This document shows, piece by piece, positions 1 to 40,048 of a stretch of DNA of 40,048 nucleotides. The translations under genes and the position numbers were made by a program. The stretch is from NCBI RefSeq assembly GCF_000154985.1, contig NZ_DS572686.1:1-40048 (forward strand). The letters run 5' to 3'. Below the pieces are notes generated by a model that worked only from the letters and a program-made list of their open reading frames with translations, was not told the DNA's origin and ran no database searches. Source of the DNA: Streptococcus infantarius subsp. infantarius ATCC BAA-102 (GTDB lineage Bacteria > Bacillota > Bacilli > Lactobacillales > Streptococcaceae). Positions within the stretch are counted from its first letter, which is position 1, and every line of letters begins with the position of its first letter.

Positions 1-743
1 AATATCCATTGACTGACTATGAATTGACACCACAAGTTGCTATTGTTGACCCAGAATTTGTTATGACCGTGCCAAAACGTACAGTAGCTCTTTCTGGTCT
101 TGATACTTTGTCACATGCCCTTGAAGCTTATGTTTCAGTTATGGCATCTGATTTGACTCGTCCATGGTCTCTTGAAGCTATTAAATTAGTTATCGAAAAC
201 TTGGAAGATTCTTATAACTACGATCCTAAGAATCCTACACTTCGTGGCGAACAAGCACGTGAAAATATGCACTATGCTGCAACACTTGCAGGTATGGCCT
301 TCTCAAATGCCTTCCTAGGTATTAATCACTCAATCGCACACAAAACTGGTGGTGAATTTGGTCTTCCTCATGGTCTAGCTATTTCAATCGCTATGCAACA
401 TGTTATTCGTTACAATGGTGTTGCAGGAAATGTGAAACGTTCAGTCTTCCCACGTTATGAAGAATATCGTGCACAACGTGATTACGCTGATATTGCTCGT
501 AGCCTTGGTCTTCAAGGTAAAGATGATGCAGCATTAGTAGAAGCGCTTTGCCAACGTATTGATGCTTTGATGAAAGCAGTTGATGTTGATCCACGTCTCT
601 CTGCAAATGGTGTTACAAAAGAAGCCTTTGATGCAGCAGTTGATAAATTAGCATCACTTGCATACGATGATCAATGTACACCTGCTAACCCACGTCAACC
701 TTACATTGCTGAGTTGAAACAATTATTGATTGACATGTTCTAA
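1..743 (+). CDS. adhE: Bifunctional acetaldehyde-CoA/alcohol dehydrogenase, C-terminal part (5' end outside window)
   Basis: The reading frame is open from the window edge (codons in phase from base 3), so this is the 3' end of a longer gene. It is the iron-dependent alcohol dehydrogenase domain, which reduces acetaldehyde to ethanol with NADH. The metal-site pattern is complete: GLDTLSH supplies an Asp and a His four residues apart, NHSIAH supplies a His ligand and the relay His, and LPHG supplies the last ligand. The end DDQCTPANPR-P-I-ELK is typical of the AdhE C-terminus, so the missing upstream part should be the CoA-linked aldehyde dehydrogenase domain. A stand-alone iron alcohol dehydrogenase is possible but less likely. 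The family call rests on recognised motifs; AdhE rather than a short form is inference. Confidence 0.88.
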   Translation, partial: YPLTDYELTPQVAIVDPEFVMTVPKRTVALSGLDTLSHALEAYVSVMASDLTRPWSLEAIKLVIENLEDSYNYDPKNPTLRGEQARENMHYAATLAGMAFSNAFLGINHSIAHKTGGEFGLPHGLAISIAMQHVIRYNGVAGNVKRSVFPRYEEYRAQRDYADIARSLGLQGKDDAALVEALCQRIDALMKAVDVDPRLSANGVTKEAFDAAVDKLASLAYDDQCTPANPRQPYIAELKQLLIDMF

Positions 744-780
744 TACCTCTTCTTAACAATTGTATTAGTTGACATTCTTG

Positions 781-804
781 AGCCTCCCTTTGGGAGGCTT
801 TTGT
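781..804 (+). terminator. Rho-independent terminator after adhE
   Basis: An 8-bp perfect stem (AGCCTCCC / GGGAGGCT) with a TTT loop is followed by a short T run, 38 bases after the adhE stop. Confidence 0.9.
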
Positions 805-812
805 GGTAGAAT
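804..812 (+). promoter_or_regulatory. Extended -10 promoter (TGGTAGAAT) for the GlsB-like gene
   Basis: TG-G-TAGAAT lies within 4 bases of the adhE terminator and no good -35 is visible, because that position falls in the terminator stem. The predicted start near 819 leaves a leader of about 70 bases before the ATG at 889. Confidence 0.5.
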
Positions 813-888
813 GGAGGTGTTAATAAAAACGGTTAATCAGGGATTTTTGTAAGACCTGTCTAGAGATATTGCATTAAAGGAGACTGTT

Positions 889-1119
889 ATGATTGGATCA
901 TTAATTGTTGGGGCTTTGATTGGGATAATTGCAGGAGCTATCACTAAGAAAGGTGAGTCAATGGGCTGCATTTATAATATTTTTGCTGGACTTGTGGGCT
1001 CATTTGTTGGTCAAAGTTTGTTTGGTTATTGGGGACCTAGTCTTGCTGGTATGGCAATTTTACCATCTGTACTTGGGGCCATTATCGTTATTGCAGTTGT
1101 TGATTTATTTTTTGGGTAA
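889..1119 (+). CDS. GlsB/YeaQ/YmgE family small membrane stress protein
   Basis: This 76-residue, very hydrophobic protein has three predicted membrane segments (about residues 2-20, 28-47 and 53-75). It shows the glycine-rich pattern of the transglycosylase-associated/GlsB family: G-LIG--AG near the start, then G-GC--NI-AGLVGSFVG, then G-ILPS-LGAI at the end. The length is normal for the family. Members are often stress induced, but no biochemical activity is established. AAAGGAG lies 7-8 bases before the ATG. It is monocistronic between two terminators, so it is likely expressed from its own extended -10 promoter at about 804-812. Confidence 0.85.
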   Translation: MIGSLIVGALIGIIAGAITKKGESMGCIYNIFAGLVGSFVGQSLFGYWGPSLAGMAILPSVLGAIIVIAVVDLFFG

Positions 1120-1144
1120 TTATTTGATAAAACGCTATAAGAAG

Positions 1145-1173
1145 AAGCAGTTACTGTTTGGTAGCTGCTTTTT
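1145..1173 (+). terminator. Terminator after the GlsB-like gene
   Basis: AAGCAG pairs with CTGCTT, with an inner TAC/GTA pairing, and is followed by a T5 run. Confidence 0.75.
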
Positions 1174-1223
1174 AATGATTCTTAAAAAACTATGCTGCAA
1201 GCTCTGCTATTTCCTATAAAATG

Positions 1224-1232
1224 TGATAAAAT
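1224..1232 (+). promoter_or_regulatory. Extended -10 promoter (TGATAAAAT) of pnp
   Basis: TG-A-TAAAAT has no convincing -35. The predicted transcription start at about 1238-1240 coincides with the first base of the leader stem-loop, which supports the assignment. Confidence 0.55.
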
Positions 1233-1238
1233 AATGAA

Positions 1239-1310
1239 GATACGTGGTTTTATGCAAAGACGAGTTTATAAGTCTTTTACAGACTGGTTTTTGTAGAAAA
1301 CAGACGTATC
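1239..1310 (+). promoter_or_regulatory. Long stem-loop in the pnp 5' leader
   Basis: GATACGT (1239-1245) pairs perfectly with ACGTATC (1304-1310). GTTTT (1247-1251) pairs with AAAAC (1297-1301), and AGTCT (1271-1275) pairs with AGACT (1281-1285). Together they form a branched or stacked leader structure that starts at the predicted 5' end of the mRNA. In E. coli, pnp is autoregulated through processing of such a 5' hairpin by RNase III and PNPase; the same role here is inference. Confidence 0.6.
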
Positions 1311-1335
1311 AAAATAAAATGTTAGAGGAATAAAA

Positions 1336-3528
1336 ATGTCAAAACAAACTTTTGAAACGACTTTTGCTGGTCGTCCATTTGTTGTTGAAATTGGTCAAGT
1401 TGCTAAACAAGCTAATGGCGCTGCAGTAATTCGTTACGGTGAATCAACTGTTCTTAGTGCAGCTGTCATGTCTAAAAAAATGTCAACTGGTGACTTCTTC
1501 CCACTTCAAGTAAACTACGAAGAAAAAATGTACGCTGCTGGGAAATTCCCAGGTGGTTTCAACAAACGTGAAGGTCGTCCGACAACTGATGCGACATTGA
1601 CAGCTCGCTTGATTGACCGTCCAATTCGTCCAATGTTTGCTGAAGGTTTCCGTAACGAAGTTCAAGTAATTAATACCGTTCTTTCTTATGATGAAGATGC
1701 TAGTGCACCAATGGCAGCCATGTTTGGTAGCTCACTTGCTTTGTCTATTTCAGACATTCCATTTAACGGACCAATCGCAGGGGTTCAAGTGGCTTATATC
1801 GATGGTGAATTTATCATCAATCCATCAGCTGAACAAAAAGAAGCATCTCTTCTTGAATTGACTGTTGCCGGTACAAAAGAAGCTATCAACATGGTTGAAT
1901 CTGGTGCTAAAGAATTGTCAGAAGACATTATGCTTGAAGCTCTTCTTAAAGGACATGAAGCAGTTCAAGAATTGATTGCCTTCCAAGAAGAAATCGTTGC
2001 AGCTGTTGGTAAAGAAAAAGCAGAAGTTGAATTGCTACAAGTTGACCCAGAATTGCAAGCTGAAATCATTGCAGCCTACAATGCGGACCTTCAAAAAGCT
2101 GTTCAAGTCGAAGAGAAAAAAACGCGTGAAGCAGCAACAGAAGCTGTCAAAGAAGAAGTAACTGCTGTTTACGAAGAACGCTACGCCGATGATGAAAACT
2201 ATGAAACAATCATGCGTGATGTGGCTGAAATTCTTGAACAAATGGAACACGCTGAAGTCCGTCGCTTGATTACAGAAGATAAAATCCGTCCTGATGGTCG
2301 TCGTATTGACGAAATTCGTCCATTGGATGCTGAAATTGATTTCTTGCCAAAAATTCACGGTTCAGGTCTATTTACACGTGGACAAACTCAAGCCTTGTCA
2401 GTTTTGACACTTGCTCCAATGGGTGAAACACAAATCGTTGATGGACTTGGTGATGAGTACAAGAAACGTTTCTTGCACCACTACAATTTCCCACAATTCT
2501 CTGTTGGTGAAACTGGACGTTACGGTGCGCCAGGCCGTCGTGAAATTGGTCACGGTGCTCTCGGTGAACGTGCTCTTGCGCAAGTTCTTCCAAGCCTTGA
2601 AGAATTCCCGTATGCTATCCGTCTTGTAGCTGAAGTTTTGGAATCAAACGGTTCATCTTCACAAGCTTCAATCTGTGCAGGTACCCTTGCGCTTATGGCT
2701 GGTGGTGTGCCAATTAAAGCACCTGTTGCTGGTATCGCTATGGGATTGATTTCAGACGGTAGCAACTACACAATCTTGACAGATATCCAAGGCCTTGAAG
2801 ACCACTTTGGTGACATGGACTTTAAGGTTGCAGGTACTCGTGAAGGTATCACAGCCCTTCAAATGGATATCAAGATTGAAGGTATCACACCACAAATCTT
2901 AAAAGAAGCTCTTGCTCAAGCTAAGAAAGCACGCTTTGAAATCCTTGATTTGATTGAAGCAACTATCCCAGCACCTCGTACTCACTTGGCACCAACAGCA
3001 CCAAAAATTGATACAATCAAGATTGATGTTGATAAAATCAAAGTAGTTATTGGTAAAGGTGGTGAAACCATCGATAAAATTATCGAAGAAACTGGTGTTA
3101 AAATTGACATTGACGATGAAGGAAATGTTTCAATTTACTCATCAGACCAAGCAGCTATCGACCGTACCAAAGAAATTATTGCTGGTTTAGTTCGTGAAGC
3201 TAAAGTTGGTGAAGTTTACCACGCTAAAGTTGTTCGTATTGAAAAATTCGGTGCTTTTGTTAACCTCTTTGATAAGACAGATGCCCTTGTTCACATTTCA
3301 GAAATTGCATGGACACGTACAGCTAACGTTTCTGATGTTCTTGAAGTTGGTGACGAAGTTGATGTTAAAGTTATCAAAGTAGATGACAAAGGACGTGTTG
3401 ATGCGTCAATGAAAGCTCTTCTTCCACGTCCACCAAGAGCTGAAAAACACGAGAAAGAACACAAGGATCATTCACCGTTTGGTGGACACTTGCGTGATAA
3501 CAAAGAAAAACACGATAAAATTGACTAA
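1336..3528 (+). CDS. pnp: Polyribonucleotide nucleotidyltransferase (PNPase)
   Basis: This phosphate-dependent 3'-5' exoribonuclease of the RNA degradation machinery is full length at 730 residues. The order is two RNase PH domains (about 1-145 and 310-520) around an all-helical linker, then a KH domain (about 555-615, with [10 protein letters not shown]) and an S1 domain (about 620-690, with [16 protein letters not shown]). The second PH domain carries the FLHHYNFP and [15 protein letters not shown] signatures of the active site and phosphate site. The tail is charged and rich in Lys, His and Glu. GAGGAAT lies before the ATG. It heads a run of genes (sseB-like, cysE, cysS, mrnC) seen together in streptococci, and a leader stem-loop suggests autoregulation. 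Confidence 0.97.
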
Positions 3529-3572
3529 TCACTTTTTGACTTGCTCATCTTTTGTAAATGTGGAGTTTAACG

Positions 3573-4328
3573 ATGACAAATTTAAATGAACTTGATTTGC
3601 GTTTGCGTGCATTTGTAAACGCACCAGATAATTTTTTAGATAGCATTGCTCTTGTCAATGCTTTGCACAACATCCCAGTTTTGGCTAGTGATCAACCTTA
3701 TGCTCTTGATATTGAAGGGCAAAAGGTGACTCCTGTCTTTTCTGATAAGGAAGATTTGGAAACTTTCAAATCTGAACAAGCTAGTGCCAATGATCAAAAT
3801 TGGGTTGAACGTCTAACTTTGGATGTTTTAAAAGAAGTCATTGAAAAAGGATTAACTGGAATTGTCTTTAATCTTAAGAAAACAGGCGATTTTGGCAATT
3901 CAACTATTTTCAAAAGTAGTGAATTAATCCAATTTTTGAATGCATACACAACTATTTTGAATAAACTTATGGGTGAAGAAAACCTTGCGGCGGATACTTT
4001 GGACAAATACTACCTTGTCCCAGCTTTTGTTCACCCACGTGATGATCAAAGCTTTGACCGTATGTTCCCAACAATGTCTACACCAGAAGGTAAAAGCTAT
4101 GTCCCAGCCTTTTCAAATCTTCAAAGCTTTGCTAAATGGTATAACCACAAAGATTTTGGAACACCATTTCGCAATTCTCAAGGAAGTATTTTGACATGGC
4201 GTTTGGCTGATATTTATCAACCTGGACACGGTGAAAACGACATTGACGAAACGGTTGGAGTTGCCATTAATCCCTTTGATGACCAACAAATTCTTGTCGA
4301 TTGGTCTGAAATCGACGAAGACGAATAA
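3573..4328 (+). CDS. SseB-like protein of unknown function
   Basis: This 251-residue soluble protein has no signal peptide. The C-terminal half resembles SseB-family domains, with YVPAFSNLQSFAKWY (a pattern like YVPVFTD--E---W in that family). The N-terminal half (LRAFVNAPDN, TPVFSDKEDLETF) looks like a second, diverged copy of the same fold. The ATG at 3573 is preferred over the one at 3558 because GTGGAG sits 7 bases before it and overlaps the upstream ATG. The gene lies 44 bases after pnp and 15 before cysE, so it is probably co-transcribed. Conserved synteny is known; the function is not. Confidence 0.72.
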   Translation: MTNLNELDLRLRAFVNAPDNFLDSIALVNALHNIPVLASDQPYALDIEGQKVTPVFSDKEDLETFKSEQASANDQNWVERLTLDVLKEVIEKGLTGIVFNLKKTGDFGNSTIFKSSELIQFLNAYTTILNKLMGEENLAADTLDKYYLVPAFVHPRDDQSFDRMFPTMSTPEGKSYVPAFSNLQSFAKWYNHKDFGTPFRNSQGSILTWRLADIYQPGHGENDIDETVGVAINPFDDQQILVDWSEIDEDE

Positions 4329-4343
4329 AAGAAAGGAGAAGAT

Positions 4344-4961
4344 ATGGGTTGGTGGAAAGAAACCATTGATATTGTAAAGAAAAACGATCCAGCGGCTCGT
4401 AGCTCTCTGGAGATTATACTAACTTATCCTGGTGTCAAAGCATTGGCTGCGCATCGTATCTCACATTTCTTGTGGAAACATGGCTTGAAATTATTAGCGC
4501 GCATGCATAGCCAATTCTGGCGCTTTTGGACACAAATTGAAATTCACCCAGGAGCTGAAATTGCTGAGGGTGTCTTTATCGACCATGGTTCTGGTCTTGT
4601 TATTGGTGAAACAGCAATTGTAGAAAAAGGAGTTATGCTTTATCATGGTGTGACTCTTGGTGGAACGGGTAAGGATGTCGGGAAACGTCACCCAACCGTT
4701 CGCGAAGGAGCACTTGTTTCAGCGCACGCACAGGTTATTGGACCAATTGAAATTGGTAAAAATTCCAAAGTCGGTGCAGCAGCTGTCGTTGTATCGGATG
4801 TTCCAGCAGATGTAACAGTAGTTGGAGTACCAGCGAAAGTTGTTCGTGTTCATGGTAAAAAAGATGAAAATGCCATTCATGATCTCGAAGAACACCGCGA
4901 GTACTATACTTCAAAACTTGAAGCAGCTTTCTACGAAAGTTTACATTCATCAAAACTTTAA
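4344..4961 (+). CDS. cysE: Serine O-acetyltransferase
   Basis: It transfers acetyl from acetyl-CoA to L-serine, the first step of cysteine synthesis. The 205-residue protein has the short N-terminal helical part typical of Gram-positive CysE. A left-handed beta-helix of hexapeptide repeats follows from about residue 68 (IHPGAEIAEGVFIDHGSGLVIGE). The catalytic region DHG and HGVTLGGTGK and the end GVPAKVV are intact. GAAAGGAG precedes the ATG. It lies directly upstream of cysS, linking cysteine supply to cysteinyl-tRNA formation. Confidence 0.96.
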   Translation: MGWWKETIDIVKKNDPAARSSLEIILTYPGVKALAAHRISHFLWKHGLKLLARMHSQFWRFWTQIEIHPGAEIAEGVFIDHGSGLVIGETAIVEKGVMLYHGVTLGGTGKDVGKRHPTVREGALVSAHAQVIGPIEIGKNSKVGAAAVVVSDVPADVTVVGVPAKVVRVHGKKDENAIHDLEEHREYYTSKLEAAFYESLHSSKL

Positions 4962-4993
4962 TTGAAAGATAAAAGGAGATTGGAGGAAGGAAC

Positions 4994-6340
4994 ATGACAA
5001 TTAAGATTTATGATACAATGACCAGAAGTCTTCGTGACTTTGTCCCAATTACTGAAAATACTGTTAACATGTATGTTTGTGGACCGACTGTTTATAACTA
5101 TATTCACATTGGGAATGCTCGAAGTGTTGTTGCTTTTGACACGATTCGCCGCTATTTTGAATACCGTGGCTACAAAGTAAATTATATTTCTAACTTTACT
5201 GACGTCGATGATAAAATCATCAAAGGTGCGGCAGCAGCTGGCATGGACACAAAGGCATTTTCTGATAAATTCATTGCAGCCTTTATGGAAGATGTCAAAG
5301 AACTTGGTGTTGAACCAGCAACAAAAAATCCACGTGTTATTGATTACATGGATGAAATTATTGCTTTTGTCAAAGACCTTGTGGACAAAGGTTTTGCTTA
5401 TGAAGCAAATGGCGATGTGTATTTCCGCGTGGCTAAAAGCAAAAACTATGCTAAATTAGCCAATAAAACTTTGGAAGACCTTGAAGTTGGTGCTAGTGGT
5501 CGTGTTGATGGCGAAGGTGACATCAAAGAAAATCCACTTGATTTTGCACTTTGGAAAGCTGCTAAGCCTGGTGAAGTTTCATGGAAAAGCCCTTGGGGAC
5601 AAGGACGTCCTGGTTGGCACATTGAATGTTCTGTAATGGCGACAAGTATCTTGGGTGATACCATTGATATTCATGGTGGTGGAGCTGATTTGGAATTTCC
5701 ACACCACACTAATGAAATTGCTCAATCAGAAGCCAAAACTGGGAAAACATTTGCTAATTACTGGATGCACAATGGTTTTGTCAATGTTGACAATGAAAAA
5801 ATGTCAAAATCTCTTGGCAACTTTGTGACAGTTCACGATATGTTGAAAACTGTTGATGGTCAAGTACTTCGTTTCTTCCTTGCGACACAACAATATCGCA
5901 AACCTGTCAACTTTACCGAAAAAGCTGTTCACGATGCATCTGTTAACCTTAAGTATTTGAAAAATACCTTTACCTTGCCACTTGGTGAAGCAGTTGATTC
6001 AGCTGAACTTGAAAAATTCAAGGCTGATTTTGAAGCAGCTATGGATGATGATTTCAACACAGCAAATGGTATTACAGTTGTCTTTGACATGGCAAAATGG
6101 ATTAATTCAGGGAATTATGACCAAGTAACCAAAGATACTTTTGCTAAAATACTTGCTGTATTTGGTGTTGTCTTTGAAGAAGAAGTGCTTGATGCGGATA
6201 TCGAAGCATTGGTTGAAAAACGCCAAGAAGCTCGTGCAAATCGTGATTTTGCAACAGCAGATGCTATTCGTGATCAGCTAGCAGCTCAAGGTATCAAATT
6301 GCTTGATACTAAAGATGGTGTGAGGTGGACACGTGACTAA
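4994..6340 (+). CDS. cysS: Cysteinyl-tRNA synthetase
   Basis: This class I aminoacyl-tRNA synthetase is 448 residues, the normal length. It shows C29 and the HIGN signature (residues 38-41) near the N-terminus, HIECS and HHTNE for the zinc site, and KMSKS at residues 269-273. The C-terminal anticodon-binding helices end in WTRD. AGGAGATTGGAGGAAGGAAC before the ATG is a strong ribosome site. Its last 8 bases overlap the start of mrnC, implying coupled translation. Confidence 0.97.
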   Translation: MTIKIYDTMTRSLRDFVPITENTVNMYVCGPTVYNYIHIGNARSVVAFDTIRRYFEYRGYKVNYISNFTDVDDKIIKGAAAAGMDTKAFSDKFIAAFMEDVKELGVEPATKNPRVIDYMDEIIAFVKDLVDKGFAYEANGDVYFRVAKSKNYAKLANKTLEDLEVGASGRVDGEGDIKENPLDFALWKAAKPGEVSWKSPWGQGRPGWHIECSVMATSILGDTIDIHGGGADLEFPHHTNEIAQSEAKTGKTFANYWMHNGFVNVDNEKMSKSLGNFVTVHDMLKTVDGQVLRFFLATQQYRKPVNFTEKAVHDASVNLKYLKNTFTLPLGEAVDSAELEKFKADFEAAMDDDFNTANGITVVFDMAKWINSGNYDQVTKDTFAKILAVFGVVFEEEVLDADIEALVEKRQEARANRDFATADAIRDQLAAQGIKLLDTKDGVRWTRD

Positions 6341-6734
6341 GGTAGATGTCAATCTTATTAATGGTATTGCCCTTGCTTTTGAAGGAGATGCCATTTATTC
6401 GACTTATATTCGTAAACACTTGATTTTTCAAGGTATGACAAAACCTAATCAATTGCACCGCAAAGCAACGATGTATGTTTCAGCCAAAGCTCAAGCAATG
6501 CTGATTAATATGATGTTAGAAGCGCAGCTATTGACGGAAAAAGAAGAAGAAATCTATAAGCGTGGTCGCAATACAAATAGTCATACCAAAGCTAAAAATG
6601 CTGATGTTGTGACTTACCGCATGTCGACAGGTTTTGAAGCTGTCATGGGCTATCTTCACATGACTGAGCAGATTGATCGTCTCGAAGAGATTATTGATTG
6701 GTGTATCCAAGCGGTTGAAAAAATTGAAGATTAA
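6333..6734 (+). CDS. mrnC: Mini-ribonuclease III
   Basis: This 133-residue RNase III catalytic domain lacks a dsRNA-binding domain, as expected for Mini-III, which matures the ends of 23S rRNA. The signature FEGDAIYSTYIR (D19 as metal ligand), HRKATMYVSAKAQ and the helical end with FEAVMGYLHM are present. The start is GTG at 6333 with GAGGTGG upstream; it overlaps cysS by 8 bases, the usual arrangement of these two genes. A terminator follows 17 bases after the stop and ends this transcription unit. Confidence 0.93.
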   Translation: MTKVDVNLINGIALAFEGDAIYSTYIRKHLIFQGMTKPNQLHRKATMYVSAKAQAMLINMMLEAQLLTEKEEEIYKRGRNTNSHTKAKNADVVTYRMSTGFEAVMGYLHMTEQIDRLEEIIDWCIQAVEKIED

Positions 6735-6751
6735 GTAAAAAATAAAAATAG

Positions 6752-6777
6752 CCAGTTCTCGCATGAGAGCTGGTTTT
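6752..6777 (+). terminator. Terminator after mrnC
   Basis: CCAGTTCTC / GAGAGCTGG forms a 9-bp stem with one G-U pair and a GCAT loop, then TTTT. Confidence 0.88.
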
Positions 6778-6779
6778 CA

Positions 6780-6788
6780 TGTTATAAT
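6780..6788 (+). promoter_or_regulatory. Consensus extended -10 (TGTTATAAT) of rlmB
   Basis: The -10 hexamer TATAAT ends only 6 bases before the ATG at 6795, so transcription should begin on or next to the A of the start codon. The mrnC terminator ends 2 bases upstream, leaving no room for a separate -35. Confidence 0.75.
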
Positions 6789-6794
6789 AACACT

Positions 6795-7544
6795 ATGAAG
6801 AACAAAGAATTTAATGATCAAAATGACATCGTTTATGGTGTACATGCAGTAACAGAAGCCCTTCAAGCTAATACAGGAAATAAACTCTACATTCAAGACG
6901 ACTTGCGTGGAAAAAATGTTGATAAAATCAAAATGTTAGCCACAGAGAAAAAAGTTTCTATTTCTTGGACACCTAAAAAAACACTTAGTGACATGACAAA
7001 TGGTGCCGTTCACCAAGGTTTTGTTTTGCGCGTTTCAGAATTTGCTTATGCTGAATTAGATAGCATTTTGGAAAAAGCTGTGCAGGAAGAAAATCCACTG
7101 ATTCTAATTTTGGATGAACTCAATGACCCGCATAATTTTGGCTCAATTTTGCGAACAGCTGACGCAACAAATGTCACTGGTGTGATTATTCCAAAACATC
7201 GTGCGGTTGGTGTGACACCTGTGGTTGCTAAAACATCAACTGGCGCTGTCGAACATGTTCCGATTGCTCGTGTGACAAACCTCAGCCAAACGCTTGATAA
7301 ATTGAAAGAACAAGGTTTCTGGGTATTTGGTACTGATATGAACGGAACACCATCACACAAATGGAATACAGCTGGCAAACTAGCCCTAATCATTGGTAAC
7401 GAAGGAAAAGGCATTTCGCCAAACATCAAAAAACAAGTGGATGAAATGATTACGATTCCGATGAATGGTCACGTTCAAAGTTTGAATGCCAGTGTGGCAG
7501 CTGCAGTATTGATGTATGAAGTTTTCCGTCATAAAGTAGATTAA
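6795..7544 (+). CDS. rlmB: 23S rRNA (guanosine-2'-O-)-methyltransferase RlmB (TrmH/SpoU family)
   Basis: This 249-residue SPOUT methyltransferase modifies G2251-type positions of 23S rRNA with SAM. The N-terminal substrate-binding part begins VYGVHAVTEAL. The trefoil-knot motifs are intact: LDELNDPHNFGSILRTA (motif 1 with the catalytic Arg), IIGNEGKGIS (motif 2) and IPMNGHVQSLNASVAAAV (motif 3). No Shine-Dalgarno sequence lies before the ATG, and the -10 box sits directly upstream, so the message looks leaderless. The start is nevertheless sound because the family homology begins within a few residues of it. Confidence 0.95.
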   Translation: MKNKEFNDQNDIVYGVHAVTEALQANTGNKLYIQDDLRGKNVDKIKMLATEKKVSISWTPKKTLSDMTNGAVHQGFVLRVSEFAYAELDSILEKAVQEENPLILILDELNDPHNFGSILRTADATNVTGVIIPKHRAVGVTPVVAKTSTGAVEHVPIARVTNLSQTLDKLKEQGFWVFGTDMNGTPSHKWNTAGKLALIIGNEGKGISPNIKKQVDEMITIPMNGHVQSLNASVAAAVLMYEVFRHKVD

Positions 7545-7588
7545 TTTTTTTGTAAGACTTGATGAGCCATCTGTGAAAGGACTAAAAA

Positions 7589-8101
7589 ATGAAGAAAAGA
7601 ATCCTCTTAGTTGATGGTTATAACATGATTGCCTTTTGGCAGGAAACACGTCAACTCTTTAAGACAAATCGATTAGACGAAGCACGCAATATTTTACTGC
7701 GTAAGCTCAATAATTATGCCCATTTTGAAAATCTGGATATTATCTGTGTCTTTGATGCTCAGTACGTTCCAGGATTGCGTCAACGTTATGACCAATATAA
7801 AATCCAAGTAATTTTCACCGAAGAAGATGAAACAGCTGATTCTTATATTGAACGTACAGCAGCTGAGCTAAATACACCACGCCATCTTGTGGAAGTTGCA
7901 ACCAGTGATTTAAATGAACAATGGACGGTCTTTTCACAAGGTGCCCTTCGGGTGTCAGCTCGTGAATTGGAGCAGCGCGTAAATACGGTTAAATCAGACT
8001 TGGACAAAATGTCAAAGCACATTGATTTAACCACACCAAAACTCAGTCCGTGGAATGATGGACAGATGGATAAATTAAAAAAATTACTTGATGATATTTA
8101 A
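7589..8101 (+). CDS. NYN/PIN-like endoribonuclease (YacP/Rae1 family)
   Basis: This 170-residue protein belongs to the family of Bacillus subtilis YacP (Rae1), a ribosome-associated endoribonuclease that cuts mRNA in a translation-dependent way. The PIN-like acidic site is visible: LLVDGYNMI at residues 5-13, ICVFDAQYVPG near 50-60, and TEEDETADSYIE near 77-88. AAAGGAC precedes the ATG, 44 bases after rlmB, so the two are probably one operon. The operon is closed by the terminator at about 8126-8149. Confidence 0.9.
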   Translation: MKKRILLVDGYNMIAFWQETRQLFKTNRLDEARNILLRKLNNYAHFENLDIICVFDAQYVPGLRQRYDQYKIQVIFTEEDETADSYIERTAAELNTPRHLVEVATSDLNEQWTVFSQGALRVSARELEQRVNTVKSDLDKMSKHIDLTTPKLSPWNDGQMDKLKKLLDDI

Positions 8102-8125
8102 AACATCAAAGGACTTTTTTAAAGG

Positions 8126-8149
8126 AGCTCGCTAATTGCGAGCTTTTTT
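8126..8149 (+). terminator. Terminator after the YacP-like gene
   Basis: AGCTCGC / GCGAGCT with a TAATT loop is followed by a T run. Confidence 0.92.
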
Positions 8150-8157
8150 GTTATAAT
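8149..8157 (+). promoter_or_regulatory. Consensus extended -10 (TGTTATAAT) for degV
   Basis: TG-T-TATAAT starts at the last T of the preceding terminator. The predicted start is near 8164, giving a leader of about 85 bases before the degV-type gene. Confidence 0.65.
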
Positions 8158-8247
8158 GAAAAAGAAATCATTTGACTATCAAAGTATTTTTGTGACAATG
8201 ATTGATAATACTGAACGTATGATTGTTTTTATAGTAAAGGGAGAATT

Positions 8248-9108
8248 ATGACTTTTAAATTACTAACGGATTCAACAGCAGACTTAGATGAAAATTGGGC
8301 AACTGCTCATGATGTTGAAATCCTAGGACTAACCATTCAATTAGACGGGGAAATCTATGAAACGGTTGGTCCAAATCGTTTGACTAGTGAAAAATTACTA
8401 GAAAGCATGAAAAATGGTGGTAAACCAACGACTAGTCAAGTTAATGTGGGACAATTTGAAGAAAGTTTCCGTCGTCATGCACAAAATGGTGATGCGGTGC
8501 TTTACCTAGCTTTTTCTTCTGTCTTATCAGGAACTTACCAAAGTTCAATGATTGCGCGTGATCTTGTTTTAGAAGAATTTCCAGATGCGACTATCGAAAT
8601 CGTTGATACCTTGGCAGCAGCAGGTGGAGAAGGGTATTTATCTGTCCTAGCAGCTGCAGCGCGTGATGAAGGCAAGACACTCGAAGAAACTAAAGCGATG
8701 ATTATTGATATTTTGCCTCGCTTACGAACATATTTCCTAGTTGATGACCTTTATCATTTGATGCGTGGCGGTCGTTTATCAAAAACATCTGCTATCATGG
8801 GAAGTTTAGCTAATATCAAACCTCTTTTGTGGTTGGATGCCACAGGAAAACTTGTTCCACTAGCAAAAATTCGTGGCCGCAAAAAAGCACTAAAAGAAGT
8901 TGTTTCTCAAGCGACCAAATCTATCGCTCATAGAACAGCTGTTGTTGCCTATGCTAATGATTTAGAAGGTGCTGAAAGCTTAAAAGAATCATTGCTCGAA
9001 CATGACATGATTGATGAGGTTCTTATTATGCCATTAGGTCCAGTTATCTCAGCTCACGTAGGGCCTGGAACGTTAGCTGTCTTTACAATCGGAAAAGACG
9101 CACGATAA
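8248..9108 (+). CDS. DegV family fatty-acid-binding protein
   Basis: This 286-residue two-domain DegV fold protein binds fatty acids; the family includes the FakB subunits of bacterial fatty acid kinase. The N-terminal signature LLTDSTADL, the mid-region [14 protein letters not shown] (fatty-acid carboxylate site) and the C-terminal [14 protein letters not shown] and [17 protein letters not shown]-like ends are all present. AAAGGGAG precedes the ATG. It is monocistronic between a terminator/promoter junction and a following terminator. Delivery of fatty acids to FakA is possible but not shown here. Confidence 0.92.
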
Positions 9109-9117
9109 AATCAAAAA

Positions 9118-9140
9118 AGTGGACTTAGTCTGCTTTTTTT
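9118..9140 (+). terminator. Terminator after degV
   Basis: AGTGGAC / GTCTGCT makes a 7-bp stem with two G-U pairs and a TTA loop, then T7. Confidence 0.82.
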
Positions 9141-9190
9141 GTAAAACATAATGACGGTGGTATTTAATATTTGAATTGGAGTGAGGGAAG

Positions 9191-9672
9191 ATGGTTGTAG
9201 CTATTGAGACGGTTGGTTTATGTCTGTTCTTTTTATCTTGTGCTTTTTAGGGACAGGAACTGATGATAAAAATTTAAAAAGTTTTTCATCGTATCCAGAT
9301 GAAGTTCAGACTTTGATAAGAAATAATGAGGATTATCGAGCAAAAGTTAAAACAACTAATAAGTGTGTAGCATTCTTGCTAAATTTTTTAATCTTTTTGG
9401 TAATATTATTTATTTTTGGAATAGCTATTAGAAAGCCAAACTTTTTACACAATTTCATTTGTTTAAGCATTATAGGACAAGGATTGAATTTGTTTGATTT
9501 ACTTGTGATTGATTTAATTTGGTGGAGACGTACAAAATGCATTCGTTTTACAAAAATCCCTGAAAAAGACCTATTTCAGAATCCTAGAAAACATATAGAA
9601 TCATTTACAAGAGCTTTTGTGATGTATCTTCTAATTGCTGTAATAGATGGTTATTTGCTGCAATTTTTGTAA
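9191..9672 (+). pseudogene. Membrane protein gene with a frameshift near its start
   Basis: The best ribosome site (GGAGTGAGGG) serves the ATG at 9191, but that frame stops at TAG 9248-9250 after 19 codons. The rest (150 residues from an ATG at 9220 that has no ribosome site) continues in another frame. Adding one T to the T5 run at 9244-9248 joins the two into one protein with a first hydrophobic segment followed by GTGTDDKNL. Two or three further membrane segments (about 50-70, 78-98 and 130-150 of the downstream frame) are present. The conserved-looking body (TGTDDKN, LGQGLNLFDL-type, WWRRTKCIRFTKIPEKDL) suggests a streptococcal membrane protein of unknown function. It could also be a sequencing error or a slippery site. 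Confidence 0.65.
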
Positions 9673-9780
9673 CGTCAAATTGCTAAATGGGTTATGTCAA
9701 AGAGTTTTGCTATGATGTCAAAAGGTATTTGCTAGTATTCAAATGAAAAAAGAAGATAATTTTGGTGAAAGGTGGAAAAA

Positions 9781-10410
9781 ATGAATATCAGTGAATTACG
9801 AAAACAATATCAGATGAGTCAAGATGATTTTGCCAATATTTTTCATGTATCAAGGCAGACTGTATCAAATTGGGAAAATGGGAAAAGCTATCCAGATGTA
9901 GAAATGCTGGTTAAAATTAGTGATTATTTTGGCATTTCTGTTGACCAATTAATTAAAAAAGAAACTATACCAAGTGTAGCAAAAAATTCTGATAAGCAGA
10001 AGAAGCTGTGGCCAATGCTTGCTGTAATTGCCACAGTGGTTTGCCTTATCGGAGCATTCTTCTTGTATAACTATAACGAAGAACACTCAGTCAAGTTTTC
10101 AATGAAAAAAGATAAGACTTATGGTCAAAGTGCAACTAGCCAAAAAACTTTAGAAGTTACTAAAGGTTATTTCACATTGCCAGAAGATGAAAAGTTGAAT
10201 CTTAAAGTAAATGGCATGACAGATGATGGAGATTTACATTTAAGTATTGTTGATGAAAATAACAAGTGTTGCTATCAACTTGATGGCGATGAATTAAAAG
10301 ATAGCCAAAAACTTTACTTTTAAAAAGGCTCTTATCAAGTTCAAATCACTGCCAATCATTATCATGAAAAGGTTGTTAGTTTGGACTATAATGTGAGTGT
10401 TAAGGGGTAG
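9781..10410 (+). pseudogene. Xre-type HTH regulator with membrane segment, cut by an early stop
   Basis: The N-terminal 60 residues form a helix-turn-helix of the Xre/Cro type (LRKQYQMSQDDFANIFHVSRQTVSNWENG). One membrane segment follows at about residues 74-94, then an extracytoplasmic domain. ATG 9781 is chosen over GTG 9772 because AGGTGG lies 6 bases before it. The frame ends at TAA 10321-10323. In the same frame it then continues with 28 sense codons (KGSYQVQITANHYHEKVVSL and on) to TAG 10408-10410. A single GAA-to-TAA type change would explain this. The truncated form of 180 residues keeps the DNA-binding domain and may still act. Confidence 0.7.
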
Positions 10411-10480
10411 ATTTCACAATAGTTATAATCAGTCATAAAAAAATTCAATACTCACAATTTGCCTTCTTCCTTGAGAGAAG

Positions 10481-10489
10481 TGATATAAT
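10481..10489 (+). promoter_or_regulatory. Extended -10 (TGATATAAT) of the PanE-like gene
   Basis: TG-A-TATAAT lies 27 bases before the start at 10516, with a weak TTGCCT 19 bases further up. Confidence 0.55.
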
Positions 10490-10515
10490 TTTAAAAAATC
10501 AAGGGAGGTAGATTG

Positions 10516-11472
10516 ATGACTTTATCGTATGCTGTACTTGGAAGTGGTGCGATGGGACTACGCTTTGGCCTATTGCTGAAGGAACATTTGAAAGCTCAAG
10601 TTGATTTTATCGATACTTGGCAAGAACAAGTTGATACAATTCAAAAACAAGGTGGTGTCTACCAGTCACGTGATGGCAAGAATCGTGATTTGGTTCCAAT
10701 TGATATTTATCTACCAGAAAACTACCATGGAAAACCAGATGTCTTGATTATTTTTGATAAACAGATGCATCTACAAAAATTACTAGAGCGAAGTGAACAT
10801 TTCTTCAATAGCAATCAATACGTTTTTACTGGCATGAATGGCATGGGGCACATTGAAAAGATTAATCACTATTTTGTTCCTGAAAAAGTTTTGGCAGGGA
10901 CTTGTTTAATTGGAACAGTTTTAAAAGCTGCAGGAGATGTCGATTTTATCGGAAAGGCTGGTGCAGGTTCGATTAATTTAGCTGCACAGTTCGGTTATGT
11001 CGATAGCGTTCAAAAGCAGATTATTGCTGATTTTAGTGCATCAAATCTTAATCCAAATCTGACGGATAATTTTTTAGGAACACTTTATACAAAGGTTGTT
11101 TTTAATTCTGTAATCAATACAATTTGTACCCTTTTTGAGATTCGCATGGGGCAGTTTATTGATTATCAAGGTGCAGAGAAACTTGGAAGACAGCTAATTG
11201 ATGAAGCGTATGACGTAGCAGAACTAGCAGGGATTGAACCGCTTAATAGCCGTGAAAAAGAGTGGGAAACCATCCGTTATGTCAGTGAGGAGACCAGTCC
11301 ACTTCACTATCCATCAATGTATCAAGACATGATTAAAGGACGTCAGACAGAAGTGGACTATATTAATGGCTACATTTATGATTTAGGCTTAGCAAATGGC
11401 TATCAAGCCAAGACACATGACTTTTTGCGTCACCTTGTTCACCTAGCTGAAAATACACGCAAATACCGCTAA
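10516..11472 (+). CDS. Ketopantoate reductase family protein (PanE/ApbA-like)
   Basis: This 318-residue NADPH-dependent reductase reduces a 2-oxo acid; in true PanE this is 2-dehydropantoate in pantothenate synthesis. The Rossmann motif YAVLGSGAMGLRFG opens the protein. The helical C-terminal domain holds TKVVFNSVINTICTLFE (the usual K-x-x-x-N-x-x-x-N pattern, with the Lys as proposed acid) and a SPLHYPSMYQDMIKGRQTEVDYING motif typical of the family. ATG 10516 is chosen over TTG 10513 because GGGAGGT ends 6 bases upstream. No other pantothenate genes adjoin it, so substrate assignment beyond the family is uncertain. Confidence 0.87.
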   Translation: MTLSYAVLGSGAMGLRFGLLLKEHLKAQVDFIDTWQEQVDTIQKQGGVYQSRDGKNRDLVPIDIYLPENYHGKPDVLIIFDKQMHLQKLLERSEHFFNSNQYVFTGMNGMGHIEKINHYFVPEKVLAGTCLIGTVLKAAGDVDFIGKAGAGSINLAAQFGYVDSVQKQIIADFSASNLNPNLTDNFLGTLYTKVVFNSVINTICTLFEIRMGQFIDYQGAEKLGRQLIDEAYDVAELAGIEPLNSREKEWETIRYVSEETSPLHYPSMYQDMIKGRQTEVDYINGYIYDLGLANGYQAKTHDFLRHLVHLAENTRKYR

Positions 11473-11523
11473 GCGTTTTCCTTCAAAAAGTCGAAAAAAC
11501 TTATAAAAGATTAGTCATAACTG

Positions 11524-11553
11524 TTGACTTACTACCACTTTTTTTGGTATTAT
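11524..11553 (+). promoter_or_regulatory. rplM-rpsI promoter
   Basis: TTGACT, an 18-base spacer and TATTAT preceded by TG-G make a strong extended -10 promoter. The start is predicted at about 11560, just before the leader structure. Confidence 0.75.
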
Positions 11554-11564
11554 AGTAAGCGGTA

Positions 11565-11639
11565 TTGTTTACCCCATTTGTAAGGCCCCGGAACCTTTCA
11601 AATAACTCGTGGACCGGAACATCCACACTTTGTAAACAA
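11565..11639 (+). promoter_or_regulatory. L13-type ribosomal protein leader
   Basis: TTGTTTAC (11565-11572) pairs perfectly with GTAAACAA (11632-11639), closing a structured leader. A second hairpin GTGGA/TCCAC (11609-11626) lies inside it. The position directly before rplM matches the L13 leader known from Firmicutes, through which L13 is thought to repress its own operon. Assignment to that RNA family is from position and overall form, not from a covariance search. Confidence 0.65.
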
Positions 11640-11663
11640 AAACGAATTCGTATAGGAGAACTC

Positions 11664-12110
11664 ATGAACAAAACAACATTCATGGCTAAACCAGGCCAAG
11701 TTGAACGTAAATGGTACGTTGTTGACGCAACAGATGTACCTCTTGGACGTCTTTCTGCAGTAGTTGCTAGCGTACTTCGCGGAAAAAACAAACCAACATT
11801 CACACCACACACTGATACAGGTGACTTCGTTATCGTTATCAATGCTGAAAAAGTTAAATTAACTGGTAAAAAAGCAACTGATAAAATCTACTACACTCAC
11901 TCAATGTATCCAGGTGGATTGAAACAAATCTCAGCAGGTGAACTTCGTTCTAAAAATGCTGTTCGCTTGATTGAAAAATCAGTTAAAGGCATGCTTCCAC
12001 ACAACACTCTTGGACGTGCACAAGGCATGAAATTGAAAGTCTTCGTTGGTAGCGAACACACACACGCTGCTCAACAACCAGAAGTACTTGATATTAAAGG
12101 ACTTATCTAA
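11664..12110 (+). CDS. rplM: 50S ribosomal protein L13
   Basis: This 148-residue protein starts [10 protein letters not shown] and contains [16 protein letters not shown] and [12 protein letters not shown], the hallmarks of L13. The start at 11664 has TAGGAGAA 5 bases upstream and gives the standard length; extending upstream would run into the structured leader. It is co-transcribed with rpsI 22 bases downstream. Confidence 0.98.
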
Positions 12111-12132
12111 GAGAGAAAGGAGCATCTATTAA

Positions 12133-12525
12133 ATGGCACAAGCACAATACACAGGTACTGGTCGTCGTAAAAACGCTGTTGCACGCGTACGTTTGGTCCC
12201 AGGTACTGGTAAAATCACAGTTAACAAAAAAGATGTAGAAGAATACATCCCACATCCTGACCTTCGTCTTGTTATCAACCAACCATTCGCAGTTACTTCA
12301 ACTGTTGGTTCATACGACGTTTTCGTTAACGTTGTAGGTGGTGGTTACGCAGGTCAATCAGGAGCTATCCGTCACGGTATCGCTCGCGCATTGCTTCAAG
12401 TAGACCCAGACTTCCGTGATTCATTGAAACGCGCTGGTCTTCTTACACGTGATGCACGTATGGTTGAACGTAAAAAACCAGGTCTTAAGAAAGCACGTAA
12501 AGCTTCACAATTCTCAAAACGTTAA
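12133..12525 (+). CDS. rpsI: 30S ribosomal protein S9
   Basis: This 130-residue protein begins [16 protein letters not shown] and ends with the basic tail [16 protein letters not shown], whose last residues reach the P-site tRNA in ribosomes. AGAAAGGAG lies before the ATG. The last 51 bases are the target of the inserted elements: insertion kept the coding sequence intact but replaced everything downstream, including the terminator. Confidence 0.98.
12475..12525 (+). repeat. att site at the rpsI 3' end (left junction, attL)
   Basis: These 51 bases recur at 29785-29835 with three differences. Their last 15 bases (TTCTCAAAACGTTAA) recur a third time at 39684-39698. All three are direct repeats and mark integrase exchange sites. 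An inverted core-like site ATCAACGTTT follows at 12539-12548. Confidence 0.85.
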
Positions 12526-12551
12526 TTATCAGCGATATATCAACGTTTCAA

Positions 12552-12586
12552 GACATTCAAGAGTTCTCTCTTGGGTGTCTTTTTTT
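12552..12586 (+). terminator. Element-borne terminator behind rpsI
   Basis: GACATTCAAGAG pairs over all 12 positions (two G-U) with CTCTTGGGTGTC across a TTCT loop, followed by T7. It lies inside the element, so it takes over termination of the rplM-rpsI transcript and separates it from the convergent integrase gene. Confidence 0.88.
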
Positions 12587-12602
12587 GCCCTAAAATAAAA
12601 AG

Positions 12603-12632
12603 TTTCCCTGAAAATTTCCCTGAAATTTCCCT
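12603..12632. repeat. Three spaced TTTCCCT repeats, candidate integrase arm sites
   Basis: TTTCCCT occurs at 12603, 12615 and 12626, that is, about every helical turn, between the att core and the end of the integrase gene. Such phased repeats are typical arm-type binding sites. I do not see copies near the far boundary at 29785. Confidence 0.55.
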
Positions 12633-13852
12633 TAGCTCTTTTTGATGATGCGGAAGGCTGTTTCACCAACTGATTGTTTAACAGTGTTTTTGGTATTGAT
12701 ATATGTCTTTGTGATTGACTGGTCACTATGTGTGAGTGCTTCTGAAATTTCGTCAATAGACCGACCAGCTTTTTTAGCTAGAGTTGCTCCTGTATGTCGT
12801 AATTTATGAGGCGTAGCAGGAGCAAGTTCAGGGTGTCGTCTTTTAATGGAATTCATCCGATAGTTTAGATAGTCGATATGAACTACTTTGTTAATATTGT
12901 TGCTTCGGTCATTATATGTAAAAACAAATTGATTATTGGTCTGTTTAATTCCAAATAGTTTAAGTTCTTCCCGCTGGATGGCTTTCCATTCCTTGAGAAG
13001 TCTTATAAGTTCTAAGGGAGCGTTGAAGAGTGTTTTCTTGCCTCCTTTTGTTGACTTGACGTTTCCAAATCTATCCAGAGCATTTTCTATTAGAATCTCA
13101 TTTTGGTTGAAGTCAATATGTTTCCACTGTAAAGCATAAGATTCAGATTTTCTATCTGATAAGAAGAATGTGGTATAGAAAAGGACATAGTCTTTAAACT
13201 CAATCAGTCCTTGATTTAAATCATCATCAAAGGCTTTTAACCAGAGTCGAAGCTCTTCTTCATCGAGGGCTAAATCTTCTTCTCGTTTACTCTCTTTAAG
13301 CATCTGTTTCTTTGTGGCTTTAATACGGCTAATTGTTTTGTGGAGTCGATTGACGGGGATATATTCTAGTTCTTCCGCCCAGTCAAAAACAGAGTTGATA
13401 TAACCACGGAGTGCTTTGAAATTCGCGTAGCTATTTGCTTTCCCAGTTAATAGTGAGAGGACTAGCTGCTTATTATCATTGAGGTAGCTAATTGAATATT
13501 TGCCAAGAAGTGGTAGGATATGAAGTCGAAACAGATTCTCGGTCTGGAAAACTGTAGCAAGAGTTGGAGGTTTACTTGTTGTTGTGGTTTGTCCAGCTTT
13601 ATATGGCTCTAACCAGACATCTTTATAGAAGTCAGCGAAAAGAATATCTTCTTTGTGGATTGGCTTTTGATAGTGTTTATTAAGCTTAGCTTTTTCAATA
13701 TCAACAGATAATTTCAATTCAGCTTCTTTAGCTTCACGTCTCGTCTTAAAGCGTTTCTCGTAGTAAGCACCAAGTCCTAATTTTGGCTGGACTTCATTAG
13801 GGATATAGACTTTCAAGTGATACGTTCCATTTTTAGTTTTCTTTATTGACAT
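12632..13852 (-). CDS. Tyrosine recombinase/integrase of element A
   Basis: This 406-residue site-specific recombinase has an N-terminal arm-binding domain (about 1-60, YHLKVYIPNEV), a SAM-like core-binding domain (about 75-185) and a catalytic domain. The catalytic set is complete: R234 in LSDRKSE, a Lys near 267-270, H349 and R352 in PHKLRHTG, H375 in LTHSDQ, and Y384 in TKTYINT. It reads towards rpsI with its 3' end about 100 bases from the att core, as usual for 3'-end integrators. The excisionase gene lies 12 bases upstream, so they are co-transcribed. It probably inserted this element and may still excise what lies between intact att sites. Confidence 0.95.
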   Translation of the reverse strand: MSIKKTKNGTYHLKVYIPNEVQPKLGLGAYYEKRFKTRREAKEAELKLSVDIEKAKLNKHYQKPIHKEDILFADFYKDVWLEPYKAGQTTTTSKPPTLATVFQTENLFRLHILPLLGKYSISYLNDNKQLVLSLLTGKANSYANFKALRGYINSVFDWAEELEYIPVNRLHKTISRIKATKKQMLKESKREEDLALDEEELRLWLKAFDDDLNQGLIEFKDYVLFYTTFFLSDRKSESYALQWKHIDFNQNEILIENALDRFGNVKSTKGGKKTLFNAPLELIRLLKEWKAIQREELKLFGIKQTNNQFVFTYNDRSNNINKVVHIDYLNYRMNSIKRRHPELAPATPHKLRHTGATLAKKAGRSIDEISEALTHSDQSITKTYINTKNTVKQSVGETAFRIIKKS

Positions 13853-13864
13853 CGGTACTCCTTT

Positions 13865-14137
13865 CTAGGCAGAAATTTCAAGTCTTGCCATCCAATGATT
13901 GACGCTTTCCTTATTGAATCGTATGGATTTACCAATTTTGATATATGGTAATCCCATAGAAATCCATAGGTCAAGAGTATTGTTAGAAATCCCTAGATAA
14001 TCACAGGCTTGTCGTTTATTTAAAAAAGGAGAATCAGCACCAACTGATTCTCTTGCATTTTTAACTTCTGATTTGATTAACTCTCCAATCATATGTTGGA
14101 TTTCAAGAGTTTGTTCTTCTGCTAAAATAACTTGCAT
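13865..14137 (-). CDS. Excisionase-type helix-turn-helix protein
   Basis: This protein of about 90 residues has a C-terminal MerR/excisionase-type helix-turn-helix: LNKRQACDYLGISNNTLDLWISMGLPYIKIGKSIRFNKESVNHWM. Such proteins bind att arms and steer the integrase towards excision. Two in-frame ATGs exist. The one at 14137 has GGAGG 8 bases upstream, while the one at 14143 has it only 2 bases away, so 14137 is preferred. It is directly upstream of the integrase gene. Confidence 0.85.
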   Translation of the reverse strand: MQVILAEEQTLEIQHMIGELIKSEVKNARESVGADSPFLNKRQACDYLGISNNTLDLWISMGLPYIKIGKSIRFNKESVNHWMARLEISA

Positions 14138-14162
14138 GGTCATTTCCTCCTATATGTAGTAT

Positions 14163-14197
14163 TTAAAAAAACGAAAACAAGCCCATTTCTGAGCTTG
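14163..14197 (-). terminator. Terminator on the minus strand behind the hydrolase gene
   Basis: On the minus strand CAAGCTC pairs with GGGCTTG around AGAAAT and is followed by TTTTCGTTTTTTT. It ends the conjugation-remnant operon before the excisionase gene. Confidence 0.8.
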
Positions 14198-14319
14198 CTT
14201 CTAAGGAGATTATGAAAAAGAAAAGTTATTTAGGATGAATACAGTATATCTGAATCACCCTAAACAAATCTTAAATCATAATCGTAAAAACTATAAAGAA
14301 TCGTAAAAATTCGTAAATC

Positions 14320-15432
14320 TTATTGTGCAATCGCAAAGCTGTAATAGCTTTGGTTGCTGAGAACAGCGTAATGTGGTTTGTTTTGAACGCCACCGACATT
14401 ACACTCTGAGATGAGGAAGGTTCCGTCTTGGTTGACAGCTTCCACAAATGCGACGTGACCGTATTCTGCATAGGTGCCTCCATAACCACCTTGAACGGAC
14501 ATGACGGCGCCAACTTGAGGCTCTGATACTTGTTTCCAACCACGAGAGACAAGACTAGCAACCCAATCTTGACCATTTCCGTTGTAATTGTAGATAGCTG
14601 AGTTGGTACAGATGCCTGTCTCAATCAGGCGATTGCAAACATACCAGGTACATTGTCCAGCTGGATAGGTATTGTTTCCCTGAGTTGTGACCGAGTTCTC
14701 ACTAGGAACTCCATATTTGAGTTTTCCAAGGTATTCTGGCGGTAAGTCAAAGGTAGAAGTAAGAGTTCCAGTAGCAAGCCCTGTATCGCCTGAGAAAGCA
14801 ACAGAGGAGTCGGAGGTGATTGTTCCATCAAACACCTTAAACCACTTGTCAGCATCCGTTTGGAGCTTCTCAGCCTTGGTCTGACCGTCTGAGAGTGCAA
14901 CACCTTCATAATGTTCTGACCAATACAAAGCTGCATCCCCAGGGTCAGTAGCTTTTTGCATCTCAGTTTTGACTTTCTTGTAGGCACCGTTTAACTCGGT
15001 TGACATGAGTTGGAGTTCAACATCAGCATCCAGTATTCGGCTTGAAGCCTGTGCCCAACGGTCGCCGTTGACGGTGTTAGACCAGCCTGACCATTGGAAG
15101 TAACCAGCTACCCCACCGCCAGTATTGATAGCTTTAGGGTCAAAGCCTGACTCACGTTCTGCAACGGCTATACTACCAGTTGAACCAGCCAAGGTAAAGC
15201 CTTCTTTGGATAGCTGGTAGTTGAGGATTTTGATGACATCCTCTGCCCGTTCTTCTGTGATTGAGGCTTTTTGAGCCACCTCTTTAGCTGTTAGTGTCGT
15301 TCGCGTCCCAGTTGAACTACCATTACTTGATGTGTTAGACGAGTCACCAGCTATCGCAGCTGCACAAATGATCACAAGTAATAGGGGCAACAGAAGCGAA
15401 GAGAGAAGACTCAGTTTGAATAGTTTTTTCAT
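14320..15432 (-). CDS. Conjugation-type peptidoglycan hydrolase (lysozyme-like plus CHAP domains)
   Basis: This 370-residue secreted or membrane-tethered hydrolase opens the cell wall for a type IV transfer channel. It has a signal or anchor segment (residues 1-28), a Ser/Thr/Gly-rich linker, and a phage-tail-lysozyme-like domain with AERESGFDPKAINTGGGVAGYFQW at about 91-114. A C-terminal CHAP amidase/endopeptidase domain has C261 in GQCTWYV and H326 in YGHVAFVE. This two-domain form is the usual VirB1-like protein of Gram-positive ICEs. It remains complete although the rest of the transfer module is gone. AGGAGGTGATAG precedes the start. Confidence 0.92.
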   Translation of the reverse strand: MKKLFKLSLLSSLLLPLLLVIICAAAIAGDSSNTSSNGSSTGTRTTLTAKEVAQKASITEERAEDVIKILNYQLSKEGFTLAGSTGSIAVAERESGFDPKAINTGGGVAGYFQWSGWSNTVNGDRWAQASSRILDADVELQLMSTELNGAYKKVKTEMQKATDPGDAALYWSEHYEGVALSDGQTKAEKLQTDADKWFKVFDGTITSDSSVAFSGDTGLATGTLTSTFDLPPEYLGKLKYGVPSENSVTTQGNNTYPAGQCTWYVCNRLIETGICTNSAIYNYNGNGQDWVASLVSRGWKQVSEPQVGAVMSVQGGYGGTYAEYGHVAFVEAVNQDGTFLISECNVGGVQNKPHYAVLSNQSYYSFAIAQ

Positions 15433-15450
15433 GTGTCCCTATCACCTCCT

Positions 15451-15678
15451 TTAGTGTTTGAGATAGACTTTGAAGATAACTGTTCCAAAGAGCCATTTGG
15501 CATCTAGGACGGCTGGAATAGCACGGCAGAGTTCGATAATCCGTTTGGCTTCTTGGTCATTGACAGTATAAAGGACAGTTACCTTGATAGCCTTTAGGTC
15601 ATTTTCATAGGCTTGGTAAATGTACTTTTCAAGGACAGGTTGAATCTGACTTCTCGTATATATCCTAATAGTGTCCAT
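15451..15678 (-). CDS. Small conserved ICE protein of unknown function
   Basis: This 75-residue soluble, basic protein reads MDTIRIYTRSQIQPVLEKYI at its start. ATG 15678 is chosen over GTG 15687 because GAGG lies 8 bases before it. It overlaps the end of the upstream TrbL/VirB6-like remnant and lies 18 bases before the hydrolase, so the three form one operon. I recognise no domain with certainty. Its place in the operon suggests a part in conjugation. Confidence 0.6.
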   Translation of the reverse strand: MDTIRIYTRSQIQPVLEKYIYQAYENDLKAIKVTVLYTVNDQEAKRIIELCRAIPAVLDAKWLFGTVIFKVYLKH

Positions 15679-16207
15679 TTTGTTCACCTCGCAATCTGTT
15701 GAGTTCTTGAGTGAGACGGTTCTTACGCTCGATATTGGCTTTGATTTTGTCGTCCCTGGTCAGAGTTTGACGGAAGCTTCGGGTAAAGGCATTTGATCCT
15801 TGCGCTTGATACATGGCTCCTCCATCATCATAGGCGCTAAGTTCTCTTTCCAAGCGTTCCATTTTCCGTTGTTTACGTGGAGATACCCATTGTTCCTTAA
15901 GTTCCTGGAATTCCATTTCTGGTGGTGGAGGAGTTGTTGGTTGAGTAGGGATAGCTTCAGGAGTTGGTGTTTTCTCCTGGATTGGCTTATCTGTTGGAAT
16001 ATCCTGTTTTGGAAGATTTGGTTCAGAGGATGTTGGTGGCAGTTGGTCAGGTGTTGGAACAGATTGTTCAGTCAGTTGTTCTGTTGGAAGGTCCGGTTCC
16101 TCAGCTGGTTCAGGATTTGGTTTTGACCGTCTAAAGAAGTTGCCAACTTCCTTGATATGAGAAGATGCGTTCATAGCACTTCCAGCCACAAAACCAGTAC
16201 CAGCCAT
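15665..16207 (-). pseudogene. C-terminal remnant of a TrbL/VirB6-like conjugation membrane protein
   Basis: The 180 codons start at an internal Met in GTGFVAGSAMNASSH, which looks like the last membrane helix of a polytopic transfer protein. A long Pro/Glu/Thr-rich region (about 30-100) and a charged helical tail (WVSPRKQRKMERLERELS) follow. Upstream the frame is open for only a few codons (reading GNFA) before a stop, and the other strand there becomes the tail of an aldo/keto reductase. The gene is therefore truncated at about 16208 by a recombination junction. The protein-family call is by context and general form, so it is moderate. Confidence 0.65.
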
Positions 16208-16393
16208 GGCAAAGTTACCCTACGTTGGAGCCTTCAAAAAGGTTTCTTGCCACTACCTAAGTCAGTGACACCAAAAAATATTGAAGCCAACTTGGATATC
16301 TTTGACTTTAATTTGTCAGAGGAAGACATGGCAGTCTTGGATAAGATTCAAGGAATCAAAACTCAGGTTGATCCTGACACAGTTAATTTTTAA
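16208..16393 (+). pseudogene. C-terminal fragment of an aldo/keto reductase (diketogluconate-reductase type)
   Basis: In one frame from about base 16210 the DNA reads KVTLRWSLQKGFLPLPKSVT followed by PKNIEANLDIFDFNLSEEDM, ending at TAA 16391-16393. This is the last 60 residues of an AKR5-like reductase, including the cofactor-binding PKS motif. The first 200 or so residues are missing. There is no start site of its own. It marks the left edge of the chromosome-like block. Confidence 0.85.
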
Positions 16394-16396
16394 TAG

Positions 16397-16424
16397 AAAA
16401 AGCAACTCGTCAGGGTTGCTTTTT
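16397..16424 (+). terminator. Terminator of the truncated aldo/keto reductase
   Basis: AAAAGCAAC and GTTGCTTTTT pair around TCGTCAGG; the stem is followed by a T run. Confidence 0.8.
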
Positions 16425-16490
16425 AGTGTGTTTCTTTAGATTTGCTATAATAAAACTATCATTTTTTTATTTATAGATGGGAGTTACGTA

Positions 16491-17175
16491 ATGGCGTCTC
16501 GAAATCTTTTGCCTCAGAATACACGTATGATGGCCAATTTGCTCAGTTTTTTTTTGGGGGAGCTTTGGAATGTTTTTTGTCATATGTATTACCATAGTTT
16601 GGTTGTCACTCAGACGGGGAATATTCTCTTGTTAGTTGCTGACTGGCGTAGTAGTAGCATGTACCATAACATATTGCGATGTTTCTCTATTCTTTTCCAT
16701 AGGTTTTCTTTTTGGAATGTGGTTTAAAGATCATCGTAAGAATGCTTACTGGCGTGTTCATGGTCTACTTCCTCTTTTTGTGATGACTGCTATTTTACCA
16801 TTCTTAAGGCCAAATGCTCTAATAGAGCTTCTGATTATTGCATTTTCTGTGGGTGTCATGATGAAGACTTTTACCGGTAGTCAGATTGAAAATCACCCCT
16901 TTATGATTTTTATGACTTCAGGAAATTATCGAAGGATGCTGACGGCACTTTATTATGTTATTCAGGGTAGCAAGTATCAGAAAGAATATCGTCGCCAGGC
17001 GGTCAATTATGGCTTCGTCGTAGGCAGTTTTGTGCTTGGTGCTGTTGTATCAGCTCTTCTCATGCGCTTCATTTATATTAAGTCAATCTGGCTAATTACA
17101 CTCAGCCTCTTTACCGTCATGGTTTACTATTCATCTGAAGTGAAACGTCTGGGACTCAAGAAAACCAATCTTTAG
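16491..17175 (+). pseudogene. YoaK/DUF1275-type membrane protein gene with frameshifts
   Basis: The ATG at 16491 opens a frame with MMANLLSFFLG and VTQTGNILLLVADW, the latter being the TGN signature of DUF1275 proteins. That frame ends at TAA 16726. From about 16640 the homologous reading is in another frame, with FFSIGFLFGMWFKD and membrane helices up to TAG 17173. Around 16548-16580 (T8-G5 and T6 runs) a short stretch also reads better in a shifted frame (GGALECF). At least one and possibly three indels in homopolymers separate the parts, so no full protein can be made. The intact protein would have about six membrane segments and no firmly known function. Confidence 0.68.
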
Positions 17176-17194
17176 GCATTTTTGTAGTAATTGT

Positions 17195-17223
17195 TTTTGA
17201 TAAAAATAGTCTTATGTTATAAT
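17195..17223 (+). promoter_or_regulatory. Promoter of nitroreductase gene
   Basis: TTTTGA, 17 bases, then TATAAT within an extended TGTTATAAT. Confidence 0.65.
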
Positions 17224-17267
17224 CTTGGTTATATTAATATTGTCTAATGATAAAAAGGAGACATAAG

Positions 17268-17900
17268 ATGCCTATAGTAAGTAATGATTTTTCAGATATT
17301 GTATATAACCGTCGTTCCATTCGTAAGTTTGATACCTCTGTCAAGATTCCACGTGAAGAAATGTTGGAAATCTTGGATAAAACCGTTACGGCACCATCAT
17401 CGGTGAACATGCAACCTTGGCGCTTTGTTGTCGTTGATAGCGAAGAAGGTAAAGATAAATTGAAACCTTTTGTCAGCTACAATGGTGTACAAAATGAAAC
17501 ATCCTCAGCCATGGTTCTCATTTTTGCCGATTTGAAGAGCCAAGAGAGAGCAGAAGAAATCTATGGGAAGGCCGTTACCCAAGGAAAAATGCCTGAAGAG
17601 GTCAAGGAGAAACAACTATCAAGCATTGTACCAATGTATGAAAATGCTCCTTTCGAAGTGATGAATGAAATTGTCCATATCGACTCTAGCCTTGCTGCTA
17701 TGCAGTTAATGCTCGTTGCTCGCTCTTATGGATATGATACAAATGCCATCGGTGGCTATAAAAAAGACGGTCTTGCCAAAGCGTTTGGTCTTGATGAAGA
17801 CCGACATGTGCCTATTTTGATTATTGCCCTTGGTAAAGCTGATGAAGAAGGCTTTGAGTCTGTTCGTTTGGACGCCTCTGATGTGACTACTTTTGCTTAA
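17268..17900 (+). CDS. Nitroreductase family FMN oxidoreductase
   Basis: This 210-residue flavoprotein of the NfsB/FRP-like superfamily uses NAD(P)H to reduce nitro compounds or quinones. The FMN-binding start YNRRSIRKFD with APSSVNMQPWRFVVV, and the C-terminal GYDTNAIGGYKKDGLAKAF with VPILIIALGK, are intact. ATG 17268 is chosen over ATG 17247 because AAAAGGAG ends 7 bases before it. It is monocistronic with its own promoter and terminator. The physiological substrate is unknown. Confidence 0.9.
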   Translation: MPIVSNDFSDIVYNRRSIRKFDTSVKIPREEMLEILDKTVTAPSSVNMQPWRFVVVDSEEGKDKLKPFVSYNGVQNETSSAMVLIFADLKSQERAEEIYGKAVTQGKMPEEVKEKQLSSIVPMYENAPFEVMNEIVHIDSSLAAMQLMLVARSYGYDTNAIGGYKKDGLAKAFGLDEDRHVPILIIALGKADEEGFESVRLDASDVTTFA

Positions 17901-17916
17901 TAAATAATCGGCCATG

Positions 17917-17945
17917 AGTCTCAAAAGTGGAGACTTATTTTTTTT
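17917..17945 (+). terminator. Terminator after the nitroreductase gene
   Basis: AGTCTC / GAGACT around AAAAGTG is followed by TATTTTTTTT. Confidence 0.82.
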
Positions 17946-18025
17946 GTATTAAAAGATAACAAAGTATTTTAAGTAAGATTGAGAAGTTGGTGTAACCCAG
18001 GATTAAGGTTAGGCCTCTTTCTTTG

Positions 18026-18034
18026 TGCTATAAT
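18026..18034 (+). promoter_or_regulatory. Extended -10 (TGCTATAAT) of the EIIC gene
   Basis: TG-C-TATAAT lies about 53 bases before the ATG; the -35 is weak. Confidence 0.55.
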
Positions 18035-18087
18035 GTAAGAAAACGTTGCATTTAAAGTTTAGTTTTGCCAATTTCTAGGAGTCTTTC

Positions 18088-19380
18088 ATGATAAACTATT
18101 TGATCCTGAGGTTTCTCTGGTTTCGTGAGCGTGGCTTTGTCCAGATTACTCAAAAGACCTTGGTGTCGCTCTTTCCATTTTTTCTGTTTTCAGGAATTAT
18201 TCGGGTGATTTCACTATCTGTTTTTTCGGAGATGGGCTATATCAATCAGCTGTTTTCAGTTTCTGACTGGTTACCGACCTTTAAGATAACTGGGCAGGTG
18301 CTCATTAATCTTTCCAACTTTCTTGGTGGCTTAGCAGGGCCCTTATCAACCTATTTTGCAGGAAAATACACAGCTGGTCACTATGGTAGAAGTACTGGTA
18401 CAGCTGGTGTGACATCCCTTTTGGTTAGCTTGATTATAGGATCGCAGGAGCTGTTGCTGTCACCGCTAGACGATGGTGTCTTGGCTCGTATCAATTTACC
18501 GGATTCAATCAACATTATTTTGGCTATATTTGTGGGGTATCTGGTTGGCCAGATTTTTCGCTTTTCAAGAGCTAGTGATGATCAGATTGTGGACAAGGAC
18601 TATATTTATCAACCAAAGACTGTTCGTCCCATTTTTTTATCACTCATTTTAGCTATTGGGCTTAACATTCTTCTTGTTATTGGAGATCAAGCTAATGTTT
18701 TTCAAACGATTAGGCAGTTTACTTCTACCTTTACTGTAACTGATAATCATCTGTTGTCAATCTTTATGATGGGATTTTTGAACACTTTTTCTGCTTGGAT
18801 TGGGAATAATCAGATTTTTACCCTAAATTCCATTGCCGAGGATAGTTTTGCCTTGGAAAATCTGAGATATGCTGTTTCTCATCATACGACGACTGGGTTT
18901 CCCCACCTTTATACGCTAACAAACCTTTATCATAGTTATGGTATGGTTGCTGGTATTGGCTCAGGGCTAGCCCTCTTGGTGGCTCTGCTTTTAGCATCAA
19001 CCAGTTATAAGGATAAGAAGGTGAGTCTTCTAAGTGTCTTTCCTAGTCTCTTTAACTATGGGGCTCCATTTATGGTGGGGATACCAGTCTTGTTAAATTT
19101 AGTTTATTTGGTTCCTTTCCTACTGGCACCTATGGTAAATATGGGTATTGCTGCGGTGTCCTTGGCTATCCATCTTATGCCAGCTGCGGTTTATCCAGTT
19201 CCAGATGGCACACCAAGTCTTCTTTACGCCTTTATCGGAACTGGGGGTAGCTTACGAGCTCTAGCTATTAGTATCCTCTGTTTAGGAGTTGACATTCTTA
19301 TCTTTATTCCATTTGTGCGTCTGTCTAATAAGGTACAACACGGTCTAAAAGAGGAAGGAGAAAGCCTTGAAACTAAATAA
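18088..19380 (+). CDS. Orphan PTS EIIC-type membrane permease (lactose/cellobiose family-like)
   Basis: This 430-residue protein has about ten membrane segments with the fold of PTS EIIC permeases. GVARINLPDS- and NYGAPFMVGIPVLLNLVYLVPFLLAPMVNMGIA are typical of the lactose/N,N'-diacetylchitobiose/cellobiose family. No EIIA or EIIB domain is fused or encoded nearby, so it cannot phosphorylate sugar by itself. It may borrow partners or have another transport role. It overlaps the next gene by 14 bases (translational coupling), suggesting a joint function with the DUF915 hydrolase. The substrate is unknown. Confidence 0.82.
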   Translation: MINYLILRFLWFRERGFVQITQKTLVSLFPFFLFSGIIRVISLSVFSEMGYINQLFSVSDWLPTFKITGQVLINLSNFLGGLAGPLSTYFAGKYTAGHYGRSTGTAGVTSLLVSLIIGSQELLLSPLDDGVLARINLPDSINIILAIFVGYLVGQIFRFSRASDDQIVDKDYIYQPKTVRPIFLSLILAIGLNILLVIGDQANVFQTIRQFTSTFTVTDNHLLSIFMMGFLNTFSAWIGNNQIFTLNSIAEDSFALENLRYAVSHHTTTGFPHLYTLTNLYHSYGMVAGIGSGLALLVALLLASTSYKDKKVSLLSVFPSLFNYGAPFMVGIPVLLNLVYLVPFLLAPMVNMGIAAVSLAIHLMPAAVYPVPDGTPSLLYAFIGTGGSLRALAISILCLGVDILIFIPFVRLSNKVQHGLKEEGESLETK

Positions 19381-20206
19381 AAAAACTAAGTTGGTCTTTA
19401 TCCTTGTTGCTCTCTTTCTCATTGGTCTAGCCGTCCCATCCTATAGTTGGACTAGGAAAAATGCCAAGGAAATAGAGATTTTCTATAATTCAAAATTGTC
19501 TCCCATTATCATGATTCCAGGGAGCTCCGCTACGGAAAATAGATTTGATGGCCTAGTCCGTAAGCTTAATAAAGACCGTCGTGGTACCAAGCATAGCCTC
19601 CTCAAGGTTAAGGTTTGGAACAATGGGCGTATTACCTTTGAGGGTAATATCAGAGAAAATGACAATGAACCTATTATTGTTATCGGATTTGAAAATAATA
19701 ACGATGGCTATAGCAATATTAAGAAACAAGCCAAGATGATGAATCAGGCCTTTGAAGCCTTGCAGAATAAATACAATTTCAATAATTTTAAAGGGTTGGC
19801 ACATTCAAATGGTGGCTTGATTTATACGGCTTTTATTGAAAATTATCTTAGCGACTACGATGTCAAGATAAATTCTTTGATGACTATCGGAACGCCCTAT
19901 AATTTCACTGAAACCAATATTAAAAATAAATCGGTCATGCTAGCAGACTTTATAGCTGCTAAAGAGAATATTCCGTCTACCCTGCATGTCTATTCGGTAG
20001 CGGGAACCATTACCTATGATTCGGACGAGCTGGTTCCTAATGCTAGTGTGTCCGCTGGGAAATATATCTATCAGAATCAGGCAAAAAGTTATACTGAAAT
20101 CACTGTTACAGGTGAGGATGCCCAACACTCGGATTTACCAACCAATGATGAAGTAGTGGATCTGGTCAAACAACATATCGAAGGACAAGGTCTTCGCAAG
20201 AAGTAA
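19367..20206 (+). CDS. DUF915-type secreted alpha/beta hydrolase
   Basis: This 279-residue protein has an N-terminal signal or anchor segment (about 8-26). The hydrolase core carries PIIMIPGSSATENRFDGL as oxyanion region, GLAHSNGG with S147 as nucleophile (a G-x-S-x-G variant), and a late His in DAQHSDLP. The start is TTG at 19367, overlapping the end of the EIIC gene, with GGAAGGAGAAAG upstream. DUF915 proteins are cell-surface hydrolases of unknown substrate in lactic acid bacteria. Coupling with the permease suggests processing of an imported or surface compound, which is inference. Confidence 0.86.
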   Translation: MKLNKKTKLVFILVALFLIGLAVPSYSWTRKNAKEIEIFYNSKLSPIIMIPGSSATENRFDGLVRKLNKDRRGTKHSLLKVKVWNNGRITFEGNIRENDNEPIIVIGFENNNDGYSNIKKQAKMMNQAFEALQNKYNFNNFKGLAHSNGGLIYTAFIENYLSDYDVKINSLMTIGTPYNFTETNIKNKSVMLADFIAAKENIPSTLHVYSVAGTITYDSDELVPNASVSAGKYIYQNQAKSYTEITVTGEDAQHSDLPTNDEVVDLVKQHIEGQGLRKK

Positions 20207-20282
20207 AAGACCAAGTTAGAGCCTCAATAGGCTATAATACTATGTATTATTAGTCTAGTTACTTATTTTCAAATACAAAAGG

Positions 20283-20309
20283 ATAGAGTTTATGATGGCT
20301 CTATTTTTT
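20283..20309 (+). terminator. Terminator after the EIIC-hydrolase pair
   Basis: ATAGAG / CTCTAT with a 10-base loop is followed by a T run; the stem is short. Confidence 0.6.
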
Positions 20310-20334
20310 AGTGTAAGAGGAACTCTTTCAGTTG

Positions 20335-20373
20335 TTGTAACGACTTGTTTTACAACGCTGGTTTTGTTATAAT
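20335..20373 (+). promoter_or_regulatory. Promoter and Rrf2 operator of the regulator gene
   Basis: TTGTTT, 17 bases, then TATAAT in an extended TGTTATAAT. The 21-base box TTGTAA-N9-TTACAA (20335-20355) covers the -35. The same box occurs at the next two promoters, so the regulator probably represses itself. Confidence 0.72.
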
Positions 20374-20409
20374 TGATTGAAAAGAAAAGATTAACGAGAG
20401 GTTCTTGAT

Positions 20410-20859
20410 ATGCAAATTCCAAGTCGCTTTACCATTGCTGTCCATATTTTGACCCTCATAGCACAAAATAAGGGAAATGAAACTAAGCTAACCAGTGATT
20501 TAATGGCGAGTAGTGTGGGTGTCAATCCAGTTATTATCCGCAAAACCTTGTCGCAACTGAAGAAAGCAGACTTGATTTTTGTTCAAAGGGGAAGTGGAGG
20601 AGCGACATTAGCCATGGCACCAGAGGAGATTAACCTTTTACAGGTTTATCGTGCGGTGGATAGCATCGGTCCAAGTGGACAACTCTTTAGTTTTCATGAC
20701 AATCCTAATCCAGCGTGTCCAGTAGGACGTAATATTCATGGTATTTTGGATCAGAGCCTAGGAGACGTTCAAATGGCAATGGAAAAAGAACTCGAAAAGA
20801 AAACTTTGGCTGGTATTTTAAAGGATACTAAGGCTAACTGGAAAGAAACTGGAGCTTGA
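20410..20859 (+). CDS. Rrf2 family transcriptional regulator
   Basis: This 149-residue winged-helix protein begins IPSRFTIAVHILTLIA and has the recognition-helix region NPVIIRKTLSQLKKADLI with the wing QRGSGGATLA. A single cysteine (C103, in NPACPVG) replaces the three-Cys set of iron-sulfur Rrf2 proteins. It resembles YwnA-like or thiol-sensing members rather than IscR or NsrR. Downstream lie a dioxygenase-like protein and a nitroreductase, each preceded by the same palindromic box as this gene. A role as a repressor that senses quinones or electrophiles through C103 is a fair inference. Confidence 0.9.
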   Translation: MQIPSRFTIAVHILTLIAQNKGNETKLTSDLMASSVGVNPVIIRKTLSQLKKADLIFVQRGSGGATLAMAPEEINLLQVYRAVDSIGPSGQLFSFHDNPNPACPVGRNIHGILDQSLGDVQMAMEKELEKKTLAGILKDTKANWKETGA

Positions 20860-20880
20860 TTTTTAGATTTTAAATGATAA

Positions 20881-20909
20881 GAAATCGAAAGTTATTCGGT
20901 TTCTTTTTT
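20881..20909 (+). terminator. Terminator after the Rrf2 gene
   Basis: GAAATCGAA / TTCGGTTTC (one G-U) around AGTTA is followed by T6. Confidence 0.85.
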
Positions 20910-20918
20910 GATTTTAGG

Positions 20919-20972
20919 TTGTAATCATTGACATTACAATAAAACCAAGTATAATAATGTCAATGATTACAA
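20919..20972 (+). promoter_or_regulatory. Promoter with perfect 18-bp inverted repeat operator before the VOC gene
   Basis: TTGACA (20928-20933), 16 bases, TATAAT (20950-20955). TTGTAATCATTGACATTA (20919-20936) is repeated exactly inverted at 20955-20972, so both core elements lie in or next to an operator arm. The left arm itself is part of a TTGTAA-N9-TTACAA box. Confidence 0.82.
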
Positions 20973-20988
20973 CACAGGAGAAAATCAT

Positions 20989-21843
20989 ATGACATATGAC
21001 TACAATAGTAAGATTTATTTAGCAGAGGTGGTACTCAATGTAAAGGACTTAGCTGGTCAGACGGCCTTTTATACACAGATTATTGGACTTGGAATCCTAA
21101 CCAAAACGGAAAGGGAAGTTGTTTTAGGAGCTGGAAACAAGCCCTTGGTCCATCTGATTCAGACCAATCGTGAGGAAGCGGTCAAGTCCAGTTATGGTCT
21201 CTACCATATGGCGATTTTGTTGCCGTCTCGCGAAGATTTAGCAGATGTTTTCAAACATATTGTTGATCTGGATTATCCATTTGTCGGTGCAGCTGACCAT
21301 GGTTACAGTGAAGCCCTTTATTTGGAAGACCTTGAAGGCAATGGTATTGAGCTTTATAGAGACAAGCCGGTTGCTGAATGGGATATTCGTGAGGATGGTC
21401 GCATCGTTGGTGTCACAGAAGAGTTATCAGCTCAAGAAATTTACGAGATGGGACGCAAGGTTGAGCCTTTTGTGATAGCTAAGGAAACTCTCATGGGGCA
21501 TATTCATTTATCAGTCAAAGATAGTCAGCTAGCAAGCACTTTCTATCAGGATGTTTTAGAGCTAGTGGATAAGTTTACCATTCCAAGCGCTAGTTGGATT
21601 GCTTCAGGAGATTACCACCATCACCTTGCGGTCAACGAGTGGGGCGGAAAAACCTTGTCCAAACGTGACAAAGATATGCCTGGTCTTGCTTACTACGTCA
21701 TTGAAGTGGCAAACAAGGACAACTTGGTTGGCATAGCAGAGCGTGCTAACAATCGTGGAGGCAAGGTCGAATGGTCATCTTCTAATGAGTTAACAGTTGA
21801 GGATAAGGATGGTATTTTGACACGCGTAAGAAAAAAATATTAA
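20989..21843 (+). CDS. VOC-family ring-cleavage dioxygenase-like protein (CatE type)
   Basis: This 284-residue protein has two tandem glyoxalase/bleomycin-resistance/dioxygenase (VOC) modules (about 9-130 and 165-280), the layout of Bacillus CatE (catechol 2,3-dioxygenase). Motifs include YHMAILLPSREDLA, DLEGNGIELYRD, GHIHLSVKDS and the His-rich DYHHHLAVNEW. CatE-like proteins act in thiol-stress and quinone resistance together with nitroreductase-like azoreductases. The promoter carries the Rrf2-type operator. The true substrate is not known. Confidence 0.85.
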   Translation: MTYDYNSKIYLAEVVLNVKDLAGQTAFYTQIIGLGILTKTEREVVLGAGNKPLVHLIQTNREEAVKSSYGLYHMAILLPSREDLADVFKHIVDLDYPFVGAADHGYSEALYLEDLEGNGIELYRDKPVAEWDIREDGRIVGVTEELSAQEIYEMGRKVEPFVIAKETLMGHIHLSVKDSQLASTFYQDVLELVDKFTIPSASWIASGDYHHHLAVNEWGGKTLSKRDKDMPGLAYYVIEVANKDNLVGIAERANNRGGKVEWSSSNELTVEDKDGILTRVRKKY

Positions 21844-21864
21844 TAATTAGTGATTTTTTGAGTC

Positions 21865-21925
21865 GTAACTATTGACGTTACATTTTAAACGGCTATAATG
21901 GTTATTGTAATCAAAGTTATTACAA
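21865..21925 (+). promoter_or_regulatory. Promoter and Rrf2 operator before the second nitroreductase gene
   Basis: TTGACG (21872-21877), 16 bases, TATAAT (21894-21899). A GTAAC-N7-GTTAC palindrome (21865-21881) covers the -35, and a 21-base TTGTAA-N9-TTACAA box (21905-21925) lies just after the start site. Confidence 0.78.
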
Positions 21926-21980
21926 AATAGCTTAACAATTTTAACAATTAACATATATCATAAAGGAAGAGGGAATACTT

Positions 21981-22583
21981 ATGACCTACTTTACAGACTT
22001 ACAAACAAAACGCCGTTCAATCTATGCTTTGGGAAAAGACCTTGAGCTCTCTAACCAAGAATTGATTGAAACCATTCAAGGAGCTGTCCTTAACAGCCCT
22101 ACAGCCTTCAACTCACAAACATCACGTGTGGTGATCTTGCTGGATGAAGAATCAGATGCTTTCTGGAATGAAATCGCTTATTCAGAGCTTGAAAAAATAA
22201 CACCATCAGAAGCCTTTGGGGGAACAAAAGAACGTTTGGCAGGTTTTGCTCAAGCTAAGGGAACAATCCTTTTCTACGAAGACCAAGATGTAGTGAAAGC
22301 CCTTCAAGAGCAATTCCCACTTTACGCTGAAAACTTCCCAATTTGGTCAGAGCAAGGTCATGGAATCGCCCTTTATGCGACATGGTTGGCTTTGGCTGAG
22401 AAGAATATCGGTATGAACGTACAACACTACAACCCACTTGTTGATGCACAATTGGCTGAAAAATATGACATTCCAGCCAACTGGAAACTCCGTGCTCAAG
22501 CACCATTTGGTCAAATCGTAGCAGCAGCAGGAGACAAAGACATCCAAACAGAAGGTCGTTTCAAAGTTTTTGGCGATAAATAA
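21981..22583 (+). CDS. Nitroreductase-like oxidoreductase (MhqN/YdfN type)
   Basis: This 200-residue FMN protein of the nitroreductase superfamily starts LQTKRRSIYALGKDL, with NSPTAFNSQTSRVVIL as flavin-binding stretch and WKLRAQAPFGQIVAAAGDK near the end. It is of the short Gram-positive class that includes MhqN, induced by methylhydroquinone in Bacillus. Pairing with a CatE-like gene and a shared operator supports a role in quinone or nitro-aromatic detoxification. AAAGGAAGAGGG precedes the ATG. Confidence 0.88.
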   Translation: MTYFTDLQTKRRSIYALGKDLELSNQELIETIQGAVLNSPTAFNSQTSRVVILLDEESDAFWNEIAYSELEKITPSEAFGGTKERLAGFAQAKGTILFYEDQDVVKALQEQFPLYAENFPIWSEQGHGIALYATWLALAEKNIGMNVQHYNPLVDAQLAEKYDIPANWKLRAQAPFGQIVAAAGDKDIQTEGRFKVFGDK

Positions 22584-22663
22584 TCACTTTAACTCAGGCA
22601 GTAAGTTTGAAGATTGGCTGTACTATGACTGAATATTATCAAACTGATATGACAAAAAAGTAG

Positions 22664-22690
22664 CAGGATTGAAAAATCTTGTTATTTTTT
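22664..22690 (+). terminator. Terminator after the second nitroreductase gene
   Basis: CAGGATT / AATCTTG (one G-U) with a GAAA loop, then TTATTTTTT. Confidence 0.78.
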
Positions 22691-22737
22691 GTATCCTAAG
22701 ACCAGTTAGTAGATTAATTATAAATGAAAGCTATAAC

Positions 22738-22766
22738 TTGAGATTTGAAACCCTTTTCACTACAAT
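22738..22766 (+). promoter_or_regulatory. Promoter of the second aldo/keto reductase gene
   Basis: TTGAGA, 17 bases, TACAAT, lying 24 bases before the ATG; AAAGGAGG follows as ribosome site. Confidence 0.72.
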
Positions 22767-22790
22767 AGAGCTATAGAAAAGGAGGCGGAC

Positions 22791-23541
22791 ATGAAGTATA
22801 TTGAGTTTGCTGAAAATGAGCGTTTATCAACCATTGTTCTTGGGATGATGCGGATTAGTCAGATGAGTGAAGATGAGGTGGAGGCCTTGGTGGATACAGC
22901 CTTGTCGATTGGCATTAACACTTTTGACCTAGCGGACATCTATGGCGATGGCCAGTGTGAGGTTCTGCTGGGGGAAGGTTCTCAAGCGCCGTCCGGATCT
23001 TCGAAATCGGATGTGGATTCAGTCCAAGTGTGGTATTCGCAAGGATAGCTTTACCTATTTTGATTTTTCCAAGGACTATATTTTGGACTCCATTGATGGC
23101 ATCTTTGAGCGTCTGCAGATTGAACGATTAGATAGTCTCCTCCTTCACCGACCCGATGCCCTCATGGAGCCTGAAGAAGTGGCGGCAGCTTTTGACCACT
23201 TGGAGCAAGCAGGAAAGGTCCGTCATTTTGGGGTGTCCAATCAAAATCCTATGATGATGGAATTGCTCAAAACGGCTGTCAAACAGCCCCTCAAAGTCAA
23301 CCAGTTGCAGTTGAGTGCCGCCTTTACACCGAGCTTTGAGGCTGGTTTTCATGTTAATATGGAAGGTCCTAAAGCAGCCGTGCGAGATGGCAGTGTCTTT
23401 GAGTATTGTCGCTTAAATGACACAGTGATTCAGGCTTGGTCTGTCCTCCAGCATGGCTATTTCGAGGGGAATTTTGTCGGAAATGAAGAGTTTGCAGCCC
23501 TTAATCATGTCCTTTCTGCTTTTTCTTTTGGCAAAAAATAA
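22791..23541 (+). pseudogene. Aldo/keto reductase (YdhF-like), frameshifted and truncated
   Basis: The first frame (22791 on) reads ERLSTIVLGMMRISQ and TALSIGINTFDLADIYGDGQ, with the catalytic Asp/Tyr region, up to CEVLLG. The G5 run near 22972-22976 then has one base too many. Removing it gives CEVLLGKVLKRRPDLRNRMW and continues in the frame that carries LDSLLLHRPDALMEPEEVAA and HFGVSNQNP. The reading runs out at 23539-23541 after NHVLS, short of the expected C-terminal region, because foreign DNA is joined there. The gene thus has two lesions, although its promoter and ribosome site are good. Confidence 0.82.
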
Positions 23542-24457
23542 TTTCGAGAAACTATACTCACAGGATTCAATGCAAAACTTAAATGCCATTTTAAATTTGT
23601 GGATAGTGATAAATAATAGAGTCTCACTAGAAAATGAAAAATGGTCCGAAAATATGGAAATAAAACAAATTTTGGATGCTCTGACCTCTTATCCTAATGA
23701 GTTTTGGAAATATCCTGTTGTCATCTATTACTTACACTATCATTACAAAGATACATTTGAAGACGATTTTCTTATTTTTTTAAAAAGATTATTAGCAGTT
23801 TTATCGGCAAAATACATCATAACACCAACAATTAATGCCGTCAAAACTGGAATATTGAACTTAAATGCAGAAATAATTAACTCAGCTCAACCCAAATTCA
23901 ATTTCGACGAAATCGATGAGAAAGAATTGTCAGATAAAATTAAAACTGCGCATCGTAATACAGTTAGGATGATATTAAAGATCATAGCTTATCAACATCA
24001 ATCAGAGTTATTACCAGAAAAATGGGAGATAGAGCATATCCTTCCTCAAAAATGGCAATCAAGTTATTTCCCAACGAATTCAGATTCTGAAGTCAAAGAA
24101 TTAGTTGAACATATTGGGAATAAGATTCCCTTTGAAAAGAAGCTGAACATTATCGCAAGTAACGGATACTTTGCTAAGAAAAAAGAAAGCTATAGGAAGT
24201 CCAAAGTTGGTATATTACTTGAGCTTACTCAAAGTAACAACAATTGGGGACTTGATGAAATTAGAGAACGCGATATACGAATTTCTGATGAATTGGTTGG
24301 AATACTGAATGATTGGGGCCTGAACCAATCTGAGGCAAATACTGAGGAATTATTACTATTTATACCGGAAGAACGATTTTTAGACTATCTTGATTTTATA
24401 AAGATTTTTAAAATGGAAGATACAAATAAATCAAGAGAAAAATTTTTGAGTGTATAG
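23530..24457 (+). pseudogene. C-terminal part of a DUF262/DUF1524 (GmrSD-like) restriction protein
   Basis: About 300 residues of a GmrSD-type protein remain. The HNH-like DUF1524 signature is clear: WEIEHILPQKW, then HIGNKIPFEKKLNIIASNGY and FAKKKESYRKS. The upstream helical region (LWIVINNRVSL, YPVVIYYLHYHYKD) is the end of the DUF262 side. The N-terminal DUF262 domain, with its ParB-like nucleotide-cleaving site, is missing. The frame runs back into the aldo/keto reductase fragment without a proper start. Such proteins cut modified (for example glucosylated) phage DNA. This remnant probably lacks activity. Confidence 0.78.
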
Positions 24458-24466
24458 AAATTTAAC

Positions 24467-24519
24467 AAAGCACTTTAGCTGATAATACATATTCTGTTAC
24501 TATCAACTAAAGTGCTTTT
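24467..24519 (+). terminator. Strong terminator behind the DUF1524 remnant
   Basis: AAAGCACTTTAG (24467-24478) pairs perfectly with CTAAAGTGCTTT (24507-24518). A second TGATA/TATCA pairing sits above it. T and A runs on both sides make it usable in either direction. Confidence 0.85.
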
Positions 24520-24580
24520 CTCATATATTTATTAACAATTATGGATGCGTCTATTTATTGATATCTTCCACAACATTTAA

Positions 24581-24616
24581 TAACTTTCCGAAAAATTTAT
24601 ATTTTTCAGAAAGTTA
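24581..24616. repeat. Imperfect hairpin between remnant and copper cassette
   Basis: TAACTTTC and GAAAGTTA pair perfectly, and a mismatch then separates a further AAAAAT/ATTTTT stem. No clear function; it could be the end of a lost element. The rest of 24520-24656 is AT-rich and shows nothing else. Confidence 0.5.
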
Positions 24617-24656
24617 GTTATTAATATTTATCAATGATAAAAATAGCATGTTTTAA

Positions 24657-24694
24657 GGGACTGACCCCAAAAAGTGAGAATTTAATAAAAAGAC
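24657..24694 (+). repeat. Left inverted repeat of the copper cassette
   Basis: It starts GGGACTGACCCC and matches the inverse of 27723-27760 at 31 of 38 positions, counted by eye. It has the look of an insertion-sequence end, but no transposase is present. It abuts the -35 of the cop promoter. Confidence 0.7.
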
Positions 24695-24752
24695 TTGCCA
24701 TAATTCGTTTACAATGGTAAACTTATTTTAAACATATTCGTTTACATCTGTA
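24695..24752 (+). promoter_or_regulatory. cop promoter with two CopY boxes
   Basis: TTGCCA (24695), 17 bases, TAAACT (24718). The consensus cop box is TACAnnTGTA. TACATCTGTA at 24743-24752 is a perfect match and TACAATGGTA at 24710-24719 has one change. One box covers the -10 and the other the early transcript, as expected for CopY repression relieved by copper. Confidence 0.85.
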
Positions 24753-24773
24753 GACAACTAGGGGGGAAGGAGA

Positions 24774-25223
24774 CTGAGCACAATAGAATTTAATACTTAT
24801 ATCACAGATGCAGAATGGGAAGTCATGCGTGTAGTTTGGGCAAATGATCGAGTAACTAGTAAAAAAGTCATTTCCGTATTGCAAGAAGAAATGGACTGGA
24901 CACAATCCACTATCAAAACGATCTTAGGTCGATTAGTTGGAAAAGGCGTACTAAATACAGAGCATGAAGGTAGTAAGTTTATTTACACTGCCAATATTGA
25001 AGAGACAGAAGCTGTAAGGGATTATGCAGAAGATATTTTTAACCGTATTTGCAATAAGAAAGTCGGAAATGTAATAGGAAGCATCATTGAAGATCATGTT
25101 TTAAGCTTCGATGATATAGATCGACTAGAAAAAATATTAGAGATGAAAAAATCTTTCGCAGTAGAAGCAGTGGATTGCAATTGTCCAGAAGGACAATGCG
25201 AATGTCATTTACATCATCATTAA
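24774..25223 (+). CDS. copY: CopY copper-responsive repressor
   Basis: This winged-helix repressor of the BlaI/CopY family is read as 149 residues. DAEWEVMRVVWAND, TSKKVISVL and WTQSTIKTILGRLVGKGVL form the DNA-binding domain. The C-terminal CNCPEGQCEC is the CxCx4CxC metal site that binds Cu or Zn. Homology begins at once with STIEFNTYIT, but the first codon there is CTG (24774), not ATG. The next in-frame ATG (24825) would remove 17 residues, including the first helix. A GGGGGG run lies 7 bases before the CTG and AAGGAG only 1 base before it. Either a rare CTG start is used or the start codon is mutated. Confidence 0.88.
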   Translation: MSTIEFNTYITDAEWEVMRVVWANDRVTSKKVISVLQEEMDWTQSTIKTILGRLVGKGVLNTEHEGSKFIYTANIEETEAVRDYAEDIFNRICNKKVGNVIGSIIEDHVLSFDDIDRLEKILEMKKSFAVEAVDCNCPEGQCECHLHHH

Positions 25224-25242
25224 GCATAAGGAGGAATTTAAA

Positions 25243-27417
25243 ATGAATAATGACAACAAATATTCGTCCCATAATCACCATGATTATGACGACATGGATA
25301 AGTTAAAACACGAGCATGGAATCACAGATGAACATGGATACCATAAGGATCAACATCAAGTACATCATGCTGGGCATGATCACTGCGGGCACAGTGGACA
25401 TGATCACAGCGGGCACAGTGGACATGATCACAGCGGGCACAGTAGACATGATCACAGAGGACACAGTGGGCATGCCCACCATCATCACGGAAGCTTTAAG
25501 GAACTTTTCTTAAAGTCATTGCCACTAGGAATCATTATTATGCTCTTAGTCCCTTTGCATGGATTTGAACTACCATTCCAGTTTACTTTTCCATATTCTG
25601 ATATTGTAGTAGCTATTTTATCTACTATATTAATTATTTATGGTGGACGTCCATTCTATCAAGGTGCAGTTGACGAATTTAAACAAAAAGAACCTGGAAT
25701 GATGGCACTCGTTTCTTTAGGTTTAAGTGTTTCATATTTATACAGTATTTATGCTGTGATCATTACCTACGTAACGGGTGAACACGTGATGGACTATTTC
25801 TTTGAATTTGCTTCATTACTATTAATCATGTTATTAGGTCACTGGATTGAGATGAAAGCTATTGGAGAAGCAGGAGACGCACAAGCAGAATTGGCTAAGT
25901 TAGTGCCGAAAGATGCTCACGTTGTATTAGAAGACGATTCAATTGAAACACGACCAGTTGCTGACTTAAAAGTAGGTGATTTAATTCGTGTTCAAGCCGG
26001 AGAAAATGTGCCAGCAGACGGGATTATCGAGCGTGGCAAATCACGTTTAAATGAAGCTCTTTTGACTGGAGAATCAAAAGCAGTTAAAAAAGGCCCTGGC
26101 GATGAAGTAATCGGGGGCTCAACAAATGGAGAAGGGGTTCTTTATATTAAAGTGAATGAGACAGGTGATCAATCCTTCATCTCTCAAGTTCAGAATTTAA
26201 TCAGCCAAGCTCAAAGTCAGCCTTCCAGAGCAGAAAATATTGCTCAAAAAGTTGCAGGGTGGCTCTTCTATATTGCTGTTATTGTCGCGCTAATTGCCTT
26301 TGTAGTGTGGATGGTTATAGAAGATATACCAACGGCAGTTATATTTACTATTACTACATTAGTTATTGCTTGTCCGCACGCATTGGGTTTGGCTATTCCA
26401 TTGGTAACCGCCCGTAGCACGAGCTTAGGAGCTAGCCGTGGCTTACTAGTAAAAGACCGCCAAGCCTTAGAAATAGCTCAAGATGCAGATGTGATGATTT
26501 TAGATAAAACGGGTACTTTAACAACTGGTGAATTTAAAGTATTAGATGTAAAACTTCTTAATGACAAATATACAAAAGAGGAAATCATTGCCTTGTTGGC
26601 AGGTATTGAAGGGGGATCTAGCCACCCAATTGCTCAATCAATTATAAGTTTCGCCGAGCAGCAAAATATACGTCCAGCATCTTTTGATTCGATTGATGTG
26701 ATCTCCGGTGCTGGAGTAGAGGGTAAAGCAGGTGGGCACCGTTACCAATTAATCAGTCAAAAAGCCTATGGACGTAATCTTGATATGGATATTCCAAAAG
26801 GAGCAACTCTTAGTGTCTTAGTAGAAAACGATGATGCTATTGGTGCTGTAGCTTTAGGGGACGAATTAAAACCAACAAGTAAAGAGTTAATTAAAGCTCT
26901 TAAAAAGAACAATATTCGACCAATGATGGCAACAGGTGATAATGAAAAAGCGGCTCAAGGCGCGGCAGTAGATTTAGGGATTGAATATAGATCAAATCAA
27001 TCTCCACAAGACAAATATGAGTTAGTTAAAACACTTAAAGATGAAGGAAAGAAAGTTATCATGGTAGGTGATGGTGTAAATGATGCTCCTTCTCTTGCCT
27101 TAGCAGATGTTGGTATAGCTATAGGTGCTGGAACTCAAGTTGCATTGGATTCAGCTGATGTCATATTGACTCAATCCGATCCAGGAGATATTGAATCATT
27201 CATTGAATTAGCACACAAAACAACTCGTAAAATGAAACAAAACCTATTTTGGGGAGCTGGTTATAACTTTATAGCTATCCCTCTAGCTGCAGGAATTTTG
27301 GCTCCTATTGGTATCACATTAAGCCCTACATTAGGAGCAATCCTAATGTCTGTGTCAACAGTCATCGTCGCCATTAATGCTATGTTATTACGTTTAGATC
27401 CAAAAAATAACGGTTAA
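25243..27417 (+). CDS. copB: CopB-type copper-exporting P-type ATPase
   Basis: This 724-residue P1B-type ATPase pumps copper, in the CopB class usually Cu(I)/Ag(I), out of the cell. A very His-rich cytosolic N-terminus (residues 1-86) replaces the usual CxxC domain. About eight membrane helices follow. The actuator domain carries LLTGESKAV. The transport motif is CPH at residues 377-379, diagnostic of CopB. The phosphorylation site is D421 in DKTGTLTTGEF, followed by the nucleotide-domain SSHP and the hinge GDGVNDAPSLALADVG. AGGAGG lies before the ATG, 19 bases after copY, so they form one operon. No copA or copZ is present. Confidence 0.96.
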   Translation: MNNDNKYSSHNHHDYDDMDKLKHEHGITDEHGYHKDQHQVHHAGHDHCGHSGHDHSGHSGHDHSGHSRHDHRGHSGHAHHHHGSFKELFLKSLPLGIIIMLLVPLHGFELPFQFTFPYSDIVVAILSTILIIYGGRPFYQGAVDEFKQKEPGMMALVSLGLSVSYLYSIYAVIITYVTGEHVMDYFFEFASLLLIMLLGHWIEMKAIGEAGDAQAELAKLVPKDAHVVLEDDSIETRPVADLKVGDLIRVQAGENVPADGIIERGKSRLNEALLTGESKAVKKGPGDEVIGGSTNGEGVLYIKVNETGDQSFISQVQNLISQAQSQPSRAENIAQKVAGWLFYIAVIVALIAFVVWMVIEDIPTAVIFTITTLVIACPHALGLAIPLVTARSTSLGASRGLLVKDRQALEIAQDADVMILDKTGTLTTGEFKVLDVKLLNDKYTKEEIIALLAGIEGGSSHPIAQSIISFAEQQNIRPASFDSIDVISGAGVEGKAGGHRYQLISQKAYGRNLDMDIPKGATLSVLVENDDAIGAVALGDELKPTSKELIKALKKNNIRPMMATGDNEKAAQGAAVDLGIEYRSNQSPQDKYELVKTLKDEGKKVIMVGDGVNDAPSLALADVGIAIGAGTQVALDSADVILTQSDPGDIESFIELAHKTTRKMKQNLFWGAGYNFIAIPLAAGILAPIGITLSPTLGAILMSVSTVIVAINAMLLRLDPKNNG
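25375..25470 (+). repeat. Four 24-bp tandem repeats encoding the His-rich segment of CopB
   Basis: Units start with CATGATCAC at 25375, 25399, 25423 and 25447, and encode HDHCGHSG, HDHSGHSG, HDHSGHSR and HDHRGHSG. The in-frame repeat can expand or contract without breaking the gene. Confidence 0.92.
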
Positions 27418-27501
27418 CAGATCGAATGATTGAAACTCCTTAAAGTATCAAGATACAATAGTTTTACAGGAGAAAAAGAGATGTAAGTACTGGCTCTTTG
27501 T

Positions 27502-27549
27502 AAAATCGTGTTGGTAGAAGTAGACGATTTTTCTACCAACACGATTTTT
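27502..27549 (+). terminator. Terminator of the cop operon
   Basis: AAAATCGTGTTGGTAGAA pairs perfectly over 18 bp with its complement at 27531-27548 across an 11-base loop; a T run ends it. A short A-rich stretch with a start-stop ATGTAA (27481) precedes it. Confidence 0.92.
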
Positions 27550-27675
27550 AATTTATTATAGAATTGATTTCTTTTAAAATCCTAAAAGCCACCTATTTCG
27601 ACAGTTTTATAGCTTGTTATTCTATTTTCTTGACAATAATACCACCGTCTCCACACGTTTTTTAACCATAAAAAG

Positions 27676-27730
27676 ACACCTCCATGAGCATTTGATTATA
27701 TTGTACCAAATCCAACTTGGAGGTGTTTTT
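27676..27730 (+). terminator. Second hairpin with T run inside the right end of the copper cassette
   Basis: ACACCTCCA (27676-27684) pairs with TGGAGGTGT (27718-27726), followed by TTTTTAT. It overlaps the beginning of the right inverted repeat and may block read-through into neighbouring DNA. The stretch 27550-27675 holds nothing I can name. Confidence 0.65.
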
Positions 27731-27760
27731 ATTTAATTCTCATTTACGGGGGTCAGTGCC
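27723..27760 (-). repeat. Right inverted repeat of the copper cassette
   Basis: Read on the minus strand from 27760 it begins GGCACTGACCCCC, then TGAGAATT, and ends AAATAAAAACAC. It is the inverted partner of 24657-24694. Confidence 0.7.
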
Positions 27761-28062
27761 AATTAAAATTGCGTATTTTTTATTTAAAATGTATTAGAAT
27801 TAAATTCATATAAAATATGCACGAAAAATAAATCAAAATTAAAAAGTACAAATTAATGAAGTGATTATTGATAAAAATAGTTAATAATTGGTTAAACAAA
27901 ATATATAACTCGTTTATAAATTTATAGAAATGAACCATTATAAATCTCCTCTTAAATATTGAAAAAACCATTGGCAGTGGACATATTTTAAGACTATATA
28001 TTTCTGAAACTAGTTTCACAATACAAATATTGACATGCAATTATTAATTGGTGGATTTTAAG
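27761..28062. other. AT-rich gap without recognised genes
   Basis: I see no credible coding sequence here. A minus-strand open frame (27780-28040) is an AT-rich chance product without a ribosome site. A TTGACA-like hexamer at 28030 may be an extra weak promoter for cadD. Confidence 0.5.
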
Positions 28063-28115
28063 TTGACATCTACAAAGTTTAATGTTAGAATTCATTCAAA
28101 AATAAATTTGAATGA
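28063..28115 (+). promoter_or_regulatory. cad promoter with inverted-repeat operator
   Basis: TTGACA (28063), 17 bases, then TAGAAT (28086) in an extended TGTTAGAAT. TCATTCAAA (28092-28100) and TTTGAATGA (28107-28115) form a perfect 9-bp inverted repeat over the start site, the place and look of an ArsR/CadC-type operator. Confidence 0.85.
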
Positions 28116-28123
28116 GGTGTTTT

Positions 28124-28738
28124 ATGATTCAAAATATTGTTACTTCAATAATCCTGTATTCTGGGACAGCCGTAGACTTACTTATTATCCTAATGTTATT
28201 TTTTGCCAAAAGAAAAAGCAGAAAGGACATCATTAACATATATTTAGGACAATTTCTAGGCTCTGTTAGTCTAATATTCCTAAGTTTGCTTTTTGCATTT
28301 GTCTTAAATTATATTCCTAGTAAAGAGATTTTAGGTTTACTTGGTTTGATTCCAATTTTCCTAGGCCTCAAAGTTTTGCTTTTAGGAGATTCTGATGGAG
28401 AAGCTATTGCAAAAGATGGTTTGCGAAAAGACAATAAAAACCTGATTTTTCTAGTCGCTATGATTACTTTTGCAAGTTGTGGCGCTGACAATATTGGTGT
28501 CTTTGTCCCATATTTTACCACCTTGAATTTAGCGAATATGATAGTGACTTTACTTACTTTTCTAGTCATGATTTATCTCTTGGTTTTTTCTGCCCAAAAA
28601 TTAGCACAAGTCCCTTCTGTTGGAGAAACTTTGGAAAAATATAGCAGATGGTTTATTGCCGTTGTCTATTTAGGATTGGGGATGTATATCCTGATTGAAA
28701 ACAACAGCTTTGACATGCTAAGGACTGTGTTCGGCTAG
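28124..28738 (+). CDS. cadD: CadD-type cadmium resistance transporter
   Basis: This 204-residue membrane protein with five to six helices belongs to the CadD family (LysE-like fold) found on staphylococcal and streptococcal plasmids. Motifs include SGTAVDLLIILMLFF, YLGQFLGS, and ITFASCGADNIGVFVPYF, the conserved family stretch with the Cys. ATG 28124 has GAGGTG upstream; the operator lies just before it. It confers cadmium tolerance, perhaps by export. The adjoining ArsR-type gene makes a complete cad cassette. Confidence 0.93.
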   Translation: MIQNIVTSIILYSGTAVDLLIILMLFFAKRKSRKDIINIYLGQFLGSVSLIFLSLLFAFVLNYIPSKEILGLLGLIPIFLGLKVLLLGDSDGEAIAKDGLRKDNKNLIFLVAMITFASCGADNIGVFVPYFTTLNLANMIVTLLTFLVMIYLLVFSAQKLAQVPSVGETLEKYSRWFIAVVYLGLGMYILIENNSFDMLRTVFG

Positions 28739-28749
28739 GAGAAAAAATT

Positions 28750-29088
28750 ATGAAAAAAGATAGTATCTGCCAAGTGAATATTATAAATCAACAAAATGTT
28801 ACAACCGCAACGAACTACCTTGAAAAGGAAAAAGTCCAAAAATCACTTCGTATTTTATCAAAGTTTACCGATAATAAACAGATAAATATCATCTTTTATC
28901 TCCTTGCTGTTGAAGAACTCTGTGTCTGTGATATAGCCTGTTTACTAAATCTCAGTATGGCATCTGCCTCCCACCATCTTCGTAAACTAGCCAATCAAAA
29001 CATCTTGGATACTAGAAGAGAGGGGAAAGTTATATATTATTTTATAAAAGATGAGGAAATCAAAGATTTTTTTAATCAACTAGGATAA
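28750..29088 (+). CDS. cadX: CadX/CadC ArsR-family metal-sensing repressor
   Basis: This 112-residue winged-helix protein of the ArsR/SmtB family carries ELCVCDIACLLNLSMASASHHLRKL. ELCVCD is the alpha-3 metal site that binds Cd, Pb or Zn, and SHHLRKL is the recognition helix. An N-terminal Cys (C7) may complete the site, as in CadC. The gene lies 11 bases after cadD and probably represses the operon at the inverted repeat before cadD. CadX and CadC cannot be told apart reliably without alignment. Confidence 0.88.
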   Translation: MKKDSICQVNIINQQNVTTATNYLEKEKVQKSLRILSKFTDNKQINIIFYLLAVEELCVCDIACLLNLSMASASHHLRKLANQNILDTRREGKVIYYFIKDEEIKDFFNQLG

Positions 29089-29133
29089 CAACTATTTTTA
29101 CTACTTTACCATGATTATGTATAGGACTTATCT

Positions 29134-29268
29134 ATGAAATTTTTTGATGAAAATTACTCACAAGAAATACCTACTCGTATCAAATGTTTAAGAAAAAAGT
29201 ATAATTTAAAGCAAAGCGACCTAGGTAATACAGGTCAAGTTAGCCAAGTTGAAAAGGGAGGAATTTGA
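29134..29268 (+). pseudogene. N-terminal stub of an Xre-type regulator
   Basis: 44 codons read IPTRIKCLRKKYNLKQSDLG, the first two helices of an Xre-like DNA-binding domain. The frame then passes into VSQVEKGGI and stops at TGA 29266-29268. The homology ends here at a junction with the next fragment. It has no clear ribosome site. Confidence 0.6.
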
Positions 29269-29619
29269 AAGGATTTATATCTTTTTTTTGTTTCATTTAT
29301 GCCCTATGCTACTGGAATAGTTAGTAGTCATTTCATGAATCATACGGCACAGCTCTTTTATGGACTGATCGTTATTGTTTCAACGGTAGCAAACTGGTTT
29401 TTACATAAAGTAATTGATAAACCCAATATAGATCAGAAAGAATTACTTAAAGCTACCGCACAATATAGGAAGTTATTGATACCTGACCTAATAATTAAAG
29501 GAGTGGGATTGATTCTATCCGTAATTCTCTATCCTCCGATTATGATGTATAGTGTTTTAATTGCGGCATTTTACATCATAACTTTAAAAACACTATCCGA
29601 AAAAAGAGTGAATAACTAA
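29269..29619 (+). pseudogene. C-terminal part of a TMEM175/DUF1211 family membrane protein
   Basis: The open reading KDLYLFFVSFMPYATGIVSS followed by HFMNHTAQLFYGLIVIV matches the second half of TMEM175-type potassium channel proteins (DUF1211), with the P-Y-x-T motif. Two more membrane helices follow to TAA 29617-29619. The first half is missing, replaced by the Xre stub. An internal ATG (29299) could start a shortened 106-residue product. Confidence 0.68.
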
Positions 29620-29784
29620 AAAACGGTGACCAAAGTTAGGTGTATTATTTTAATGCTTAGATACCTAAACTATTCCCCTATTTTAAAAATATTGATTCAG
29701 ATTTTATGAAATTTAAAAGTAGATATTGTTCAGAAAATCCTTGATATTACGCTGTTTTTAGTCCAACTGAAATTCATACTTTCC

Positions 29785-29835
29785 AAACCAGGTCTTAAAA
29801 AAGTTCGTAAAGCTTCACAATTCTCAAAACGTTAA
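29785..29835 (+). repeat. Second att site with a copy of the rpsI 3' end (junction of elements A and B)
   Basis: 48 of 51 bases equal 12475-12525. Read in the rpsI frame it gives [16 protein letters not shown] and a stop, that is, the S9 tail with one Ala-to-Val change. An inverted core-like ATCAACGTTT follows at 29851-29860. The 165 bases before it (29620-29784) show no gene. Confidence 0.88.
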
Positions 29836-29873
29836 TCAATTCCTTATTGTATCAACGTTTACAAAGTTTTTTT

Positions 29874-29890
29874 GGTTCAAGTTGGTTCAA
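29874..29890 (+). repeat. Left arm-type sites of element B
   Basis: GGTTCAA occurs at 29874-29880 and again at 29884-29890, exactly 10 bases apart. The same pair in the same orientation occurs at 39555-39571 near the other end. Confidence 0.75.
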
Positions 29891-29903
29891 ATCAGCTTGA
29901 ACA

Positions 29904-30944
29904 TCATAAAGAACTTAACAGATTTAAAGCATCAGCATCTTGCTGGTGCTTTTTTTCTGGCATTAATTCTAGATAATAATTTTGCGTTGTTTGAATATTG
30001 ATATGAGCTAACCGCTTTGATACATATGCAATATCTATATCTTGTGAAAATAAAAATGATGCGTGCGTATCTCTTAAGCCATGGAAAGTTGTTTTTTTAA
30101 TGTTTAATTTCGTTAATAATTCGGCTAATAGTTCTGATTGTTTAAACCCGCTAAAGCCAAAAATATAACCATTCTCTTTAACGGGAATTTTACGAATAAG
30201 CTCATACACTTCTTTATTTATAGAAACATCACGTTTTGCATTTTGTGTTTTTAATGAAGTATCGTCAGAAGTAGGGCTAATCGAATGCCGAACTCTTATT
30301 CCGTATTCAAATAGGCTTTCAGGACGAATAGCTAACAGCTCTCCTCGTCGCATACCAGTTTCTAATGCGAGTAATACAAGTAGGTTATATTCGTCTTCTG
30401 GATGCTTTAAAACGTAATTACGGAGCTTTTTAAAGTCAGTGATAGATAATGCCCTGTTTCGCTTAGGTGGGTTTTCTCCACGTTTTTTTACTAATCGTGC
30501 GAAGTCATTAGCAATATAACCCCGAGCATAAGCATCACGTAAGGATGTTTTTACTTTAAGAAGAACTTCATGTGTTGTTTTTCGTGAATGTGTTTTCGCA
30601 TATTCATCAATTTTCTTTTGAACGACAATATCATTTAAATCTTTTAATTGGATGTCCTGAAATAATTTTCTAATAACCCCTAAAGTGCGAACATAATTTT
30701 GAAAAGTCGTTTCTTTCACGTCATTTACTTTCACAAGATAAATCCAATTTTCGAAGAAGTCCGCAAAGGTTGTTGTTCTGTGGGCAAGTTCTTTACCTTC
30801 TCCTTTCGCTAATTCCATTTCCAATGCCCAAAGTTGTGCTTCTTTCTTTGTTGAAAAAGTTTTCGTAAGCTTTTTATGAGTCCCTTGTTTGTATAAGGAA
30901 ACTTGCGCTCGATATGATTTTCCTCTTTTAATAATACTAGCCAT
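29904..30944 (-). CDS. Tyrosine recombinase/integrase of element B
   Basis: This 346-residue Tn916-class integrase has an AP2-like arm-binding N-terminus (about 1-50, IIKRGKSYRAQVSLY), a core-binding domain (about 57-155) and a catalytic domain. Catalytic residues are R199 in GMRRGE, a Lys near 232-237, H288 and R291 in FHGLRD, H314 in RLAHIN and Y323 or Y324 in QNYYLE. Met at 30944 is chosen over 30962 because AAGGGAA lies before it and family homology begins with MASIIKRG. It differs clearly from the integrase of element A, yet both use the same rpsI target. Its 3' end faces the att core. Confidence 0.95.
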   Translation of the reverse strand: MASIIKRGKSYRAQVSLYKQGTHKKLTKTFSTKKEAQLWALEMELAKGEGKELAHRTTTFADFFENWIYLVKVNDVKETTFQNYVRTLGVIRKLFQDIQLKDLNDIVVQKKIDEYAKTHSRKTTHEVLLKVKTSLRDAYARGYIANDFARLVKKRGENPPKRNRALSITDFKKLRNYVLKHPEDEYNLLVLLALETGMRRGELLAIRPESLFEYGIRVRHSISPTSDDTSLKTQNAKRDVSINKEVYELIRKIPVKENGYIFGFSGFKQSELLAELLTKLNIKKTTFHGLRDTHASFLFSQDIDIAYVSKRLAHINIQTTQNYYLELMPEKKHQQDADALNLLSSL

Positions 30945-31038
30945 GCTATCAATTCCCTTCATAAAAATAGTTGATAGATGCTAGTTGAATACAACTGTAT
31001 TGTATTCCGAACCGAGCACCGTATCAACTGTCAATAAA

Positions 31039-31236
31039 TTAAACCGAGTATTTTTCAATAAATTGTATTAAAGCTTTCATTGTATATCGTTCATGCCGAC
31101 CAATCATGAAACGTCCAAGCCCTTGATGGGGTCGTATATATTTATCAAATGACTTTGGGTCTACACCTAGAAAACGAGCTGCTTGTTCCCTAGTTAAAAG
31201 GTATGGGAAGCCCTGTGAAGTCATATCAATGCTCAT
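31039..31236 (-). CDS. Excisionase-type small DNA-binding protein
   Basis: This 65-residue protein has a helix-turn-helix LLTREQAARFLGVDPKSFDKYI, then GRFMIGRHERYTMKALIQFIE, like the Tn916 Xis class. It is encoded upstream of the integrase with AAGGAGATGATG before the ATG. It likely promotes excision with the integrase. Confidence 0.85.
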   Translation of the reverse strand: MSIDMTSQGFPYLLTREQAARFLGVDPKSFDKYIRPHQGLGRFMIGRHERYTMKALIQFIEKYSV

Positions 31237-31262
31237 GAATACATCATCTCCTTGTGAATTTC

Positions 31263-32369
31263 TTATTTAAACGGATAACCTTGTTTTGTATATAATGGTG
31301 AATATTTTTTTAACCAAGCTAAAACGTCATCATTAGGCTCATAGTTTTCAAATTCAGTATGAAGAAATGCTAAACACTTCTTGAGCCCTTCATCTCCCCA
31401 AATACGCCAAACTTTGAACAAGTATGAAAACAGACCAGAACCATTTAAAATATGCTTCTGTGATTGTTCTAACAAGTTCATCCGTGGTGAAGGAGAGCTA
31501 AACATAAAACTTCTTTGATGAAGCAAATCAAGCATTTTTTTGGTGTAAGTCGTTAGTCTATTTGATTTAGCATAATAAAATTGATAGCGATCAGTTAAAG
31601 CCGAAACAAGTAAGTCTTTTAGTTCTACATCATTATTTATAGTTTGTAGCTTGTCCGATAAATCATGGGCGTAAGAACCCCTATAGACCGCTTCAAAGCG
31701 TACCCAGTCGTTATAATGGATAGCCTCATCATAACGAATACCCATCGTTTCAATTTGTTCTTTTTTCTTATCATAGACCCTTAAAAAACCTTTAATATTT
31801 TTACCCTTAGAACCTAGATAAAAGGTTGATGTAATATTGTTTTTTGTGATGGCTGACAAAGTTGAATTATTTTTTCTCCCTATAGCCGTTCTAGCGATTT
31901 GATTCTTTTTTGAAAGTTGATTATAAATCGTATTTACATTGACTTTCTCATTGATAAAGTCGATTGCAATATCAATTCTAGATAATCTTGATGTATACAA
32001 TGTACTAGTATTGATGTTCGTCAAAAACTGATGAATCTGTATCGGAGTAGAAAATAATGATTCATATTGCTTTCTATATTCCATCCATGCGTATGCAGAA
32101 AATTTTATACAAACACCCATCTGTATAAAGTCAGCATGATAAGCAATTGCAAAATAGTACGGCGCTTCTTCAAAAATGAAACCGTTCGAATAACCTTGTG
32201 GTAATGAATATGTCGCTTCTTTCAAATTACCTAATACTACTTCTAGCTCTGATAATTCAACAAATTCTTTAATGATGTTAATTGCTGTATCTTCCCAACC
32301 TTCGACAAAAGAAGGTCTCTTTGTTGATTGTAGAACTATTGTAAACTCATCGACTTGAACATCTAACAA
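31263..32369 (-). CDS. MobT-family relaxase (Rep_trans/replication initiation factor domain)
   Basis: This protein of about 368 residues is related to Tn916 Orf20 and ICEBs1 NicK. It nicks oriT and leads the strand into transfer. Family features are SRLSRIDIAIDFINEKVNV, ARTAIGRKNN followed by TFYLGSKGKNIKGFLRVYDKKKE, and WVRFEAVYRGSYAHDLSD. The likely start is TTG at 32369, since AAGGAG lies 8 bases before it but overlaps the alternative GTG at 32378. There is no separate N-terminal HTH domain. It lies downstream of the coupling-protein gene, the same order as in Tn916. Confidence 0.88.
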   Translation of the reverse strand: MLDVQVDEFTIVLQSTKRPSFVEGWEDTAINIIKEFVELSELEVVLGNLKEATYSLPQGYSNGFIFEEAPYYFAIAYHADFIQMGVCIKFSAYAWMEYRKQYESLFSTPIQIHQFLTNINTSTLYTSRLSRIDIAIDFINEKVNVNTIYNQLSKKNQIARTAIGRKNNSTLSAITKNNITSTFYLGSKGKNIKGFLRVYDKKKEQIETMGIRYDEAIHYNDWVRFEAVYRGSYAHDLSDKLQTINNDVELKDLLVSALTDRYQFYYAKSNRLTTYTKKMLDLLHQRSFMFSSPSPRMNLLEQSQKHILNGSGLFSYLFKVWRIWGDEGLKKCLAFLHTEFENYEPNDDVLAWLKKYSPLYTKQGYPFK

Positions 32370-32395
32370 GTGAATCACTCCTTTTTAGTCTAGAA

Positions 32396-32413
32396 ACGTT
32401 GATATATCAACGT
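32396..32413. promoter_or_regulatory. Perfect 18-bp palindrome before the relaxase gene
   Basis: ACGTTGATATATCAACGT is fully self-complementary. It lies between tcpA and the relaxase gene. Its right half with one extra base on the left (GATATATCAACGT) equals 12534-12546 beside the rpsI att site. Operator or relaxase-binding roles are both possible. Confidence 0.6.
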
Positions 32414-32427
32414 AAGTAACGACCTTT

Positions 32428-33780
32428 TTATCTGGTAGAACGGGGGTTTTTACAAAACCCCCGTTTTTTTAAGTGGGTCACAGCTTCTAATATGTCAAAA
32501 CCTAAATAACTAAAGTGACAAATCTTCGGTGTGTTAGCTAAGATTGGGCAAGTAAAGACACCTTGACCCAATGCAAAATTCTTCTCCGATACATCTACTC
32601 CAGTACCAAATGCCGTTGTATAAGTTTGCTTTTCAGCATTACCAAGCACGAACTTTACGGGAAGGTTTTCACGTAAATTAGTTGGTAATAAGGTAGCGTC
32701 CGATTTTTGCATGACAATCCATAAGAAAAATCCTAATTGTCTACCTTGTAAAACAACCTGTGACAGCAGCATCATTACTTCATCACGCTTTTTCTTTTCC
32801 ATTGTCTGTAAAACAGTTTGGAAACTAGCGAATTCATCAAATATAAAAATATAGGGTTCATATTGAAAGTCAGCATATGTTGCTTCTAATTTCGTGTTCA
32901 GTTTATCTTTAATTTCTACTTTTCTAACTTCCATCATTTCATTGAAACTTCGTAGTAGCTTAATAATATCTTCTATACTAGTAGCGGTACTTTCCGATGA
33001 AATTCTTTCGCCAAGAACAGCGAGGCTTGAGTTTTTGGGGTCGGCAAAATAAATATTGTATTGTACATTTTTAGCTAGCATTTGAAGAATTAGCGAGTAG
33101 AGCGCATACGTTTTGCCCGAGCCTGTTTGTCCCACAAGTAAAGTCCCGTATAAAGAAATTGATATAGACTTATCAATAACCAAAGTGTAATCATCTACTT
33201 GGGAAATATGGCTTTTTAGGTCGCAAAGGTCATTAAATTTAAGTTGCTGGTCAATGTTACTATCGTAAATTTCAAAGACATAATAATTTTCATTGTTCGA
33301 TAAATATGCTCGGTTTACAATGAAATTATTTAGCGCAAAAGAGATATTTACATCGCCAATGTCTTTGTTAATATTTATGTTTTCAATGTACGTTGTAGCT
33401 TTTGAAAGGTTGGTGCTAAACTGCAATTTAATTTTAGGTAGGTCTGCTATTTCGGTATTGAAGTAAAATCTTTTGTTGAAGTAATTAGCATCTAGGAACG
33501 CCTTTCTTAGTTTCAGTACGGTAAGATAATGATATATAGCGTGCTTCATGCCTTTATAAGCCTTGTTGCGAATTATCCATATGATTATTTGGAACGAAAA
33601 TATTACTATTAGAAATCCGATAAATAACTTGTTAACGTGTTTTGTAAAAGCAACTCCCAGCTTTAGTTGGGAGTTGATAAAATTCACAAAAAGGACTATC
33701 ACAGTGAGCATAAAGCATGTGCTATATAGGAAAATCCCGTTTTGTTGTCTTTGTGTTCTTAATTTACTTTGTTTGAACAT
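32428..33780 (-). CDS. TcpA/FtsK-SpoIIIE-type coupling ATPase
   Basis: This 450-residue DNA-translocating ATPase brings the relaxase-DNA complex to a type IV channel. Two N-terminal membrane helices (about 17-36 and 52-71) are followed by a linker and the ATPase core, with Walker A GQTGSGKT at 217-224 and Walker B FIFDE (D315, E316). LQGRQLGFFLWIVMQKSDATLLPTNLRENLPVKFVLGN is the FtsK-like sensor region. It overlaps the upstream gene by 17 bases, so the minus-strand genes form an operon. Its length agrees with Tn916 Orf21-like proteins. Confidence 0.92.
   Translation of the reverse strand: MFKQSKLRTQRQQNGIFLYSTCFMLTVIVLFVNFINSQLKLGVAFTKHVNKLFIGFLIVIFSFQIIIWIIRNKAYKGMKHAIYHYLTVLKLRKAFLDANYFNKRFYFNTEIADLPKIKLQFSTNLSKATTYIENININKDIGDVNISFALNNFIVNRAYLSNNENYYVFEIYDSNIDQQLKFNDLCDLKSHISQVDDYTLVIDKSISISLYGTLLVGQTGSGKTYALYSLILQMLAKNVQYNIYFADPKNSSLAVLGERISSESTATSIEDIIKLLRSFNEMMEVRKVEIKDKLNTKLEATYADFQYEPYIFIFDEFASFQTVLQTMEKKKRDEVMMLLSQVVLQGRQLGFFLWIVMQKSDATLLPTNLRENLPVKFVLGNAEKQTYTTAFGTGVDVSEKNFALGQGVFTCPILANTPKICHFSYLGFDILEAVTHLKKRGFCKNPRSTR
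32439..32465 (-). other. Candidate oriT: 12-bp perfect inverted repeat at the tcpA/relaxase boundary
   Basis: AACGGGGGTTTT and AAAACCCCCGTT pair perfectly around TAC. The repeat lies in the last codons of the coupling-protein gene, directly upstream of the relaxase gene. In Tn916, oriT lies between the matching genes (orf21 and orf20), and ICEBs1 oriT is a G/C-run inverted repeat near nicK. On the plus strand it would also look like a terminator, but no plus-strand gene ends here. Confidence 0.6.
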
Positions 33781-34150
33781 TGATTTTTTCCACGTCTTTA
33801 AATCGAAGAATCAAGTCAAAACCTATAATAAAAGATTTTTCTTGAATGAAATCGATTAAACGTACATATTCGCCCTTTTGAATAGGGATGTGCTCTTTAC
33901 CGTTCAAGATGGTTACATCAAACGTATTTAAAATGTTATTATCTCGCTTTAATCCAGTTTTCTTGTCGGACCCATAATCGGTATTATCTTTAGTAATTGA
34001 TAACGTTAAAGTAACGCCTATTTCATCCGGTTCTTTTTTACTTGCGTATGGTCGTTGTGAAACCAACCTATACATATTTCCTGTGTTTGTTAAAAACTCG
34101 TCTGCTTTGAATTTAGTTTCTGTGAATACCCATGCATTTGCGATCGGCAT
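33764..34150 (-). CDS. Conserved small transfer-region protein, function unknown
   Basis: This 128-residue soluble protein has no signal peptide. Its position upstream of the coupling protein matches the small DUF961-type genes (Orf22/Orf23-like) of Tn916 relatives, and its beta-rich pattern (VTLTLSITKDN, NTFDVTILNGKEHIPIQKGEYVRL) fits loosely. AGAGG precedes the ATG. The family assignment is from context only. Confidence 0.6.
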   Translation of the reverse strand: MPIANAWVFTETKFKADEFLTNTGNMYRLVSQRPYASKKEPDEIGVTLTLSITKDNTDYGSDKKTGLKRDNNILNTFDVTILNGKEHIPIQKGEYVRLIDFIQEKSFIIGFDLILRFKDVEKINVQTK

Positions 34151-34183
34151 AGTGCAAAACCTCTTTCTATTAGTTTAATTTTT

Positions 34184-34447
34184 TTATAGTCTTTCTAATA
34201 CATATTCAAGCCCTCGAATTGTAGCAACTACTTCATCCATTCCTTGAACTTTCAACTCGCAATTTCCAAAAGTAAGAGTAACAACATCTTCTCTTAAATC
34301 GTCTCTGTAATCTCCAAGAAGTTTAAGATTGTTCCCGACATTGCTTGCGGTTAATTCGCTTTTGAAATCTTCTAAGAAATAATCGATACTGTATATATCT
34401 GGATATGACCATTTCATGGAAGACAAGTGATAGCCTTCAACAAACAT
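34184..34447 (-). CDS. Small protein of element B, function unknown
   Basis: The 87-residue reading starts MFVEGYHLSSMKWSYPDIYS, with GAGAGGAGG at good distance before ATG 34447; an upstream ATG (34492) has no ribosome site. It is acidic and soluble. It is the first gene of the minus-strand transfer operon and is divergent from the cargo genes. I do not recognise a domain. An ATTGCGCAAT palindrome (34484-34493) lies in its promoter region. Confidence 0.55.
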   Translation of the reverse strand: MFVEGYHLSSMKWSYPDIYSIDYFLEDFKSELTASNVGNNLKLLGDYRDDLREDVVTLTFGNCELKVQGMDEVVATIRGLEYVLERL

Positions 34448-34537
34448 AAGCTTGTTCCTCCTCTCTATATTAATTGTGAAAGTATTGCGCAATTAACTTT
34501 CTATCTCAATTATGAAGCAAGTTATTTTTAAGAAATA

Positions 34538-34575
34538 ATGGATATAAATGATATAATGGTTGATAGAATATCCAT
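34538..34575 (+). promoter_or_regulatory. Cargo promoter inside an inverted repeat
   Basis: ATGGATAT (34538-34545) and ATATCCAT (34568-34575) flank TATAAT (34552-34557), a likely operator/promoter for the gene starting at 34600. The whole 34448-34599 interval separates divergent operons. Confidence 0.6.
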
Positions 34576-34599
34576 ATTTTTTTAGTGAGGTGGATTTTA

Positions 34600-35325
34600 A
34601 TGCATGACTGGCAAATAAGTGCTATTGAAGAGTTAAAGCAGAGATGGTACACCATAGATGAAGCTATAGAAGAGTTATCCGAAAATGGAAAAGAAATATC
34701 GAGAACAGATTTTTCGAGGCAAATAGATACTGTTGATTTCGATAAGGAAATTGGCTTTTTAGGGAAACCACAATATAAGGAAGAAAAGACCGGCGGTAGA
34801 GGAAGACCTAAAAAACTATATAATCATGCAGCAGTCGAAGCGATTCGGTCATTTGCATTAAGTGATACTTTTAAGAAAGCGGAAGAAGAACCAATTGATT
34901 TCTTTGTAAATAATAAGTGGCGAGATGATATTTCGCTATTTCTGTCTGGTTTTTTAAAAAGCTATCAAAACAAGAATATAGATGAAAATGATATTGATAA
35001 TATTGTCGATGAAACATTAGAAATTGTAGGAAAAGTGATTGTTGAAAAATATTACGGTCTCGCTGGTCAGAATAAGTTTTTGGTGAATCGAAACAAAAAA
35101 TTAGAAGATACCAAATAATATTATATTGCCGTACAACGAGGTGTTGAAGAGCGGGCAAATGAATTGAATCGAATTAGCAGAAATATTACTGATGATATTA
35201 ATTCTCATTCTAAACAATTGGTAAGTAAAGAAGTTTATCATTTAAAACAAACTGTACAGGTAAATGAAAAATTAGATAGAATTTTAAAATTGTTGGAGGA
35301 ATCTCATAGTGAAAATGAAGATTAA
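34600..35325 (+). pseudogene. Regulator-like cargo gene interrupted by an in-frame TAA
   Basis: From ATG 34600 (GAGGTGG upstream) the frame codes for 172 residues: an N-terminal helical region (WYTIDEAIEELSENGKEISR), a basic glycine-rich stretch KTGGRGRPKKLYNHAAVEAI (AT-hook-like, about 68-75), and an acidic helical part. It stops at TAA 35116-35118. The same frame then continues without a gap for 68 codons to TAA 35323-35325, as a coiled-coil-like segment (RGVEERANELNRISRNI, LDRILKLLEESHSENED). The ORF is therefore probably a 241-residue gene with one nonsense change, or a gene whose tail is read only by readthrough. The shortened product may still bind DNA. No family is recognised. Confidence 0.65.
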
Positions 35326-35534
35326 CGAAAAAATACGCGAGGTTCTCGAGCAATTTGATGACCGATACTAGCTTGAAGGTCAGTTGAATAAAAAGGAATT
35401 GCTTCAAGACTTGTACAGCTACAATGAGGATTTATTGGAAGTAATAATTGCGAATGATTTGTTGAAAAATTGGGTTCACCGTTCAGATTACAAAAATAAC
35501 AGTCGTGCGATTGAGTAACCTAATTAAAGAGTAA
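35309..35534 (+). pseudogene. N-terminal remnant of a type III DNA methyltransferase (mod)
   Basis: From GTG 35309 (GGAGGA 8 bases upstream) the frame reads INEKIREVLEQFDDRY, stops at TAG 35369-35371, and continues LEGQLNKKELLQDLYSYNED followed by LLEVIIANDLLKNW. Removing one G from GGG 35472-35474 then gives FTVQITKITVVRLSNLIKE and a stop at 35532. The pattern matches the start of Mod subunits of type III restriction-modification systems as I know them. The remaining roughly 570 residues, including the catalytic DPPY domain, are absent. The gene therefore has three lesions: nonsense, frameshift and a large deletion. The following 35535-35624 holds only leader DNA of the helicase gene. Confidence 0.62.
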
Positions 35535-35624
35535 CTTTATTTTCGTATAAAATACATTTTTTATATGTTGCAATATTATTAACTAAACGGGCTGTGTAAT
35601 TCTATTAGAGAAAGAAGGGATCAT

Positions 35625-38600
35625 TTGGGAAAGTATAAAAATATAATTTCGACAATCGGACGCGATAACAAATTAAGTCGATGTGTGGATGCTGAAGGAA
35701 AAATCTTCAACCGAGAACAAATTGTTAATAGTTGGAAAGAGTCATATTATGAAAGGGTTTCTCGAAATGAAGATGAGATTGGCTTACGCTTGCCTCAATT
35801 TGGAGCATTATCTGCAATTCGTGCACATTGGGCAACATCAAATTCTCCAGCAACCATTGTCTTACCTACTGGAACAGGCAAGTCTGAAACAATGTATACC
35901 ACAATTATTTCTGAGAGAATTACTTCAACGCTTATCATTGTACCGTCTAATCTATTGAGGGAACAAATTTTTGAGGGAGCGAGGTATTTTGGTATACTTC
36001 CAAAATTAAAAATGACATCAGATGAAATTATTTATCCAACGACTTTTCTTTATAAGTCAAAAGTAAAAGAAGAGGATGAAAGTATTCTGATTGATGCCCT
36101 TGAGGAGGCTAATATAATTGTTTCAACTCCAGGGATGATTAAAAATATGACCTCTTCAGTTTGGGATAAACTTCTTGAAAAAGTGGAGGTTGTAATATTC
36201 GACGAAGCGCATCATCTTGCTGCTCCCGATTGGGGAACAGTGAGAGAAAGATTTATAGGGAAAAAAATTCTACAATTTACTGCAACTCCATTTAGAAATG
36301 ATGGGAAAAAAATTGATGGTAAGATAATTTTTAATTATGGGTTGGCATTGGCACAAAAAGCCGGGTACTTCAAACCTATCGATTTTTATCCAATTCAAGA
36401 ATTTGATGAGCGAAAGTCTGACAATGAAATTGCGAAAATTGCCATCAAACAATTAGATGATGATTTGAAGAAAGGATATGAGCACGTACTTTTAGCGAGA
36501 GCAAATAGCCGAAAACGAGCTGATGAATTGTATGAAAAAATTTACTCTCAATATAAAAAGTATAATCCAGTTGTTATTCATACTGGTATTCGCCCTACCC
36601 AAAGAAAAGAAAACTTGCAGCAAGTTAAAAGTGGGAAAGCAAAAATTGTGGTTTGTGTAGACATGTTTGGTGAAGGTATTGATATTCCAACACTGAAAAT
36701 TGCAGCAATTCATGATAAATATAGGTCGCTTCCGATTACACTTCAATTCATTGGACGATTCGCTCGAACAAGTGGCAATAAGTTGGGAAATGCAAAGCTA
36801 ATTACGAATGTGGCAATGGACGATTTGAAGGAAGCGATTGAAGAGTTATATCATCAAAATTCTGATTGGAATCAACTTCTTAATATCCATTCAAATCAAG
36901 CTATCAATAAAGAAGTTGAACTTAGTGAATTCATTGGCAAGTTTGAAAAAGGTCATGCGAAGGAGATAGATTTATCTCAACTAAAGATGAAAATAAGTAC
37001 TAGAATGTTTCGGTCTTCTTCAAAAAAAGCTTTCATAAATGGATGGAAAGAGGTTTTGGATCAAGATAAAACTATACCATTCATAAATGAAGAAGATTCC
37101 GTTTATATTTTTATTGAGGAAATTGAAACAAATGTAGTCTGGTCAGATCAAAAGGATATAGTGCAATACGATTATGATTTTTTTGTGTTATTTTTTGATA
37201 AAGATAATGGAATCATTCATATAAACGAAACTGATACTGGAAAGGGAAACCGACTTGTGGATAGTATTTTTCCAGAAGCATCAGCAATTAAGGGAGATTC
37301 GATATATCGAAGTTTAGATGGAATTAATCGATTAATGATTGGAACGTTGGGATTAAAGCAAAAACCTAGCGGAAGGATTAGCTTTAGAATGTTTGCTGGT
37401 ACTGATATTAAGTCTGGAATTAGTGAGGCTGTTGTATCTGGTTCGACTAAATCTAATTTATTCGGTTATGGCTATCAAGGTGGAGGACGTATTAGTATTG
37501 GTTGTTCGTATAAAGGGAAAGTTTGGATGCGTTGGGTAGAACGGATAAACTTTTGGACGGAATGGTGTCAGAACATTGGAAAAAAAGTATTAGACGAAAC
37601 TATTGATACGAATAATATATTAGATAATTCGCTCGCCTTAGAAATTATTAAGGAATTCCCAGAAGGTGTTCCTTATAAAATATTGTTACCAGAAATAATT
37701 GAAATCACCAATTCTTCAACGAAGCAGTTGTATATTTCTAAAGAACAAAAGGCATTTCCATTCTTTCAAACGGATTTAAAGAATCCCGTTTTATTTAATG
37801 GAAATCTTCGTTTTGAATTTTGGATAAATGAACGAAAATTTGTCTTCGAGCAGATTATTAATGAGACATCATATGGTTTCAAGCAAATCGAAGGTGAAGA
37901 GCTAATAGTGAAGACAGGTAATAAATCTGTTAAGATGACTGACTATCTGTACGAATATTCACCGGAAGTATCGTTTATACAAAGTGATGGAACTATTATT
38001 GTAGTTCAAGAAAATTTAAAAACAGTTATCAAACCAAAAAGTAGCATCGATTTGCCGGCAGAATCCCTTTTTGCCATCGATTGGAATGGACTTGGAGTCA
38101 ATATTAAATCTGAATCTCAAGGAAAAGAAAGAAAGGCTGATTCAATTCAATACGCTACGATACATAATATTGTAGATCAGACATCAGATATTATTTTTGA
38201 CGATGATGGATCGGGAGAAATAGCGGATGTTGTTTCAATCAAAATTAATGAGGAACATCGAAAAGTCGTATTTCATCTGTATCATTGTAAATACTCACAT
38301 GGAGAAAATCCTGGTGCTCGTGTTTCTGACCTATATGAAGTATGTGGTCAAGCTGAAAAATCAATTATGTGGAATGATAATGTCTTAGAAATTGTTCAAC
38401 GAATGATTGTACGAGAAAATATGAGAAAGAAAAACTATGATGAAACTAGATTTGAGAAGGGGGACTTACAAACCCTGTATATGTTAAAGAAGATGATAAA
38501 GTCTGGTTTTGAAACAGAATTTGAAATATCAATTGTTCAGCCAGGAGTCTCGATATTAGAAATCACAGATTCAATGAAGCAAATTATTCTGGCAACGGAT

Positions 38601-38654
38601 ACTTATTTAAAAGAGACTTATGGCTTACGTCTAACATGTTATTTTAGTAATTAG
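35625..38654 (+). CDS. SF2 DEAH-box helicase with large uncharacterised C-terminal region and possible nuclease motif
   Basis: The 1009-residue protein starts at TTG 35625 with GAAGGGA upstream. Helicase motifs are complete: Walker A LPTGTGKS (80-87), Ia LIIVPSNLLREQI, DEAH at 193-196, FTATPF (218-223), motif V FGEGIDIPT and motif VI QFIGRFART (374-382). The part after about residue 450 is not assigned. Near the end, GEIADVVSIKI (D868) and FHLYHCKYS (K889) have the spacing and shape of a PD-(D/E)xK nuclease core, with His instead of the usual Glu. GARVSDLYEVCGQAEKS follows. It differs from type III Res, whose ATP motif is MATGTGKT-like. In an IME cargo slot next to a dead mod gene it is probably a defence protein. 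This is inference. Confidence 0.8.
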   Translation: MGKYKNIISTIGRDNKLSRCVDAEGKIFNREQIVNSWKESYYERVSRNEDEIGLRLPQFGALSAIRAHWATSNSPATIVLPTGTGKSETMYTTIISERITSTLIIVPSNLLREQIFEGARYFGILPKLKMTSDEIIYPTTFLYKSKVKEEDESILIDALEEANIIVSTPGMIKNMTSSVWDKLLEKVEVVIFDEAHHLAAPDWGTVRERFIGKKILQFTATPFRNDGKKIDGKIIFNYGLALAQKAGYFKPIDFYPIQEFDERKSDNEIAKIAIKQLDDDLKKGYEHVLLARANSRKRADELYEKIYSQYKKYNPVVIHTGIRPTQRKENLQQVKSGKAKIVVCVDMFGEGIDIPTLKIAAIHDKYRSLPITLQFIGRFARTSGNKLGNAKLITNVAMDDLKEAIEELYHQNSDWNQLLNIHSNQAINKEVELSEFIGKFEKGHAKEIDLSQLKMKISTRMFRSSSKKAFINGWKEVLDQDKTIPFINEEDSVYIFIEEIETNVVWSDQKDIVQYDYDFFVLFFDKDNGIIHINETDTGKGNRLVDSIFPEASAIKGDSIYRSLDGINRLMIGTLGLKQKPSGRISFRMFAGTDIKSGISEAVVSGSTKSNLFGYGYQGGGRISIGCSYKGKVWMRWVERINFWTEWCQNIGKKVLDETIDTNNILDNSLALEIIKEFPEGVPYKILLPEIIEITNSSTKQLYISKEQKAFPFFQTDLKNPVLFNGNLRFEFWINERKFVFEQIINETSYGFKQIEGEELIVKTGNKSVKMTDYLYEYSPEVSFIQSDGTIIVVQENLKTVIKPKSSIDLPAESLFAIDWNGLGVNIKSESQGKERKADSIQYATIHNIVDQTSDIIFDDDGSGEIADVVSIKINEEHRKVVFHLYHCKYSHGENPGARVSDLYEVCGQAEKSIMWNDNVLEIVQRMIVRENMRKKNYDETRFEKGDLQTLYMLKKMIKSGFETEFEISIVQPGVSILEITDSMKQIILATDTYLKETYGLRLTCYFSN

Positions 38655-38895
38655 ATAGAATGGTTGTTTGTATTACTGTGTTAGAAAGCACTCGCATATC
38701 TGGTAAGCTCTGAAGCTAAAGGATGCAAAGGTGCCGAGCTAATCAAGATGTATGTGTATTTCTAAAATCAATGACATTAAAATAGTACGCTAATCAATAT
38801 ATGAATGAAGACCTCAAACATTATTTGAATTCTATGTAGCTTATACACAATTAATACTTATCGATCAAAAAAAGAATAAATAAGAGGAGGGTAAT
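38655..38895. other. Gap between the helicase and the small Cys-containing protein gene
   Basis: No gene is visible in this interval. It is AT-rich with no strong hairpin, and probably carries the promoter of the gene at 38896, for which I see only weak candidates. Confidence 0.4.
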
Positions 38896-39456
38896 ATGAG
38901 TTCAATTTATGTAAAAAATTTAATTAACACAGTCATTGAAAAATCGGTAAATAAATCATGGAATACTGCTGTATTAGAATGGGAAATTGATGATGTTATT
39001 GAAGATGAAAACCATGAATCTTCTTGTATATGTGGCAAAGAAAATATTAGATATTTATTTACAATTAAGAATATCAATAATCAAAACACGTTATTCCCTA
39101 TTGGAAGTTCTTGCATTAAGAAATTTGAGCGTGAAGATTTAAATGAACTTACATTAGTTAACGAAAAATTGTTTAAATTATTTCATGCTGTTAAAGCAAA
39201 TGCATTTATCACATTGGATTCTAAATACTTCTCAAGAAAATTATTAAAGTATATGTTTGACCAAGGTGCATTCCCCCCTAATCAGTACAATAAATATAAT
39301 GGAGATAAAGATTACGAATTTATGCTAAAAATGTTTAATATGAGAGGCGAGCCATCTGAAAATCAGTTAAAAAAAATAAGAGCTATCATTTTGAATTCTA
39401 TAAAACCATATCTCATACAATTACTTAATGATAAGGTTGCGAAAAAAAGCTTTTAG
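38896..39456 (+). CDS. Small Cys-containing protein of unknown function
   Basis: This 186-residue soluble protein has AAGAGGAGGG before the ATG. The one clear motif is CICGKENIRYLFTIKNI followed by IGSSCIKKF, with C44, C46 and C73 and a nearby His (H40). This is a likely metal knuckle like those in small phage and mobile-element proteins, where C-x-CG and IGS-x-C are paired. The C-terminal half is helical and Lys-rich and may bind nucleic acid. It is the last gene before the right att site and may work with the helicase, though 241 bases separate them. Confidence 0.62.
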   Translation: MSSIYVKNLINTVIEKSVNKSWNTAVLEWEIDDVIEDENHESSCICGKENIRYLFTIKNINNQNTLFPIGSSCIKKFEREDLNELTLVNEKLFKLFHAVKANAFITLDSKYFSRKLLKYMFDQGAFPPNQYNKYNGDKDYEFMLKMFNMRGEPSENQLKKIRAIILNSIKPYLIQLLNDKVAKKSF

Positions 39457-39554
39457 ATTCAAAATTAATATGTTTATTTAAAATGCGAATTATTTACGTA
39501 TCAACAATAGAAAAGTAAAAAGAAATGTATTCAACTAGCCTCTATTATAATGAT

Positions 39555-39571
39555 GGTTCAAATTGGTTCAA
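39555..39571 (+). repeat. Right arm-type sites of element B
   Basis: GGTTCAA at 39555-39561 and 39565-39571, again 10 bases apart and in the same direction as the left pair at 29874-29890. The rest of 39457-39683 is AT-rich with no gene seen. Confidence 0.75.
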
Positions 39572-39683
39572 GTCGTATCAATTTTTATACACGTTCATAC
39601 CTTTATATCAATTTATAATTTGATTAATTATTGATATGAAAGGATTTAGATGGTTTGCTTATACGTAGAAAATGCGTTCGTAT

Positions 39684-39698
39684 TTCTCAAAACGTTAA
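39684..39698 (+). repeat. Right att core of element B (attR)
   Basis: TTCTCAAAACGTTAA equals the last 15 bases of rpsI. Upstream similarity to rpsI is lost, so this is the displaced chromosomal core; host DNA resumes to its right. Confidence 0.85.
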
Positions 39699-39721
39699 TT
39701 CGTTTTACAGATTTGTACAGA

Positions 39722-39750
39722 AGAACACTCCAAAGAGTGTTCTTTTTTTG
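39722..39750 (+). terminator. Displaced native terminator of rplM-rpsI (inferred)
   Basis: AGAACACTC / GAGTGTTCT with a CAAA loop is followed by T7. It sits 24 bases after the core TAA, the distance expected for the original terminator behind rpsI; no gene now ends in front of it. Confidence 0.8.
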
Positions 39751-39937
39751 TTTTTTTGAAAAATTTATTGGAGTAGAAATTTAGAGAAGAAACTCAGAAT
39801 GCAGTTATGTGCCTTTTAAAATGCCTCAAAGAGTCTTACTGTCCTATAAAAGGGGAAAGTGATAGAAGGTGATTTGATGCTTAAAATAGAGCCTGTGAGA
39901 GCGTCTGATCGAATAAATCAAAAAAGTAAAAAAGCTG

Positions 39938-39966
39938 TTGACAGAGGAAATGAAGTTTAGTATACT
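39938..39966 (+). promoter_or_regulatory. Strong promoter, probably of a stable RNA operon
   Basis: TTGACA, 17 bases, TATACT. Repeated short motifs (AAGCTGTTG twice, at 39933 and 39972) and a second TTGACA at 40031 follow. Tandem near-consensus promoters like these usually precede rRNA or tRNA operons in streptococci. The transcript lies outside the window. Confidence 0.7.
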
Positions 39967-40030
39967 AAATAAGCTGTTGTTTGAAGCAGCAGACATTTCA
40001 AAAGGCTTTGAAAAAAGTTCAAAAAACTTC

Positions 40031-40036
40031 TTGACA
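40031..40036 (+). promoter_or_regulatory. -35 box of a second tandem promoter, cut by the window end
   Basis: TTGACA lies 93 bases after the first -35; its -10 should fall just beyond the window. Confidence 0.5.
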
Positions 40037-40048
40037 AAGCGTCAAAGA

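Follow-up and report, generated by a model that had tools for sequence, protein, structure and literature searches.

A predicted helicase, RdgC-like and nuclease protein on an integrative element of Streptococcus infantarius as a candidate anti-phage effector

Results

The stretch of DNA analysed here (the window; 40,048 nucleotides of Streptococcus infantarius subsp. infantarius ATCC BAA-102) contains element B, an integrative element roughly 9.9 kb long, which carries a gene for a protein of 1009 residues (35625..38654, plus strand). AAGAAGGGA precedes its TTG start and the reading frame is unbroken. Element B is bounded on the left by a repeat (29806..29836) that copies the end of the gene that follows rplM, and on the right by a 17-base repeat (39684..39700). 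A third copy (12496-12526) forms the end of an ORF at 12133-12525, which is probably rpsI by gene order after rplM, the latter being recognised from Pfam L13 in a related Aerococcus locus (L012). Since three copies are present, one of them ending the rpsI-like ORF, two elements seem to lie in tandem in the window. An earlier sequence-only reading had placed the gene in the cargo slot of element B, and the repeats at the edges of the element proved real.

Three backbone genes of element B lie on the minus strand: a tyrosine integrase (29904..30962; Pfam Phage_integrase), a Rep_trans replication-initiation protein (31263..32378; PF02486) and an FtsK/SpoIIIE-like ATPase (32428..33780; PF01580). 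Broken coding debris without confirmed identity (35119..35520, plus strand) separates the element's genes from the cargo. It had been taken for the ruins of a type III mod gene, an assignment that no match of any searched piece supports. Two pieces, searched separately, gave no methylase in Pfam. One 48-residue piece matched only L012, a Rummeliibacillus locus (L013) and L128 (the L012 genome a second time) among the fetched loci, and had no plasmid match. Downstream of the cargo gene, a Cys-containing protein of 186 residues (38896..39456, plus strand) had been proposed as a partner. The ORF is real, but it is rare beside relatives of the helicase: among 97 loci it occurs only in L012 (99% identical) and, as a 59-residue stretch, in L013. 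Relatives were found in 8 plasmid records, and in all three that were inspected no helicase relative lies within about 6 kb. The partnership was therefore rejected, and the small protein is an independent passenger.

The closest copies of the 1009-residue protein are those of the Aerococcus genome (98% identical) and of Rummeliibacillus (94%); the corresponding DNA stretches are 91.8-98.3% identical, neighbouring genes of the element included. Compared with five relatives, dN/dS is 0.11-0.19 for the whole gene and 0.11-0.39 for the nuclease part, with the maximum given by the 98%-identical copy. A sixth relative (L023; whole-gene dN/dS 0.09, nuclease part not computable) was left out of this reading because it is nearly saturated. 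When the protein is divided into four parts, each gives a dN/dS of 0.10-0.17 against three mid-distance relatives. Purifying selection acts on every domain of the protein.

Conservation was scored in 66 full-length rows, 70 C-terminal rows and a partly different set of 11 rows. An SF2 helicase whose motif residues are conserved makes up residues 1-430. Its core (residues 52-382; 35778..36770, plus strand) is covered by Pfam matches above cut-off to ResIII (52-224), DEAD (74-224) and Helicase_C (282-382), and SF2 motifs I, II, III, V and VI are all present. The sequences PTGTGK (81-86), DEAHH (193-197), TATP (219-222), EG.D (350-353) and Q..GRF.R (374-381) are invariant at their motif residues in the 66 rows save P81 and A195, each altered in one row, in agreement with the complete set of helicase motifs that had been read near the N-terminus. 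A fold search with the whole protein was led by Hef, RadD and XPB, level with other SF2 helicases; helicases took all places in this search, which thus did not inform on the C-terminus. All 17 PADLOC matches stop by residue 465, and none of the NCBIfam matches listed (25 of 27) extends past the same residue. In NCBIfam, DinG reached E 0.071 on the helicase, compared with 1e-11 for the UvrB and Dnd models.

The sequence-only reading had left about 550 residues beyond the helicase unassigned. It is true that Pfam gives no family here, with no match in residues 438-797 even at E<=10 and no RdgC (PF04381) match in the whole protein. An RdgC-like middle domain was overlooked, however. Monomer structures were predicted with AlphaFold2 for the whole protein (66 full-length rows; pLDDT 83.1, pTM 0.63) and for residues 438-1009 (70 C-terminal rows; pLDDT 89.4, pTM 0.83), and the fold list of the latter model starts with RdgC and Iml3. 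An hhalign comparison with 30 RdgC proteins scored 28.5, a value that none of 150 shuffles reached (maximum 22.1). Residues ~453-661 (36981..37607, plus strand) are therefore predicted to adopt an RdgC/RexA/Iml3-type fold, putatively a DNA clamp. It is followed by a beta-rich region to which no family is given (residues 671-805; 37635..38039, plus strand).

Residues 818-1009 (38076..38651, plus strand) are predicted to fold as a PD-(D/E)xK nuclease. D868 (38226..38228), the predicted metal ligand, and H887 and K889, which with C888 occupy the (E/Q)xK position (38283..38291), had been singled out before as a core with His in the acidic position and a YHCK motif. All three residues are as described and are unchanged in 66/66 full-length, 70/70 C-terminal and 11/11 rows of the partly different set, and C888 is present in 61/66 full-length rows. 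Invariance across three sets of rows shows that the motif is not due to chance. By profile, residues 798-1009 have no Pfam match at E<=10, Mrr_cat (PF04471) included, and the C-terminal profile found nothing better than E 0.26 among PDB sequences. In the predicted structure D868 opens strand 2 and H887/K889 close strand 3, and the elements carrying them face each other across one hairpin, as read from the strand elements. This arrangement is seen in both the whole-protein and the C-terminal model and is consistent with the C-terminal nuclease suspected from the motif. The fold list for the C-terminus names FokI and EndoMS. In the best hhalign register the D868 and H887-x-K889 columns fall on the D and QxK columns of Mrr, with 3 of 150 shuffles reaching the real score against Mrr_cat. 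A search for NucS gave matches in only 10 of 150 genomes, six of them shorter than 80 positions, and for this reason no NucS profile was built.

Relatives of the protein were detected at 441 loci in 84,980 species genomes. The best 80 of these were retained and belong to Bacillota, Pseudomonadota, Bacteroidota, Chloroflexota, Gemmatimonadota, Armatimonadota and other phyla. Among plasmids, 102 records match the C-terminal 580 residues, and in 50 the match spans at least 80% of this query. In viral_contigs six relatives were obtained when the alignment was used for the search and none with the single protein. A quick tree built from 86 rows places the window with rows of Aerococcaceae and Caryophanaceae first, and then with other Bacilli and a plasmid record. 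Placement with rows of other families favours transfer, and the data thus speak for horizontal spread of the gene. A housekeeping repair helicase that was caught on the element would be in line with the resemblance of the core to RadD, XPB and Hef. This alternative is disfavoured by the sporadic distribution: only 2 of 76 genomes from the family of the Aerococcus genome are positive, one being that genome itself, and the E. coli version occurs in 15 of 5426 E. coli genomes (14 with a match that spans 80% or more of the gene). As the window also groups with other families, we regard a housekeeping origin as extremely improbable.

Many of the inspected homologue loci are plasmids, integrative elements or tRNA islands adjoining restriction-modification (R-M), Azaca or AbiH genes, and integrases are common neighbours. 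To this extent the proposed survey of homologues agreed with a location beside defence genes. At least one locus is an exception: in L005, one of two records from the 'phage' collection, phenylacetate genes surround the gene; since the record inspected carries such genes, neither of the two was counted as phage. Clusters for ZacA, ZacB and ZacC are found at 7, 8 and 7 loci, respectively, with all three at 5 (one member tested per cluster; E 9e-89, 2e-112 and 2e-266), and AbiH adjoins a helicase relative in one Rhizobium locus.

Type I R-M genes or their remnants lie upstream of the gene in all six E. coli loci that were inspected among the 15. In three of them the gene begins 6-12 bp past hsdS, in a Vibrio locus it is located downstream of type I genes, and a type I S gene is nearby in locus L002. 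These positions could indicate that type I-like R-M systems have the protein as a fourth subunit. However, 9 of the 11 plasmid and phage-collection loci inspected have no type I gene listed in the vicinity of the helicase relative (the tables being incomplete), and, unlike in R-M systems of type I or III, no methylase was found by Pfam among the scanned ORFs of element B. Moreover, the gene is whole in four of the six E. coli loci despite partly broken adjoining R-M genes, and three loci combine a whole helicase gene with breaks in both hsdR and hsdM; the helicase gene is split in locus L195. We therefore consider a type I subunit very unlikely. Downstream, five of the six loci have an integrase and a tRNA gene (tRNA-Leu or tRNA-Phe); the stretch inspected at the sixth contains no tRNA.

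A different arrangement was observed in Alphaproteobacteria. At 15 loci a UvrD-like (AddA-like) gene lies directly upstream, preceded at 13 of them by an AddB-like gene, and 10 of the 15 have a nearby gene from a cluster with a WYL member. Domains were scanned in one member per cluster: the AddB-like member has PDDEXK_1, and the UvrD-like member (L084) has UvrD domains and PDDEXK_1 and is atypical in its ArdC domain at the start. All 15 loci fall in one alphaproteobacterial clade of 18 rows (support 100); of the remaining three rows, two have a cut UvrD gene and one is ended by the contig. By tblastn no AddAB-like genes were found in ten non-operon loci, and none is adjacent in the window. This operon had been overlooked in the sequence-only reading.

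Of the 262 near genes at non-operon loci, the 135 that lie within 3 kb of loci L012-L047 match 314 PADLOC families at E<=1e-8, GajA, type IV, type II enzymes and SoFic among them. The comparison set, 135 genes out of the 164 in 20 random Firmicutes regions, matches 84. As the models overlap and the control regions, taken from genomes that earlier searches returned, were not matched to the genomes of the loci, this enrichment of defence genes beside the family is suggestive only. Type IV models match 4 of the 135 near genes as well as the helicase part of the protein itself (E 1.4e-10). Together with the position directly after hsdS in E. coli, this would be compatible with a modification-dependent (type IV) restriction enzyme, in which the helicase would travel on the DNA, the middle domain or the beta-rich region would read a modified base and the nuclease would cut. 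Against this, the matches are confined to the helicase, Pfam finds no modified-base reader domain in residues 438-1009 at E<=10, and the fold predicted for the middle domain is similar to a DNA clamp that binds non-specifically. Thus, type IV restriction appears quite unlikely.

Alternatively, the protein might be a DNA-processing enzyme that serves mobile elements in recombination, replication or the exclusion of rivals, and not in protection against phages. Its carriers are integrative elements, plasmids and some viral contigs, integrases often adjoin it, one clade has the AddAB-like operon, and RdgC is a recombination protein. On the other hand, the carrier elements differ in their backbone, the gene stays whole beside decaying R-M genes in E. 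coli, and all three Azaca clusters adjoin at several loci. We regard such a service to the element as unlikely.

Discussion

Relatives of the protein occur in many phyla and repeatedly beside anti-virus genes. Therefore, it probably represents an undescribed single-protein defence. No description of a helicase/RdgC-like/nuclease family was found in the open-licence literature, and RdgC, UvrD and AddB are absent from the main text of PMC12839542. Our preferred explanation, which we hold to be reasonably probable, is a mobile anti-phage (or anti-plasmid) effector in which an SF2 translocase, a clamp and a PD-(D/E)xK nuclease are united in one protein. The earlier proposal of a defence module on an integrative element is thus upheld as regards the mobile loci beside defence genes, while the defence role itself, like the DNA substrate and the trigger, is one that we infer.

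Potentially, the protein attacks DNA ends or branched intermediates that arise during invasion, with free ends, gaps or intermediates of recombination or replication from an invading genome as loading sites for the clamp. The helicase might then pull the DNA through, driven by ATP, and the nuclease, with D868, H887 and K889 as catalytic residues, might cut it. The invader would be destroyed, or the cell would be killed abortively as reported for Hna. Self DNA could be spared if a phage protein, a DNA structure or a modification acts as trigger. It is tempting to speculate further that the protein stands for a new family of immune effectors in which an RdgC/RexA clamp is coupled to a helicase-nuclease and senses intermediates of phage recombination or replication, with the end-resecting AddAB-like pair of Alphaproteobacteria forming a larger machine; we put this forward tentatively. 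To date the RdgC/RexA fold has been described in recombination control, kinetochores and lambda exclusion; if this proposal is true, the fold would be tied to a DNA-destroying effector. The operon hints that AddAB-like repair machines may have been recruited into defence. In any case, an unnamed and widespread helicase-nuclease family joins the candidates for bacterial immunity, and its predicted active site and clamp are clear targets for mutation.

Comparison with known systems

The nearest curated models for the helicase are PADLOC mREase_IV and PbeA and the NCBIfam Dnd restriction enzyme and UvrB, a likeness that is limited to the helicase part and lies far under the NCBIfam cut-offs. With Mrr_cat, FokI and EndoMS, residues 818-1009 share a predicted PD-(D/E)xK core; unlike Mrr-type enzymes, the protein has His for Gln/Glu, is fused to a helicase and gives no significant profile match. 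The pair encoded beside the gene in the alphaproteobacterial clade is of the AddAB helicase-nuclease type. RdgC, lambda RexA and Iml3-Chl4 have the fold predicted for residues ~453-661. RdgC is described as forming rings that encircle DNA, and its fold is shared by RexA, one of the two partners in a phage-exclusion pair (PMC11077077). Unlike RdgC, the domain found here comprises about 200 residues and is set between helicase and nuclease.

Hna of Sinorhizobium meliloti is a helicase-nuclease that acts as a single-effector defence by abortive infection (PMC13381803). It is reported to be a 3'-5' ssDNA exonuclease that is kept inactive by ATP and freed by phage SSB, and has 845 residues, a DinG/XPD-like helicase and the nuclease residues P712/D713/E727/K729 (PMC13381803). 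Both are single proteins with an N-terminal SF2 helicase and a C-terminal PD-(D/E)xK domain, and both are sporadic yet widespread. In contrast to Hna, the 1009-residue protein carries the RdgC-like domain and the beta-rich region between helicase and nuclease, its helicase comes closest in fold to Hef, RadD and XPB, and its nuclease residues are spaced D868-x18-H887-x-K889 instead of D-x13-E-x-K. Because length, spacing and domain make-up differ from the published description, the protein is not an Hna. Curated models reach its helicase alone, and Hna is its nearest functional analogue.

Neighbours and relatives of the helicase

In three E. coli loci encoding relatives of the helicase (L191, L192 and L193), a 421-aa protein is encoded at 15435-16700, 3' of the helicase gene, and it is possibly a local partner. 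No Pfam match was obtained for this protein in the two members scanned. The UvrD-like partner found beside the relative in Asaia (L084:4845-8372) carries an ArdC N-terminal domain in place of the expected start of the UvrD domain, and the upstream AddB-like gene is absent from this locus. On a Streptococcus dysgalactiae plasmid record (L002), the helicase relative is split over several reading frames; a type I specificity gene lies nearby, as does a DNA invertase.

Klebsiella grimontii plasmid pNY3A (CP079755.1) has a GC content of 32% over a 20-kb stretch and holds a copy of the Bacillota-type helicase gene with a C-terminal part that is 88% identical; this record may be a misassigned Gram-positive plasmid. 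Despite its phage label, the Acinetobacter phage MD-2021a record contains phenylacetate degradation genes and is probably a bacterial contig.

Apparent tandem elements in the window

Downstream of the rplM-rpsI-like genes, two integrative elements seem to lie in tandem, with repeats at the element edges (12496-12526, 29806-29836 and 39684-39700), and the repeat that separates them appears to be a hybrid. At the end of element A, the one that does not carry the helicase gene, the gene for a 208-aa membrane-like protein precedes that for a 112-aa ArsR-like regulator (28112-29088), and the two look like the cadmium pair cadD/cadC.
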